Shown here piece after piece: positions 1 through 64,000 of a DNA stretch of 64,000 nucleotides (position 1 is the stretch's first letter; each line of letters opens with the position of its first letter). Both the position numbers and the translations under genes were made by a program. The notes beneath the pieces were generated by a model, which did no database searches, had not been told where the DNA came from, and worked only from the letters and a program-made list of their open reading frames with translations. This stretch comes from Brachybacterium sp. FME24 (GTDB lineage Bacteria > Actinomycetota > Actinomycetes > Actinomycetales > Dermabacteraceae). The DNA is taken from assembly GCF_014897705.1 (NCBI RefSeq), contig NZ_JABUXV010000003.1:248001-312000 (forward strand), read 5' to 3'.

Positions 1-48
1 CAGCGGGATGATCGCCCACAGGGGCATGAGGTATTCGAGGCGGATCAT
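1..48 (-). CDS. VWA-family membrane protein, N-terminus only
   Basis: Reading leftwards from an ATG at 48, sixteen codons (MIRLEYLMPLWAIIPL) are open to the window edge. The ATG overlaps the stop of the VWA gene at 45-1067 as ATGA, so the two are probably translationally coupled. A short, hydrophobic, Leu/Trp-rich start directly after a first VWA gene is typical of the second VWA protein in MoxR-DUF58-VWA operons, but only 16 residues are visible, so the family is inferred from context. Confidence 0.55.
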   Translation of the reverse strand, partial: MIRLEYLMPLWAIIPL

Positions 49-1067
49 CGGGCCCTCCAGCCCAGCACCAGGATGCCGATCAGGGAGAGGAACGTCAGGA
101 CGAACCCGACCCCCGGGTGGTCCGTGCGCACGACGGTCGGCTCCGCCCCCATCGACTGTGCCTGGGTCTTCTGGATCTCGTTGATGATCGACGGGATCGC
201 CTCAGGGTCCGAGGACTCGTAGAGCTCTCCGTCCTGGTCCTCGGTGGCGGTCTTCAGCTCCTCGAAGCACCCCGGGCCGCATTCGTACGCCCCGGGATAG
301 AAGGTGTACAGATCGATCTCGCGCGCCGCCACCGCGTCGGTGGCCTCCTGCAGGGTGAAGATTGGCTCGCCGTTGACCTCGTTGTCGGTCGCGAAGATGA
401 TCGAGCGTGAACGGTCCGTCTCCGCCTGGTCGAAGACCTGTCCGCACGAGGCGAGGCCGTCCGGCACCACGGAGGCCTCATCGGGGATGCCGCGGGTGCC
501 CTCGACGAAGTCGACGTACTTGCGCACCTTCTCGTCGGGGTAGTTGCGCGTCCCCAGGCGGTAACCGAACTCGTCGAAGTCGATCGCCTCGGCGCCGGCC
601 TCGAGCTCGCGCTTGATGAGGTCGTAGTCGTTGGTCAGCGGGAACACGGTGCGGCTGGTCGAGTTGAAGATGGTCAGTGCCACGCGCTCCCCCTCGAAGG
701 AGTCGACCATCTCCGCGAAGGTCGACAGGATCTCGGTGTCGTACTCGTACATCGACCCGGAGACGTCCAGGCACAGCACGATGTCACGGGAGGCGAAGTC
801 CGGGGTCTCGATGCGCTCGGTCGCGATCCGCCCCGACAGCACGGAGCCAGCGATCACACCGAAGACGGCGATGCCGACCTGCAGCACCCGGACCACTTTG
901 GCGGCGCGCTGGGCGCGGACGAAGCTCGGGATGCGGTCCAGGTACTGGGAGTTCGCGACCAGCACCGGTGCCTTGCGCATCGCACGGCGGTTCCAGAACG
1001 TGATCGCCCAGACGGCGAGGGCCGCCAGCAGGAGCAGCGCGGTGACCCACCAGAACGTCATGACCAT
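45..1067 (-). CDS. VWA domain membrane protein (BatA-like)
   Basis: Membrane-anchored von Willebrand factor A protein of 340 residues. The N-terminus has a membrane segment (residues about 5-25) and a second short one near 55-75; the VWA domain follows. The metal-dependent adhesion site is visible as DVSGS in the context VLCLDVSGSMYEYD, with later MIDAS elements in NSTSRTVF and FATDNEV. A last hydrophobic helix (VGFVLTFLSLIGILVLG) ends the protein, so the VWA domain is probably held outside the cytoplasm between anchors. It follows the MoxR ATPase, DUF58 and small membrane genes in the same direction, and overlaps its upstream neighbour by 10 bp. Such proteins are thought to act with MoxR in assembling or activating client complexes; the client here is unknown. 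Confidence 0.85.
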   Translation of the reverse strand: MVMTFWWVTALLLLAALAVWAITFWNRRAMRKAPVLVANSQYLDRIPSFVRAQRAAKVVRVLQVGIAVFGVIAGSVLSGRIATERIETPDFASRDIVLCLDVSGSMYEYDTEILSTFAEMVDSFEGERVALTIFNSTSRTVFPLTNDYDLIKRELEAGAEAIDFDEFGYRLGTRNYPDEKVRKYVDFVEGTRGIPDEASVVPDGLASCGQVFDQAETDRSRSIIFATDNEVNGEPIFTLQEATDAVAAREIDLYTFYPGAYECGPGCFEELKTATEDQDGELYESSDPEAIPSIINEIQKTQAQSMGAEPTVVRTDHPGVGFVLTFLSLIGILVLGWRAR

Positions 1068-1570
1068 CGGCGGATCACCTCCCGTGCACGGCGCACGGAG
1101 TCCCGCAGCTCGGCATCCGACGCCATGGCGAAGTCCGGTTCGTAGAGGGCGGAGATGAGCTCGCCGACGGCTCGTGTACGCGGGTCGGCCGTCAGCGTGG
1201 CCATGTCCTGACTGGTCACGTCGTGACCAGTGGTGCGCCGCACGAAGCGGCGCATGACCCCGGTGAGCTCATGGTGTCCCTCGCGTGCTTCGATCTCTCC
1301 CGCCTCGTGGCGGTCGGCGATGTCGTTCACGGCGCGCAGGAATTCGGCCTTGATGTTCTCGACGTCGCTGGGGCGGTCCCGGTAGGCGATGCGCTTCTCG
1401 ATCGCACGGGTGATCTTCAAGGTGCCGAGGATCAGCCCCGTGATCAGCAGGGCGCACAGCACGGCCAGGATCACCCACGCGACGGAGTACTGGGGCGGGT
1501 CGATGATCTCCGGCGGTGCGGGCTCGGTCAGGAAGGGAGCCCCCGCCGCGAGCAGCTCAGGCACGGGCAT
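1058..1570 (-). CDS. small membrane protein of the MoxR/VWA operon (DUF4381-like)
   Basis: A 170-residue protein with one strong membrane helix (VAWVILAVLCALLITGLILG, residues about 30-49) preceded by a short Pro-rich segment, followed by a charged, helical cytoplasmic region. It lies between DUF58 and VWA genes, overlapping both by about 10-14 bp, which is the position taken by DUF4381-type proteins in MoxR operons. The helical tail contains Arg/Glu-rich stretches but no catalytic motif. Assignment to DUF4381 is by position and topology, not by a clear motif. Confidence 0.6.
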   Translation of the reverse strand: MPVPELLAAGAPFLTEPAPPEIIDPPQYSVAWVILAVLCALLITGLILGTLKITRAIEKRIAYRDRPSDVENIKAEFLRAVNDIADRHEAGEIEAREGHHELTGVMRRFVRRTTGHDVTSQDMATLTADPRTRAVGELISALYEPDFAMASDAELRDSVRRAREVIRRWS

Positions 1571-2453
1571 GGCGGTACTCCCTCGACCGCAGCATGGCGA
1601 TCATGTCCTCGACCACGGTGGATTCGCCGCTGGTGATCATGTGGGTCACGTGCAGGCGGTCGAGCATCTCGGTGATGCCCTCGCGGCGCGCCATCCGGTA
1701 CGCCTCGACGTCATGGGCCACACGTTTGGAGGACCGTGCCAACGACGCGATCTCGCGGGGGCGGTTCACATCGACCACGTCGTGGTCCAGATCGGTGCGC
1801 TGCAGCGGATCGGCGTCGGCGATGCGGATCACCATCACGTCGTGTCGTGTGGTCAGACGCCGCAGCAGAGTGAAGTCGTCGACTCCGGGGCCCGCCTCGT
1901 CCGTGATGATCGTCATCAGCGTGGAGCGGGAGGTGACCCGGAACGCGCGTTCGAGCAGCCAGGAGCTGTCCGCGACGGGCGCCGCCGTGGTCGTGGCCTG
2001 CTGGACACTGCGCAGCAGCAGCTCGAGGTGGCCATCGCTCGAGCGCGAAGGGAGCTGGATCGGATGGTTCTCGCCACCCGCGACCAGCCCCACCATGTCG
2101 CCGTTCTTCTGGGCGAGGAAGCAGACCATCCCCGCTGCCAGGATCATCGCATCGCGCTTGGAGGTGCCGTCGGCGGCCGTCGCAGCCATCGCCGAGGAGG
2201 TGTCGGCGACGATCGAGAGGTGGCGCACGCGCTCCTCGTTGAACTGCCGGATCAGCGGCTCTCCGGAGCGCGCGGTCGCCTTCCAGTCGATCTCGGAGAT
2301 CTTGTCCCCGGGCTGGTAGTACTTCAGGTCGTCGAAGTCCTCACCGCTGCCCTTGAACAGCGAACGGCCGCGGCCCTGGATGAGCCCGCGTGCTCGGTTC
2401 GACGTGTGCAGGTCCACCCGGGCTTTGACCCGGGTCAGCAACGAGGTGGCCAT
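1557..2453 (-). CDS. DUF58 domain protein
   Basis: A 298-residue DUF58 protein. The family signature is visible around residues 30-60: an F-K-G-S-G start, then YYQPGDKISEIDWKATARSG and IRQF. The rest resembles a VWA-like fold (SIVADTSSAM and later ITDEAGPG). The ATG at 2453 is preceded by GGGAGAACGCC, a good ribosome binding site. DUF58 proteins almost always lie next to a MoxR ATPase, as here (the moxR stop is 80 bp upstream), and are considered its partners. The biochemical role is not established for the family. Confidence 0.85.
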   Translation of the reverse strand: MATSLLTRVKARVDLHTSNRARGLIQGRGRSLFKGSGEDFDDLKYYQPGDKISEIDWKATARSGEPLIRQFNEERVRHLSIVADTSSAMAATAADGTSKRDAMILAAGMVCFLAQKNGDMVGLVAGGENHPIQLPSRSSDGHLELLLRSVQQATTTAAPVADSSWLLERAFRVTSRSTLMTIITDEAGPGVDDFTLLRRLTTRHDVMVIRIADADPLQRTDLDHDVVDVNRPREIASLARSSKRVAHDVEAYRMARREGITEMLDRLHVTHMITSGESTVVEDMIAMLRSREYRHARA

Positions 2454-2533
2454 GGCGTTCTCCCGCGCTCCGTCCGTGTCGTTCGTGGGATGGGTGTGAT
2501 GGGTGTGGTGAGTGGGGGTCGAACGGGTGCGGG

Positions 2534-3661
2534 TCAGGGCATCGGCACGGCGTGGAACACCGCGTCGATGATCTGCTCGGGCTTGATGCCGCTGGCCAGG
2601 GCGTCGAACGTGAGCACCAGGCGGTGGCGCAGCACGCCGTAGCGCATGGCGCGCACGTCGTCGGGCGTGACGTAGTCGCGTCCCTGGAGGAGGGCGTGGG
2701 CCTGGCCCACGCGCATCAGGGCGAGGGAGCCGCGGGGGCTCGCGCCGACCCGGACGGACTGGGTCAGGTTCGGCACCGGGCGCGGGCCGGAGCCGCGCGT
2801 GGTGAAGACGAGGTCGATGATGTAGCGCTTGACGGCCGGGTCCACGTAGACCGCATCCACCATCTCCTGCAGGAACCGCACATCCTCCAGGGACACGTTG
2901 CCGACGGCCTGGCGGGGGCCCGTGAGGCTGCCCGCCGTCGAACGGTCGAGGATCTCGTGCTCCTCGCCGGGGCGCGGGTACGTGAGGATCTCCTTCATCA
3001 GGAAGCGGTCCATCTGCGCCTCGGGGAGGACGTAGGTGCCCTCCTCCTCGATCGGGTTCTGGGTCGCGAGCACCATGAACGGCTCGGGCAGGCGGTACAC
3101 CTCACCGCCGATGGAGGTCTGACGCTCCTGCATCGCCTCGAGCATCGCGGACTGGGTCTTCGCGCTGGAGCGGTTGACCTCGTCCAGCAGCACGACGTTG
3201 GCGTGCACCGGTCCCAGCTGGGTGGTGAAGGTTCCCGAGCCGTAGTTGAAGATCTGGGTGCCGATGATGTCGTTCGGCATCAGGTCCGGCGTGCACTGGA
3301 TGCGCGCGAAGGAGCCGGTGATCGACGACGCCAGCGCGCTCGCGGCGGTGGTCTTGGCCAGTCCCGGCACGGACTCGAGCAGCACGTGCCCTCCCGCGGC
3401 GAGTGCCGCAACCAGGGTGGTGCGCAGATTCTCCTGCCCGACCACGCGGGACTGGAACACCTGGGTGATCGTCGAGATGATCGAGGCCGTGCGCTCCAGA
3501 CTCGCCGGCGGGATCGCCGAGGACGAGGGGGCGTACTCCCCAGGACGGCGCTGCTGGCCGCCGTGGGCTCCCCCGGGACCCGGCGCCGCGGGCGCGCCCG
3601 GACGACCCTGCCCTGCAGGCTGGCCCTGCGCTACGGGCTGCTGGCTGGGTGGATTGCTCAT
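2534..3661 (-). CDS. MoxR family AAA+ ATPase
   Basis: A 375-residue AAA+ ATPase of the MoxR class, the first gene of the leftward operon with DUF58 and VWA proteins. After a Pro/Gly/Gln-rich disordered start of about 55 residues, the ATPase core shows a Walker A variant (LLESVPGLAKTT), Walker B (VVLLDEVNRS), sensor 1 (VLATQNP followed by IEEEGTY) and a C-terminal lid domain. The reading frame is open much further upstream, but ATG 3661 (MSNPPSQQP) is the last start before conserved sequence and the region beyond is atypical. It is divergent from glgX across 228 bp. MoxR proteins act as ATP-driven chaperones or metal-insertion factors; the client is not known here. Confidence 0.88.
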   Translation of the reverse strand: MSNPPSQQPVAQGQPAGQGRPGAPAAPGPGGAHGGQQRRPGEYAPSSSAIPPASLERTASIISTITQVFQSRVVGQENLRTTLVAALAAGGHVLLESVPGLAKTTAASALASSITGSFARIQCTPDLMPNDIIGTQIFNYGSGTFTTQLGPVHANVVLLDEVNRSSAKTQSAMLEAMQERQTSIGGEVYRLPEPFMVLATQNPIEEEGTYVLPEAQMDRFLMKEILTYPRPGEEHEILDRSTAGSLTGPRQAVGNVSLEDVRFLQEMVDAVYVDPAVKRYIIDLVFTTRGSGPRPVPNLTQSVRVGASPRGSLALMRVGQAHALLQGRDYVTPDDVRAMRYGVLRHRLVLTFDALASGIKPEQIIDAVFHAVPMP

Positions 3662-3889
3662 GCGCTGCGGCTCCCCCGTCGTGCGTTCGACTCGTTCTGC
3701 TCGTGCGAGCTGGACCTTCGCCCCGCTCCGACCTGTTCCCCTGTGATGGCCGGAGGCCGAGGCCGGCCGCGTGACCGTGCGATGCCGATTGCGCTCCCGG
3801 GATACGGGCTGCGGTGGCACCGCGTCGATCCTAACGTCACTCGGGTCCTCGGGTGCGACTCCGCCCCGGCGCGGTGGGAGGATACGCGG

Positions 3890-6169
<2,280 letters not shown>

Positions 6170-6220
6170 GGACCATCACCGCGACCGTCGCAGACACCGA
6201 GGTGTCAGGCAGGAGAGGCC

Positions 6221-8308
6221 ATGTCCGAGACCACTGACCGCAGCGAGATCCCCGCTCCGTCGACTCCGGCCGTGCCGCGCGCCACGCAGTCATCGACCCC
6301 GTTCGCGTCAGGTGTGGGTCGCATCCCGATCATGGAGGTCCAGCCCGTCATCGACGGCGGTCGCTTCCCCGCCTCCTGCGTCGAGGGCGAGACGATCACG
6401 GTCCGGGCGAACGCCTTTCGAGAAGGTCATGACGCGATGGGAGTGCAGGCCGTCCTCGTCGACCCCGAGGGCGCCGAACAACGCCGGCGAATGGACTCCA
6501 CCAACCCGGGTCTCGATCTCTGGGAGACCGTCGTGCGGCCCGATCGCACGGGCCACTGGTCCTTCCGCATCGAGGCCTACTCCGCCCCGTACGAGTCCTG
6601 GGCGCACACGGCCGAGGTGAAGGTCCCTGCCGGGATCGACGTCGATCTGGTCTGCGCCGAGGGCGTGCTCGTCCTGCGGCGGGTGCTCGCCGAGGTCGAG
6701 GCCGGACAGCGACCCGCCTCCGACGGTCCCCTCGTGCAGGCAGCGGTGGAGAGCCTCCGCTCCCCCGGCCTGCCTGCCTCCGCCCGTGTCGCCCCTGCCC
6801 TGGCTGCGGACCTGCGCGGTCTGCTCGCCGAGCGCCCGCTTCGTGAGGGTGTCACCGTCTCCGGGCCGTACCGACTCATCGTGCACCGTCGTCGCGCCCT
6901 GTACGGCTCCTGGTACGAGTTCTTCCCCCGCTCCGAGGGGGCGCACTTCGATCCCGAGCAGGGCTGGGTCTCCGGCACCCTGCACACCGCCGCGAGATCC
7001 CTGGACCGGATCGCGGCGATGGGCTTCGACGTCGCCTACCTGACTCCGATCCACCCCATCGGCTCGACATTCCGCAAGGGCCGCAACAACACCCTGGATC
7101 CCCGTCCCGGAGATCCCGGCTCGCCGTACGCGATCGGGTCGGCCGACGGCGGCCATGACGCTATCCACCCGGAGCTCGGCACCCTGGAGGACTTCGACGC
7201 CTTCGTCGGCCGCGCGCAGGAGCTGGGGCTCGAGGTCGCCCTCGACATCGCCCTGCAGTGCTCCCCCGACCATCCCTGGGTCACCGAGCATCCCGAGTGG
7301 TTCACGGTCCGTGCCGACGGCACCATCGCCTACGCGGAGAACCCGCCGAAGAAGTACCAGGACATCTACCCGCTGAGCTTCGAGACCGACTACGAGGGCC
7401 TGTACGCGGCGATCCGTGACCTGCTCGAGCACTGGGTCGATCATGGAGTGACGCTGTTCCGCGTCGACAACCCCCACACCAAGCCGGTGCGATTCTGGGA
7501 AGAGCTGCTCGCCGAGTTCGATGCGAAGCATCCCGAGGTCATCTTCCTGGCCGAGGCGTTCACCCGGCCCACGATGATGCACACCCTCGGCAAGGTCGGC
7601 TACCACCAGTCGTACACGTACTTCACCTGGCGCGAGAGCGCCGAGGAGCTGCGCGAGTACCTCGAGGAGCTGGTCGAATCGGCGCCGTACATGCGCCCCA
7701 GCTTCTGGCCCACCACCCACGACATCCTCACCCCGTACATGACTTCCGGGGGCCGACGCGCCTTCGTGCTGCGCGCCATCCTGGCGGCGATGCTGGTTCC
7801 CACCTGGGGGATCTACACCGGCTACGAGTTGGTCGAGGACGTGCCCCGACCGGGAGCGCAGGAGCAGATCGACAACGAGAAGTACGAGTTCAAACCGCGC
7901 GACTTCGTCGGTGCCCTCACCTCCGGGGCGAGCCTCGAGCCGCTGCTGACGGATCTCAACCGCATCCGGCGGGAGCATCCGGCGCTGCAGTCGCTGACCA
8001 CGATCCGTTTCCACGAGGCCGAGGACGAGCAGGTGCTGGTCTTCTCCAAGCATCTCGATGCCCGCGCCAGCGGCACCGGCGAGCCGGACACGATCCTGGT
8101 GGTCTCGCTCACGGCGCACGACCGGGACGCCAGGACCGCTGTGCATCTCGACCTCGACGCCCTGGGGCTCGCGGGGAGCACCGCGTTCGAGGTCGAGGAC
8201 CTGCTGACCGGTGAACGGTTCACCTGGGGCGAGGACCCCTACGTCATCCTCACCGCGACCGACAGGCCCGCGCACATCCTGCGGATCATCCACCCCGAGG
8301 AGAGCTGA
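6221..8308 (+). CDS. glgE: alpha-1,4-glucan:maltose-1-phosphate maltosyltransferase GlgE
   Basis: GlgE (695 residues, GH13_3) transfers maltosyl units from alpha-maltose-1-phosphate to the non-reducing end of alpha-1,4-glucan. An N-terminal beta domain and helical insert (residues to about 210) precede the catalytic barrel: FRVDNPHTKP carries the nucleophile D416, and LAEAFTRP carries the acid/base E445. The RVDNPH signature separates GlgE from ordinary amylases. The ATG follows AGGAGAGGCC. It lies between glgX and glgB, with glgB starting 1 bp after its stop. The maltose-1-phosphate suppliers (TreS plus maltokinase, or GlgM) are not in this window. Confidence 0.94.
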   Translation: MSETTDRSEIPAPSTPAVPRATQSSTPFASGVGRIPIMEVQPVIDGGRFPASCVEGETITVRANAFREGHDAMGVQAVLVDPEGAEQRRRMDSTNPGLDLWETVVRPDRTGHWSFRIEAYSAPYESWAHTAEVKVPAGIDVDLVCAEGVLVLRRVLAEVEAGQRPASDGPLVQAAVESLRSPGLPASARVAPALAADLRGLLAERPLREGVTVSGPYRLIVHRRRALYGSWYEFFPRSEGAHFDPEQGWVSGTLHTAARSLDRIAAMGFDVAYLTPIHPIGSTFRKGRNNTLDPRPGDPGSPYAIGSADGGHDAIHPELGTLEDFDAFVGRAQELGLEVALDIALQCSPDHPWVTEHPEWFTVRADGTIAYAENPPKKYQDIYPLSFETDYEGLYAAIRDLLEHWVDHGVTLFRVDNPHTKPVRFWEELLAEFDAKHPEVIFLAEAFTRPTMMHTLGKVGYHQSYTYFTWRESAEELREYLEELVESAPYMRPSFWPTTHDILTPYMTSGGRRAFVLRAILAAMLVPTWGIYTGYELVEDVPRPGAQEQIDNEKYEFKPRDFVGALTSGASLEPLLTDLNRIRREHPALQSLTTIRFHEAEDEQVLVFSKHLDARASGTGEPDTILVVSLTAHDRDARTAVHLDLDALGLAGSTAFEVEDLLTGERFTWGEDPYVILTATDRPAHILRIIHPEES

Positions 8309-8309
8309 C

Positions 8310-10526
8310 ATGGCTGACCTGACCGATCCCGTCCCGGCGAAGGTTCCCGGTTCCGTCATGCCGCTGGGGGTGCACGAGCTCGGTGCGACCGCCACCGGCA
8401 GCTATCACGATCCCCACTCCGTACTCGGAGCTCAGGAGTACGCCGACGGCGTCACCGTACGCACGCTCAAACCCTTCGCTCGCGCCGTCGAGGTGGTCCT
8501 GCCCGACGGCACCATCCACCCGATGGAGCACGAGTACGAAGGGATCTGGGTCCTCGCCCTCGACGTCGCCCACCTCCCCGCCTACCGGGTGCGAGTCACC
8601 TGGTCCAGCGGCGGTGCCCCGGTGGAGCTGGAGGAGCCGTACCGCTTCCTGCCCACCATCGGGGAGCTGGATCTGCACCTGATCCACGAGGGCCGCCACG
8701 AGGAGTTGTGGCGGGCCCTCGGTGCGCACGTGCGCACCCTGGACGAGGTTGACGGCACCGCCTTCACCGTCTGGGCGCCGAATGCGCGCGCCGTGCAGGT
8801 GATCGGCGCCTTCAACGAGTGGGAGGGGCGCGGCCACGCCCTGCGCACCCTGGGCGCCTCCGGCGTGTGGGAGATCTTCGTCCCCGGTATCGGCGACGGC
8901 GAGACCTACAAGTTCCGCATCCTGGGGGCAGACGGCACCTGGAGGGACAAGGCCGATCCCATGGCACGCCTGGCCGAGGTGCCGCCCGCGACCGGTTCGG
9001 TGGTCACCACGAGCACCTTCGAGTGGACCGACGACCATTGGCTCGCGCAGCGCGCCGCACAGGAGGCCGTCTCCTCGCGGATGTCGATCTACGAGCTGCA
9101 CCTGCCCAGCTGGAGGCCCGGCCTGCGCTACACGGACCTGGCCACCGAGCTGGTCGACTACGTCACCGAGCTGGGCTTCACCCACGTGGAGTTCATGCCC
9201 GTCGCGGAGCATCCCTTCGGCGGATCCTGGGGCTACCAGGTCACCGGCTACTACGCACCGACCTCACGCCTGGGCTCCCCCGACGAGCTGCGCCACCTGA
9301 TCGACATGCTCCACTCGGCCGGGATCGGCGTGATCATGGACTGGGTGCCCGCCCACTTCCCCAAGGACGAGTGGGCCCTGGGCCGCTTCGACGGCACGGC
9401 GCTGTACGAGCACGCCGATCCGCGTCGGGGAGAGCACCCGGACTGGGGCACGTACGTCTTCGACACCGGCCGGCACGAGGTGCGCAACTTCCTGGTCGCC
9501 AACGCCTGCTACTGGCTCGAGGAGTTCCACGTCGACGGCCTGCGGGTCGACGCCGTCGCGTCCCTGCTGTACCTCGACTATTCGCGCGAGGAGGGCCAAT
9601 GGGTGCCCAATCGCCACGGTGGCCGCGAGGATCTCGAGAACATCGCCTTCCTCCAGGAGACCACCGCGACCGCGTACAAGCGGGCGCCGGGCATCGTGAT
9701 GATCGCCGAGGAGTCCACCTCGTTCCCCGGGGTCACCCGCAGCACCGAAACCGGTGGGCTCGGGTTCGGATTCAAGTGGAACATGGGTTGGATGCACGAC
9801 ACCCTCGAGTACCTCGGCCAGGATCCGATCAACCGCCAGTACCACCACGGTGAGCTGACCTTCTCGATGGTCTACCAGTACTCCGAGAACTTCGTGCTCC
9901 CGATCAGCCACGACGAGGTCGTGCACGGCAAGGGGTCCCTGCTGCGCAAGGCACCGGGCGATGACTGGCAGCAGGCCGCCTCGCTGCGCGCCTACCTGGC
10001 CCTGCAGTGGACCCACCCCGGCAAGCAGCTGATCTTCATGGGCAGCGAGTTCGCACAGGGCACCGAATGGTCCGAGCAGTCAGGCCTCCCCTGGTGGCTG
10101 CTGGAGTACCCGACCCACCGCGGCACCCAGCAGCTGGTCAAGGACCTCAACGACCTGCAGGCCGAGCTGACCTCGCTCTACGAGCGAGACCAGGAGCCGG
10201 GCGGTTTCGAGTGGTTGATCGGGGACGATGCGGGCCACAACACGATCTGCTTCGTGCGGCGCAACCACGCCGGGGATCCGGTCGTGGTGGTCCTGAACTT
10301 CTCCCCGCAGCCGTGGCTCGAGTACCGGGTGCCGCTGCCCGAGGCCGGGAGCTGGCTCGAAGTGCTGAACTCGGACGCCCCGGACTACGGCGGCAGCGGG
10401 ATCGGAAACCTGGGCCGGGTGCATGCGGAGGCTCTGCCCCTGCACGGCCGCGCCCACTCGGTGCGCCTGACGGTGCCGCCGCTGGGGGCAGTGATCCTCG
10501 TCCCGGAGCGCCTGCGGGACGGCTGA
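8310..10526 (+). CDS. glgB: 1,4-alpha-glucan branching enzyme GlgB
   Basis: Branching enzyme of 738 residues that cuts alpha-1,4 chains and re-joins them as alpha-1,6 branches. It has an N-terminal domain (about 20-110), a CBM48 domain (about 125-210), and the GH13 barrel with RVDAVASLLYLDYSR (nucleophile D414), MIAEESTSFPGV (acid/base E467) and ISHDEVVHGKGS, all diagnostic for GlgB. The ATG at 8310 lies 1 bp after the glgE stop, with GAGGAGAGC as ribosome binding site inside the end of glgE, so translation is probably coupled. It ends the glg operon just before a long perfect hairpin. Confidence 0.95.
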   Translation: MADLTDPVPAKVPGSVMPLGVHELGATATGSYHDPHSVLGAQEYADGVTVRTLKPFARAVEVVLPDGTIHPMEHEYEGIWVLALDVAHLPAYRVRVTWSSGGAPVELEEPYRFLPTIGELDLHLIHEGRHEELWRALGAHVRTLDEVDGTAFTVWAPNARAVQVIGAFNEWEGRGHALRTLGASGVWEIFVPGIGDGETYKFRILGADGTWRDKADPMARLAEVPPATGSVVTTSTFEWTDDHWLAQRAAQEAVSSRMSIYELHLPSWRPGLRYTDLATELVDYVTELGFTHVEFMPVAEHPFGGSWGYQVTGYYAPTSRLGSPDELRHLIDMLHSAGIGVIMDWVPAHFPKDEWALGRFDGTALYEHADPRRGEHPDWGTYVFDTGRHEVRNFLVANACYWLEEFHVDGLRVDAVASLLYLDYSREEGQWVPNRHGGREDLENIAFLQETTATAYKRAPGIVMIAEESTSFPGVTRSTETGGLGFGFKWNMGWMHDTLEYLGQDPINRQYHHGELTFSMVYQYSENFVLPISHDEVVHGKGSLLRKAPGDDWQQAASLRAYLALQWTHPGKQLIFMGSEFAQGTEWSEQSGLPWWLLEYPTHRGTQQLVKDLNDLQAELTSLYERDQEPGGFEWLIGDDAGHNTICFVRRNHAGDPVVVVLNFSPQPWLEYRVPLPEAGSWLEVLNSDAPDYGGSGIGNLGRVHAEALPLHGRAHSVRLTVPPLGAVILVPERLRDG

Positions 10527-10552
10527 ACCGTCTCGCACCGAGACACCCGCGC

Positions 10553-10603
10553 ACGCCGAACGGCGGATCAGAGCAGCTCGTGCTCTGATCCGCCGTTCGG
10601 CGT
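10553..10603. terminator. bidirectional terminator-like hairpin between glgB and YbbN-like gene
   Basis: A perfect 23-bp inverted repeat (10553-10575 and 10581-10603) with a 5-nt GCTCG loop separates two convergent genes. It has no T-run on either side, as is common in GC-rich actinobacteria, and should serve transcripts from both directions. Confidence 0.85.
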
Positions 10604-10626
10604 CCCGGGTCGGGCGTCCGGCGCGG

Positions 10627-11520
10627 TCAATACAGAAGGTTCGCCAACCGCTTGCGGGCCGCGGGGACACGGGGATCGGCAGGCCCGGCCACCTCGAACA
10701 GCTCCAGCAGTCTGGCGCGGAGGGCGTCCTTCGACTCCTGGTCAGCACCGCGCAGGTGATCGAGCAGACGGGTGAGCGCATCGTCGACGTGGCCACCGAG
10801 CATGTCGAGATCGGCCACCAGCAGTTGCGCCCCGAGGTCGGTCGGCTTCTGCGCGGCATCCTGGCGGACCGCTGCCGCGTCGATACCCTGCGTGCGTCGC
10901 ATCAGCGACACCGTGGCGAGGCCCGCCTTGGCCTCGACATCGGCCGGGGTCTCGGACAGCTGCGCCTCGTAGGCGACGACGGCGGCGTCCAGATCTCCGC
11001 GTTCGATCGCCTCGTAGGCTTCGGCGATCAGCGGAGGCATCGGTTCCTCGTCCGGCGCATCCTGCGCGGCCTCGCCGGCACCGGTGGTGTCCAGGCCCTG
11101 CTGCTGGGCGAGCTCGAGCACCTGACTGATGAGGTTGTCGACCTCGGCGTCGGGCAGCACGGACTGCACCACCGGCTGCATCTGGCCGAGGATCAGCAGC
11201 AGCAGGGTGGGCAGCTGCTGGACCCGCAGCGCGGAGGCGACTCGCTGCTGGGTGTCGGCGTCGACGATCGCCAGGCGGATCGCTCCGCCCTGGGCGTCGA
11301 CGGCGCGACGCAGGGAGGCGAGGAACTGCTCCCCCTCGGCGACCCGCGAGCTGGTGACGAGCATCAGGGTCGGGATCTGCTGCGAATCGGCGACCAGCTG
11401 CTCGAGGCCCTGTTCGGTGACGGCCACCTCATGCGCGGAGGGTGTGCCTCCACCAGCGGCCGAGGCGCCGGCGGGCTGCTTCAGCGCGGCGAGGTCGATG
11501 ATGCCGTACGGATCGGTCAC
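10627..11520 (-). CDS. YbbN-like thioredoxin-fold/TPR protein without CXXC
   Basis: A 297-residue protein with an N-terminal thioredoxin-like fold (residues about 40-150, cis-Pro in QQLPTLLLL) and a C-terminal helical TPR-like region (about 180-297). This is the architecture of the co-chaperonin YbbN/CnoX. The active-site cysteine pair is absent: the strand that would carry CXXC reads LVTSSRVAEGEQF, so it cannot act as a dithiol oxidoreductase and more likely binds clients. GTG 11520 is preceded by AAGGAGCTTTCCT. It converges on glgB and starts 88 bp after the lipoprotein gene on the same strand. Confidence 0.8.
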   Translation of the reverse strand: MTDPYGIIDLAALKQPAGASAAGGGTPSAHEVAVTEQGLEQLVADSQQIPTLMLVTSSRVAEGEQFLASLRRAVDAQGGAIRLAIVDADTQQRVASALRVQQLPTLLLLILGQMQPVVQSVLPDAEVDNLISQVLELAQQQGLDTTGAGEAAQDAPDEEPMPPLIAEAYEAIERGDLDAAVVAYEAQLSETPADVEAKAGLATVSLMRRTQGIDAAAVRQDAAQKPTDLGAQLLVADLDMLGGHVDDALTRLLDHLRGADQESKDALRARLLELFEVAGPADPRVPAARKRLANLLY

Positions 11521-11586
11521 AGGAAAGCTCCTTCGACGAGGTCGGGATGCGAACAGTCTAGGGAGTTCGTACGACCGGCGCTCGCA

Positions 11587-11600
11587 GCCGCCGTCGCGGC
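11587..11600 (-). terminator. short hairpin downstream of lipoprotein gene
   Basis: GCCGC-CGTC-GCGGC lies 8 nt beyond the stop of the lipoprotein gene on the minus strand. The stem is only 5 bp with no T-run, so it may be a weak terminator or chance in GC-rich sequence. Confidence 0.3.
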
Positions 11601-11608
11601 GTGCTGGA

Positions 11609-12652
11609 TCACTCCCCGCTGGCACCCAGCGTGGTCAGGGTGGCGGCGATCGGCTGGATCGGCTCGCCGGAATCCTTCGCCGGGATGAACAGCGCCACGT
11701 GGGCGCCGTACTTGCGGATGTACTCCTTGGTGAACTCCTTCTTGCCGATCACCTTGGTGTACAGATTGTCGTCGCCGTACCGCATGGTCGCGCCGTCCTT
11801 GATGGACACGGTGCGGGTGGACAGCAGGGTCCCGATGACGATCGCGCCGCCGTCATCGGTGCGCAGCCCCACGAACTCCTCCTCCTTGACCGCGTACGTC
11901 TCCCGGATGGTCGCGGCCTCGTCCTTCTCCACGCCCCCGTTCAACTCGGTGCGCTCGGTCTGGATCTGCTTGTGCCGCTCGGTCTGGAAGGGGTCGGCGG
12001 CGAGCAGGCCGTCCGGATTGGCACGATCGCCGTCGGTCAGCACCGCGGCGTACAGCTCAAGCGCGGCAGCCGGAGCCATGACCAGGTCCTCGGCGTCCAG
12101 CGCGACCTTCTCGGCGCCCACGACCTCATTGGGCACGCTGGGCATCTCGATGCCCACGGCCTGCTGCGCCCAGCCCCAGCTGGTGTACGGAGACTGCGCA
12201 TCGGCCTGCTGCAGGGCCATGAAGAAGGGCACCCCGTCCTCGGCGGAGTCCTCGACCAGAGCGATCGCCATGCGCGGGAACTCGGTGGTGACCGTGGTCA
12301 TCGGCACCTTCAAGGTGTCGCTGGGCACGCTGAGGAACGTCGCCCACTCCTCGGCCTCGTCGATCATCGCGTAGGCCGCCTTGCGGAAATCCGTGGCGGA
12401 TCCGGAGACACGGGGCGCGAGCTTCTTGACGTCACGCGCCTTGTCAGCCGCCACCACCGCGGCGTTCACTTCGCTCACAGAGGTCGTGAACTGCTCGGCG
12501 GTGTTCACCGGGGTCGGCTCGCCGGCCGCGGGCCCCTCGGGGGGCGCGGGCGGGGTCTCCGGCTCGGACGCGCACGCGGCGAGCAGTCCGGAGGCGAGCA
12601 GGGTCCCCGCTCCGAGGAATACGCCACGGCGGGCGACGGGTCGGCTGGTCAT
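11609..12652 (-). CDS. putative Tat-exported lipoprotein, function unknown
   Basis: A 347-residue protein starting MTSRPVARRGVFLGAG, a twin-arginine-like signal (RRGVF) followed by a lipobox LLAAC, so it is probably exported folded and lipid-anchored. After a Pro/Glu/Ala-rich linker the mature part is about 280 residues of mixed helix with no motif I recognise. ATG 12652 has AAGGA 8 nt upstream and gives a normal signal length. An alternative ATG at 12697 overlaps the stop of the preceding membrane-protein gene (ATGA) and would add 15 residues. It is co-directional with that gene, suggesting a surface pair. Confidence 0.7.
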   Translation of the reverse strand: MTSRPVARRGVFLGAGTLLASGLLAACASEPETPPAPPEGPAAGEPTPVNTAEQFTTSVSEVNAAVVAADKARDVKKLAPRVSGSATDFRKAAYAMIDEAEEWATFLSVPSDTLKVPMTTVTTEFPRMAIALVEDSAEDGVPFFMALQQADAQSPYTSWGWAQQAVGIEMPSVPNEVVGAEKVALDAEDLVMAPAAALELYAAVLTDGDRANPDGLLAADPFQTERHKQIQTERTELNGGVEKDEAATIRETYAVKEEEFVGLRTDDGGAIVIGTLLSTRTVSIKDGATMRYGDDNLYTKVIGKKEFTKEYIRKYGAHVALFIPAKDSGEPIQPIAATLTTLGASGE

Positions 12653-12693
12653 CTGGATGTCCTTCCACGCGGGCCGGCGCAGGGTCTGGCGGG

Positions 12694-13695
12694 TCATCGG
12701 GGGTCCTCGCTGCTGAAGCCGTTCTCATCCGTCGTCGGGTCCGTGTCGTCGCTGACGACGTCGAGAGTCTCGGTGACATCCTCCGAGTGCGCAGACGACT
12801 CGGCGGGCTCCGTCTCGGCGGCACCGTCGTCCAGGTCCGCGGTGGCGACCGGTGCAGCGGCGCCGGGGACGGTGTGGACCGGGTCGTCCTCCGTGTCGAA
12901 CTCGTCGGCAGAGGAGTCCTCACCGGTGGAACCATCCACGACGGAGTTGTCGGCCACGGCGTGGTCGGCTACGGCGTCGTCGGCCACGGCGTCGTCACCG
13001 GCGTGCTCGACCGCGACGGCGGAGCTTCCCTCGCCGTCCTCCAGCTCGTGGGGCTCGTCCTCGCCGTCGCGGCGGCGACCGCCGAGCGAGACGACCAGCA
13101 GGACCAGGCCGATCACAGCGATCGCGGCACCACCGGCGTAGGCGAACGGCACCCACTCGTTCTCGTCCTCGACGGGCCAGGTGATCGTCACGGAATCGGC
13201 GCCCGGCGCAGTGCCGTCGGTGACGATGAGGATCGCACGGTAGACCTGCTTGTTCTCGTCATGCTCCCCCGCGGCGAAGTCGGCGACGTCCAGCGTGTAC
13301 GGCGTGGGCTTCGTGTCCACGGTGCGCCACAGGTCGGAGCCGGTCGGATCGCTCAGCTCGGTAGCGCCGTCCGGGTTGACCTCCTGGGTGCTGAGGCTGG
13401 TCCAGTCGCTCGCACCAGTGATCCGGGTGTACCGGGTCTCCGCGAGATAGGCCTCGATGTCACTGTTGTCCGCGGTGATGAGGGAGACGTCCGAGGCACC
13501 CTCGATGGTCACCTCACCCTCCATGCCGCCGACGTACAGCACGCCCGGGTCGATGACCACGGCCGCGCCGGGATCTCCGAGCTCGACCGTGGCGGTGGTC
13601 TCGGTGGCCGGCGCCCAGGTGGTCTCGCCGAGGCGGCCCAGGACCAGCCCGATCAATCCGATCAGGACCAGGAGGACGGCAAGGAGTCGTTGCAC
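12694..13695 (-). CDS. membrane protein with acidic repetitive cytoplasmic tail, function unknown
   Basis: A 333-residue protein. An N-terminal membrane helix ([19 protein letters not shown]) is followed by about 170 residues, probably outside the membrane, rich in beta-forming sequence. A second helix ([20 protein letters not shown], near residue 200) comes next. The tail of about 115 residues is Asp/Glu/Ala/Val-rich with a repeated D-[DHN]-A/S-V-A/V-D pattern, likely disordered. GTG 13695 has AAGGAG 9 nt upstream. It precedes and may overlap the lipoprotein gene. I do not recognise the extracytoplasmic domain. Confidence 0.7.
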
Positions 13696-13909
13696 GATGG
13701 GGTGCTCCTTCAAGGTGGCCCGGAAGCGGGCCAAAGCGGTGGACCTGTCCACGATAAGTGTGCGGGGAGCGTCGCGACAGGGCCGCGTGACCATGTCCAC
13801 CCAGGTAAAGAGGGCCTCAACCGCGCCCCATGGGCGTTCGCGTCCCATCTCTCCTGCTCCCGGATTCCGCCCCGGGGTCGCGTCGTCAGTTCCACCGGGC
13901 CAGGTGTCG

Positions 13910-13915
13910 TACCCT
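13910..13915 (+). promoter_or_regulatory. probable -10 box of a leaderless nucS transcript
   Basis: TACCCT lies 6 nt before GTG 13922 and there is no Shine-Dalgarno sequence. This is the geometry of a leaderless mRNA whose first base is the start codon. A -35 element is not convincing. Confidence 0.5.
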
Positions 13916-13921
13916 GTCGGG

Positions 13922-14629
13922 GTGCGTCTCGTCGTTGCTCGTTGTTCCGTCGACTACACCGGTCGACTCACCGCCCACCTCCCGTTGGCCCCACGATTGC
14001 TCATCGTCAAGGCCGACGGCAGCGTGCTGATCCATTCGGACGGAGGCAGCTACAAGCCTCTGAACTGGATGAGCCCTCCCTGCACCCTGCGCACCACCAC
14101 GCGCAGTGCCGAGGAGGCCGCCGGCGACCTCGAGGGTGAGTGGCTCGAGCAGTGGGACGTCGTCCACGGCAAGTCCGGCGATCGCCTGCGGGTACGCCTG
14201 CACGAGACCTTCTCGGACTCGGCCCACGACCTCGGCATCGATCCCGGCCTGCAGAAGGACGGCATCGAGGCTCACCTCCAGGCCCTGCTCGCCGACAATA
14301 TCGAGACCCTCGGCACCGGCTGGTCGCTGGTGCGCCGCGAGTACAGCACCGCGATCGGCCCGGTCGACATCCTCGCCCGGGACGCCGACGGCGGCTCCGT
14401 GGCCATCGAGATCAAGCGGCGCGGCGAGATCGACGGCGTCGAGCAGCTCACGCGCTATCTCGAACTGCTCAATCGCGACCCCCTGCTCTCCCCGGTGCGC
14501 GGCATCTTCGCCGCTCAGGCCATCAAGCCCCAGGCCCGCGTGCTCGCCGGCGACCGCGGGATCTCCTGCGTGACACTCGACTACGACGCCCTGCGCGGCA
14601 TCGACGACGTCGACTCACGCCTGTTCTGA
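13922..14629 (+). CDS. nucS: mismatch endonuclease NucS/EndoMS
   Basis: NucS (235 residues) is the endonuclease of the non-canonical mismatch repair pathway in actinobacteria that lack MutS/MutL. It cuts both strands at mismatches and works with the beta clamp. The N-terminal dimerisation/DNA-binding half starts [15 protein letters not shown]. The C-terminal RecB-like nuclease half has the PD-(D/E)XK site: D149 in GPVDIL, then E163 and K165 in [11 protein letters not shown] 13922 matches the conserved N-terminus of the family. It is divergent from the membrane/lipoprotein pair and 32 bp upstream of nagA; nucS is commonly found near the atp operon in actinobacteria. Confidence 0.93.
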
Positions 14630-14661
14630 CCCGCCGGCAACCCCACCCTCCAGGAGTTCCC

Positions 14662-15924
14662 TTGTCCACCGCCGCGTCCCCGGATCACTCCTCCGCTCCA
14701 GGCCGGTCGGCCTCCTCCCCCACCGCTGTTCCCGTCGAGCTCGCCGTGCACGGCACCGCGGTGCTCGAGCAGGGCGTGGTCCCCGATGCCCTGATCCTCC
14801 TCGCCGGCGGCGACATCATCTGGTCGGGGCCCGCAGCCCACGCCCCCGCGTATGCGGCCCAGGAGTCGCTCGCGCACGACGGCCTGATCCTCCCGGGGCT
14901 CGTGGACCTGCACTGCCACGGCGGCGGCGGGGTCTCCTTCCCGGACGCCACCACGGCGGAGGAGATGCTCACGGCGGTCCAAGAGCATCGCCGCCACGGC
15001 ACCACTTCCCTGGTCGCGTCCCTCGTCACCGCCGACGCCGCCACCCTGCGCCAGCGTGTCGGCGATCTCGCGCAGCTCGCGGCCGACGGGGAGATCGCCG
15101 GCATCCACCTCGAGGGGCCCTTCATCTCCGTCGCACGCCGCGGGGCGCAGAACCCTGAGCACATCACCGGCGGCAACCCGGATCTGGTGCGGGAGCTCTC
15201 CCAGATCGCCGGGGGCGCGCTCGCGACCATGACCGTCGCTCCCGAGGCCGAGGACGCCGACGCCGTGATCGAGGCCCTCTCCGAAGTGGGCGCCGTCCCC
15301 TCGCTCGGGCACACCGACGGCTCGAGCGCGCAGTTGACCCGGGCCGTCGCGGTCTCTCGCGCGGAGCTGCGACGAGAGCGCGGCCGCTCGGCCCTGCCCA
15401 CGGCGACGCACCTGTTCAACGGGATGCGTCCGATCCATCACCGCGATCCGGGCCCCGCTCTCGCGGCGCTCGACGCCGCCTCGCGCGGAGAGCTCGTGGT
15501 CGAGGTGATCGCCGACGGCGTGCACCTCGACGCCCGGACCGTCGCCCATGTCTTCTCGGTCGCCGCCGAGGATTGCGTGATGCTGGTGACCGACGCGATG
15601 GCCGCGACCGGGATGCCCGACGGGCAGTACCGGCTCGGAGCCCTGGAGGTCACGGTTCAGGCCGGGGTCGCGACCCTGACCGGCGAGACCTCGATCGCCG
15701 GAGGTACCGCGCACCTCCTGGAGGTGGTGCGTCACGCTGTGCTGGAAGCGGGCGTGGATCTGGTGCTCGCTGTCCGCGCGGCCTCCGTGGTCCCGGCCTC
15801 GGTGCTGGGCCTGCAGGATCGGATCGGCTCACTCGCAGCGGGCCGTCGCGCCGATGTGCTGCTCGTGGATGCGCAGTGGAACCCGGTCACGGTGTACCGC
15901 CATGGGGTTCGCGTCGACGACTGA
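14662..15924 (+). CDS. nagA: N-acetylglucosamine-6-phosphate deacetylase
   Basis: NagA (420 residues) deacetylates GlcNAc-6-phosphate to glucosamine-6-phosphate during aminosugar use or cell-wall recycling. The amidohydrolase barrel is recognisable by LVDLHCHGGGG, HLEGPFIS, SLGHTDG, THLFNGM and the catalytic aspartate region LVTDAMAATGM. The start appears to be TTG 14662: CAGGAG lies 6 nt upstream and no ATG or GTG fits the conserved start. The first 25 residues are Ser/Ala/Pro-rich and extra to the family. It is co-directional with nucS but probably functionally unrelated. No nagB or aminosugar transporter is adjacent. Confidence 0.88.
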   Translation: MSTAASPDHSSAPGRSASSPTAVPVELAVHGTAVLEQGVVPDALILLAGGDIIWSGPAAHAPAYAAQESLAHDGLILPGLVDLHCHGGGGVSFPDATTAEEMLTAVQEHRRHGTTSLVASLVTADAATLRQRVGDLAQLAADGEIAGIHLEGPFISVARRGAQNPEHITGGNPDLVRELSQIAGGALATMTVAPEAEDADAVIEALSEVGAVPSLGHTDGSSAQLTRAVAVSRAELRRERGRSALPTATHLFNGMRPIHHRDPGPALAALDAASRGELVVEVIADGVHLDARTVAHVFSVAAEDCVMLVTDAMAATGMPDGQYRLGALEVTVQAGVATLTGETSIAGGTAHLLEVVRHAVLEAGVDLVLAVRAASVVPASVLGLQDRIGSLAAGRRADVLLVDAQWNPVTVYRHGVRVDD

Positions 15925-15965
15925 GGTGGTCCACTGCTGAGCTGGTAGAGCCCAACACCCTCAGC

Positions 15966-16418
15966 TCAGTCGGCGTCGCCGATGACGAGACCGGTCGGCG
16001 CTCCCTCGATCCAGGAATTCATGGCTGCGCCGGAAGCGAGGTCGACGATCGCGAGGATCGTCCGGTCCCCTCGCAAGGTGAACTCCACGAGATAGGAATC
16101 CGCATCGCCCTCGGTCCGTGAGGGCAGCCGCCGTCGGGAGACGTCGAGGATCGCGGAACGGCGGATGACCACCTCTGGTCGCACCCGGACCGAGAACGCA
16201 CGGAACCAGCGCAGACGGTCAGTGCCGAACCGCATCATGCCGTGCTGCCAGCTCGAGCCGCCCACCAGTCCACGGCGCTGCAGCGAGCACTCGAAGGCGC
16301 CGCGCTGCCGCGAGAGCGCCACCTGCCGGCCGACCAGCACAAGCGCGAACATCAGTGCCAGGACGACGAAGAGCATCCCGATCCCCGCGAGGAGGACCGG
16401 GATGCTCATGTCGATCAT
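15966..16418 (-). CDS. DUF2550 membrane protein
   Basis: A 150-residue protein with one N-terminal membrane helix (residues about 6-28) and a cytoplasmic domain of beta character with GAFECSLQRRG and SSWQHGMMRFG, the recognisable DUF2550 start. It follows atpC by 18 bp on the same strand, the position this family holds in many actinobacteria, so it is the tail of the ATP synthase run. The function is unknown. A second ATG three codons in (16409) is an equally possible start. It converges on nagA across 41 bp. Confidence 0.8.
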   Translation of the reverse strand: MIDMSIPVLLAGIGMLFVVLALMFALVLVGRQVALSRQRGAFECSLQRRGLVGGSSWQHGMMRFGTDRLRWFRAFSVRVRPEVVIRRSAILDVSRRRLPSRTEGDADSYLVEFTLRGDRTILAIVDLASGAAMNSWIEGAPTGLVIGDAD

Positions 16419-16436
16419 GGACGGGCTATGCGCCGC

Positions 16437-19128
<2,692 letters not shown>

Positions 19129-19199
19129 GTCTCTCCTCGTACGTGGCGATCGATCGGCGTCCGTCGTGCCCGCCGCGAAGGGCGGGCACAGTGATCGGA

Positions 19200-20822
19200 T
19201 CAACCGCGGACGATGGTCTCCTGGTCGATGTCTTCGTCCTCGAGGCTCGAATCGACGTCGTTCACCGGGGTCTTGCCCTTCCCGGCGAGGAAGTCCCTCT
19301 TGACCTCGTCCAGGATGCTGGACAGCTCCTCCTCGGTCGAGGACTCGAACTTCTTCGAGCCGCGGATCGCCTCGAGCACGCCGCCGTTGTGGCGAAGATG
19401 CTCCAGCAGCTGCGATTCGAAATCGCGCACGTCTTCCAGATCGATGTCGTCGAACTTGCCCCGGGTTCCGGCCCAGATCGAGACGACCTCCTCCTCCATC
19501 GGGAAGGGCGAGCTCTGGTTCTGCTTGAGCAGCTCCATGAGGCGGGCGCCGCGGTTCAGCTGCTGCTTGGACGCGCCGTCCAGATCCGAGGCGAACATCG
19601 CGAACGCCTCGAGGTCGCGGAACTGCGCGAGGGAGATCTTCAGCGTTCCCGAGACCGACCTCATGGCCTTGGTCTGGGCGGAGCCACCCACCCGCGAGAC
19701 CGAGACGCCGACGTCGACCGCCGGGCGCTGGTTCGCGTTGAACAGGTCCGACTGCAGGAAGCACTGTCCGTCGGTGATCGAGATGACGTTGGTCGGGATG
19801 TAGGCGGAGACGTCGTTCGCCTTGGTCTCGATGATCGGCAGACCGGTCATCGACCCGCCACCCATCGCGTCCGACAGCTTCGCGCAACGCTCCAGCAGAC
19901 GGGAGTGCAGGTAGAAGACGTCACCCGGGTAGGCCTCACGGCCCGGCGGACGGCGCAGCAGCAGCGAGACGGCGCGGTACGCCTCCGCCTGCTTGGAGAG
20001 GTCATCAAAGACGATGAGAACGTGCTTGCCCTCGTACATCCAGTGCTGGCCGATGGCCGAGCCGGCGTAGGGGGCGATGTACTTGAAGCCAGCCGGGTCG
20101 GAGGCCGGGGCCGCCACGATGGTGGTGTACTCCAGGGCGCCGGACTGCTCGAGGGTCGAGCGCACCGAGGCGATGGTCGAGCCCTTCTGGCCGACTGCGA
20201 CATATATGCAGCGAACCTGCTTGTCCGGGTCGCCGGACTCCCAGTTCGTCTTCTGGTTCAGGATCGTGTCCAGCGCGATGGCGGTCTTGCCGGTCTGGCG
20301 GTCGCCGATGATCAGCTGGCGCTGACCGCGGCCGATCGGGGTCATCGCGTCGATGGCCTTGATCCCGGTCTCCAGCGGCTCCTTGACGCTCTTGCGCTGC
20401 ATGACGCCGGGCGCCTGCAGCTCGAGGGCGCGACGACCGACGCTCTCGATCGAGCCGAGGCCATCGATGGGCGCTCCCGTGGGGTCGACCACGCGACCGA
20501 GATAGCCGTCGCCGACCGGGACGGAGAGGACCTCGCCGGTGCGACGAACTTCCTGACCCTCCGCGATGCCGGCGAACTCGCCGAGCACCACGACGCCGAT
20601 CTCACGCAGTTCGAGGTTCAGCGCCAGTCCCAGCTCGCCGTTCTCGAAGCGGACCAACTCGTTGGCCATGACGTTGGGCAGGCCCTCGACGCGAGCGATG
20701 CCGTCGGCCGACTCGGTGACGCGGCCGATCTCCTCGCGGTCGGTGGAGCCTGCCTGGTAGGTGGACACCGAGGTGTCCAGGGCGTGCCGGATGTCCTCCG
20801 GACGGATCGTGAGCTCAGCCAT
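19200..20822 (-). CDS. atpA: ATP synthase alpha subunit
   Basis: The non-catalytic nucleotide-binding alpha subunit of F1 (540 residues). It shows [18 protein letters not shown] (P-loop) and the alpha signature near residue 365 with [17 protein letters not shown]. The C-terminal 25 residues are extra and acidic ([14 protein letters not shown]), a tail common in actinobacterial alpha subunits and linked in mycobacteria to suppression of ATP hydrolysis. Whether the tail acts that way here is inference. Confidence 0.97.
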
Positions 20823-20904
20823 CGCGGTGCTTCGCTTCCTCTCGTGGTCCCGTCGCTGCGGGAAGTGATGTGGGGTGCTGGGGTGAGTGCCGCGGCCGGA
20901 GCCG

Positions 20905-21720
20905 TCAGGACTCCAGGTGTTCGCGTGCCTTGGCCAGGCGTGCGAGGACGGTTGCGTCGTAGAGGTCGTCTCCGACGTGGATGCGCAGACCGCCGACGAC
21001 GTCCGGCGAGACCTCGAGGTTCATCTGCACCTCACGCCCGTAGATGCGCGCGAGCACAGCACCGAGGCGGGACTGCTGGGCCTCGTCGAGAGACCGCGAG
21101 GTCTCCACCACGGCCAGGAGGCGGCTGCGACGCTCAGACGCGAACTCCGCGAACTCGCGCACACGGCGCGAGGGCTTCTGCGCGGTGGGCCGCGACACGG
21201 CGCGGGCCGCGAGCGCCACGGTGAGCCGATGGGCTCGGCCCTCCAGCAGCGAGCGAGCCACGGCCCCGCGCGCCGAGGTATCCCCGCGCGCATCGTCGAA
21301 GCTCGAGGACAGCTCCGCGCTGTCATCGATCAGGCGGGAGAACTGGAACAGCTCCTCCTCGACCTGGGCGAGGCAGCCCTCGTGCTCGGACTGCTCGAGC
21401 AGAGCGATCACACCCAGCCGTTCGAGGGCCTCGAGGATGTCCTCCTGCTCGGACCAGCGCCGACGCACGACCTCGAGCGTGAGGGAGAGGGCCGTGTCGC
21501 TGACCTTGCCGGTCAGCAAGGTGCGCACTGCCGTCTCCTTCACCTCGCCGCCGCGACCGGAGTCGCTCAGCAGACGCACGAGCTGATTGCTGGAATCGAT
21601 CGCATCGGCGATCGCGAACAGTTCGTCCGCGGTGCTGTCCAACGAGGGGTCGCGCGTCGCGAAGACGGGCTGGGCCTGCTGGACGACCTCGTCGAACGAG
21701 GTGGAGGAAGTTCCTCGCAT
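20905..21720 (-). CDS. atpH: ATP synthase delta subunit
   Basis: The delta (OSCP) subunit of 271 residues, which joins the peripheral stalk to the top of F1. It is about 90 residues longer than E. coli delta, as is usual in actinobacteria. The conserved C-terminal part reads [25 protein letters not shown] 21720 has AAGGACCAGTG upstream; a GTG one codon earlier is less likely. It starts 9 bp after the atpF stop. Confidence 0.94.
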
Positions 21721-21729
21721 CACTGGTCC

Positions 21730-22275
21730 TTATCGGGTGGCGGACTGGTTCGACTCGAGGTCGTCCAGGAACCGGTCGATCACGCGGCGGGAGCGCTCGT
21801 CATCGGTGAGGGACTCCCCGACAATCTTCGATGCCAGGTCGCTGGCGAGAGAACCGACCTCGCCGCGCAGCTCGGTCGAGGCGGCGATACGCTCGGCACT
21901 CAGCTGCTGACGCCCAGCCGTGAGCACACGGTCCGACTCGGATTCGGCGCGGGACTTGGCCTGGTCGACGATCTGCTGACCGTCCTGGCGTGACTTCTCG
22001 CGGATGCCGGCGGCTTCCTGCCGGGCAGCTGCGAGCTCCTGCTCCTGCTGTTCGCGGAGCTGATCGGCCTGCTCTTGGATCTTCTCCGCGTGGCGAATGC
22101 CGCCTTCGATCTTCTCGGCACGTTCGTCGAGCACGGCGTTCATGCGGGGAAGCACGAACTTCATGAAGACGAGCGCGAAGATCACCAGGAAGATCAGCGA
22201 CCAGACGATCTCCTGCGGGAGAGGGATCAGCAGTCGCCAACCGGGAACGGCGCCTTCTGCTTCTGCCAGAATCAT
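21730..22275 (-). CDS. atpF: ATP synthase b subunit
   Basis: The b subunit (181 residues), the membrane-anchored peripheral stalk. One membrane helix (IVWSLIFLVIFALVFMKFVLP, residues about 24-44) is followed by a long charged coiled coil (DERAEKIEGGIRHAEKIQ onward). Stop TAA is unusual in this GC-rich window. It lies 10 bp after atpE. Confidence 0.95.
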   Translation of the reverse strand: MILAEAEGAVPGWRLLIPLPQEIVWSLIFLVIFALVFMKFVLPRMNAVLDERAEKIEGGIRHAEKIQEQADQLREQQEQELAAARQEAAGIREKSRQDGQQIVDQAKSRAESESDRVLTAGRQQLSAERIAASTELRGEVGSLASDLASKIVGESLTDDERSRRVIDRFLDDLESNQSATR

Positions 22276-22285
22276 GGATTCTGCC

Positions 22286-22552
<267 letters not shown>

Positions 22553-22623
22553 TCAGTTCTGGGGGTCGAGGTGGGCTGGTGCCCGCGAGGAGGGTCCGTC
22601 AGGACCGGCATCCCGCAGGGAGG

Positions 22624-23433
22624 TCAGTGCTCGTCACTCGTGGCGAGCTGGATGTACACCGCGGTCAGCATCGTGAAGATGAAGGCCTGCAGTGCGGCCA
22701 CGAAGATCTCGAAGCCGTAGATGCCGATGGCCATCGCGCCGGCGAAGGGGCTGATCGCGATGAGCCAGCCGCCGGAGAACAGCAGCGCGTGCGTCATGCC
22801 GATGAAGACCACGATCATCATGTGGCCGGCGACCATGTTGGCGAGCAGTCGGATCGTCAGCGAGGCCCAGCGGATCACGACGACCTGCAGCAGCTCGATC
22901 GGGATCAGCAGGATGTAGATCGGCCAGGGGATGCCCGGGGGCATCGTCTCGCTCTTGAGGTAGCCCAGGAAGCCGTGCTTGCGCACGCCTGCCGTCACGT
23001 AGGTGACGAAGGTCCACAGGGCGAGCAGCAGCGGCAGACCGACCACCGAGGTGCCCGCGAGATTCAGACCGGGGATCACCCCGGCCAGGTTCATCGACAG
23101 GATGAAGAAGAACATCGTGATGAGCATCGGGGCGAAGCGCTTGCCGTCCTTGAGCCCGAGCGTGTTCGCGATGATGTTGTTGTTCACGAAGTCGATGACC
23201 AGCTCGACGACGCTCTGCACACGACCGGGAATCAGCTTCGATCGGGACGCGATCAGGCACATGGCGATCAGGACGACGGCGAGAATGATGAGCCGCACGA
23301 GCTGGACGCGGTTGAACTCGAACCAGGTCCCCTCGAAGAGCAGGGCCTCGGGGAAGAACTCACCCAAGGTGGGGATGTGGAAGAACGAATCGCCCTCTGC
23401 GTACAGCGTAGGGCTGAGGTCTGCGGTGTTCAG
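22624..23433 (-). CDS. atpB: ATP synthase a subunit, probable CTG start
   Basis: The a subunit with the proton half-channels. About six membrane helices are visible, with the essential arginine in the helix IRLLANMVAGHMM. The last ATG/GTG/TTG-type start is a TTG at 23367, but that TTG encodes the Leu of PTLGEFFPEALLFEG, which belongs to the conserved pre-helix segment, and it has no ribosome binding site. In frame upstream, CTG 23433 is preceded by GGGAG-ATCGAG (perfect spacing) and gives LNTADLSPTLYAEGDSFFHI. An in-frame stop lies beyond it with no ATG, GTG or TTG between. I annotate the CTG start (269 residues); the conservative version ends at 23367. Confidence 0.88.
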   Translation of the reverse strand: MNTADLSPTLYAEGDSFFHIPTLGEFFPEALLFEGTWFEFNRVQLVRLIILAVVLIAMCLIASRSKLIPGRVQSVVELVIDFVNNNIIANTLGLKDGKRFAPMLITMFFFILSMNLAGVIPGLNLAGTSVVGLPLLLALWTFVTYVTAGVRKHGFLGYLKSETMPPGIPWPIYILLIPIELLQVVVIRWASLTIRLLANMVAGHMMIVVFIGMTHALLFSGGWLIAISPFAGAMAIGIYGFEIFVAALQAFIFTMLTAVYIQLATSDEH

Positions 23434-23634
23434 CTCGATCTCCCGTGGTCGTATGGCCTGACGTAGCAGCGTCGGCCGTGGCCGTCATAACGATCGTGAC
23501 CGACCCGGGTGCGGCCACCGTGCGTACGGCGATGGACGCCGCGTGAGCGTTCCGGGTGGTCGATCAGTGGTCGAACTCGCTGCGGTAATGCACCGTGATC
23601 AGCGGTCGAGCACCTCCGAAATCATAACAGAGAG

Positions 23635-24132
23635 TCACGCTGAGCTCTCATCCTCGACGGCGCCTGCGACCGGCTCCACATCCAGTGACTGACGGGACCG
23701 TGCAAGCAGAACGGCCTCGACCGCTATGGCCGACACCGCGCCGACCAGCAGTGCTAGTCCGATCCATCGCGTGGAGACGGCGTCCATGTCCCGGACGAGG
23801 ACCAGGACGAGGATCACAACGAGCATTTTGATCGCCCACGTGCCGAGCACCGTCGCCGCCATCGTCACCGGGGTCAAGCGCTTCCCGGTCATGGCGATCG
23901 CCACCGTCGGCAGGACGATGACCAAGGTGAGCCCTGCGCCGATCAGCGCGCCGTTGACGGCAGGACCGTCAGCGCTGAGCACGGCGACCGCCAGGACGAT
24001 CCCGTCGAGCACCAGAGCGACGACCAGGGCGATGATCGTGGCCCGTCGCATGGCGCGGTCACCCACGGCGCGTCGGCGGGGCTGCGGCCGGCTCTGCGCA
24101 GGCGTGGCGGAGTTGTCAGGGTGAGGGGACAT
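23635..24132 (-). CDS. AtpI-like membrane protein preceding the ATP synthase
   Basis: A 165-residue protein with a basic, Pro/Arg-rich start and four predicted membrane helices (near 31-53, 60-80, 92-112 and 120-142), then an acidic tail. It lies between wecA and atpB, 201 bp upstream of the atpB start and overlapping the wecA stop by 17 bp, where actinobacteria have the ATP synthase I protein. AtpI is implicated in c-ring assembly or cation supply. Sequence similarity to AtpI is weak, so the call rests on position and topology. Confidence 0.7.
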   Translation of the reverse strand: MSPHPDNSATPAQSRPQPRRRAVGDRAMRRATIIALVVALVLDGIVLAVAVLSADGPAVNGALIGAGLTLVIVLPTVAIAMTGKRLTPVTMAATVLGTWAIKMLVVILVLVLVRDMDAVSTRWIGLALLVGAVSAIAVEAVLLARSRQSLDVEPVAGAVEDESSA

Positions 24133-25240
24133 CGGAGTCCTTCCGGTGGCGGCCAGGGCGCCATCTCAGCGGGTCGAAGGTCAGCAGGACGGCGAACAGC
24201 AGGCCGCATACCCAGAAGATCACGACGGCCTGGGTGGAGAGCACCAGCGGGAGCAGCAGACCCACCGAGATCACGACCGTCCACATGTACATGATCAGCA
24301 CGGCGGTGCGCTTGGAGTGGCCCAGGCGCAGCAGGCGGTGGTGGAGATGCGCCTTGTCGGCATGGAACGGGGACTTCCCCGAACCGATCCGGCGCACCAC
24401 CGCGAGGGCGAAGTCCAGGAACGGGATCACCATGACCCCGATGGGCAGCAGGATCGGCAGGAACTGGCCGAAGAAGTCCGCTCCCGAGAGTCGAGCGGGG
24501 TCGACCTGGCCGGTCACGGCTATCGTGCTCGCGGCCAGCAGCAGTCCCAGCAGCATGGATCCGGAATCGCCCATGAAGATGCGGGCCCGAGTCATGTTGT
24601 GCGGCAGGAAGCCCAGACAGGCGCCGATCATCACCGCGGTCAGCAGGGCGGCGAGCGAGGAATAGTCGGTGCTCGAGGCATTGCGCGTGAGCGTGTACGC
24701 GTAGACGAAGAACGCGGAGCCGCCGATCGCCATCACGCCGGCCGCGAGCCCGTCGAGACCGTCGACGAAATTCACGGCGTTCATGCAGACCACCACGACC
24801 AGAACGGTGAGGATCAGGGCCGAGCGTTCGGACAGGATGGTCACCCCGCCGATCGGCAGCGTCACGAGGCTCACGCCCTGCCAGGCCAGCAGCATGGCGG
24901 CCAGTATCTGCCCGGCGAGCTTGGTCATCCAGTCCAGATCCCATTTGTCATCAGCGGCGCCGAGCAGGCACACGAGCCCGCCGGCCGCGAGGATCGCCCA
25001 GGGCTGGCGCCCGTCGCGGAACAGACCCTCGAGGAACGGGACGTTGCTCGCGATGAGCATCGCGACCGCCACACCGGCGAGCATCGCCAGGCCACCCAGG
25101 CGCGGCGTCACCGCATCGTGCACGTCCCGATCACGCACGGCGGTCATCGCTCCGGCGCGACGGGCCAGCAGTCTCACAGCGGGTGTGACCAGGTAGGTCA
25201 CTGCTGCGGAGACCAGCAGGATGAAGAGATAGATCCTCAC
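24116..25240 (-). CDS. wecA: WecA/MraY-family polyprenyl-phosphate GlcNAc-1-phosphate transferase
   Basis: An integral membrane sugar-1-phosphate transferase (374 residues, about 11 helices) that starts a lipid-linked glycan, in actinobacteria usually decaprenyl-P plus UDP-GlcNAc for the arabinogalactan-type or teichoic linkage unit. Key motifs are DDKWDLDW (Mg-binding Asp pair), NAVNFVDGLDGLA, GDSGSMLLG and the His motif HLHHRLLRLG. Its ATG overlaps the tsaC stop (ATGA). This is the conserved position between tsaC and atpI. WecA is more likely than MraY because no murein cluster is adjacent and the His motif is of WecA type. Confidence 0.88.
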   Translation of the reverse strand: MRIYLFILLVSAAVTYLVTPAVRLLARRAGAMTAVRDRDVHDAVTPRLGGLAMLAGVAVAMLIASNVPFLEGLFRDGRQPWAILAAGGLVCLLGAADDKWDLDWMTKLAGQILAAMLLAWQGVSLVTLPIGGVTILSERSALILTVLVVVVCMNAVNFVDGLDGLAAGVMAIGGSAFFVYAYTLTRNASSTDYSSLAALLTAVMIGACLGFLPHNMTRARIFMGDSGSMLLGLLLAASTIAVTGQVDPARLSGADFFGQFLPILLPIGVMVIPFLDFALAVVRRIGSGKSPFHADKAHLHHRLLRLGHSKRTAVLIMYMWTVVISVGLLLPLVLSTQAVVIFWVCGLLFAVLLTFDPLRWRPGRHRKDSDVPSP

Positions 25241-26265
25241 CCGGCAGTGTTCCCCGAGCCGGGGCCGTCGCGCCCCTCGGGAGCAGCAGACGTGGGCGGC
25301 TCGGCGGCACTCGTGGGATCAGTCGCGGAGGTCGTCGAGAGCTCCACGAGGTCAGGCTCGGAGGGGAGGTCCAGCACGCCGGACGTCTCCGCGGCGGGGT
25401 TCGCCGGGGAGATGCCGGGCGCCGCCGAGGTGGTGGGCTCCTCAGCAGCCACGGAGTCTTGGGGGTCGACAGCAGGTGAGTCCGTCTCGGAGGGGAGGTC
25501 GAGCGACCCCTCGGCCGGGGCGGATGCACCGGAGGAAGCGGCGTCCGGGTGGTCCGTGGAATCGGCGTCGGGATCCGACGAGTCGGTTGCCGTCGCCGGC
25601 TCCTCCTCGGGGTCCTCCGGCGCGGGGGCGGTGAAGATGTCGCCGACGACCGCGATGATCTGATCCGCGCTCAGCGCACCCTCGCGGACGATCTCGGCGG
25701 GCTCGACGGTGGTGTCCAGGATGGTGGATCCGGTGCCGATGCGGGCCGGGCCGCCATCGAGGTACTCCTCGACGGCATCGCCGAGCTGCGTCGCCGCATC
25801 GAGCACGGTGAGCGCTGCGGGCTTGCCATGGCGGTTGGCGCTGGAGACGGCGAGCGGGCCGGTGCGGCGCAGCAGTTCGAGAGCGATCTCGTCATCCGGC
25901 ATGCGCAGGGCGACGGTCCCGCCGGTCTCCCCCAGGTCCCAGGTCAAGGAGGTCTGGGCCTTCAGGATCAGAGTGAGCGGGCCGGGCCAGAACTCCTCGG
26001 CCAGTTGTTCGACGTAGTCGGGGAGGTCGACAGCGAGGGCGAGCAGCACGGCGTGGTCCCCGACCAGGACCGGCGGTGGGACGTCGCGACCCCGGCCCTT
26101 GGCCTCGAGCAGTGCGCTGACCGCATCCGGGGTGAAGGCGTCGGCCCCGATGCCGTAGACGGTGTCCGTCGGCAGGACGATCAGCTTTCCGTCGCGGACG
26201 GCGTCGGTCGCGGCCGCCAGGGCGGCCTCGCGGGATTCTGGGTTCTGGGTGTCATGCACGCTCAC
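25237..26265 (-). CDS. tsaC: L-threonylcarbamoyladenylate synthase with long disordered tail
   Basis: A Sua5/YrdC/YwlC family enzyme that makes threonylcarbamoyl-AMP from threonine, bicarbonate and ATP for the t6A37 modification of tRNA. The catalytic domain is residues 1 to about 205, with LIVLPTDTVYGIGADAF, PLTLILKA and ALRMPD, ending near GALSADQII. Unusually, about 125 more residues follow, almost all Pro, Ala, Ser, Thr, Asp and Glu, twice containing LDLPSE. No Sua5 C-terminal domain is present. GTG 26265 overlaps the prmC stop as GTGA. The partner tsaD lies at 47561-48619. Confidence 0.9.
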   Translation of the reverse strand: MSVHDTQNPESREAALAAATDAVRDGKLIVLPTDTVYGIGADAFTPDAVSALLEAKGRGRDVPPPVLVGDHAVLLALAVDLPDYVEQLAEEFWPGPLTLILKAQTSLTWDLGETGGTVALRMPDDEIALELLRRTGPLAVSSANRHGKPAALTVLDAATQLGDAVEEYLDGGPARIGTGSTILDTTVEPAEIVREGALSADQIIAVVGDIFTAPAPEDPEEEPATATDSSDPDADSTDHPDAASSGASAPAEGSLDLPSETDSPAVDPQDSVAAEEPTTSAAPGISPANPAAETSGVLDLPSEPDLVELSTTSATDPTSAAEPPTSAAPEGRDGPGSGNTAG

Positions 26266-27200
26266 CGGGTCAGTCTCTCACTTCCAGGGTTCGGAGCCCC
26301 GTCCGCACGGCGCGCGACCAGGAAGCGGTCACGACCGGTCAGGTCCGGGGCTGTGCTCAGATGGTCGAAGCCGCCGATCAGTGCTGCGGCCTCTCGGGCG
26401 GATCGGCCCTGGACGTCAGCATGCTCCATGACCAGCAGACCCCCCGGTCGCAGCAGGTGGGAGGCCCAGGAGATCACCGCGCGCGGCACCTCCAGGCCGT
26501 CCGCACCACCGCCGAACAGTGCGCAGTGCGGATCATGCTCGAGCACCTCGGCATCGCGCGGCACGGCCTCAGGCGGGATGTACGGCGGATTGGAGAGTAT
26601 CGCGTCGACCCCAGCGGCGGCCTCCAGTTCGGCCAGCGGACCCTCCTGCGCGGGCACGCCGCCCGGCAGCCGGGCGGTCAGATCGGCCTGCAGCACGCGG
26701 CCGCGGCCGGGACCTGCCCTCTCGAGGTTCTCCCGCGCCAGGGACGCCGCAGCGGTATCGATCTCGACCGCCAGCACCCGAGCCTGCGGGAACTCGTCGA
26801 GGACGGAAGCCGCCAGGGCGCCGCTGCCGGTGCACAGGTCCACCACGGTCTCCACGGCCCCGGTGGCGTGCTCGCGCAGCAGATCCAGGGCGAGCTCGGT
26901 CTCCGGGCGCGGGATGAAGACCCCGGGCCGCACGGTGAGCATGAGGCGCCGGAAGGGGGCGCGGCCGAGGATCAGCTGGAGGGGCTCACGGCGTTCACGG
27001 CGCCGCGTGAGCTCTTCGAGTTCGCGGGCGAAGCCGGCAGGGAGCTCGTCGAGCATCACGAGGGGCTGGCGCGTCCCGGCGGCCGCAGCGATCAGGGCAC
27101 GGGCATCCACGCTGGGCGAGGGCACCTCTGCCCGCCCCAGACGCTCAGTGGTCTCGGCCAGCGCCGTGCGCAGGAGGAGGCGGGTGTCGGAGGCACTCAT
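26262..27200 (-). CDS. prmC: peptide chain release factor glutamine N5-methyltransferase
   Basis: PrmC/HemK (312 residues) methylates the Gln of the GGQ motif in RF1 and RF2 using S-adenosylmethionine. It has an N-terminal helical domain for RF binding, then a Rossmann methyltransferase with [13 protein letters not shown] and the diagnostic [13 protein letters not shown]. The ATG overlaps the stop of prfA (ATGA), its own substrate gene, as in most bacteria. Confidence 0.94.
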
Positions 27201-28345
27201 CCGCGGTTGTCCCGGACAGCGGAATGCTGGGCGTCCTCGAGGCGAGCGGCGCGTTCGGCGTCACGGGAAGAGGCGATGAGGTCGTCGAGGTCCCCGGAGA
27301 GGACCTGGGACAGGTTTCCCGCCTTGTACCCGGTGCGGTGATCCGCGACCCGGGACTCGGGGAAGTTGTAGGTGCGGATGCGTTCGCTGCGGTCGACCGT
27401 GCGCACCTGGGAGCGACGGGCCGCAGAGGACTGCTGCTCCTGCTCGGCCCGACGCGCGTCCAGCAGTCGCGTGCGCAGGATCCGCCGTGCCTGCTCACGG
27501 TTCTGGAGCTGGCTCTTCTGGTCCTGGCACGAGACCACGAGCCCTGTCGGCAGATGCGTGATGCGTACGGCGGAGTCCGTGGTGTTCACGCTCTGCCCGC
27601 CGGGGCCGCTCGAGCGGAACACGTCGATGCGCAGGTTCGCCGGCGCCATCGCCTCGGCGAGGAGCTCACCCTCGTCGGCCTCATCGGCCTCGGGCAGCAC
27701 CAGCACGCCGACGGCGGAGGTGTGGATGCGACCTGCCGATTCGGTCACGGGCACCCGCTGCACCCGGTGCACCCCGGCCTCGTGCTTGAGGTGGGCATAG
27801 ACGCCGTCGGCAGCGGCGGTGCCCGAGCGCGCGGTGATCGCAGCGGTGACGTCCTTGAAGCCCCCGAGATCGGAGTCCGCAGCGGTGAGCACCTCGACGC
27901 GCCATCCCTTGCTCTCGGCGTAGACGCGGTACATCCGCAGCAGGTCCGCGGCGAACAGCGCTGATTCCTCACCGCCGGCGCCGGCCTTGATCTCCAGGAT
28001 GACGTCGCGCGCATCGTCGGGGTCGCGCGGGGCGAGGAGGTCCTCGAGGCGCTCGCGCTCGGCCATCAGGCGGGCGGCGAGCTGCTCTGTCTCCTGGGCG
28101 AGCTCGGCGTCGCCCTCCCCCAGTTCGGCGAGCTCGTGGGCGGTGTCGAGATCTGCGGCCGTCGTCTCGATCTGCGCGGCGGCGCGCAGCACCGACTCCA
28201 GCTCGGCGTAGCGCCTGCCGATGCGTCGGGCACGCGCCGGATCGTCGTGCAGTGCGGGATCGGCCATCGACTCCTGGAGATGGGCATGTTCGAGGCGCAA
28301 CGGGTCCAGACGATCGTGGCGATCGCCCGCGCTGTCCTCGGCCAT
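27197..28345 (-). CDS. prfA: peptide chain release factor 1
   Basis: RF1 (382 residues) ends translation at UAA and UAG. The catalytic motif [14 protein letters not shown] lies near residue 250, and the C-terminal basic region contains [17 protein letters not shown]. The frame is open 32 codons further upstream, but ATG 28345 has GAGGGG six nt before it and matches the family start; the ATG two codons earlier would sit directly on that sequence. It follows rpmE on the same strand and leads the run into the atp genes. Confidence 0.95.
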
Positions 28346-28522
28346 GGTCATCCCCTCGGTGTCGAACCGGTCCCGGTGCGCGCACGACGCACAGATCACC
28401 CCTATGCACGACGACGCCGGTGCACGCCCTGGGGCGCGCACCGGCGTCGGAGACTGAGCTCAGGTGTGCGCTGAACTGCTCGATCTCCTACTGCTCGTAC
28501 CTCGCAGCACGTCGATCGTAGA

Positions 28523-28735
28523 TCAAGCAGGCTTCTTGCCGTAGCGGGCCTCGAAGCGGGCCACGCGGCCGCCGGTGTCGAGGATCTTCTGCTTGCCGGT
28601 GTAGAAGGGGTGGCACGCGGAGCAGACCTCGGTGCTGATCGCACCGTCGGACTTGGTGCTGCGGGTGGTGAACGAGTTGCCACAGGTGCACTTCACCGTG
28701 GTCTCGACGTACTCGGGGTGAATCTGAGCCTTCAT
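28523..28735 (-). CDS. rpmE: 50S ribosomal protein L31 (zinc-binding form)
   Basis: L31 of 70 residues starting [20 protein letters not shown]. It retains four cysteines (KCTCGN and [12 protein letters not shown]), so it is the zinc-containing C+ form; many actinobacteria carry a second cysteine-free copy elsewhere, used under zinc limitation. ATG 28735 is preceded by GAAGGAGAGAC. In the ancestral order rho is directly upstream; here a sugar-use cassette separates them. Confidence 0.96.
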
Positions 28736-28878
28736 GTCTCTCCTTCTCGGGGTCGCTGGGTCGGTGCCCGGCCGGGCATCGTGAACCAGAACCGACGTCA
28801 CAGTGTGCCATGGAACGTCACCCTCCCGCGAGGGATCCGGATGCGGCGTGCGCAACATCGCGGGCGACGTCAGCCCGC

Positions 28879-29862
28879 TCAGGTCGACCCGCGGACCTCC
28901 AGGCGGTAGGGCACCAACCGATGCGCCCCAGCCCCACTCAGTGGTGCCGCCCCCGTGAGCATCTGTGCCACCAGGTCCACGGTCTCCCGGGCGACGGCAG
29001 GGATGTCGATGCTCAGCGTGGTCAGCTCCGGAGTCACGAGCGAGGCGATCTCCAGGCCGTCGATGCCGACGAGCCGGACGTCACCGGGCACCTCGACACC
29101 CATCGACCGCAGAGTGCGCAGCAGACGCACCGCGAGCTCGTCGTTGAAGGCGAGGAGGGTGTCGGCCCCTGCAGCGAGGACCGTCTCGAGGGAGGCGCGA
29201 TGCCCGGTGCGGGCGTCGACCTCGTAGATCGGCACCTCGCCGTCCACGGTGAGCGTCCCCAGGGCGTCCGCGAGAGCGAGGGCGCGACCACCGATGGGCC
29301 CTCCTGCCAGGTCGAGCACCACCGGTCGACGCGCGCCCGATTCCCGGAGGTGCGCCACGAGCTCCGTGATCGCCTGCGCCGGGGCGAGCTCCACGACCCC
29401 CGTCTCGTCGACCTGCTCCGCAGAGCCGTCCAGTCGCACCACGGGCATGCCCGCGTTGCCCCGGATCCCCCCGGTGAGCACGCCGTAACCGACGATCGCA
29501 TCGACCCGACGAGCGAGCTCACCGGCGACCCCCTCGGGACGGGGCGCGTGCTCGGCCTCGGCCAGGACCACGTTCCAGCCGTGCGGGGCGCACGCCCGCA
29601 CCACGGCCGCACCGAGCTCCGCGAAGTACGCATTGGACAGGTCCATGACGACGAGCCCGAGCGTGATGGGTCCCTGTTCGACCAGCCCTCTCCCGAAACG
29701 AGAGGGCCGGTAGTTGAGCTCCGAGGCAGCACCGAGCACCCGTGCCCGGGTGGCGGCGCTGATGCCGGTCATGTCGTTCATCGCGCGCGAGACCGTCTGC
29801 CGGGAGACCCCGGCACGCTCCGCGACGTCGATGATCGTGGGCCGGCGCCCCGAGGAGGTCAC
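28879..29862 (-). CDS. LacI family transcriptional regulator
   Basis: A 327-residue LacI-type repressor. The helix-turn-helix is at the N-terminus ([20 protein letters not shown]), followed by the hinge ([12 protein letters not shown]) and a periplasmic-binding-protein-like effector domain ending [22 protein letters not shown] 29862 overlaps the stop of the upstream oxidoreductase gene (GTGA), so it is made from the same mRNA. The two identical palindromes in the divergent promoter region (31912-31925 and 32079-32092) are LacI-like operators and its likely targets. The effector is probably the sugar taken up by the adjacent ABC system, or a derivative, but this is not visible in sequence. Confidence 0.9.
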
Positions 29863-31871
29863 CTCGACGGCGCCCGCAGATCGAGCCAGGCGAGATCGCT
29901 CTCGGAGAGCTCCACACCCAGGCCCAGCGTCGAGGAGCGCATCTCGGCGATGCTGCGCGGGCCGAACAGCGGGAACGTCGGGAACTTCTGGTGCAGCACG
30001 AAGGCCAGGGCGATCGCGGTCGCCGGGACGCCCCGCTCCTGGCCGAGAGTCTCCGCTCGGGCCAGGCGCTCGAAGTTCTCGTCGCTGTAGTAGCAGCGCA
30101 CCAGTTCCGCGTCGGAGCGGTCCTCGGGGTGGGCGCGTCCGGTGAAGAAGCCGCGGGCCTGCGAGGACCACGGGAGCAGGGCGATGCCGCGCTCCTCGAG
30201 CCACGCCTTGGAGTCGGAGTCCGTGGCGTGGACGCAGCCGGCCCACGGTACGTCGAGCGCCTCGGCGAGTCCGAAGTGGTTCGACAGAATGGTGAACCCG
30301 GTACGACCGTTCGCGCGGGCGTATTCGTTGGCCTCGTCCACCCGAGCTGGTGTCCAGTTCGAGCCGCCATAGGCGCGGATGCGGCCGGCGCGCAGGTGCT
30401 CGTCCATCACGTCGACGAACTCCCCGACCGGGATCTCCGGATTGTCGCGGTGCATCATGTAGAGGTCCGCGTAGTCGGTGCCCTGACGCTCGAGGGACTC
30501 GCCGAGCTGGCGCGTGATCGACTCCGGGTCGCAGTGCGGGGTGTGGGCTCCCTTGGTGATCACCACGACGTCCTCGCGCACGCCACGGTTCTGGACCCAC
30601 TTCCCGAACAGCTTCTCGACGTATCCGCCGCCATAGATGTAGGCGGTGTCGAACGTGGTGCCGCCCATCTCGTAGAAGGCATCGAACATCGCCGAGGCAT
30701 GCGCCAGGTTCATCTGGTTGTCGCAGCCCATGACCAGGCGGGAGACCTTCTTGTCGAGTCCTGGGAGGGACCCGTAGGCCATCGCGGGGCCGACCTGGAC
30801 GCTGCCGGGTGCCAGCGGGCGACCGGTGAGGGTGGGGATGTCGGCGTCATCTGCCTCGAAGGCGAAGCGCAGGCCGATCTCCTCGCGCCAGAGATCCAGC
30901 GCGCGCGCCTGGCCGAGGGAGTTCTCCGGGGTGACCTCGGGGACGACTCCCCCGTCGCGCGCCGCCCGGGCGAGGGCGTCGGCCTCCAGTGCGTAGGGCG
31001 ACGCTGCAGGGATCTCGAGCCGCTGAGGCTCTTGTCCGACCACGTCGAGCTCGATGACCTGCTTCTCGCCCAGGCCCCAGGGGTCCTGCATGCGGATCAC
31101 GCCACGGGAGCCGGTGATGGTCGCGGACTGCGGATCTGCCAGACGCACACCGGTGCGCAGGCTCGCGGTGATTCCGCCGGGGAGGGTGACCTCGGCGGTG
31201 GCCCACTCATCCACCCCGGTCTCCCCGATCGTGCCGCTGCCGTGCAGCGCGGTCGGGTCCGCAAAGGCCTTGCCCTGCGCGGCGCCGGCGACGAAGCGGG
31301 CGAAGGACAGCGGGTAGCAGCCGACGTCGAGGATCCCGCCGCCCGCCGTGGCGGGGTCGAAGAGGCGCCCGCTGCGACCGCCGGTGTCGAAGGCGAAGGA
31401 GGCGTCGATATGGGTGACCTCGCCGATCGCACTCTCGGCGACGAGCTCGAGGACCCGCACCGTCTGCGGGTGGAAGCGATACATGTATGCCTCGAGGAGG
31501 ACCTTCCCGCTGCGCGCCGCGAGATCGGTCAGCGCCATGGTGGTGCCCGAGTTCGGGGTCATCGGCTTCTCGCAGAGCACGTGCTTGCCGGCCTCGAGTG
31601 CGGCTGCGGCCAGCGCCGCGTGGCCGGTGTGCACGGTGGAGATGTAAACGGCGTCGACGTCCGGCGAGGCGAGGACCGTCTCGTAGTCACCGATGAGCGC
31701 CACCCCCTGCAGGGGGAACTCCTCGGCCAAGGCCTGTGCGCGTTCGGGCGAGGTGCTGCCGACGGCGACCAGGACGCCCTCCTGCGAGGACGGCAGCTGG
31801 GAGGCGAAACGGCGCGCGATGGAGCCGGGGCCGAGCACGGCCCAGCGGAACGGGGTGGAGGTGGTGCTCAT
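29859..31871 (-). CDS. two-domain oxidoreductase: Gfo/Idh/MocA fused to aldo/keto reductase
   Basis: A 670-residue natural fusion. Residues 1-330 are a Gfo/Idh/MocA dehydrogenase: the Rossmann start WAVLGPGSIARRFASQL, then HVLCEKPMTPN with the catalytic Lys, and GGGILDVGCYPLSF. Residues 345-670 are an aldo/keto reductase with the tetrad visible: Asp and Tyr in TFDTAYIYGGGY, Lys in VVITKGAH and His in LYMMHRDNPE. Both halves look intact, so one chain may do two successive redox steps on a sugar with a shared nicotinamide pool. ATG 31871 is used; its ribosome binding site (AAGGA) is rather distant. It is first in the leftward transcript with lacI and divergent from the ABC importer. Confidence 0.88.
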   Translation of the reverse strand: MSTTSTPFRWAVLGPGSIARRFASQLPSSQEGVLVAVGSTSPERAQALAEEFPLQGVALIGDYETVLASPDVDAVYISTVHTGHAALAAAALEAGKHVLCEKPMTPNSGTTMALTDLAARSGKVLLEAYMYRFHPQTVRVLELVAESAIGEVTHIDASFAFDTGGRSGRLFDPATAGGGILDVGCYPLSFARFVAGAAQGKAFADPTALHGSGTIGETGVDEWATAEVTLPGGITASLRTGVRLADPQSATITGSRGVIRMQDPWGLGEKQVIELDVVGQEPQRLEIPAASPYALEADALARAARDGGVVPEVTPENSLGQARALDLWREEIGLRFAFEADDADIPTLTGRPLAPGSVQVGPAMAYGSLPGLDKKVSRLVMGCDNQMNLAHASAMFDAFYEMGGTTFDTAYIYGGGYVEKLFGKWVQNRGVREDVVVITKGAHTPHCDPESITRQLGESLERQGTDYADLYMMHRDNPEIPVGEFVDVMDEHLRAGRIRAYGGSNWTPARVDEANEYARANGRTGFTILSNHFGLAEALDVPWAGCVHATDSDSKAWLEERGIALLPWSSQARGFFTGRAHPEDRSDAELVRCYYSDENFERLARAETLGQERGVPATAIALAFVLHQKFPTFPLFGPRSIAEMRSSTLGLGVELSESDLAWLDLRAPSR

Positions 31872-31911
31872 GGAGACAGCGACGTCCTTCGGGATCGAGT
31901 TCGGTACGGGT

Positions 31912-31925
31912 CGTGAACGTTCACG
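31912..31925. promoter_or_regulatory. LacI-type operator, left copy
   Basis: CGTGAACGTTCACG is a perfect 14-bp palindrome with a central CG, as in LacI/GalR family operators. It is identical to the copy at 32079-32092 and lies 8 nt downstream of the -10 of the leftward oxidoreductase-lacI promoter. Confidence 0.85.
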
Positions 31926-31933
31926 ATTGCTCC

Positions 31934-31962
31934 ACGCTATCCCGCCCGAGACCGTCCCACAA
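31934..31962 (-). promoter_or_regulatory. promoter of oxidoreductase-lacI transcript
   Basis: On the minus strand, TTGTGG (31957-31962) and TAGCGT (31934-31939) are separated by exactly 17 nt. Initiation would be just upstream of, or within, the left operator, consistent with repression by the LacI protein. Confidence 0.55.
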
Positions 31963-32039
31963 GGCCATTCCGCCGAGCCGCCCCACCGGACACCCTTCGA
32001 CCGCCCGGGGCGTCCAGATGAACCCATGCCGCGTGATCG

Positions 32040-32068
32040 TTGACGCACAGCGGTCGCGATGACATGAT
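32040..32068 (+). promoter_or_regulatory. promoter of the sugar ABC importer genes
   Basis: TTGACG (32040-32045), a 17-nt spacer and CATGAT (32063-32068) form a good vegetative promoter. The right operator begins 10 nt after the -10 box and would cover the start site. Confidence 0.6.
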
Positions 32069-32078
32069 CTGCGTCACC

Positions 32079-32092
32079 CGTGAACGTTCACG
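32079..32092. promoter_or_regulatory. LacI-type operator, right copy
   Basis: The same 14-bp palindrome CGTGAACGTTCACG, placed just downstream of the importer promoter and 34 bp before the solute-binding protein start. The two copies are 167 bp apart start to start (about 16 helical turns), so a looped repressor bridge is possible. Confidence 0.85.
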
Positions 32093-32125
32093 GTACACGA
32101 CCACCACTCAATGAGGAGGGTGCGT

Positions 32126-33439
32126 ATGAGCGCTGCGCTCGCACGCCGTCCACACCGAACGATCGCCAGTCCGTCCCGCCGTTCCCTGCTGCTCGGCGCG
32201 GGCCTGCTCCCGCTGACCCTTGCCGGCTGCGGTTCCGACCCGACGATCTCCGACGATCCCGACGAGCTGGTCATGTGGTACTGGGACCGCTCCGCCAGCC
32301 CGAAACTGCTCGAGGAGGCCACGGCGCAGATCCCCGGGACCCAGCGGACTCTGCGCGCTGACGTCATCGGCACCAGCTTCGATACCAAGCTGCGCACCAG
32401 CCTTGCCGGTGACGCCTACATCCCCGACATCACCTACATCAACTCGAACAACGCCCTGTACTTCACCAATGAGGATCAGTTCCTGGATCTGTCCGAGTTC
32501 GGCGCGGACTCGGTCAAGGACGACTTCTACGAATGGAAGTGGGACCTCGGGAAGACGCCCACGGGTCGGTTCTGCTTCTTCCCGCTCGACATCGGCCCGA
32601 CCGGATACTTCTTCCGCCAGGACATCTTCGAAGAGGCCGGCCTGCCGAGCACTCCCGAGGACGTCTCCGCGGCGATCACCACCTGGGAGGAGTGGATCGC
32701 GCTGGGCACCGAGCTCCGGGAGGCCGCCGACGCCTACCTGGTCAACGATGCGCAGAACATCTTCGAGGGCTTCTTGAACTCGAGCCCGGAACGCTACTTC
32801 GATACCGACGACAAACCCCTGTACCTCCAGCCCGACAGCGCCGTCCGCCAGGCCTGGGACACCACCGTCGCCGCCATCGAGGCCGGGGTGAGCGCCAAGA
32901 TCCCGCGCGATCGCGGCACCGATCAGAATGCGGCATGGGCCAGTGGTCGCACCGCGGGCAACATCGGTGCGGCCTGGTGGACACAGGTCCTCGAGGAGTC
33001 CGCTCCCGACACCGCCGGCACCTGGCGCCTCGCCTCCCAACCGGTCCGCCCGGGCAACAACGGCGGCTCCTTCGCCGCGCTCCCCCACACCTGCAAGGAT
33101 CCCGAGGCCGCGCTCGCCTTCATCACCTGGATCAATTCTCCGCAGAATCAGGCGGCGGCGTACCAGGACGTCCAGCTGTTCCCCTCCACTCCCGCTTCCT
33201 TCGAGAGCCTGTCCTACTCCGGGGACTTCTACGGGGACCAGAACCCGCTGGAGTTCTTCTCCACCGCTGCGGAGTCCGTCCCCTCCTCGTTCATCAGCAC
33301 CTGGGAGACCATGATCAGCGGCACCTTCACCCTCGAGATCACCAACGTCGAGACCTCGGGCAAAGATCCGCAGCGCGCCTGGGAGGACGCCGTCGCCCAG
33401 TCGGAGAAGGTGCTCACCAAGCGAGGGATCACCACATGA
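32126..33439 (+). CDS. sugar ABC transporter solute-binding lipoprotein
   Basis: A 437-residue family 1-type solute-binding protein. The signal contains SRRSLLLGAGLLPLTLAGC: a possible twin-arginine motif and a lipobox with Cys as first mature residue. The mature part has the usual features of a sugar binder, including DPDELVMWYWDRS at the start and FPLDIGPTGYFFRQDIFEEAGLP in the middle. ATG 32126 is preceded by GAGGAGGG at ideal spacing; an ATG five codons earlier sits before that site. It is first of three importer genes and its stop overlaps the next start (ATGA). Substrate unknown; probably an oligosaccharide or glycoside given the neighbours. Confidence 0.88.
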   Translation: MSAALARRPHRTIASPSRRSLLLGAGLLPLTLAGCGSDPTISDDPDELVMWYWDRSASPKLLEEATAQIPGTQRTLRADVIGTSFDTKLRTSLAGDAYIPDITYINSNNALYFTNEDQFLDLSEFGADSVKDDFYEWKWDLGKTPTGRFCFFPLDIGPTGYFFRQDIFEEAGLPSTPEDVSAAITTWEEWIALGTELREAADAYLVNDAQNIFEGFLNSSPERYFDTDDKPLYLQPDSAVRQAWDTTVAAIEAGVSAKIPRDRGTDQNAAWASGRTAGNIGAAWWTQVLEESAPDTAGTWRLASQPVRPGNNGGSFAALPHTCKDPEAALAFITWINSPQNQAAAYQDVQLFPSTPASFESLSYSGDFYGDQNPLEFFSTAAESVPSSFISTWETMISGTFTLEITNVETSGKDPQRAWEDAVAQSEKVLTKRGITT

Positions 33440-34428
33440 GCACGGCAGCCCCCGCTCGTGAGACCGCCCCCTCCACCGGACCGCCCGCCGCACGCGACCC
33501 CCGCGCGAAGCGGAAGAAGAAGCTCCGGGAGATCTTGCCGCTGTACGCGGCAATCTCCCCCTTCTATCTCCTGTTCGCGATCTTCGGGCTCTTCCCGATC
33601 CTGTTCTCCATCGTCCTGTCCTTCACGAACTGGGACGGAATGGGCGACGTGTCCTTCGTGGGACTGGCGCAGTACCAGTACCTCGTCACCGACGGCCGCT
33701 TCTGGAACGCCGTCGGCAACACCTTCATCATCTGGTTCCTCTCCACGATCCCGATGCTGTCCCTGGCGATGGTCATCGCCTTCCTGCTGCATCAGAACAT
33801 CCGCTTCACGAAGTTCTACCGTGTCGCGTTCTTCCTGCCCAACGTGACCTCCATGGTGGCGATGGCGATCGTGTTCGGCTCGGTCTTCTCCGACACCTTC
33901 GGCCTGGTCAACTCCGCGCTGACGGCGCTGGGCATCGACACGGTTCCGTGGCTCTCCAGCAGCTGGGGCATCAAGATCACCATCTCGATCATGGTGATCT
34001 GGCGCTTCACGGGCTACAACGCCATCATCTACCTCGCCGGCCTGCAGTCGATCCCGATCGACATGTACGACGCCGCGAAGGTGGACGGGGCGAACCTGTG
34101 GCAGGTCTTCTCCCGGATCACCGTGCCGATGATGCGTCCGATCATCCTGTTCACGGTGATCACTTCGACGATCGGTGGCCTGAGCCTGTTCACCGAGCCC
34201 CAGGTGCTGCTCGGCGACAGCGGTGGCGCCGGTGAGGCCGGTATGACCATCGTCCTCTACCAGTACAACCAGGCCTTCACCCAGTTCGACTTCGGCTACG
34301 GTTCGGCGATCGCCTGGGCCCTGTTCCTGATCGCGGCCGTGTTCTCGATCATCAACTGGCGCCTGGTCTCCGGGCGCGGTGACGACACGGTGCGCCGTTC
34401 CGCACGGAAGAAGGAGGCACGGCGATGA
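33436..34428 (+). CDS. sugar ABC transporter permease (MalF/UgpA type)
   Basis: A 330-residue inner-membrane permease with six main helices after a basic N-terminal tail (RAKRKKKLREILP). The cytoplasmic EAA loop that contacts the ATPase reads YDAAKVDGANLWQVFSRITVP. ATG 33436 overlaps the stop of the binding-protein gene and the end overlaps the second permease by 4 bp, so the three are one translational unit. Confidence 0.92.
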   Translation: MSTAAPARETAPSTGPPAARDPRAKRKKKLREILPLYAAISPFYLLFAIFGLFPILFSIVLSFTNWDGMGDVSFVGLAQYQYLVTDGRFWNAVGNTFIIWFLSTIPMLSLAMVIAFLLHQNIRFTKFYRVAFFLPNVTSMVAMAIVFGSVFSDTFGLVNSALTALGIDTVPWLSSSWGIKITISIMVIWRFTGYNAIIYLAGLQSIPIDMYDAAKVDGANLWQVFSRITVPMMRPIILFTVITSTIGGLSLFTEPQVLLGDSGGAGEAGMTIVLYQYNQAFTQFDFGYGSAIAWALFLIAAVFSIINWRLVSGRGDDTVRRSARKKEARR

Positions 34429-35318
34429 GCACCCTCACCCCGATCCCACCGAAGAGCTCGACGGACGAACGCCCCATGAACAAGCACTACGTCGCCCGCG
34501 GCAGACTCGCAGCGGTGATCACGCACCTGTGCGTGATCATCGGGGTGCTCCTGTCGATCTTCCCGTTCTACTGGCTGATCGTCATGTCCACCTCGACCAC
34601 CGGAGAGATCTTCGGCTATCCGCCGAAGCTCACCTTCGGCACCAGTTTCGCGGAGAATGTGCGCAGCGTCGTCCAGAGCGTCGACCTCCTGCAGGCCCTG
34701 ATGAACACGATCATCGTCTCCACCGCATGCGCCGTGCTGGTGATGTTCTTCGACTCGCTGGCGGCCTTCGCCTTCGCGAAGTTCGACTTCCCGGGGAAGA
34801 AGCCGCTGTTCATCCTGCTCATCGCCACCATGCTCGTGCCCGGCAGTCTGTCCCTGGTACCCAGCTTCATCCTGATGTCCGAACTGGGCTGGGTGGGTAC
34901 GCTGCAGGCTCTGATCGTCCCGGGCGCCGCGAACGCCTTCGGCATCTTCCTGCTGCGGCAGATCGCCGCGGGGTCCATTCCCGACGAGCTCGTGGAGTCC
35001 GCACGCATCGACGGCGCAGGGTTCTTCACGACGTACTGGCGCGTCGGGGTGCCGCTGCTTCGCGGCGGCCTCGCGTTCCTGGGCATCTTCACCTTCATCA
35101 CCGCGTGGAACGACTACGTGTGGCCGTTGATCGTGCTGGTCAATCCCGAGCGCCAGACCCTGCAGACCGCCCTGCAGAACCTCAACTCGCTGTACCTGAC
35201 CGACTACGGCATGGTGATGGCCGGAGCCCTCATCAGCGTGGTCCCGCTGATCGGCGTGTTCATCATCGGTTCCCGGCACTTCATCGCGAACATCGCCGCC
35301 GGGGCTATCAAGGGCTGA
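34425..35318 (+). CDS. sugar ABC transporter permease (MalG/UgpE type)
   Basis: A 297-residue second permease with six helices; the EAA loop is VESARIDGAGFFTTYWRVGVP. It is the last gene of the importer operon and is followed by a hairpin. No ABC ATPase gene follows, so the pair must use an ATPase encoded elsewhere, probably a shared MsiK/UgpC-type protein as in Streptomyces. Confidence 0.92.
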   Translation: MSTLTPIPPKSSTDERPMNKHYVARGRLAAVITHLCVIIGVLLSIFPFYWLIVMSTSTTGEIFGYPPKLTFGTSFAENVRSVVQSVDLLQALMNTIIVSTACAVLVMFFDSLAAFAFAKFDFPGKKPLFILLIATMLVPGSLSLVPSFILMSELGWVGTLQALIVPGAANAFGIFLLRQIAAGSIPDELVESARIDGAGFFTTYWRVGVPLLRGGLAFLGIFTFITAWNDYVWPLIVLVNPERQTLQTALQNLNSLYLTDYGMVMAGALISVVPLIGVFIIGSRHFIANIAAGAIKG

Positions 35319-35343
35319 CCCTGCCCCGGTCGCGAACAGAGGA

Positions 35344-35377
35344 CGAGGGCACCTCCACCGTGGTGGGGGTGCCCTCG
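35344..35377. terminator. terminator-like hairpin between permease gene and rho
   Basis: CGAGGGCACC (35344-35353) pairs with GGTGCCCTCG (35368-35377), and CCACC/GGTGG extends the stem inwards to a small loop. It is followed on the plus strand by CCTTTCG. It lies between two convergent genes and can serve both. Confidence 0.8.
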
Positions 35378-35418
35378 CCTTTCGTCCGGAACCGGGATGC
35401 CGTTCCGGACGCGAGCGA

Positions 35419-37620
35419 TCAGTCGGCGTTGCGACCGTTCACGCTGGGCGTGTTCTTCTGGACCGTCATGAGGAACTCGGTGTTCGACTGGGTCTTCTTG
35501 ATCCGCTCCATCAGCAGCTCGAGCGCCTGCTGCTGCTCGAGGGACCCGAGCACGCGGCGGAGCTTCCACATGATGGCCAGCTCCTCCTTGCCCATGAGCG
35601 CCTCTTCGCGGCGGGTGCCGGAGGGGTTGACATCGACGGCCGGGAAGATGCGCTTGTCCGCGAGGTTGCGCGAGAGTCGCAGCTCCATGTTGCCGGTGCC
35701 CTTGAACTCCTCGAAGATGACCTCATCCATCTTGGATCCGGTCTCCACCAGGGCGGAGGCCAGGATGGTCAGCGAACCACCGTGCTCGATGTTGCGCGCC
35801 GCACCGAAGAAGCGCTTCGGCGGGTAGAGCGCGGACGCGTCCACGCCACCGGAGAGAATGCGGCCGGAGGCCGGAGCGGCGAGGTTGTACGCACGGGACA
35901 GACGCGTGATCGAGTCCAGCAGCACGACCACGTCGCGACCCATCTCCACCAGACGCTTGGCACGCTCGATCGCGAGCTCGGCGACGATCGTATGGTCCGA
36001 GGCAGGGCGGTCGAAGGTCGAGGCGATGACCTCGCCCTTGACCGTGCGCTGCATGTCGGTGACTTCCTCGGGGCGCTCGTCGACCAGCACCACCATGAGG
36101 TGGACCTCGGGGTTGTTCACCGTGATCGCGTTGGCGATCTGCTGCATGATGATCGTCTTGCCGGCCTTCGGGGGCGCGACGATGAGGCCGCGCTGGCCCT
36201 TGCCGATCGGGGAGACCAGATCGATCACGCGGGTCGAGAGGCCGGTCGGGGCCGTCTCCAGGCGAAGTCGCTCGTCCGGGTACAGCGGGGTCAGCTTGCT
36301 GAAGTCGACCCGCGAGCGCGCCTTGTCCTGCGGCAGGCCATTGACGGTATCGACCTGGACCAGGGCTGCGTACTTGCTCTGGTTGCCGCCGCCACCGCCC
36401 TTGCCGCGACGGTTGCGACCGCCGCCGTAATGCTGCGGCTGCTCGACCTGCTGGTCCTCACCGTCGCGAGGAGCCTTCACCTGGCCGGTGATCGCATCGC
36501 CCTTGCGCAGGCCGGCGCGCTTGACCTGGTTCATGGTCACGTAGATGTCGCTCGGCCCGGGCAGGTAGCCAGTGGTGCGCACGTAGGCGTTGTTGTCCCG
36601 GATGTCGAGGATGCCGGCAACGGTCATCAGCTCCTCGCCGTCGCGGGAGTCGGAGCCGTCCTGCTGATCATTGCGAGAGCCCTGGTTGCCCTGAGATCCC
36701 TGGCTGCCCTGAGAGCCCTGGTTGCTCTGGTTGCTCTGAGATCCCTGGTTGCCCTGGTTGCCGTAGCCGCCCTGGTCATTCTGGGACCCGCGGCCGCGGC
36801 GCTTGCGGTCGCGGGAGCGGTTGCGGCTGCGGGAGCGGCCACGACGGTCGTCGTCGTAATCGTTGCCCTGGCCCTGACCCTGGTCGTCGTCGCTCTCGCC
36901 GGAGCGATCCGGCAGCTCGATGTCCTCGAGACGACGGCGCTGGCTGTCCTGCTGGTTGCTGCGACGATCCTGACGGTCCTGACCCTGCTGGCGGCCGCGG
37001 TTGTCCTCGCGACCCTCGTCCTGACGATCCGAGCCCGAGCGACCAGTGTCGCCGGAGCGGGAATCGTCACGACGGGAATCGTCGGAACGGGAGTCATCCC
37101 GACGGGAGTCGTCCCGACGAGTGCTGCGACGCGCGCCGCCACGGTCTCCCTGCTCTGCCTGATTCTGCTCTGCCTGATTGCCTTCGCGGTCGGGCATCTC
37201 GAGGCCGAGCTCCGGAGCGTTGTCGGCGCCCTGGTCACGGCCCCGGGAACGGGAACGGCTGCGCGAGGAGGGCTGGTCGGAGTCGGCCTGCGAGGCCGGC
37301 GCCTGGTCCTGCTTCGCCGACTCCTGCTGCGGTGCCGCTTCCTGCGTGGAGCTGACGGGAGCGGACTGCGCCGGAGCGCTTTTCTGCGTCGGAGCGGTGC
37401 TCTTCTGCGAGGCGCTGTTCTGCTGCGGGTCGCTGCGTTCTGGGGGCGCGGCGGAAGTAGAGGCGGCGGGGGCCGACGAGGGGCCACCCCCGCGGATCGC
37501 GTCGATCAGCTCGCCCTTACGCAGGCGACGAGCGCCTTTGATGCCGAGTCCGGCCGCGATGGCCTGGAGTTCGGGGAGCTTCTTCGCCGCGAGATCTGCG
37601 CCAGAGGTGGTGTCGTTCAC
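35419..37620 (-). CDS. rho: transcription termination factor Rho with long disordered insert
   Basis: Rho (733 residues against about 420 in E. coli). The N-terminal Rho-N helical domain (residues 8-45, KKLPELQAIAAGLGIKGARR) is separated from the rest by about 280 residues rich in Gln, Asn, Ser, Arg and Asp, with runs of DDSR repeats and later NQGSQ repeats. The RNA-binding domain starts near residue 328 (LMTVAGILDIRDNNAYVRT), and the ATPase has PPKAGKTIIMQQ and VVLLDSITRLSRAYN. GTG 37620 follows AGGAAGGAACCCGG. Long inserts here are known from high-GC actinobacteria, where they add RNA affinity. A long leader lies upstream. Confidence 0.95.
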   Translation of the reverse strand: MNDTTSGADLAAKKLPELQAIAAGLGIKGARRLRKGELIDAIRGGGPSSAPAASTSAAPPERSDPQQNSASQKSTAPTQKSAPAQSAPVSSTQEAAPQQESAKQDQAPASQADSDQPSSRSRSRSRGRDQGADNAPELGLEMPDREGNQAEQNQAEQGDRGGARRSTRRDDSRRDDSRSDDSRRDDSRSGDTGRSGSDRQDEGREDNRGRQQGQDRQDRRSNQQDSQRRRLEDIELPDRSGESDDDQGQGQGNDYDDDRRGRSRSRNRSRDRKRRGRGSQNDQGGYGNQGNQGSQSNQSNQGSQGSQGSQGNQGSRNDQQDGSDSRDGEELMTVAGILDIRDNNAYVRTTGYLPGPSDIYVTMNQVKRAGLRKGDAITGQVKAPRDGEDQQVEQPQHYGGGRNRRGKGGGGGNQSKYAALVQVDTVNGLPQDKARSRVDFSKLTPLYPDERLRLETAPTGLSTRVIDLVSPIGKGQRGLIVAPPKAGKTIIMQQIANAITVNNPEVHLMVVLVDERPEEVTDMQRTVKGEVIASTFDRPASDHTIVAELAIERAKRLVEMGRDVVVLLDSITRLSRAYNLAAPASGRILSGGVDASALYPPKRFFGAARNIEHGGSLTILASALVETGSKMDEVIFEEFKGTGNMELRLSRNLADKRIFPAVDVNPSGTRREEALMGKEELAIMWKLRRVLGSLEQQQALELLMERIKKTQSNTEFLMTVQKNTPSVNGRNAD

Positions 37621-37937
37621 CCGGGTTCCTTCCTCTCGAACCGGCCGGAGCCGACTCTGTTCTGGTCTGGGTGCCGCTGCAGGCAGAGGGACAGGAGTCC
37701 GGGTGCAGCAACGGCGGGTCCAAGCAAGGTTCTCGCCACGGTGCAGGGCACCGGTGGTCGGCCTGCTGGTGTGCTTCGGGGTGCGTCAGCGTCGGTACAC
37801 GGGCCTGCTCGGCACGACGTGCGCGGAGCGCAGGGTTCATGCGGGACGCTGATCAGGGGGATGCATCGGGATACGGGACGCTGCGTGCACGATCTGCAGC
37901 AGAGCTCGCCATCGGACGATGCCGCCTGGACGCAGGC
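37621..37937. other. intergenic leader region of rho, no gene seen
   Basis: These 317 bp lie between the thrB stop and the rho start on the minus strand. No reading frame with coding character is seen. There is a ribosome binding site just before rho and a small hairpin TGCGC-GGA-GCGCA at 37820-37832. I find no convincing promoter box. A long rho leader is compatible with autogenous termination control, known for rho in other bacteria, but nothing here proves it. Confidence 0.4.
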
Positions 37938-38852
37938 TCAACCTACCACAGGGGCACTGCCGGTCTCACGCAGCGGCACCTGCGCGATACGCCACCCCGT
38001 GGGGTCGGCGACGATCCGCCGCACCAGCGGGGCGATCTCGGCACGGTCACCGGAGAGCACCAGGACCGAGGGCCCTGCGCCTGAGATCACGGCGGGGTGG
38101 CCCTCCTGGCGCAGCACCCTCATCAGCTCCACGCTCTGCGGCATGCCCGAGGCACGCTGCTCCTGGTGCAGGCGGTCCTCGGTGGCCTCCATGAGCAGCT
38201 CCGGGACGCCGGTCAGTGCATGGACCAGAAGTGCTGCCCGCGAGGCGTTGAAGACGGCGTCACCGTGCGGCACCGACTCGGGCAGCAGCCCCCGGGCCTG
38301 GTGCGTGGACAGGGTCGCCGTGGGCAGCAGCACCAGAGGGTTGACGACCCCGGCGGCGTGCGCGAGGGGCACAGCTCGCGCCTGGCCGGCGTTCATCCAG
38401 GACAGGACGACGCCGCCGAGCAGCGCGGGCGCCGCGTTGTCCGGATGGCCCTCGAACTCCGCGGCCAGGTGCAGCACGCTCTGGTCGTCGAGGGCTTCCG
38501 GGTCGGACAGCAATCCGCGGGCGAGCAGCAGCCCGGCCACGGTCGCGGCGGCGCTGGAACCCAGGCCCCCGCCGTGCGGGATCCGATTCACGGTGTGGAG
38601 CCGAATTCCGCTCTGGGGCGCGCCGGCGTGGTCGAGCCCGCGGCGCAGCGCGCGCACCACGAGGTGCTCCTCCCCCGTCGGCACCGAGCCAGAGCCCTCG
38701 CCCTGGGCGAGGATCTCCACCCCACCGGTGGTGGCCTCGAGCTCGAGGTCGTCGCACAGCTGGAGAGCGAGCCCGAGGGTGTCGAAGCCGGGACCGATGT
38801 TCGCGGAGGTCGCCGGGACCCGGACGGAAACCCGGGTGTGCTGGATCCTCAC
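37938..38852 (-). CDS. thrB: homoserine kinase
   Basis: A GHMP-family kinase (304 residues) that phosphorylates homoserine before threonine synthase. It has [21 protein letters not shown] at the start, the ATP-binding loop [23 protein letters not shown] and the C-terminal GHMP motif [16 protein letters not shown] 38852 overlaps the thrC stop (GTGA) and matches the conserved start; the open frame further upstream is antisense-like noise. It is the last gene of the hom-thrC-thrB run. Confidence 0.94.
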
Positions 38853-39907
38853 AGGCCGATGGCGTCCGCCGCGGCGGCGATGTCGACGGGGATCACTGTC
38901 GGGGTGAGATCGCGCTGCGACAGGGCGGTATCGATGTCCTTGAGACCATTGCCGGTGACCGTGATCGCGATCGTGGCCCCGGCGGGGACCAGCCCGCGCT
39001 CGGACTGCTGCAGGAGACCGGCGACGCCGGCTGCGGACGCCGGCTCGACGAAGATGCCGACCTCGGCCGCGAGCAGACGCTGGGCGTCGAGGATCTGCTG
39101 GTCCGTGACGGCATCGATGAGGCCGCCGGAGTCGTCCCGGGCGGTGACGGCGAGGTGCCAGGAGGCCGGAGCGCCGATCCTGATCGCGGTCGCGACGGTC
39201 TCGGGGTCGGTGATCGGGTGACCGGCCACGAAGGGCGCGGCGCCGGCTGCCTGGAAGCCCCACATGGCCGGCAGCGAGTCGGTGATGCCTGCTTCGTGGT
39301 ATTCGCGGTACCCCATCCAGTACGCGGAGATGTTGCCCGCGTTGCCGACCGGGAGGATGTGGATGTCCGGGGCCCCGCCCAGGGCGTCGCTCACCTCGAA
39401 GGCGGCGGTCTTCTGTCCCTGCAGACGATACGGGTTCACCGAGTTCACGAGCTCGACGGGATGCTCGGCGTCGAGCTTGCGCGCGATCTCGAGGCAGTCG
39501 TCGAAGTTGCCCTCGACCTGGATCAGCCGCGCGCCGTGCACGACGGCCTGGGCCAGCTTCCCGGCGGCGATCTTGCCCTGGGGCAGCAGCACCGCGCAGG
39601 TCATGCCCGCTGCGGTGGCGTACGCGGCAGCCGAGGCGCTGGTATTTCCGGTGGATGCGCACACCACGGCGGTGGCGCCGTCGTTCAGGGCCTTCGACAT
39701 CGCCGAGACCATGCCGCGGTCCTTGAAGGACCCGGTCGGGTTCTGCCCCTCGACCTTCACGTGCACCTCCGCGCCGACGAGCGCGGACAATGCGGGCGCC
39801 GGCACGAGCGGGGTGCCGCCCTCGCCCAGGGTCAGCAGAGCGTCGTTCTCGGCGAAGGGCAGGAATTCACGGTATTCGGCGAGGACGCCGCGCCACTGGT
39901 GTGCCAT
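38849..39907 (-). CDS. thrC: threonine synthase
   Basis: A PLP-dependent lyase (352 residues) that converts O-phosphohomoserine to threonine. The PLP lysine is in [11 protein letters not shown], the phosphate-binding loop in VGNAGNIS, and further fold-type II signatures follow. ATG 39907 (MAHQWRGV) has AGGAG at 9 nt; an ATG three codons earlier at 39916 is too close to it and overlaps the hom stop. It is the short bacterial form, without the N-terminal extension of class 2 enzymes. Confidence 0.94.
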
Positions 39908-39912
39908 AGGGG

Positions 39913-41262
39913 TCATTCTCCTTCGATGCGCAGGACGGAATCGATGCTCAGCACCGTCGAGGTGGAGGAGAACACGTCCAGCGCCGCGGTCATCGCCGAC
40001 TCCAGGGCGTGATGGGTGCTGATACCGATATGCGCCAGGGCCTGCTCACCCCCGTCGTCCTGCTGGTCGAGGAGCTCCTGATGGATGGTCGAGATGGAGA
40101 TCCCGTACCCGGACAAGGTGCCGGCGATCTCGGCGAGCACGCCGGGCCGGTCCTGCACCGTCAGCGAGATGTAGAAGGCATTGCGGAGGTCGTCCAGCGG
40201 GATCAGGTCGAGCTCGGCATAGCGGGATTCGCGCGGCCCCACTCCCCCACGCACCCTCTGACGGGCCGCGGAGACCACATCGCCGAGGATCGCGGAAGCC
40301 GTCGGCGCCCCGCCCGCGCCCTGGCCGTAGAACATGAGCGAGCCGGCGGCGTCGGCCTCGATGAAGACCGCGTTGTAGGCCTCGGAGACGGAGGACAGCG
40401 GGTGACTGTCTGGCAGCAGCACCGGGTAGACCCGGGCCGAGATCCGCTCCCCCGATTCGTCGCGCACGCGCTCGACGATCGAGAGCAGCTTGAGGGTCCG
40501 GCCCATCCGGCCGGCCGCGGCGATGTCCTGCGCCGTGACCTCGGTGATGCCTTCGCAGTACACATCCGACAGCCGCACGCGGGAATGGAAGGCGAGGGAG
40601 GCGAGGATCGAGGCCTTCGCCGCCGCGTCATGTCCCTGCACGTCGGCCGTGGGATCTGCCTCCGCGTACCCGAGCTCCTGCGCAGCGGCGAGGGCCTCGT
40701 CGAAGCCCACACCGGTGCGGGTCATCGCATCGAGGATGTAGTTGGTGGTGCCGTTGACGATCCCCAGCACGCGCTGGATGCGGTCACCGGCGAGGGACTC
40801 GCGCACCGGCCGTACCAGAGGGATGGCCCCGGCGACGGCGGCCTCGAAGTACAGGTCCACCCCGTGGGTGTCGGCCGCTTCGTAGAGGGAGGCGCCGTCC
40901 TGGGCGAGCAGGGCCTTGTTCGCGGTGACCACGCTCGCACCGTGCGCCATGGCGTCCAGCAGCAGCCCCCGGGCGGGTTCGATACCCCCCATGACCTCGA
41001 TGACCAGGTCCGCCTGCTGGACGAGCGCGGAGGCGTCCTCGGTGAGGAGCTCGGCGGGAACGTGCTCGCCACGGTCGCGGGTCAGGTCGCGCACGGCGAC
41101 ACCGATCACCTCGAGACGAGCACCGATGCGATGGGCGAGGTCCTCTCCCTGTTGGGAGATGAGGCGCAGCACCTCGGTGCCGACGGTGCCGGCTCCGAGG
41201 ACGGCGACGCGAAGGGTCGGGAGGCCCTGGGTCAGCGGGCTGCCGGGAGAAGTCTGTGACAT
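39913..41262 (-). CDS. hom: homoserine dehydrogenase
   Basis: NAD(P)-dependent homoserine dehydrogenase of 449 residues. Its Rossmann start is [19 protein letters not shown], the catalytic domain carries [12 protein letters not shown] and [19 protein letters not shown], and a C-terminal ACT domain ([20 protein letters not shown]) provides threonine feedback. It is monofunctional; aspartokinase is elsewhere. It lies between lysA and thrC on the same strand, separated from lysA by 180 bp and a hairpin. Confidence 0.95.
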
Positions 41263-41411
41263 GTGCGAGGTGGTCCTTCCACACGGTCCGACGGGGTGGC
41301 CGGGGCGGGCCCTCGCACTGTATCCGAGGGCACCTCCCCTTCGTGACCGTCCATGAACGATTGCGACGCGGACGCGCGAGCTGCGCGGTGCAGCGGTCCG
41401 GGGGTGGGATG

Positions 41412-41435
41412 GGCGCTCCGCATCTGCGGGGCGCC
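41412..41435 (-). terminator. hairpin downstream of lysA
   Basis: GGCGC-T-CCGC-ATCT-GCGG-G-GCGCC begins 8 nt after the lysA stop on the minus strand. With nine Watson-Crick pairs and one wobble it could end the lysA mRNA before hom. No T-run. Confidence 0.5.
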
Positions 41436-41442
41436 ACGGGGC

Positions 41443-42855
41443 TCAGCCCATGTCCAGCCCGAGCAGATCCTCCTCCGTCTCGCGGCGGATCACCGTACGG
41501 ATCTCGCCGTCGCGCACGGAGACCACAGGGGGACGCGGGACATGGTTGTAGTTGGACGCCAGGGAGTAGCAGTACGCCCCGGTGACGGGCACGGAGACCA
41601 GGTCACCGCGCTGCACGTCGGCAGGCAGGTACTCGTCCTTGACCACGATGTCGCCACTCTCGCAGTGCTTGCCGACCACGCGCACCACCTCGGGGGCGGC
41701 GTCGGAGACGCGGCCGGTGAGAAGGCAGGAGTAATCGGCGTCGTACAGAGCGGTGCGGATGTTATCGCTCATGCCCCCATCGACCGAGACGTAGACGCGG
41801 TGGTGGGGACCGCCCAGGCGGACGTCCTTGACCGTGCCCACCGAGTAGAGGGTCTGGGTCGAGGGGCCGGCGATCGCACGACCGGGCTCGAAGGACACAT
41901 GCGGCACCTCGAGCTCGAGCTCGTGGCACTGCTTCTCGACGATGCTCGCGATACCGCTCGCGAGCGCCTCGGGCGTCGCGGGGGTGTGCTGGGTGTTGTA
42001 CATGACGCCGAAGCCGCCACCGAGGTCCAGCTGGTCGATGGTGTGACCCAGCTCCGCCTTGACCCGGGCGACCAGGTCCAGCACGCGCCGGGCTGCGACC
42101 TCGAAACCGCCGGTGTCGAAGATCTGGGAGCCGATGTGGGAATGCAGCCCCACCAGGTCCAGCTGCGAGGTCCCGAGCACGCGGCGCACCGCTTCGAAGG
42201 CGGCTCCCCCGGTGAGGGAGAGCCCGAACTTCTGGTCCTCGTGGGCGGTGGCGATGAACTCGTGCGTGTGGGCCTCGACGCCGGTGGTCACGCGGAGCAT
42301 GACCGAGGCGCGCCGTCCCGTCTCAGCGGCGACCTTCTCGACCTGATCGATCTCGTCGAGGGAGTCGATCACGATGCGGCCGACGCCCGCCTCGAGGGCG
42401 CGGCGCAGTTCCGGCACTGACTTGTTGTTGCCGTGCAGGGCCATGCGCTCGCCCGGGAAGCCGGCGCGCAGGGCGACCGCGAGTTCTCCGCCGGTGCACA
42501 CGTCCAGACCGAGCCCGTCCTCCTGGATCCAGCGCGCGACGGCGCCGCACAGGAATGCCTTGCCGGCGTAGTACACGTCGGCTCCGGCGAAAGGGCGGAA
42601 GGCTTCGGCGAAGGCATCGCGGAAGGCGCGGGCGCGGGCGCGGAAGTCGTCCTCGTCGAGCACGAAGGCAGGGGTGCCGACCTCCTCGGCGATGCGCCGC
42701 ACGTCCACGCCGCCGACCTCGACCGCGCCGTCCGCTCCGCGCCGGGTGGTCTGCGACCACAGGCCATCGATCAGCGTGTTGACGTCGGCGGGATACGGGA
42801 GCCACGTCGGGGCGGCGTCGTTGCCGTGAAGGGCTCCGGCCTCATGGGCGCGCAT
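41443..42855 (-). CDS. lysA: diaminopimelate decarboxylase
   Basis: A PLP enzyme (470 residues, alanine-racemase-type barrel) that makes lysine from meso-diaminopimelate. The PLP lysine is in VYYAGKAFLC near residue 97; HSHIGSQIF and LDLGGGFGVMY line the site, and GAYCYSLASNYN is near the C-terminus. ATG 42855 has AGGAGCAGAT upstream. Next to hom-thrC-thrB it groups the aspartate-family genes, a standard actinobacterial arrangement usually led by argS. Confidence 0.94.
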   Translation of the reverse strand: MRAHEAGALHGNDAAPTWLPYPADVNTLIDGLWSQTTRRGADGAVEVGGVDVRRIAEEVGTPAFVLDEDDFRARARAFRDAFAEAFRPFAGADVYYAGKAFLCGAVARWIQEDGLGLDVCTGGELAVALRAGFPGERMALHGNNKSVPELRRALEAGVGRIVIDSLDEIDQVEKVAAETGRRASVMLRVTTGVEAHTHEFIATAHEDQKFGLSLTGGAAFEAVRRVLGTSQLDLVGLHSHIGSQIFDTGGFEVAARRVLDLVARVKAELGHTIDQLDLGGGFGVMYNTQHTPATPEALASGIASIVEKQCHELELEVPHVSFEPGRAIAGPSTQTLYSVGTVKDVRLGGPHHRVYVSVDGGMSDNIRTALYDADYSCLLTGRVSDAAPEVVRVVGKHCESGDIVVKDEYLPADVQRGDLVSVPVTGAYCYSLASNYNHVPRPPVVSVRDGEIRTVIRRETEEDLLGLDMG

Positions 42856-43192
42856 ATCTGCTCCTGGGGATCTGGGAAGAAGGGTCTGGGGTGACGAGTC
42901 CTGTGAAGGGCGACGACATGACCCTAGACGGCGAGGCGTCCGCGCCGAAGCGGCGTCCGGCCCGCGACCGGAACTGGCCCGGGCCCGGCCCGCCCGGCCG
43001 ACCGGTCAGCCGCTGTCTGCACAGGTCACAGGCCCAGCTGAAGGCCAGGATCGACGAGCACCGGCCGGGGTCGTGAGCGATCGCACTTGATAGTCTCGAG
43101 GTATCGGCTCAGGAGCGGAGATCGCCACCATCCGTCCGCCGTACGGCCCTGCTCCTGCCCACCCCCCGCTCGATCGTCATCAAGGAGTCCTC
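42856..43192. other. divergent intergenic region lysA / otsBA, no gene seen
   Basis: 337 bp holding the promoters of two divergent genes. On the plus strand a TAGTCT box (43091-43096) lies about 95 bp before the otsBA start. On the minus strand TAGGGT (complement of 42921-42926) could serve lysA. Neither has a clear -35. A 61-codon frame at 42891-43076 lacks a ribosome binding site and coding character. Confidence 0.4.
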
Positions 43193-45481
43193 GTGCCCGG
43201 TCCCGCTGCTCGCTCCGCTCAAGACCCCGAACGTCACGGCCATGAACTGGTGGTCGTCGCCAACAGGCTGCCCGTCGGCTCCCGCACACTCCCCGATGGT
43301 GCGACGGAATGGGTCACCAGCCCCGGCGGCCTCGTCACCGCGATGGAATCCGTGATGCGGACCGTCGATTCCGGGGCGTGGGTCGGATGGGCCGGCTCTC
43401 CCGGAGAAGCCCCCGAACCTTTCGAGGCCGACGGCATGAGCCTGTACCCGGTCCACCTCGAGCAGGAGGACGTCGAGCGCTACTACGAGGGCTTCTCCAA
43501 CGCCTCCTTGTGGCCGCTCTATCACGACGTCATCGTCGACCCCGAGTTCCACCGCACCTGGTGGGACTCGTATGTGACGGCCAACCGGCGCTTCGCCCGG
43601 GCTGCCGCGAGTGCCGCCGGCACGGGCGGCACGGTCTGGGTGCACGACTACCAGCTGCAGCTCGTCCCACGCATGATCCGCGATGAGCGCACCGACGTCC
43701 GGATCGGGTTCTTCAACCACATCCCCTTCCCCTCCGTCGAGCTGTTCTCCCAGCTCCCCAAGCGCAACCAGATCCTGCGCGGGCTGCTGGGGGCGGACCT
43801 CGTCGGCTTCCAGCGCGAGACCGATTCCCAGAACTTCGTCGCCGCCGTGCGCAAGCTGCTGGGCTATCACGTGGACGGACAGACCATCTCCGTGCCCGGC
43901 CTGGGCACGGCGCCGGTGCGCGAGGTGGTGGCGCAGACGTTCCCGATCTCCATCGACTCCGCCGCGGTCTCCACCCTCACCGAGGATCCGGATGTGCGCG
44001 AGCGCGCCGAGCAGCTGCGTCGCGACCTCGGGTACCCGCAGAAGGTCGTCCTGGGAGTGGACCGCCTCGACTACACCAAGGGCATCCGCCACCGGCTCAA
44101 GGCCTGGGGCGAGCTGCTGGGCGACGGGTCGATCGACCCTCACGACACGGTGATGATCCAGGTCGCCACCCCGTCGCGTGAACGCGTCGAGGCATATCGG
44201 CAGCTGCGCGACGAGGTCGAGCTGATCGTCGGTCGGATCAACGGCGACCACTCCTCCATCGGGCGGCCGGCGATCTCGTACCAGCATCGTTCCTTCGACC
44301 GTCGTGACATGACGGCCCTGTTCATGGCCGCCGACGTGGTGCTCGTGACCGCGCTGCGAGACGGCATGAACCTGGTCGCCAAGGAATATGTGGCCTCCCG
44401 CCCTGATCTGCAGGGCGTCCTGGTGCTCAGCGAATTCGCCGGTGCGGCCGACGAGCTGCGCGCCGCCGTGATGGTCAACCCCCATGACATCGACGAGCTG
44501 AAGTCCGCGATCCTGCGCTCCCTGGCGATGCCGCCGGAGGAGCAGGAGGAGGCGATGCGCTCCCTGCGCCACCAGGTGATGGAGAACGACGTACAGGCCT
44601 GGGCCCACGACTTCCTGCAGCGGCTCGAGCAGTCGGGCCACCCCCTGGGGGAGTCGAAGCCCCCGGTGCGGCTGACCGGGGACGAGGCCACGGCACCCGA
44701 GACCGTCGACGCCACGCTGCGTGACTTCGCGCAGACCCCACGCATCCTGATCGCCTCCGACTTCGACGGCGTACTGGCTCCGATCGTCGCGGACCGCGAT
44801 GCGGTGGAGCCGGACCCGCAGGCCCTGGCCACCCTGCGCGAACTCTCGCAGATGCACGGAGTGGCGGTCGCGCTGGTCTCCGGGAGGGCGCTGGGGGATC
44901 TCGACTCCCATACCCAGATGCCCAGCTCGGTCGTACTGGTGGGCTCCCACGGGGCCGAAGTCGGGGCGCTGCCGCCGTGGATGCAGGCCGAGGTGGTCGA
45001 CTCCGCGTCGCTGAGCATGTCCCCGGAGAAGGAGGAGCTGCTCGACTCGATCACCGACACCCTGCGCCGGATCGCCCGAGCTCACCCGGGTGTCGAGGTC
45101 GAGCGGAAGCCGTCGGCCGCGGTCCTCCACACCCGCAATGCCCGCGGGCGCGGTTCGATCAATGCCACCGAGTCGGCCCTGGAGTACGCGGTCACGCTGC
45201 CTGACGTCACGGTCACCCCGGGCAAGGAGGTCGTGGAGTTCTCCGTGGTGCACACCTCCAAGGGCGTCGCGATCGAGACCCTGGCCCGGGCGAGCGCTGC
45301 GGATGCCTGGCTCTACCTGGGCGACGATGTCACCGACGAGTCGGTATTCGGCCGCTCGGGCGAGCACGATGTGGGCATCAAGGTCGGCGAGGGCGATACC
45401 GCGGCGGGCTACCGGATCGCCGACACCGACGAGGTCGGTGCGCTGCTGAGCCGGCTCAGCGAACTGCGTCGCGAGGACTGA
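43193..45481 (+). CDS. fused trehalose-6-phosphate synthase/phosphatase
   Basis: A 762-residue bifunctional enzyme. Residues 1-490 are an OtsA-type GT20 synthase joining UDP- or GDP-glucose to glucose-6-phosphate (VVANRLPVG at the start, VWVHDYQLQLVP, GVDRLDYTKGI, LRDGMNLVAKEYVA). Residues 515-755 are an OtsB-type HAD phosphatase with D523 and D525 in SDFDGVLAP, VALVSGR and YLGDDVTDE. GTG 43193 has AAGGAG six nt upstream. It makes trehalose directly and could feed the GlgE pathway at 6221-8308 if TreS is present elsewhere. Its 3' end overlaps the convergent pabB-pabC gene by 26 bp. Confidence 0.93.
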   Translation: MPGPAARSAQDPERHGHELVVVANRLPVGSRTLPDGATEWVTSPGGLVTAMESVMRTVDSGAWVGWAGSPGEAPEPFEADGMSLYPVHLEQEDVERYYEGFSNASLWPLYHDVIVDPEFHRTWWDSYVTANRRFARAAASAAGTGGTVWVHDYQLQLVPRMIRDERTDVRIGFFNHIPFPSVELFSQLPKRNQILRGLLGADLVGFQRETDSQNFVAAVRKLLGYHVDGQTISVPGLGTAPVREVVAQTFPISIDSAAVSTLTEDPDVRERAEQLRRDLGYPQKVVLGVDRLDYTKGIRHRLKAWGELLGDGSIDPHDTVMIQVATPSRERVEAYRQLRDEVELIVGRINGDHSSIGRPAISYQHRSFDRRDMTALFMAADVVLVTALRDGMNLVAKEYVASRPDLQGVLVLSEFAGAADELRAAVMVNPHDIDELKSAILRSLAMPPEEQEEAMRSLRHQVMENDVQAWAHDFLQRLEQSGHPLGESKPPVRLTGDEATAPETVDATLRDFAQTPRILIASDFDGVLAPIVADRDAVEPDPQALATLRELSQMHGVAVALVSGRALGDLDSHTQMPSSVVLVGSHGAEVGALPPWMQAEVVDSASLSMSPEKEELLDSITDTLRRIARAHPGVEVERKPSAAVLHTRNARGRGSINATESALEYAVTLPDVTVTPGKEVVEFSVVHTSKGVAIETLARASAADAWLYLGDDVTDESVFGRSGEHDVGIKVGEGDTAAGYRIADTDEVGALLSRLSELRRED

Positions 45482-47321
45482 GCACCGCTGGGCGCCAGCC
45501 TCGGGCCGAGCTCACCACAGCGATCTCCTGCGCAGCGGCCAGCTGCGCGGCAGTGATGCTCCGCGGTACCGCCTCGCCCTGTTCGAGGGCGAGGCGGCGC
45601 CCGATCCCGGGCAGGCACCCATCGCTCAGCGGCGGCGTGCACCAGAGGTCGCCCAGCCTCACCATCACCGTGGCGATGCTCGTCTCCGTGATCCGCCCTC
45701 CTGGCCCTATGAGGACCACGTCGTCGGCCGACGGGTCGAGCCTGCGGGCGCGCGCCAAGGCGTCCCTCAGGTGGGCGCGATCGGTGGACTTGTGTCGCAC
45801 GGCGGGAGACGACGGATCGATCGGGACCGTGTCCACGACGAGCGTCACCGGGGCCGAACTCGGCGGGGTCAGCTCGCGGGCCGTGAGGGTGATCCCTCCA
45901 TCCAGTCCCAGCCGCAGCCTGATGATCGCAGAACCGTCGGCGCCGATCAGAGCAGGCAGGCGCGAGAGCACGTCTGCCCGGGCGGCGCCGCGGTCCAGGC
46001 GGATCGCCAGCTCCCGAGCGGAGGCCTCGAGTCGATCGAGGTGCTCCTCGAGGTGGCGCGGCGCACCGTCCTGCACCGCGAAGGTCTCCAGCAGCGCGAA
46101 CTGCGTCGGGTCGGGTGCCACTCGGCCCCCCGCTGTGCCGGTGAGTCGGTCCAGCACACGGGCCTTCGCCGCGAGCTCCTCCCACTCGCCCTGCGCGGTC
46201 GAGGACCAGGTGACCCCTCCGCCCACCCCGTAACTGGCCGCACCGTCCTGACGGTCGACGACCACCGTGCGGATCGCCACGCTGAAACGCTCTTCAGCGG
46301 GCAGCTGCGTGCCGTCGGCCGTCGTGCGGCGGGGAGCGAGCCAACCGATCGCTCCGCAGTAGACGCCTCGCGGCGCCGTCTCGAGCTCGGCGATCAGTGC
46401 CATGGTGGAGAGCTTCGGGGCGCCGGTGATCGAGCCGCAGGGGAACAGCGCGGTCAGCAGCTCCTCGAGCACCAGTCCGGGGTGCGCGGTCGCCGTGACA
46501 GTGCTGGTCAGCTGCCACACGGTCGGATAGGCGTCAGCGCGCAGCAGATGCGGCACGGCCACGCTACCGGTGCGCGCGATACGAGCGAGATCGTTGCGGA
46601 TCAGGTCCACGATCATGACGTTCTCGGCCCGCTCCTTCTCGCTGCGCAGCAGGGAGGCGCGCTGCAGGGCGTCCTGCGCAGGGGTGCGGCCGCGCTCAGC
46701 GGTGCCCTTCATCGGCACCGAGGAGAGCTCATCGCCCCGGCGATGCAGGAACTCCTCCGGACTCGCGCTGAGCACGACCCACCGGTCGAGGTCGAGAAAC
46801 GCGCCGGAGGCGGAGCGCTGGGCATCGACCAGGTCGCGGTAGCAGCCCAGCAGGTCGCCGTCGATCCGGCTGAGCAAACGGGTGGTGAGGTTGACCTGAT
46901 AGGTGTCACCCTCGGCGATCGCCGCGTGCACGCGCGCGACCTTCTCGGCGTGCTCCTCGCGGGACCACTGCGGCAGCCACGGCGCCACCCGGTACGTCCC
47001 GAGCTGCGCGGGCAGCGCCGGATCGACATCGGGTCCGCTCGCGATACCGAACCAGAGCAGCGGAAGATCCGGGGTCTTCTGCCGGACCGTGGCGGCAGGA
47101 TCCAATCCGGCGGCGGCTTCGTAGGTCACCATCCCGAAGGCCCATTTTCCGGCGTCCACGGCCTGCTGCACGGCCTCCAGCGCCGGCCGCACGTCCTGCG
47201 GGGTATGCGCGACGATCTCTGCCTCGGCCTCGCTGAACTGGAACCGAGTCCCCGCTCGGAGGTCATCGAAGCGGGCGCGCGGGCGCTTCGGAGCCATGGG
47301 GGCGGGATGCGGTGCCTTCAC
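45456..47321 (-). CDS. pabB: fused aminodeoxychorismate synthase I / aminodeoxychorismate lyase
   Basis: A 621-residue PabB-PabC fusion of the p-aminobenzoate/folate pathway. Residues to about 370 are the chorismate-binding PabB part (MIVDLIRNDLARI, FPCGSITGAPK, SYGVGGGVTW). From about 395 the rest is class IV aminotransferase-like PabC (FALLETFAVQDG, RHKSTDRAHL with the probable PLP Lys, and GRITETSIATV). The frame runs upstream through the tRNA and cannot be coding there. GTG 47321 with GGGAG 10 nt upstream is chosen; ATG 47297 is the alternative. The glutamine amidotransferase PabA must be elsewhere. Confidence 0.9.
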   Translation of the reverse strand: MKAPHPAPMAPKRPRARFDDLRAGTRFQFSEAEAEIVAHTPQDVRPALEAVQQAVDAGKWAFGMVTYEAAAGLDPAATVRQKTPDLPLLWFGIASGPDVDPALPAQLGTYRVAPWLPQWSREEHAEKVARVHAAIAEGDTYQVNLTTRLLSRIDGDLLGCYRDLVDAQRSASGAFLDLDRWVVLSASPEEFLHRRGDELSSVPMKGTAERGRTPAQDALQRASLLRSEKERAENVMIVDLIRNDLARIARTGSVAVPHLLRADAYPTVWQLTSTVTATAHPGLVLEELLTALFPCGSITGAPKLSTMALIAELETAPRGVYCGAIGWLAPRRTTADGTQLPAEERFSVAIRTVVVDRQDGAASYGVGGGVTWSSTAQGEWEELAAKARVLDRLTGTAGGRVAPDPTQFALLETFAVQDGAPRHLEEHLDRLEASARELAIRLDRGAARADVLSRLPALIGADGSAIIRLRLGLDGGITLTARELTPPSSAPVTLVVDTVPIDPSSPAVRHKSTDRAHLRDALARARRLDPSADDVVLIGPGGRITETSIATVMVRLGDLWCTPPLSDGCLPGIGRRLALEQGEAVPRSITAAQLAAAQEIAVVSSARGWRPAVLSPRDAVR

Positions 47322-47363
47322 AACGGCCGATCTCCCTCGAGCGGTCGGGGCCGGGAACGACAT

Positions 47364-47401
47364 CACCCCGGCCGATGGTCTCCAGACCGTCGACCGGGGT
47401 G
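47364..47401 (-). terminator. terminator-like hairpin after tRNA-Arg
   Basis: CACCCCGG (47364-47371) pairs with CCGGGGTG (47394-47401), with inner pairing CGA/TCG and GGTC/GACC. It begins 9 nt past the tRNA 3' end and separates it from pabB-pabC, supporting a pabB start below 47360. Confidence 0.75.
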
Positions 47402-47409
47402 TTCTGCGG

Positions 47410-47482
47410 TGCCCGCGACAGGATTCGAACCTACGACCTTCTGCTCCGGAGGCAGACGCTCTATCCACTGAGCTACGCGGGC
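47410..47482 (-). tRNA. tRNA-Arg (anticodon CCG)
   Basis: A 73-nt tRNA on the minus strand. The acceptor arm GCCCGCG/CGCGGGC, D-loop AGTGGAT, anticodon stem TCTGC/GCAGA with loop CTCCGGA (anticodon CCG, reading CGG) and T-loop TTCGAAT are all intact; the discriminator base is A. CCA is not encoded. CGG is a frequent arginine codon in this GC-rich genome. Confidence 0.97.
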
Positions 47483-47560
47483 CGACCACGGAAGTCTAGC
47501 AACACGAGCCGGTGCCCGGAGGCACCAGGGCCGCACCGACCGTCAGGTGTGAGGCGGACC

Positions 47561-48619
47561 TCACCGCAGCAGCGGCAGCTGGGCGCCGTGCAGGACCGCC
47601 GAGGGGTCCGCCGCGATCCCCAGTCCGCTGGGCTGCGCACCGGAGCGCACCAGCAGGTCCCCCACGGCGGCGATCATCGCGCCGTTGTCGGTGCACAGGC
47701 GCGGCGGCGGGATCCGCAGCTCGATACCGGCTGCGTCGCAGCGCTCCTGGGCCACCGCCCGCAATCGGGCATTCGCGGCGACACCACCCACGATGACCAA
47801 GGTCTGCAGACCGCGCTCGCGGACCGCGCGCAGGGCCTTGGTGACCAGCACGTCGACCACGGCCTGCTCGAAGGACGCCGCGATATCGGCGACCGGGACG
47901 GCGTCTCCGGCCCGCTCGATCTTCTCGACGGTGCGGGCGACGGCCGTCTTCAGCCCGGAGAAGGAGAAGGTGAACGGGGCATCTGCGGGCCGCAGCAGGG
48001 CCCGCGGGAACGTGTAGGCGCTCGGGTCCCCGCCCACGGCGGCTCGCGAGATGGCCGGCCCACCGGGGTACCCGAGGCCGAGAACTCGAGCCACCTTGTC
48101 GAAGGCCTCCCCCGCCGCGTCGTCCAGGGTGTCCCCGAGATGTTCGATCGGATCCCGTACGAGGTCCCCGACCGCGAGGACCGAGGTGTGACCACCGGAG
48201 ACGATAAGGATGATGCTGTGGTCCGGCAGCGGCCCGTGCTCGAGGGTATCGGCAGCGGCGTGGCCGGCGAGGTGATGGACGCCGAACAGAGGCTTGTCCA
48301 TCGCCCAGGCGACGGCCTTCGCCGCCGCGAGCCCGACGTGGACGGCGGTGGCCAGTCCCGGGCCGGAGGTGACGGCGACATGCGTGATGTCCCCGAACCC
48401 GACCCCGGCATCGTCCAGCGCGAGGTGCAGCGTGGGGACAGCGGACTCGAGGTGTGCCCGGGCGGCGATCTCCGGGACCACTCCCCCGAACTCGGCATGC
48501 TGCGAGGCGCTGGAGGCCAGCCCCTGGCCGAGCAGCACGCCCTCGCTGACGATCCCGAACCCGGTCTCGTCGCAGGACGACTCGACGCCGAGGACGACCG
48601 GGGTCCCGGAGCTGGTCAC
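47561..48619 (-). CDS. tsaD: tRNA N6-adenosine threonylcarbamoyltransferase
   Basis: TsaD/Kae1 (352 residues) transfers the threonylcarbamoyl group onto A37 of ANN-decoding tRNAs, completing t6A with the product of TsaC at 25237-26265. It has [12 protein letters not shown], the metal-binding [10 protein letters not shown], and the ASKHA-type [11 protein letters not shown] 48619 overlaps the stop of the upstream peptidase gene (GTGA). TsaB and TsaE are not visible here, although they are often immediate neighbours. Confidence 0.94.
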
Positions 48620-49500
48620 CGCAGGATCGACATCGGGTTGGAGTAGTTGCCCGCCTCGTCCATCTTCGCGAAGTGCAGGTGGCAGCCGGTGGAACGGCCG
48701 GTCGAGCCGACGTAGCCGACGACGTCGCCCGCGGCGACGGTGGCACCCACCGAGGTGTTGAAGCCCTGCAGGTGGTAGTAGCCGGTGACGACCCCGTTGC
48801 CGTGGTCGACCTTGACCCGCTTGCCCGAGGCGTGGTGGTACTCGACGGCGACGACCTTGCCCGCCTTCGCGGACTTCACGGGGGTGCCGCAGGAGGCGCC
48901 GAAATCGACGCCGTCGTGGCCCTTGAAGTAGCCGAGCACGGGGTGCACGCGGCCGCCGTAGCCGGAAGTGATCGGGCCGTCGACGGGCTTGATGTAGCCC
49001 GCACCGTTCGCCGGGGCGGCCTCGCCCGCGGTCTCACCGGAGGCGTCCGTCACCACGGGTTCCGGCTCGGGCTCGGGAACCTCGACCTCGATGCCTGTGC
49101 TGTCGGCGTCGGCATCCTCGGATGTCGCCTCCTCGGCCGCCGGAGAGGTGCGCTCCTGGTCGCGGGTGGCGTCGTCGTCCTCGACGCGGGTCTCGGTGGC
49201 GACCTGCTCCGTGCTCGCGGAGAGCTCCGCTTCCGGGAGGGCGACGGGCGCAGAGGGCGCCTCGGTGGCATGCGCGGCGGGAGCGACCTGCGGGGCCTGC
49301 GCGGCGACGGACTCACCCTGGGGGGTCTCGTCGATCCCGGCGGCGGCAGCGGCCAGCGGTGCAGCGATCGTGGCTGTCGCAAGGACTCCCAGCACGCCGA
49401 CCTTCACCGCACTCGCGGGGAGGGTGGCATCGCGGTGAGTACCTCCGATTGCCCGGAGCTTGCGCACCGTAGCGTGTCCGTCGGCGCGATGATTCGCCAC
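48616..49500 (-). CDS. exported M23 family metallopeptidase (LytM-type)
   Basis: A 294-residue protein with an N-terminal hydrophobic segment ([22 protein letters not shown], residues about 32-53, a signal peptide or anchor). A long acidic Glu/Pro/Thr-rich linker (60-170) follows, then a C-terminal M23 domain. Zinc ligands are visible in HDGVDFG and the CHLHF motif; GSTGRSTG precedes the latter. Such enzymes cut peptidoglycan cross-bridges or activate amidases during growth and division. GTG 49500 is the start. It is divergent from a two-component system and overlaps tsaD. Confidence 0.85.
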
Positions 49501-49884
49501 GTGATCGACCTGCTTCCCATTCGACTGCGTATTCCGGATTCGTACGTCTGTCCGAGCGCGACGCCGGACAGAGGAAGTACGCGTCGCCGAACAACCTCGA
49601 ACAATCTACGGTCGCGCCCCCGACGGGGACGAGCAGGCCACCCGGGTCATTGCCAAGTTTTTGCCCAGATGCCCCAAAGGTTGCCCACTCTTGACGGCAG
49701 CGGCCGTCACGAGTGCCTCGTGCCACGCCGTCGTGGCCGCTTCGCGAGAGACGACCGAGAGACGACGTCGGGGGACGACGCCGAGACGGCTTCGAGACCG
49801 ATCGAGCGTCGGGAGCCGGATGCAACACCCCAGGCCTCGGCGGTGATCAGCGTCATCGCAGTCGCTGCGGTCTACAGTGGCGCC
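49501..49884. promoter_or_regulatory. long structured divergent region M23 peptidase / response regulator
   Basis: 384 bp without a gene. It contains an 8-bp stem TCTGTCCG/CGGACAGA (49547-49572) in the 5' leader of the peptidase; three short hairpins in a row, TGACGGC/GCCGTCA (49692-49709), CACGAG-TGC-CTCGTG (49708-49722) and CCACG-CCGT-CGTGG (49723-49736); and the 11-bp tandem CGAGAGACGAC twice (49745-49766), repeated imperfectly afterwards. On the minus strand TAGATT is a possible -10 for the peptidase gene. Confidence 0.5.
49873..49878 (+). promoter_or_regulatory. probable -10 box of leaderless response-regulator transcript
   Basis: TACAGT ends 6 nt before ATG 49885, with no Shine-Dalgarno sequence between. 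The first base of the ATG would be the transcription start. Confidence 0.5.
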
Positions 49885-50697
49885 ATGTCGACCCCGGACC
49901 AGGCAGTCTCCGCCCGCACCGCGCCCGTGCGCGTCGTGGTGATCGAGGACGAGCCGACGATCACCCGCGCCATCGCCGACCGACTCACCGCAGAGGGCTG
50001 GGAGGTCTCCACAGCCCTGGACGGGCCCTCGGGCGTCCGTACCGTCGCCGAGGTGCGACCCGATGTCGTCGTCCTGGACGTCATGCTCCCCGGCTTCGAC
50101 GGCCTCGAGGTGTGCCGCCGCATCCAGGCCGATGAGCCGGTCCCCGTCCTCATGCTGACCGCGCGCGACGACGAGACCGACATGCTGGTCGGGCTCGGCG
50201 TCGGCGCGGACGACTACATGACCAAGCCCTTCTCCATGCGTGAGCTCGCCGCCCGCCTCAAGGCGCTGCTGCGGCGGGTGCGGCGCGCCGGGCCCGCAGC
50301 CGCCTCCGAGACCGAACAGAACGTCGCCATGCAGTTCGGTGACCTGCTCATCGATCGAGCAGGTCGGCGCGTGATGCGGGCAGGCGTCCCCGCGCATCTC
50401 ACGCCCACCGAGTTCGATCTGCTCCTGTGCTTGGCCAACGCCCCCGGCACGGTGCTCACCCGTGAGCAGCTGCTCGCGGACGTCTGGGACTGGATCGATG
50501 CCACTGGCACCCGCACCGTCGACTCGCACGTCAAGGCTCTGCGCCGCAAGCTCGGCGCCGATCTGGTGCGCACGGTCCACGGCGTCGGCTACGCGCTCGA
50601 GATCCCTGACGACGCGGAGGCCGACGAGGCGCCCGCGGACGACCCCACCGACATCTCCTCGCTGCGCACGCCGAACGTCCCCGACTCGGACTCGTGA
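49885..50697 (+). CDS. OmpR-family response regulator
   Basis: A 270-residue response regulator. The receiver domain (residues 13-130) has VVIEDEP at the N-terminus, the phosphoacceptor Asp in VVLDVMLPGFDG and the conserved Lys in YMTKPFS. The winged-helix DNA-binding domain (about 150-245) has HLTPTEFDLL and TVDSHVKALRRKLG with the terminal VHGVGYAL. An acidic tail follows. ATG 49885 is the only start matching family length. Its stop overlaps the kinase start (GTGA). Targets may include the divergent peptidase gene; that is inference. Confidence 0.92.
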   Translation: MSTPDQAVSARTAPVRVVVIEDEPTITRAIADRLTAEGWEVSTALDGPSGVRTVAEVRPDVVVLDVMLPGFDGLEVCRRIQADEPVPVLMLTARDDETDMLVGLGVGADDYMTKPFSMRELAARLKALLRRVRRAGPAAASETEQNVAMQFGDLLIDRAGRRVMRAGVPAHLTPTEFDLLLCLANAPGTVLTREQLLADVWDWIDATGTRTVDSHVKALRRKLGADLVRTVHGVGYALEIPDDAEADEAPADDPTDISSLRTPNVPDSDS

Positions 50698-51803
50698 CCG
50701 CCCAGCGTCCCGTGGCGGAGGCGGACGCCCCGACTGCGGCGCGACGCCGGGTCCCGGATCGTCTCGACATGCGCCCGCTGGACCGCTTCCGCTCCTTCAA
50801 GGTCAAGCTCGGCATCCTGGTCGGAGCGGTCGTCACCGTCGCCGCGCTGCTCACCCAGGTGAGCATCCGAGCGGGCATCGAGCCGCTGCTGGCCATCCCG
50901 CTCGTGGTGGTCGTCGCCCTCGTGTTCACGCAGTTGCTGGCGCGCGGCATGACGTCGCCACTGCGCGAGATGACCGGCGCCGCCCGCGCGATGGCCCGGG
51001 GCGACTACACCCAGCGCATCCGCTCCACCAGCCGGGACGAGGTCGGCCAGCTGGCGGCGGCGTTCTCGTCCATGGCCTCGGACCTGGAGCAGACCGACCG
51101 TATGCGTCGGGACCTGGTCGCCAACGTCTCGCACGAGCTGCGGACCCCCGTGACGGGATTGCGCGCACAGCTGGAGAACCTGGTCGACGGAGTGACCGAG
51201 CCCGACCCTGCGGCACTCGCGGTGGCCCTGGCGGAGACCGAGCGGCTCTCACTGCTGGTGAGCCACCTGCTGGATCTGTCCCGTCTGGACGCGGGCGTGG
51301 TCGAGCTGGATCTGGAGTCCATCGAGCTCACCCCGTTCCTGCATGAGGTGGTCGACGCGGCGGCGCTGGCCTCAGAGGGTCGGGATGTGCGGTGGATCAT
51401 CGACGTCGAGCCGGCCGACCTGACGGTCGCCGCCGATGCCGCCCGGATCCACCAGGTGATCCACAACCTGCTCGAGAACGCCGCCCGTCACTCACCGGCC
51501 GGTGGGCGTATCCACGTCAACGCCGCGCGCACCGCGGACGGGGACGGGGTACGGATCGACGTGCACGACGAGGGCCCGGGCATCGCTCGCGAGGACCGCG
51601 ACCTGGTCTTCGAGCGGTTCCAGCGCGGAGGCTATGCAGACAGCTCCGGAGGAACCGGACTGGGGCTGGCCATCGCACGCTGGGCTGTCGGACTGCACGG
51701 CGGCACGATCGAGGTGCTCGACGATCCCCGCACCGAGCTGACCCGCGACGGCCGCTCCTCCCTGATCCGGGTCGTCCTGCCCGACGCTCGCACGATCACG
51801 TGA
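50694..51803 (+). CDS. sensor histidine kinase
   Basis: A 369-residue kinase with two close membrane helices (about 37-55 and 63-85) and almost no extracytoplasmic loop, so it probably senses in or at the membrane. A HAMP domain (SPLREMTGAARAMARGDYTQRI) comes next, then the H-box with phosphorylated His in NVSHELRTPVTG, the N-box NLLENAARHSP, the G1 box DEGPGIA and the G2 box GGTGLGLAIARWAV. GTG 50694 overlaps the response regulator stop, so the pair is co-translated. Confidence 0.93.
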   Translation: MTAQRPVAEADAPTAARRRVPDRLDMRPLDRFRSFKVKLGILVGAVVTVAALLTQVSIRAGIEPLLAIPLVVVVALVFTQLLARGMTSPLREMTGAARAMARGDYTQRIRSTSRDEVGQLAAAFSSMASDLEQTDRMRRDLVANVSHELRTPVTGLRAQLENLVDGVTEPDPAALAVALAETERLSLLVSHLLDLSRLDAGVVELDLESIELTPFLHEVVDAAALASEGRDVRWIIDVEPADLTVAADAARIHQVIHNLLENAARHSPAGGRIHVNAARTADGDGVRIDVHDEGPGIAREDRDLVFERFQRGGYADSSGGTGLGLAIARWAVGLHGGTIEVLDDPRTELTRDGRSSLIRVVLPDARTIT

Positions 51804-51926
51804 TGTCCCACACCACCGACGCCTCAATCCCGCTCCTGCTCCGCGTGCGGCACGTTCCAGGGGCCCTGCTCCGTTAGGCTGTCTCTATCCGTATCACTCG
51901 ACTGTGAGAAGGCTGGCGATCTCAGA

Positions 51927-54900
51927 GTGTCACAGCAGACACAGGGCTCCGGGACCTCGGAATTCGGCCCTAATCAGTGGCTCGTGGACGCGCTCCGCGA
52001 GCAGTGGCGACAGGATCCTTCCAGCGTCGACCCCAGCTGGGCGGAGTACTTCTCCTCCCGGGCCGCGGTGACGAGCTCGGATCCTGGTGCCGACGAAAAC
52101 TCCTCCGGGGCGTCCCCGGGGAGCTCCGCGACTGCGACGGCGCAGTCCGAGGAGACCCCGAAGGCCGCACCCCAGGACCCCCCGCAGGAAGCGGACGACG
52201 CGGCCCCTCCCGCTGTCACCACGTCGCCGTCGGCGCCGCCTCCTGCGGATTCCTCCGCTGCCGGCGAGCCCACGACACCCACCCCTCAGGCCGCCTCGAC
52301 CGCGGCACCCTCTCAGCGTGCGAAGGAATCCGCCCCCGTGAACGACGCGCCCCCGAAGGCTGCACCGCAGAAGACGCCCACCGTCTCGACCACCTCGGAC
52401 CGTCCGGCGAAGATTCCCACCACCACGTCGCAGATCCCTGCCATCGAGCTGCGCGAGCCCGAGGTCGTCAAGCTGCGCGGCCCCGCTGCCGCCGTGGTGC
52501 GCAACATGGGCGAGTCGCTGACCGTCCCGACGGCCACCTCGGTGCGCGACGTGCCGGTGAAGCTGCTGTTCGACAATCGCATCGTCATCAACAACCACCT
52601 CAAGCGCAATCGCGCCGGCAAGGTGTCCTTCACCCACCTGATCGGGTGGGCGATGATCGAGGCGATCACCGAGATCACCGACATGAACAACGGCTTCGAC
52701 GTCGATGAGAAGGGCAAGCCGCTCCTGCTCAAGCGCGAGGACATCAACTTCGGGCTCGCCATCGACATGCCTCGTCCCGACGGCTCCCGCGGGCTGGTCG
52801 TGCCGAACATCAAGGGAGCCCAGCGCTTCGACTTCCTCGGCTTCTGGAAGGCGTACGAAGAGGTCGTGCGCAAGGCGCGCGCCGGCAAGCTCACGATGGA
52901 CGACTTCTCGCACACCACCGTCTCCCTGACCAACCCGGGGGGCATCGGCACCGTCCACTCGATCCCGCGCCTCATGTCGGGTCAGGGCGTCATCGTGGGC
53001 GTCGGGGCGATGGACCACCCCGCACAGTTCCAGGGCGCGAGCCCTGCCACCCTCGCGGACCTCGCGGTCTCGAAGGTCATGACGCTGACCTCGACCTACG
53101 ATCATCGGATCATCCAGGGCGCGGCCTCCGGCGAGTTCCTCAAGCGCGTGGGCGACAAGCTCCTGGGCAAGGAGGGCTTCTACGACCGCGTCTTCACCGC
53201 GCTGAGGCTCCCTTACCAGCCGATCCGCTGGGTGCAGGACAACCCCTTCAAGGACTCCAAGCCCGAGCGTCTGGCTCGGGTCATGGACCTGATCCATGCC
53301 TACCGGGTCCGTGGCCATCTCATGGCCGACACCGATCCGCTGCAGTTCAAGATCCGCAATCATCCGGACCTGGATGTCGAGACCTATGGGCTGACCCTCT
53401 GGGACCTCGACCGCACCTTCCCCACCCGTGGCCTGGGCGGGAAGGATGAGATGCCGCTGCGCGACATCCTCGGGGTGCTGCGCGACTCCTACTGCCGCAG
53501 CATCGGCGTGGAGTACATGCACATCTCCGACCCCGACGAGCGCGCCTGGCTCCAGGCCGAGATGGAGACTCCTCGTCGCGCCTTCGACAAGGCCGAGCAC
53601 ACCCACATCATGGATCGGCTCAACGCCGCAGAGGCGTTCGAGACCTTCCTGCAGACGAAGTTCGTGGGCCAGAAGCGCTTCTCGCTCGAGGGCGGCGAGT
53701 CCGTCATCCCGATGCTCGATGCCGTCCTGCACGGCGCCGCGCACGACCAGGTCGACGAGGTCTGCATCGGCATGTCGCACCGCGGCCGCCTCAACGTGCT
53801 GTCGAATCTCGCGGGCAAGAGCTACGGCCAGATCTTCCAGGAGTTCGAGGGAAGCTCCGGCCAGAACACGGGTTCGGGCGACGTGAAGTACCACCTCGGC
53901 ACCGAGGGCACGTACACCTCCCACGACGGCGAATCCACGAAGGTGTACCTCGCCGCGAACCCCTCGCACCTGGAGGCGGTCAACCCCGTTCTCGAGGGCA
54001 TCGTGCGCGCCAAGCAGGACCGTCTCGAACGCCCCGAGGAGTTCCCGGTGCTGCCGGTCCTCGTGCACGGCGACGCGGCCTTCGCCGGTCAGGGCGTGGT
54101 CACCGAGACGCTGAACCTCTCGGAGCTGCGCGGTTACCGCACCGGTGGAACGGTCCACGTGATCATCAACAACCAGATCGGCTTCACCACGCTGCCGGAC
54201 TCCTCACGCTCGTCGTTCTACTCGACCGACGTCGCGAAGTCGACGCAGCTGCCGATCTTCCACGTCAACGGCGATGACCCCGAGGCCTGCGTGCGGGTCG
54301 CCGAGATCGCGTTCCGGTACCGCCAGAAGTTCCACCGAGACGTGGTCATCGACATGGTCTGCTACCGCCGTCGGGGCCACAACGAGGGTGATGACCCCTC
54401 GATGACCCAGCCGCAGATGTATTCGCTGATCAACGACAAGCCCTCCACGCGCAAGCAGTACATGGAGGCGCTCATCGAGCGCGGCGATCTCACCGAGGAG
54501 GAGACCGAGGGCCTGGTGCGCAACTTCCAGGAGCACCTGGATGAAGCCTTCGCCGCCACCCGGACCGATTCTTCCGAGGCCGATCCGAACTCGAGCGTGC
54601 AGGGCCTTGACCTGCCCTCCTCGCAGCGCACGCCGAGCTCCGAGCGCGGCGCGGTCGACACCGCCATCGATGCTGCGGTGCTCGAGCGCATCGGGGAGGC
54701 GCACGGCGCCTACCCGGGCTCCTTCACCGTCCATCCGAAGCTGATGCAGGTCCTCAAGCGGCGTCAGCAGATGTCGAGCGAGGGTGGGGTGGACTGGTCC
54801 TACGGCGAGCTGCTCGCCTTCGGGTCGCTGCTGATGGAGGGCCGTCGCGTGCGTCTGGCCGGCCAGGACTCGCGACGTGGCACCTTCGTGCAGCGTCACA

Positions 54901-55805
54901 GCGTGCTCATCGACCATGAGAACGGTGACACCTGGACCCCGCTGGCGCATCTGTCGGACGATCAGGCCCGCTTCAACGTCTACGACTCGTCCCTCTCGGA
55001 GTTCGCAGCACTGGGCTTCGAGTACGGCTACTCGGTGGAGAATCCCGAATCCCTCGTGCTGTGGGAGGCGCAGTTCGGCGACTTCGTCAACGGTGCTCAG
55101 ACCATCATCGACGAGTTCATCTCCGCCTCCGAGCAGAAGTGGGGCCAGAACTCGAGCGTGGTGCTCCTGCTCCCGCACGGTTACGAAGGCCAGGGACCGG
55201 ATCACTCCTCTGCCCGCATCGAGCGCTTCCTGCAGCTGTGCGCGGAGGACAACATGCGCGTCGCGGCGCCGTCCACCCCGGCCAGCTACTTCCACCTGCT
55301 GCGCAGGCAGGGCAAGACCGAGCCCAGGAAGCCGCTGATCGTCTTCACGCCGAAGTCGATGCTGCGCAACAAGGCTGCGGTCAGTCCTGTCGAGGACTTC
55401 ACCGAGGGTCGCTTCGCGCCGGTCCTGACGGACACCACGGTCGATCCCGCGCAGGTGACCCGGGTTCTGCTGACCTCGGGCAAGGTCTACTGGGATCTGG
55501 TGGCACATCGCGAGAAGCAGGGCGCGACCGATACCGCCATCGTCCGCCTCGAGCAGCTGTACCCGCTTCCCACGGAGGAGCTCGTGGAGGTGCTCTCCAC
55601 CTATCCGGAGGCATCTCTCACCTGGGTTCAGGAGGAGCCGCAGAACCAGGGCGCCTGGAGCTTCATGGCCGTGAACTTCGCGATCGAGGTCGGGCGTACG
55701 CTCAAGGTCGTCGCCCGGGCCGCATCGGCCTCCCCAGCCACGGGCTCCAACGTCATCCATAAGGAGGAGCAGGAGGATCTGCTCCTGCGCGCCTTCGAAT
55801 CCTGA
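51927..55805 (+). CDS. kgd: multifunctional 2-oxoglutarate dehydrogenase/decarboxylase (Kgd type)
   Basis: A 1292-residue actinobacterial E2o-E1o fusion. Residues 1-40 are a conserved start (FGPNQWLVDALREQW). A Pro/Ala/Ser/Thr-rich linker (50-165) replaces the lipoyl domain. An E2-type acyltransferase domain (170-430) has the active-site H393 in TYDHRIIQG. The thiamine-dependent E1 part runs to the end, with MSHRGRLNVLSN, VYLAANPSHLEAVNP, HGDAAFAGQG and CYRRRGHNEGDDP. The enzyme feeds succinyl-CoA to the TCA cycle and in actinobacteria is controlled by a GarA/OdhI FHA protein, not seen here. GTG 51927 is the start; a TAGGCT box lies about 45 bp upstream. Confidence 0.94.
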   Translation: MSQQTQGSGTSEFGPNQWLVDALREQWRQDPSSVDPSWAEYFSSRAAVTSSDPGADENSSGASPGSSATATAQSEETPKAAPQDPPQEADDAAPPAVTTSPSAPPPADSSAAGEPTTPTPQAASTAAPSQRAKESAPVNDAPPKAAPQKTPTVSTTSDRPAKIPTTTSQIPAIELREPEVVKLRGPAAAVVRNMGESLTVPTATSVRDVPVKLLFDNRIVINNHLKRNRAGKVSFTHLIGWAMIEAITEITDMNNGFDVDEKGKPLLLKREDINFGLAIDMPRPDGSRGLVVPNIKGAQRFDFLGFWKAYEEVVRKARAGKLTMDDFSHTTVSLTNPGGIGTVHSIPRLMSGQGVIVGVGAMDHPAQFQGASPATLADLAVSKVMTLTSTYDHRIIQGAASGEFLKRVGDKLLGKEGFYDRVFTALRLPYQPIRWVQDNPFKDSKPERLARVMDLIHAYRVRGHLMADTDPLQFKIRNHPDLDVETYGLTLWDLDRTFPTRGLGGKDEMPLRDILGVLRDSYCRSIGVEYMHISDPDERAWLQAEMETPRRAFDKAEHTHIMDRLNAAEAFETFLQTKFVGQKRFSLEGGESVIPMLDAVLHGAAHDQVDEVCIGMSHRGRLNVLSNLAGKSYGQIFQEFEGSSGQNTGSGDVKYHLGTEGTYTSHDGESTKVYLAANPSHLEAVNPVLEGIVRAKQDRLERPEEFPVLPVLVHGDAAFAGQGVVTETLNLSELRGYRTGGTVHVIINNQIGFTTLPDSSRSSFYSTDVAKSTQLPIFHVNGDDPEACVRVAEIAFRYRQKFHRDVVIDMVCYRRRGHNEGDDPSMTQPQMYSLINDKPSTRKQYMEALIERGDLTEEETEGLVRNFQEHLDEAFAATRTDSSEADPNSSVQGLDLPSSQRTPSSERGAVDTAIDAAVLERIGEAHGAYPGSFTVHPKLMQVLKRRQQMSSEGGVDWSYGELLAFGSLLMEGRRVRLAGQDSRRGTFVQRHSVLIDHENGDTWTPLAHLSDDQARFNVYDSSLSEFAALGFEYGYSVENPESLVLWEAQFGDFVNGAQTIIDEFISASEQKWGQNSSVVLLLPHGYEGQGPDHSSARIERFLQLCAEDNMRVAAPSTPASYFHLLRRQGKTEPRKPLIVFTPKSMLRNKAAVSPVEDFTEGRFAPVLTDTTVDPAQVTRVLLTSGKVYWDLVAHREKQGATDTAIVRLEQLYPLPTEELVEVLSTYPEASLTWVQEEPQNQGAWSFMAVNFAIEVGRTLKVVARAASASPATGSNVIHKEEQEDLLLRAFES

Positions 55806-55887
55806 GCGACGTGTCGGGGCGGCGGGTTCGCCCGCAGCCCTCACCGTCGATACAGTTGGCGTCCCCGTCCCAGGCCAGGAGGTCCCG

Positions 55888-56532
55888 GTGCAGACTGCGT
55901 CCACATCGTCCGATCGAGTTCCGGATTCCCGGATCCGGATCATCGCGCTCGGCGACGAGCTCCTCGCCGGTATCGGCGACGCTCGCGCGCTGGGCTGGCT
56001 CGGACGCGCCGTGGCCAGCGAGCAAGGCGCCGCCAACCGCATCGACGTGTTCGCCTCGGCCCTGCCCGGTGAGTCGTCCGCCGGGCTCGCGGGCCGCTGG
56101 GACGAGGAGGTGCGGCTGCGCATGGACCAGTCCGCGCAGTCCGACGGCAGCATCGATCACCGCGTCGTGCTGGCCCTGGGCCGGGCGGACGTCGATTCCG
56201 GGTCCTCCCTGGCACGCTCCCGGCTCAATCTCGCGAAGGTCCTCGACGGCCTCGAGCGTCTGCGCATCCCGGCCTTCGTGGTGGGCCCTCCTCCCAGTCG
56301 GGACCCGGGCATCACCGCGAGCGTCCGTGAGCTCTCCGGAGCGTTCGAGGACGTCTGCTCCCGCCGTCGCATCCCGTACGTCGATACCGTCAGGGGGCTG
56401 GTCGGGCACGAGCAGTGGGAGTCCGATGTGAGCCGCTCCCCCGGCGACCACCCGGGCCAGACCGGGTACGGGCTGATGGCGTGGCTGGTGCTGCATGGCG
56501 GTTTCGGGACCTGGCTGGGCACCTCGTCCTGA
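55888..56532 (+). CDS. SGNH/GDSL-type hydrolase
   Basis: A 214-residue cytoplasmic hydrolase. Block I reads IIALGDELLAGIGDARALGW: the usual GDS is GDE here, so the nucleophilic Ser is not in its standard place. Further blocks are LALGRADVD (position of the GxND block, with R-A-D) and the C-terminal SRSPGDHPGQTGYGLMAW (Asp-His pair). GTG 55888 has AGGAGGTCCCG upstream; a TACAGT box lies about 35 bp before. It follows kgd by 82 bp and may be expressed separately. The lost Ser makes ordinary esterase activity doubtful. Confidence 0.72.
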   Translation: MQTASTSSDRVPDSRIRIIALGDELLAGIGDARALGWLGRAVASEQGAANRIDVFASALPGESSAGLAGRWDEEVRLRMDQSAQSDGSIDHRVVLALGRADVDSGSSLARSRLNLAKVLDGLERLRIPAFVVGPPPSRDPGITASVRELSGAFEDVCSRRRIPYVDTVRGLVGHEQWESDVSRSPGDHPGQTGYGLMAWLVLHGGFGTWLGTSS

Positions 56533-56710
56533 CCTGCACGGCTCGCGACCGAGCCGGCACTCCCACCTCTGGCGGGCCCCTCGCCGATGCCCGTCATCAT
56601 CGCCGAGTGACCTCCGCCTCAGGTGGGACCGTCGGGCAGGTCCGGGAGGATCGGCAGCGGGCACCTGTGGCACAATCAACGGGTTACCTGGGCGAAGGAA
56701 GGAGAACGTG

Positions 56711-56785
56711 ATGAGCAAGCGAGGACGCAAGCGCAAGGCTCGCCGTAAGAACGGCGCGAATCACGGCAAGCGCCCCAACTGCTGA
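56711..56785 (+). CDS. 50S ribosomal protein bL37
   Basis: A 24-residue, very basic protein, MSKRGRKRKARRKNGANHGK then RPNC. It matches the actinobacteria-specific large-subunit protein bL37 found in mycobacterial ribosome structures, with the same size, the start M-[AS]-KRGRK and the end NHGKRPN. ATG 56711 has AAGGAAGGAGAACGTG upstream. It is a single-gene unit closed by a long hairpin; genes this small are often missed. Confidence 0.9.
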   Translation: MSKRGRKRKARRKNGANHGKRPNC

Positions 56786-56804
56786 CCGTGATGTCGCTTC
56801 CGGC

Positions 56805-56853
56805 GACATGACTGAGGGCCCCTCCCATTGCGGGAGGGGCCCTCAGTCATGTC
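56805..56853. terminator. bidirectional terminator-like hairpin after bL37 gene
   Basis: A perfect 22-bp inverted repeat (56805-56826 and 56832-56853) with loop ATTGC, 19 nt after the bL37 stop and between it and the convergent rsrA-like gene. It has no T-run. Same design as the 10553-10603 element. Confidence 0.88.
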
Positions 56854-56910
56854 CGCCGTGATGTCCGAGCCCGGCAGATCGGCCTTGCCGCCCCGGGCCC
56901 GGCGGAGCTC

Positions 56911-57276
56911 TCAGGGTCCCGAAAGCTCCCGGCGGGTACTGGTGGTGGTGACACGCACGCTGGTCGAGCCGTCGGCGTCAGTGGTCCGGGTGACCGAGAC
57001 GCTGCGGTACTGCACAGCGATCCGGTCGCGGAGCGAGGACGGGGCGCGGTCCGCGCAGCTGCGGCGCACGAGCTCCTTCATCCTTCGCACGCGCTCCCAT
57101 TCGTCGGCGCACTCGGGGCATCCTTGGGTGTGGCGCTCCATCCGTTCCACCGTCTCCTGGGGGAGCTCTCCGTCCAGCGCCGACTCGAGCCCGTAGCGTG
57201 GATCGCGACCGAGCTCGTCCTGTGCCGGCGCATCGCCCTCGGGCATCTCGCGTCCGGTCCTGTCTTCCTGGCTCAT
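56911..57276 (-). CDS. ZAS-family anti-sigma factor (RsrA-like), N-terminal Cys missing
   Basis: A 121-residue protein encoded directly after the SigR-like sigma factor (ATGA overlap), hence its probable inhibitor. The zinc-binding anti-sigma motif is H49-x3-C53-x2-C56 ([13 protein letters not shown]), and C74 matches the later Cys of RsrA. The N-terminal Cys of RsrA (C11 in Streptomyces, zinc ligand and redox trigger, 26 residues before the His) has no counterpart: residues 1-48 contain no Cys. The Thr/Arg-rich tail after residue 85 is also unlike RsrA. The redox switch may therefore work differently. Confidence 0.82.
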
Positions 57277-58028
57277 CGTTCCTCCTCCCGGTCCGTCGAT
57301 CCGGTCGTGTCGTCACGGTTCTCCGCGGTACTGCCGTCATCCGGCGGCGAGGGATTCGCGCGCAGGAAGCCGCTGCGGTACGCGTAGTCGGAGAGCATGT
57401 CGCGCAATTGGCGCCTGCCCCGGTGCAACCGTGACATGACGGTGCCGATCGGGGTGTCCATGATCTCCGCGATCTCTTTGTAGGCGAAGCCTTCGACGTC
57501 GGCGAGGTAGACCGCCATGCGGTAGTCCTCGCGCAGTTCGCCCAGGGCGTCCTTGACCGCGGAGTCGGGCAGATGGTCCAACGCCTCGGTCTCGGCAGAG
57601 CGCAGTCCTCTGCTGGTGTGCGAACCCACCTCGGCGAGCTGCCAGTCCTCGATCGAGTCGCCCCAGGCTTCCTTGGGACGGCGCTGCTTCTGCCGATACG
57701 TCGAGATGTAGCTGTTGGTCATGATCCGGTACAGCCACGCGCGCATATTGGTGCCGGGCGTGAAGCGGTCCCGGGCGCGGAAGGCCTTCATGAAGGTCTC
57801 CTGCACCAGATCCTCGGCGTCGTGCGGATTGCGGGTCATCCGCAACGCGCCGCCGTAGAGGGAGTCCAGGTGAGACAGCGATTCCGTCTCGAAATCGAAG
57901 TCGTCGACGCCGCCGTCAGCGGCGGTGCCAGCGGCAGTGCTGCCGCGGCGATCCTGGACCATGGCGGCACCGGACGGGTCGTCCGGGAGGCCCGCATCGG
58001 GGCTCGGGGTGGAATCTGTCTGGGTCAT
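57273..58028 (-). CDS. ECF sigma factor, SigR/SigH type
   Basis: A 251-residue group-IV sigma factor for thiol-oxidative stress. Region 2 reads [23 protein letters not shown] with [20 protein letters not shown], and region 4 reads [37 protein letters not shown] 45-residue Ser/Asp/Gly-rich start and a 35-residue acidic tail flank the core. ATG 58028 has TTGGAG upstream; ATG 58088, with a stronger GGGAG, would add 20 residues, so two isoforms are possible. It is followed by its anti-sigma gene. A SigR-type promoter match upstream (58238-58265) indicates autoregulation. Confidence 0.9.
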
Positions 58029-58237
58029 CAGGCTCCAACCTACGCCAGAACAGCGGGTCGGAACCTGTGTGAGCACCGTGGTCGCCATCCGCTCTCCCTC
58101 GTCCTGGCCGACCGAGCTGTCGGGCCTGTTGGTTCTGTCAGTTCTGTTGGTCGTTCTGTTGGCGCTGTCGCCTCTGCCGGTCAGCAGAGTCGCCCAGCTC
58201 TCGCCAGACGCCGCTGGCGACCCGCATCCATCCCCTG

Positions 58238-58265
58238 CAACGCGCCGGGCGTCCCCGATGTTCCC
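58238..58265 (-). promoter_or_regulatory. SigR-type autoregulatory promoter
   Basis: On the minus strand GGGAAC (complement of 58260-58265) and GTTG (complement of 58238-58241) are separated by 18 nt, matching the published SigR consensus GGGAAT-N18-GTT at all but one base. It lies about 150 nt before ATG 58088 and 210 nt before ATG 58028 of the sigma gene. Confidence 0.65.
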
Positions 58266-58347
58266 TGCGCGGTAGTCTGGGCGTCGGTGACCTGCCGGAC
58301 ACGGCGTCACCGGAACTGCCTGCACCCGTCAAGAACGTGAGGACACC

Positions 58348-58914
58348 ATGGCCCTGGTCCGACGCATCGCCCGTCCCCTGCTCGCCGCCCCCTTCGTCGT
58401 CGAAGGCGTGCGCACCGCTCTGCGCCCCGAGCGTGAGATCGATGTCTACCCCCAGGCGTTCGAGGCAGTCGATTCGACCCTCTCGAAGTCCTCCGCACCG
58501 AGCTTCGTGGACGCGCGCACCATCATCCGCGCGACCGGCGTCATCGCCGCCGGCGCGGGCGTCCTGTACGCCGCCAATCGCTGCCCTCGCGCTGCCGCTG
58601 CAGCCCTGCTGATGACCACGTCCGTCGGCTGGGTCGGCCGCAAGAAGGTCTGGGAGCTGCGCGGCGAGGAGCGCACGCAGGAGATCCAGGCCATCCTCAC
58701 CGACGCCGGCCTCCTCGGGGGCGTGCTGCTCGCCGTGGTCGATCACGACGGCCGGCCCTCGCTCGGCTACCAGATGAACCAGTTCGTCGAGCGCAGCCAG
58801 AAGAAGGCCGCCGCGAAGCAGCGCGAGCTCGAGAAGAAGACGGACAAGCTGGAGAAGAAGGCGAAGGGCGCGGTGGGAACCGCACAGAAGCAGCTCGCCG
58901 CACAGCGAGGCTGA
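58348..58914 (+). CDS. DoxX-like membrane protein
   Basis: A 188-residue protein starting RRIARPLLAAPFVVEGVRTA, the usual beginning of the actinobacterial DoxX family, with hydrophobic segments near 63-80 and 118-135 and a Lys/Glu/Gln-rich coiled-coil tail (150-185). DoxX proteins are linked to thiol-redox defence with SigH regulons in mycobacteria, which fits its divergence from the sigma gene. ATG 58348 follows GAGGACACC; a TAGTCT box (58273-58278) may be its -10. aroA starts 6 bp after its stop. Confidence 0.75.
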   Translation: MALVRRIARPLLAAPFVVEGVRTALRPEREIDVYPQAFEAVDSTLSKSSAPSFVDARTIIRATGVIAAGAGVLYAANRCPRAAAAALLMTTSVGWVGRKKVWELRGEERTQEIQAILTDAGLLGGVLLAVVDHDGRPSLGYQMNQFVERSQKKAAAKQRELEKKTDKLEKKAKGAVGTAQKQLAAQRG

Positions 58915-58920
58915 CGCGCA

Positions 58921-60249
58921 GTGGTCTCCGAGGTGCTGTGGACCGCACCGGTCGCCGACAAGCCCGTCGACGCCCTGGTGCGGGTGCCGGGATCGAAATC
59001 CCTGACCGCTCGGTGGATGCTCCTGGCTGCCGCCGCGGACGAACCGTCCGAGCTGCGCGGGGCCCTGGTCTCGCGTGACACCCGTCTGATGCGCGACGCT
59101 CTGGAGCGTCTGGGCGCCTCCCTCGAGGTGCGCGACGACTCGCTGCACGTCACTCCGCTGCCGCCTCCCACCGAGCAGCCGGCGGAACCGGTGGAGATCC
59201 ACACGGGCCTGGCCGGGACCGTCATGCGTTTCGTGCCGATGCTGGCCGCCCTGCACCATGGCGACGTACGTTTCACCGGTGACGATGCCGCTGCGATGCG
59301 GCCGATGGGTGCCGTGATCGAGGCGCTGCGACAGCAGGGCGTCGAGGTCACCGAGCATGGGGAGCCCAGCCGTCTGCCGATCACGGTGCACGGAACCGGT
59401 CATCTGCGCGGCGGCAGGGTCGAGGTCGATGCCTCGGCCTCCAGTCAGTTCGTCTCCAACGTGCTGCTGGTCGCGGCGCGCGGCGAGGCGGACCTCGAAC
59501 TGGTGCACGTGGGCGAGAAGCTCCCGTCCCTGCCGCACATCGAGATGACCCTCGAGACGATGCGTCAGGTCGGGATCGAGGCGGCGCACGGCACCGACGA
59601 GCGCGGCCGTCACACGTGGAGGGTGACGCGCGGCACGGTCCGGCCGGTGCGCATCACGGTCGAGCCCGACCTCTCCAACGCCGGGCCCTTCCTGGCTGCG
59701 GCCATGATCACCGGGGGCACGATCGCCGTGGACGACTGGCCGGAGGAGACCACTCAGCCAGGTGACGCCTATCGCGAGCTGCTCAGCCGTATGGGCGGCG
59801 AGGTCTGGCGCGAGGACCGCACCCTCTGCGTGCGCGGCACCGGCACCGTGCGCGGGATCGACGCGGACATGTCGGCCGTCGGCGAGCTGGTCCCCACGAT
59901 CGCCGCTCTCGCTGCTCTTGCCGAGTCACCGTCGCGCCTGCACGGCGTGGGGCATCTGCGCGGGCACGAGACGGACCGACTCAAGGCCCTGGCCACCGAG
60001 CTCACGAAGATCGGTGCCCGCACCCTCGAGCACGAGGACGGGGTGGAGATCTACCCCGGTGAGCTGCACGGTGAGACCTTCGAGACCTACGAGGACCACC
60101 GCATGGCCACCGCCGCCGCGATCATCGGGCTGCGGGTGCCGGACCTGTGCGTCGTCAATATCGCCACCACCCGGAAGACCCTGCCGGACTTCGTCGGGAT
60201 GTGGTTGTCGATGCTGCACACCGCGCCCCCGGCGGACGGCGACGCGTGA
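58921..60249 (+). CDS. aroA: 3-phosphoshikimate 1-carboxyvinyltransferase (EPSP synthase)
   Basis: A 442-residue enzyme of the shikimate pathway joining PEP to shikimate-3-phosphate. It contains VPGSKSLTARWMLLA, LAGTVMRFVPMLAAL (PEP/S3P loop), SSQFVSNVLL, DLSNAGPFLAAAM and the late EDHRMATAAAIIGL. In the SKSLTAR segment Thr and Ala replace the more usual TNR. GTG 58921 has a weak GAGG upstream and is probably coupled to the DoxX-like gene. Its end overlaps rsgA (GTGA). Confidence 0.93.
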   Translation: MVSEVLWTAPVADKPVDALVRVPGSKSLTARWMLLAAAADEPSELRGALVSRDTRLMRDALERLGASLEVRDDSLHVTPLPPPTEQPAEPVEIHTGLAGTVMRFVPMLAALHHGDVRFTGDDAAAMRPMGAVIEALRQQGVEVTEHGEPSRLPITVHGTGHLRGGRVEVDASASSQFVSNVLLVAARGEADLELVHVGEKLPSLPHIEMTLETMRQVGIEAAHGTDERGRHTWRVTRGTVRPVRITVEPDLSNAGPFLAAAMITGGTIAVDDWPEETTQPGDAYRELLSRMGGEVWREDRTLCVRGTGTVRGIDADMSAVGELVPTIAALAALAESPSRLHGVGHLRGHETDRLKALATELTKIGARTLEHEDGVEIYPGELHGETFETYEDHRMATAAAIIGLRVPDLCVVNIATTRKTLPDFVGMWLSMLHTAPPADGDA

Positions 60250-61337
60250 ACCGGGCGGTCCGCGACTACGACGAGGCCGACGTTCGCGTGAGGCCCTCTC
60301 GTCGCGGCTCCCGACCGCGGACGAAGGACCGTCCGAAGCACGAGGACGCGGTCACCGCACGCGTGGTCTCCGTGGACCGGGGCCGCTGGCGCACGGTGGT
60401 CGCGGCCGGGACTCCCGAGGCGCGCACCGTCACGGCGATGCGCGCCCGGGAGCTGGGCCGCTCCCCCGTCGTGCCCGGCGATCTGGTGGGACTGGTGGGC
60501 GATACCTCGGGACGCGACGGGTCTCTCGCACGCATCGTGCGGATCCAGGAGCGCAGCTCGTTCCTGCGGCGCAGCGCCGACGACGACGATCCCACCGAGC
60601 GTCCACTGGTCGCCAACGTCGACCTCATGGTGATGGTCACCGCCGTGGAGGATCCCGAGCCGCGCGGCGGCATGATCGACCGCTGCCTGGTGGCGGCCTA
60701 CGTGGCCGGCATCGATGCCCTGCTGGTGCTCACCAAAGCAGATCTGCGATCCCCCGATGAGTTCCTGCGCAGCTACGCGCCGCTCGGCCTCGACCACGTC
60801 GTGACGAGTCGGAGCCAGGTGCCCCTCGCCGATCCTGAGAACCTCGAGAACCCTGAGAACCCTGAAGATTCCGGCATCGTGGGCCTGGAGGCGCTGCGCG
60901 ATCGGCTCGCCGGTCGGGTCAGCGTGCTGATCGGCCACTCCGGCGTCGGCAAGTCCACCTTGCTGAACGCCCTGGTCCCCGGGACCGACCGTGCCACCGG
61001 CGTGGTCAACGACGTGACCGGTCGCGGCCGGCACACATCGTCCTCGGCGCTGGCGCTGCCGCTGTCGGAGGAGGGCGGCTGGGTGATCGACACCCCCGGA
61101 GTGCGGTCCTTCGGCCTGGGGCATGTGGATCCCGAGGCATTGCTGGAGGCCTTCGCGGACCTCGCGGCGCTCGCCGAATCCTGTCCTCGTGGCTGCACGC
61201 ACCTGGAGGACGCGCCCGATTGTGCGCTCGACGCCCTCGTCGTCGCCGGGCAAGCAGGCAGTGCGGGCCCCGCCCGTCTGGTGTCCTATCGGCGCCTCGC
61301 CATCGCGCTGCGCAAGAACGACCCCTGGGCTTTGTGA
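60246..61337 (+). CDS. rsgA: ribosome small subunit-dependent GTPase A
   Basis: RsgA (363 residues), a circularly permuted GTPase that checks late 30S maturation. An OB-fold (40-110) precedes the G domain in the order G4 (LTKAD), G1 (GHSGVGKSTLLNAL), G3 (DTPGVRSF). The zinc knuckle follows: CPRGCTHLEDAPDC. A short insert between G4 and G1 contains the repeat ENLENPENPED. GTG 60246 overlaps the aroA stop. aroA-rsgA is a common actinobacterial pair near the sigH genes. Confidence 0.94.
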   Translation: MNRAVRDYDEADVRVRPSRRGSRPRTKDRPKHEDAVTARVVSVDRGRWRTVVAAGTPEARTVTAMRARELGRSPVVPGDLVGLVGDTSGRDGSLARIVRIQERSSFLRRSADDDDPTERPLVANVDLMVMVTAVEDPEPRGGMIDRCLVAAYVAGIDALLVLTKADLRSPDEFLRSYAPLGLDHVVTSRSQVPLADPENLENPENPEDSGIVGLEALRDRLAGRVSVLIGHSGVGKSTLLNALVPGTDRATGVVNDVTGRGRHTSSSALALPLSEEGGWVIDTPGVRSFGLGHVDPEALLEAFADLAALAESCPRGCTHLEDAPDCALDALVVAGQAGSAGPARLVSYRRLAIALRKNDPWAL

Positions 61338-61481
61338 CCGGCTGAGGTCCAGTGGATCCCCGCCGGCGCATCGGCCGGTGGCGGCCCACCTGCTTTCGGT
61401 CCTCGAAGAACTCTTCCCCTCGCGACATCCCTGTCTCCGGCCGATTCCGCGTCGCTGCGCGGCATGGGCCGTCGATCGCCC

Positions 61482-61487
61482 TAAGGT
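61482..61487 (+). promoter_or_regulatory. probable -10 box of leaderless hisN transcript
   Basis: TAAGGT ends 6 nt before ATG 61494 and no ribosome binding site is present; the interval is GGGCCC. Confidence 0.5.
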
Positions 61488-61493
61488 GGGCCC

Positions 61494-62288
61494 ATGTCCA
61501 GCCGCTATGCCGATGATCTGCGCCTTGCCCATGTACTCGCCGATGCCGTGGATCAGCTGACCATGTCCCGCTTCAAGGCGCAGGATCTCGAAGTCACCAC
61601 GAAACCCGATCTCACCGAGGTCACCGACGCCGACAAAGCCGCCGAACAGTTGGTGCGCTCCCAGCTCGCCCGCTCCCGCTCGCGCGACCAGGTGATCGGC
61701 GAGGAGTTCGGCACGACCGGTTCAGCCTCCCGGCAGTGGGTCATCGATCCCATCGACGGCACCAGCAATTTCGTGCGAGGAGTGCCCGTGTGGGCCACTC
61801 TCATCGGTCTCATCGAGGACGGCCGCCCCGTGGCGGGCCTGGTCTCCGCCCCCTCGCTCGGTCGTCGGTGGTGGGGCGGCACCGATGCGGGAGCCTGGAC
61901 CGGCTCGCGCATCAACAACGCCTCGCGACTCAAGGTCTCCGGCGTCGATCGCCTCGAGGAAGCCTCACTGTCGTACTCCTCATTGCACGGGTGGGCGGAT
62001 CACGACCGTCTCCCCCAGATGCTGAACCTCATGCAGCGCTTCTGGCGCACTCGGGCCTACGGCGACTTCTGGTCGTACATGCTCGTGGCCGAAGGTGCCG
62101 TCGATGCGGCGTGCGAACCCGAGCTCGCCCTGCACGACATGGTCGCCCTGGTCCCGATCCTCACCGAGGCGGGCGGCCGCTTCACGTCGCTGGATGGGCA
62201 GGACGGCCCCTTCGGAAGCAACGCCGTGGCCACCAATGGCCTGCTGCACGAGGAGATCCTCACCGCCCTCGCCCCCCGCGACCGCTGA
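61494..62288 (+). CDS. hisN: inositol monophosphatase family protein, probably histidinol-phosphatase
   Basis: A 264-residue metal-dependent phosphatase. The metal site is visible as GEEFG, WVIDPIDGTSNFVRG (DPIDGT) and the late CEPELALHDMVALVPIL. It follows rsgA, as in many actinobacteria where this gene encodes HisN, the IMPase-type histidinol-phosphate phosphatase of histidine synthesis. Inositol-phosphatase activity cannot be excluded from sequence alone. The stop at 62286-62288 is immediately followed by the 53-bp repeat array. Confidence 0.85.
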   Translation: MSSRYADDLRLAHVLADAVDQLTMSRFKAQDLEVTTKPDLTEVTDADKAAEQLVRSQLARSRSRDQVIGEEFGTTGSASRQWVIDPIDGTSNFVRGVPVWATLIGLIEDGRPVAGLVSAPSLGRRWWGGTDAGAWTGSRINNASRLKVSGVDRLEEASLSYSSLHGWADHDRLPQMLNLMQRFWRTRAYGDFWSYMLVAEGAVDAACEPELALHDMVALVPILTEAGGRFTSLDGQDGPFGSNAVATNGLLHEEILTALAPRDR

Positions 62289-62592
62289 GCAGAGCTGGTC
62301 GACGTGCTGCGAGGCACGAGCGGCAGGAGAACAGCACACCAGCAGAGCTGGTCGACGTGCTGCGAGGCACGAGCGGCAGGAGAACAGCACACCAGCAGAG
62401 CTGGTCGACGTGCTGCGAGGCACGAGCGGCAGGAGAACAGCACACCAGCAGAGCTGGTCGACGTGCTGCGAGGCACGAGCGGCAGGAGAACAGCACACCA
62501 GCAGAGCTGGTCGACGTGCTGCGAGGCACGAGCGGCAGGAGAACAGCACACCAGCAGAGCTGGTCGACGTGCTGCGAGGCACGAGCGGCAGG
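62289..62592. repeat. 53-bp tandem repeat array, five full copies plus 39 bp
   Basis: Copies start at 62289, 62342, 62395, 62448, 62501 and 62554 and look identical; the last stops after 39 bp. A unit begins GCAGAGCTGGTCGACGTGCT and ends GAGAACAGCACACCA. Because 53 is not a multiple of 3 and the unit lacks stop codons on both strands, all six frames are open throughout. CAGCAC-A-CCAGC-AGA-GCTGG-TCGAC-GTGCTG forms a hairpin across each of the five unit junctions (first at 62332-62362). No spacers, so not CRISPR. Confidence 0.97.
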
Positions 62593-62671
62593 TCAATCGC
62601 AGGTGGTGAGTGCACAGGTCCGGGTCGCCGAGGCAGGGCGGACGGCGCACGTCGGGGCGCCCCGGCATCGG

Positions 62672-62677
62672 TAGACT
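62672..62677 (+). promoter_or_regulatory. possible -10 box of the phosphofructokinase gene
   Basis: TAGACT lies 40 bp before ATG 62718, beyond the repeat array. No clear -35. A transcript from here would have a leader of about 35 nt containing AAGGGA. Confidence 0.35.
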
Positions 62678-62717
62678 CGGGTCATCGTGACCCCAACCGT
62701 GAAGGGACCCCCTCCTC

Positions 62718-63938
62718 ATGACCGTCAAGCGCGTCGCCCTGCTGACCGCGGGTGGCTATGCCCCCTGCCTGTCCTCCGCCGTCGGCGGCCTCATCGAGCG
62801 GTACCACGAGCTGGTGCCGGATGTCGAGATCATCGCGTACAAGCACGGCTACTGGGGGCTGCTCTCCGGCGACAAGATCGTCATCGACGACGAGGTGCGC
62901 GCGAAGGCCGGGCTGCTGCACAACTACGGCGGGTCACCCATCGGCAACTCCCGCGTGAAGCTCACCAACACAGCTGACCTCGTGGGCCGCGGTCTGATCC
63001 AGGAGGGTGAGAACGCCCTCGAGGTCGCCGCGAGCAAGCTCGTCGCGGACGGGGTCGACGTCCTGCACACCATCGGTGGCGACGACACCAACACCACCGC
63101 CGCGGACCTCGCCAAGTACCTCCACGACAACGACTACGACCTGCAGGTCGTCGGGCTGCCCAAGACGATCGACAACGACATCGTGCCGATCCGCCAGTCC
63201 CTCGGCGCCCAGAGCGCCGCCGAGCAGACCAGTGTCTTCGCACAGAACATCGTTGCCGAGCACGGATCGAACCCGCGCATGCTCATCATCCACGAGATCA
63301 TGGGTCGCGCCTGCGGGTACCTCACCGCGCAGGCGGCGGAGTATTACCAGCAGTGGCATGCGAAGCAGGAGTGGCTGCCCTCGATCGGCCACAAGGCCGA
63401 GCGCTGGGATGTCCACGCCGTGTTCCTGCCTGAGCTGGCCCTGGATATCGACGCCGAGGCCGAGCGCTTGAAGACGGTCATGGACGAGGTCGGGTGCGTG
63501 AACATCTTCCTGTCCGAGGGTGCCGGTATCCCCGAGATCGTCGCCGAGATGCAGGCTCGTGGCGAGGAGCCCGAGAAGGATCCCTTCGGTCACGTGAAGA
63601 TCGACAAGATCAATCCGGGCCAGTGGTTCGCGGACCAGTTCTCCGCCAAGCTCGGCGCCGAGAAGTCCATGGTCCAGAAGTCCGGGTACTTCTCGCGCTC
63701 CGCGAAGGCCAACGCGGCGGATCTGCGCCTGATCAAGTCGATGACCGACCTCGCCGTGCAGGTCGCCCTCGAGGGCGGATCCGGTGTCATCGGCCATGAC
63801 GAGGGCAACGGCAACGTGCTGCGCGCCATCGAGTTCGAGCGGATTGCCGGGCACAAGGCGTTCGACATCTCCCAGCCCTGGTTCCACGAGGTCATGGAGC
63901 GCACCGGGCAGAAGATCGTCGCGTCCGGATCGCACTGA
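62718..63938 (+). CDS. pyrophosphate-dependent 6-phosphofructokinase
   Basis: A 406-residue phosphofructokinase. The phosphoryl-donor loop reads IGGDDTNTTA: an Asp where ATP enzymes have Gly (GGDGS), the accepted mark of PPi use. PKTIDNDIVP carries the matching Lys. Fructose-6-phosphate residues lie in IHEIMGRACGYLTA. The enzyme is reversible with PPi and can serve both glycolysis and gluconeogenesis. ATG 62718 is the start, with AAGGGA somewhat far upstream. It stands alone, separated from hisN by the 53-bp repeats and followed by a hairpin. Confidence 0.88.
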   Translation: MTVKRVALLTAGGYAPCLSSAVGGLIERYHELVPDVEIIAYKHGYWGLLSGDKIVIDDEVRAKAGLLHNYGGSPIGNSRVKLTNTADLVGRGLIQEGENALEVAASKLVADGVDVLHTIGGDDTNTTAADLAKYLHDNDYDLQVVGLPKTIDNDIVPIRQSLGAQSAAEQTSVFAQNIVAEHGSNPRMLIIHEIMGRACGYLTAQAAEYYQQWHAKQEWLPSIGHKAERWDVHAVFLPELALDIDAEAERLKTVMDEVGCVNIFLSEGAGIPEIVAEMQARGEEPEKDPFGHVKIDKINPGQWFADQFSAKLGAEKSMVQKSGYFSRSAKANAADLRLIKSMTDLAVQVALEGGSGVIGHDEGNGNVLRAIEFERIAGHKAFDISQPWFHEVMERTGQKIVASGSH

Positions 63939-63975
63939 GTCCCGTGAACCGTCTCCCTCGGACACGGTGATGGCT

Positions 63976-64000
63976 GCAGATCTGAGGACCTCTGATCTGC
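63976..64000 (+). terminator. terminator-like hairpin after phosphofructokinase gene
   Basis: GCAGATC (63976-63982) pairs with GATCTGC (63994-64000), with inner GAG/CTC. It ends exactly at the window edge, so the following bases cannot be seen. Confidence 0.6.

Follow-up and report, generated by a model that had tools for sequence, protein, structure and literature searches.

The perfect tandem array behind the hisN-like gene in the 64,000-nucleotide stretch of the Brachybacterium sp. FME24 genome analysed here (the window) is one decayed member of a genus-wide repeat family located on the stop codons of genes. Each unit comprises a 40-nt hairpin core and a short spacer, the whole element being about 55 nt in length. 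On balance we consider it probable that this is an inserted RNA element which buries the stop codon, is confined to Brachybacterium as searched and acts at translation termination and at the mRNA 3′ end. The array, its flanking genes and a further copy in the window comprise the following features:

61494..62288, plus strand: hisN-like gene of the inositol-phosphatase family, ending CGC TGA (open reading frame; PF00459, E = 2.6e-46)
62285..62294, plus strand: CTGA (end of the last codon and stop), then GCAGAG, the tail of a spacer (sequence)
62289..62592, plus strand: tandem array of five 53-bp units and one of 39 bp, all identical (TRF, unit-by-unit split)
62295..62334, plus strand: hairpin core 1, CTGGTCGACGTGCTGCGAGGCACGAGCGGCAGGAGAACAG (covariance model R1, 64.4 bits, E = 1.7e-17)
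62335..62347, plus strand: 13-bp locus-specific spacer CACACCAGCAGAG, present again after every full core (sequence)
62348..62387, plus strand: hairpin core 2 (covariance model R1)
62401..62440, plus strand: hairpin core 3 (covariance model R1)
62454..62493, plus strand: hairpin core 4 (covariance model R1)
62507..62546, plus strand: hairpin core 5 (covariance model R1)
62560..62602, plus strand: truncated core 6, with unit identity stopping at 62592 (covariance model R1, 36.3 bits, E = 7.7e-8)
62718..63938, plus strand: pfk, the next gene (PF00365)
28480..28519, minus strand: single core directly behind rpmE (coding 28526-28735, minus strand; PF01197) (covariance model R1)

As originally predicted, a perfect 53-bp array starts at the first base past the hisN TGA (62286-62288), with successive units of 53, 53, 53, 53, 53 and 39 bp that all equal the first, and TRF places it at 62288-62592 (period 53; 5.8 copies; 100% matches). 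The predicted location between hisN and pfk is borne out by the Pfam assignments of both genes, and the two hexamers that had been singled out, GTGCTG and CAGCAC, both occur in the unit. The array was further said to be free of stop codons in all six frames, and TGA, TAA, TAG and their complements each occur zero times, so that there is indeed none. This state is peculiar to the hisN copy, where CTGATC has become CTGGTC in all units; in most other family members TGA stands at the beginning of every unit. The suggestion that a transcript would form a row of hairpins stands in outline, the 321-nt region folding better than 100/100 shuffled sequences (z = -2.9), but the proposed GTGCTG/CAGCAC stem does not: the evolutionarily conserved pairing is CTGATC/GATCAG plus RCTGC/GCGGY. 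A CGTGC/GCACG hairpin was likewise rejected, as all four bases occur at similar frequency at the N of its loop and the stem is therefore not conserved, the conserved stem being RCTGC/GCGGY.

The unit is dispersed through its own genome. A DNA search identified six further places besides hisN, a pattern search returned 33 core matches (four for the reversed control), and covariance model R1 gave at least 44 matches at E ≤ 1, which resolve into about 11 strong loci, with a handful of weak isolated hits besides. The strong loci follow hisN, an MHS-type transporter gene, glpK, pstB, rplI, a winged-helix regulator gene, rpmE, rplA, a DUF5679 gene, upp and prs. Carrier genes were identified by Pfam, glpK and the MHS-type transporter to family level only, except for pstB and the winged-helix regulator, which we take to be such from their sequences. 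Membership in a dispersed, known repeat family had been named as grounds against the original prediction; the copies are dispersed, but no description of the family was found in the open-licence literature searched. A search of six loci against Rfam yielded no match above the gathering score, with sub-threshold hits only, and a known RNA family was thus rejected.

Several variant copies can be observed. In the rpmE copy of the window (28480-28519, minus strand), the first stem is disturbed by an apparent small duplication (TTGATCTACGATCGACG). The third unit of locus L005 and locus L230, behind rpmE of genome G014, share one type of loop expansion, with CTCCC...GGGAG inserted in the core, and its presence at two loci in two species suggests that variant cores may move between loci or arise repeatedly. 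The element is also located behind a groEL-like gene, presumed to be such from its GGM-rich C-terminus, at L207 (G019) and L253 (G016), where the cores are very different, one being a long GC-rich palindrome.

Matches to R1 below 1e-10 are present in 28 of 38 Brachybacterium genomes, assigned to the genus from the labels in an exact-pattern scan, while the remaining ten have none or weak ones; G008, G009, G017, G042, G044 and G048, with weak model hits alone, were counted as lacking the element. The best candidates, at most 150 per genome (44, with stricter filters, in a scan of the order), were scored, and copy numbers are therefore lower bounds. The exact-pattern scan, with one genome per species, recovered 50 stretches, 47 from Brachybacterium and three from a single MAG labelled 'Actinomycetales bacterium'. 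The order scan of 149 genomes gave matches in seven of the ten same-genus genomes listed, and beyond the genus one weak, unrelated-looking hit in each of two genomes, G151 and G165. These two were rejected as members, neither having a stop codon on a long open frame; one is coding-like and the other lies in a 24-bp tandem repeat. The latter, L347 of G165, from another genus of the order, resembles GTCGAGTGCCGCGAGGCCATGCTG, and its weak model match is probably unrelated. In the hisN gene tree of 37 species, rooted at its midpoint, one group contains 26 of the 27 carriers, while G005, a fragmented genome with at least 25 copies, sits among the non-carriers.

Folding and covariation were analysed in 113 arrays, comprising 71 and a further 42 found with a pattern that fixes 24 core bases and leaves the bases at -1 and +1 free. 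Arrays entered this set on the strength of an in-frame TGA and a good core, irrespective of the -1/+1 bases, and as such provide no test of position. Across the genus the core has the consensus CTGATCGACGTRCTGCGAGGNACGAGCGGYAGGAGATCAG; after it comes a locus-specific spacer of mostly 13-16 bases, which is identical to moderately diverged inside one locus. The outer stem is formed by the last codon base(s) and CTGATC, paired with GATCAG, and then by tandem G.A pairs, read from the alignment in 110 and 109 of the 113 arrays. Past the first G.A, the stem continues with C-G, U-A, R-Y, C-G and U.G pairs, an inner stem of variable make-up, another tandem G.A and finally a loop of the GNA or CNNG type. 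The inner stem varies through the gain of whole pairs (CTGGC/GCCGG, CTCGC/GCGGG) or the swap of C-G to U-A, and the G.U pair at L14-R1 is present in 109/113 arrays. Pairing exceeds the shuffled mean at L5-R9 (110 arrays; shuffled: 86.1), L12-R3 (103; shuffled: 90.6) and m2 (110; shuffled: 84.2), with 0/2000 shuffles as high. Covariation was modest in the first alignment of 39 sequences, where one pair changed on both sides, as reached by 64/500 shuffles, and the score was reached by 3/500; in the larger set of 113 arrays it is plain.

Predicted folding energies are -21.4 kcal/mol for the sense strand (mean z = -3.9) and -13.7 kcal/mol for the antisense strand (z = -1.7), with the sense value the lower of the two in 110/113 arrays; in the predicted fold the UGA has a mean pairing probability of 0.93 (n = 113). 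Together with the G.U pairs, this far better folding of the sense strand points to a hairpin that would act at the mRNA level. An A.C at stem position 4, found in 10/113 arrays, pairs better on the antisense strand and counts against a purely sense reading. A DNA-level hairpin was rejected, as the consensus DNA fold is weak (z = -1.6) and the G.U pairs favour sense RNA.

Across seven genomes, the in-frame stop TGA of the upstream gene forms core bases 2-4 in 69/88 arrays, gene calls being crude and based on open frame and GC3; the same holds for 63 of the 75 well-matching cores (score ≥ 22), the other 13 of the 88 being weak cores that score below 22. These arrays derive from 91 regions, of which L233, L246 and L261 gave no core in a simple scan. 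For six of the genomes, grouping by eye produced 83 clusters, from which 80 regions were used and L349-L351 left out. The 19 off-register arrays include L210, with TAG in the same place, and L240, which is mis-grouped and in register. In 13 of the 19, the core starts 6-21 nt after the first base of a co-directional stop; among these, relics of the first unit are seemingly kept at hisN, upp, L234 and L247, while four represent an intercistronic form. L245 and L255 are probable false hits, and L258 and L282 are without a stop nearby. The elements lie at the 3′ ends of genes in sense orientation, and neighbouring units are on one strand in all lists. The hexamer CTGATC occurs 61 times in called genes of the window, 15 times between genes and once at a gene end (crude calls; 82% coverage), so that the presence of a target cannot by itself account for where the elements are located.

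The rare intercistronic form (L214, L266, L270 and L281) lies between close genes, its arm ending in GGGAGGAG just before the next start. At L214, L270 and L281, where the downstream open frame was confirmed, this 3′ arm GGGAGGAG is at the expected Shine-Dalgarno position of the next gene, an arrangement reminiscent of mycobacterial interspersed repetitive units (MIRUs). A natural CTGATC stop without the element is furthermore found in the called gene 35419-37620 (minus strand) of the window, which also harbors clusters of 9-, 15-, 18-, 27- and 30-bp imperfect tandem repeats at 36675-36838 and 37049-37435.

The pairing extends into the coding sequence. The -1 base, which is the second position of the final codon, is paired with the +1 base past the core in 107/113 arrays, against 46.9 when shuffled and 0/2000 shuffles as high. 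With one array per gene family, 58.9/63 are paired, against 25.4 when shuffled (maximum: 40). Of the 26 families with two or more members, 7 contain two Watson-Crick types, in which a different final residue goes with a matching difference in the partner base, as in orthologues that end ...THQA with C-G and ...THQG with G-C; in 3/26 families one member is unpaired at this position. The last codon is GNC in 95/113 array genes but in 8/42 window genes. Copying from arm to arm of the hairpin could mimic part of this covariation.

Probable traces of insertion lie on the far side of the hairpin. A second CTGA follows 12-17 nt behind the hairpin arm in 68/100 arrays and in 26/37 single-unit loci, and the bases before it match the gene end further than pairing would require, as far as about -6 in multi-unit arrays. 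In single units this repeat is present at position -4 in 12/26 cases (shuffled: 5.9; 0/3000 shuffles as high), although it lacks significance at some positions, such as -2. Among the rplA orthologues, full cores are present in 6/28 read species, a shortened core occurs in G045, and apparent relics are carried by G001, G022 and G046. The empty site GGCCTGATCCTCCCGGT is found at the rplA end of G014 and G043, and the same string follows the array in G000. The gene-end repeats and the empty rplA sites indicate insertion, and are the pattern expected if the final codon, the stop and the next two bases were duplicated in the process. Mobilisation by a Y1/RAYT transposase was rejected, PF01797 being found in 0/38 genomes, the own genome included (control rings: 5/14). 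Any function of the element must be dispensable, since 10/38 congeners are without the element and most of the read rplA orthologues without a full core.

In the explanation that we favour, the element would spread by insertion beside stop codons with duplication of the target, the machinery acting in trans, and its units would then multiply in tandem and be homogenised locally. It would persist at stops because the hairpin works in the mRNA: the ribosome would have to open it before decoding the final codons and the stop, and we propose that the element can as such slow or gate termination. After the ribosome has departed, the hairpins would cap the 3′ UTR before the terminator, as has been proposed by analogy for REPs, and multiple units would form 3′-UTR barriers too. 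The action on translation is one that we infer; the sense-strand structure, the stop position and the coding-end covariation are properties of the sequences themselves. A more specific form of this explanation, which we regard as tentative and rather doubtful, is a self-installing termination device, a genus-specific mobile RNA which would insert at stop codons, duplicate the last codon and stop, and complete its hairpin with the last codon of the host gene, so that, if true, the stop would be released by the translating ribosome alone. The stop segment repeated beyond the hairpin could also pair with the same arm, and might thereby constitute a switch responsive to a ribosome halted at the stop codon.

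It is unlikely, if deserving of close attention, that the element is a purely selfish miniature one, whose own GATCAG(N)C would pair with a (G)NCTGA(T/G)C target in the manner of an IS200/IS605 guide. Stops would then be the least harmful insertion sites, and the matching last codon would reflect target choice rather than selection on the RNA. The direct target repeats on both sides and the patchy distribution are in line with such an origin, as is the target-like CTGA(T/G)C at the empty rplA sites and also in G043, G009 and G042, which are counted as without the element; guide-target pairing has a precedent in IS200/IS605, as described in the available portion of PMC8266576. CTGATC is, however, commoner in intergenic regions (15 sites) than at stops (1 of 42 genes) of the window by crude gene calls, yet only two of the 88 arrays, L258 and L282, are without a nearby stop, in addition to the two probable false hits. 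The conserved G.U and tandem G.A pairs and the sense-strand bias are, moreover, unexpected for a DNA guide, and the Y1 transposase is absent from 38/38 congeners.

A plain 3′-UTR stabiliser or terminator-like hairpin array, in which the exact overlap with the stop is incidental, is improbable. One exact stop register in 69/88 arrays and the covariation with the last codon argue against it, the core is without a U tract, and several arrays have terminator-like hairpins behind them, as judged by eye. Hairpins behind the arrays average -28.0 kcal/mol against -22.2 kcal/mol in shuffled sequence, which accords with the stabiliser or terminator, but those at or below -18 number 56 against 54 in shuffled sequence, out of 63. 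The next gene is co-directional in 35/63 cases and convergent in 28/63 (crude gene calls), and the carriers include rplA, rplI, rpmE, prs and upp, all of which would suit such a role.

Comparison among species suggests that the hisN array is a recent instance of the element. A core is found behind hisN in this species alone, out of 37 with a readable hisN end, the scan covering 450 nt behind the gene or less where the locus ended earlier (37/37 loci read). The identity of all units and the lack of a core in the scanned ≤450 nt of the 36 other species agree with the recent expansion or homogenisation that was originally proposed. Since the element occurs throughout the genus, the notion of a fresh minisatellite is retained for the last step only. 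The ATG of pfk lies 432 nt from the first base of the hisN stop, against 107-171 nt in nine parsed relatives (motif parse of 10/30 hisN loci). Short strings behind hisN in G011 and G014, CTGAGCGACG and TGAACGACG, may be chance or old relics of an element once wider at hisN.

The hisN array has no stop-bearing first core, which by its sequence it appears to have lost, and its last unit is cut. It thus does not itself bury the stop codon, and its core 1 folds only moderately (z = -1.6), both of which count against the favoured explanation. The CTGA and GCAGAG at 62285..62294 are a possible relic of a deleted first unit, to judge from other arrays. With that first core apparently gone, only the 3′-UTR part of the proposed function should remain, and we interpret the array as an instance that is young, homogenised at its locus and reduced in its predicted function. 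That it is instead a chance minisatellite or an assembly artefact is scarcely credible, for although all units are identical and the draft assembly of 67 contigs means that the copy number may be wrong, the five full cores each match R1 at E = 1.7e-17 (the array being among the 39 sequences of R1) and related arrays are present in single-contig genomes.

A coding base that is set by the last residue of the protein covaries with a noncoding repeat base, which provides an unusually clean tie to termination. Orthologous genes with and without hairpins at their stops, in many species of one genus, furthermore constitute a natural set for determining how RNA structure at the stop affects termination, rescue and 3′-end decay, and raise the question of how so small an element finds stop codons.

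Among known repeats, minisatellites (VNTRs) share the head-to-tail units, which are identical in some arrays, and the differences in unit number among loci and species, but the core described here is conserved across loci and species and shows structural covariation. CRISPR arrays have unique spacers, whereas the hisN spacers are identical and those of the other arrays shown are identical to moderately diverged. In a SECIS element UGA is recoded as selenocysteine and coding continues downstream; such an extension is unlikely here, as many units are 53, 55 or 56 nt long and successive units therefore fall in different reading frames.

The REP, BIME and REPIN elements, as described in the portions available of PMC3733652, PMC12306157 and PMC8266576, are short imperfect palindromes, some with conserved mismatches, which are dispersed and mostly located behind coding regions, and in these respects are shared with the present element. 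The available text of PMC3733652 mentions untagged REP-like sequences in M. tuberculosis, with 'actinobacter' and 'Brachybacterium' each having zero mentions there, while that of PMC12306157 counts palindromes in three Actinomycetota and states, citing another study, that E. coli REPs less than 16 nt from the stop can lower translation. Like REPs, the Brachybacterium element is a many-copy, mostly extragenic palindrome, but, unlike in REPs, its stem also takes in the last bases of the gene and the stop codon, with the final codon of the host completing it. The GTAG/CGTC tag of REPs is unpaired outside the palindrome, whereas GTAG/GCAG lies inside the stem here. REPs commonly pair inversely (HH/TT), while the present units are head-to-tail in one orientation only, and REPs of the GTAG type occur with a RAYT or Y1 transposase, in contrast to the 0/38 genomes with PF01797 in this case.

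MIRUs are short actinobacterial repeats which, according to the available portion of PMC12548453, are thought to be mobile and insert at start codons, carrying an ORF that is coupled to the gene behind it. The main form of the present element is located at the stop, has no coupled downstream start and is predicted to form a stop-burying hairpin, and in these described features differs from MIRUs. Many MIRUs are about 53 bp in length, occur in tandem and target TGA-containing overlaps. A MIRU-like arrangement is seen by eye at L270 and L281, where a mini-ORF overlaps both neighbours by ATGA/GTGA, but not in the main form. We rate REPs and MIRUs as the closest relatives in kind, and the Brachybacterium element as an interspersed hairpin repeat that lacks the REP-defining features.
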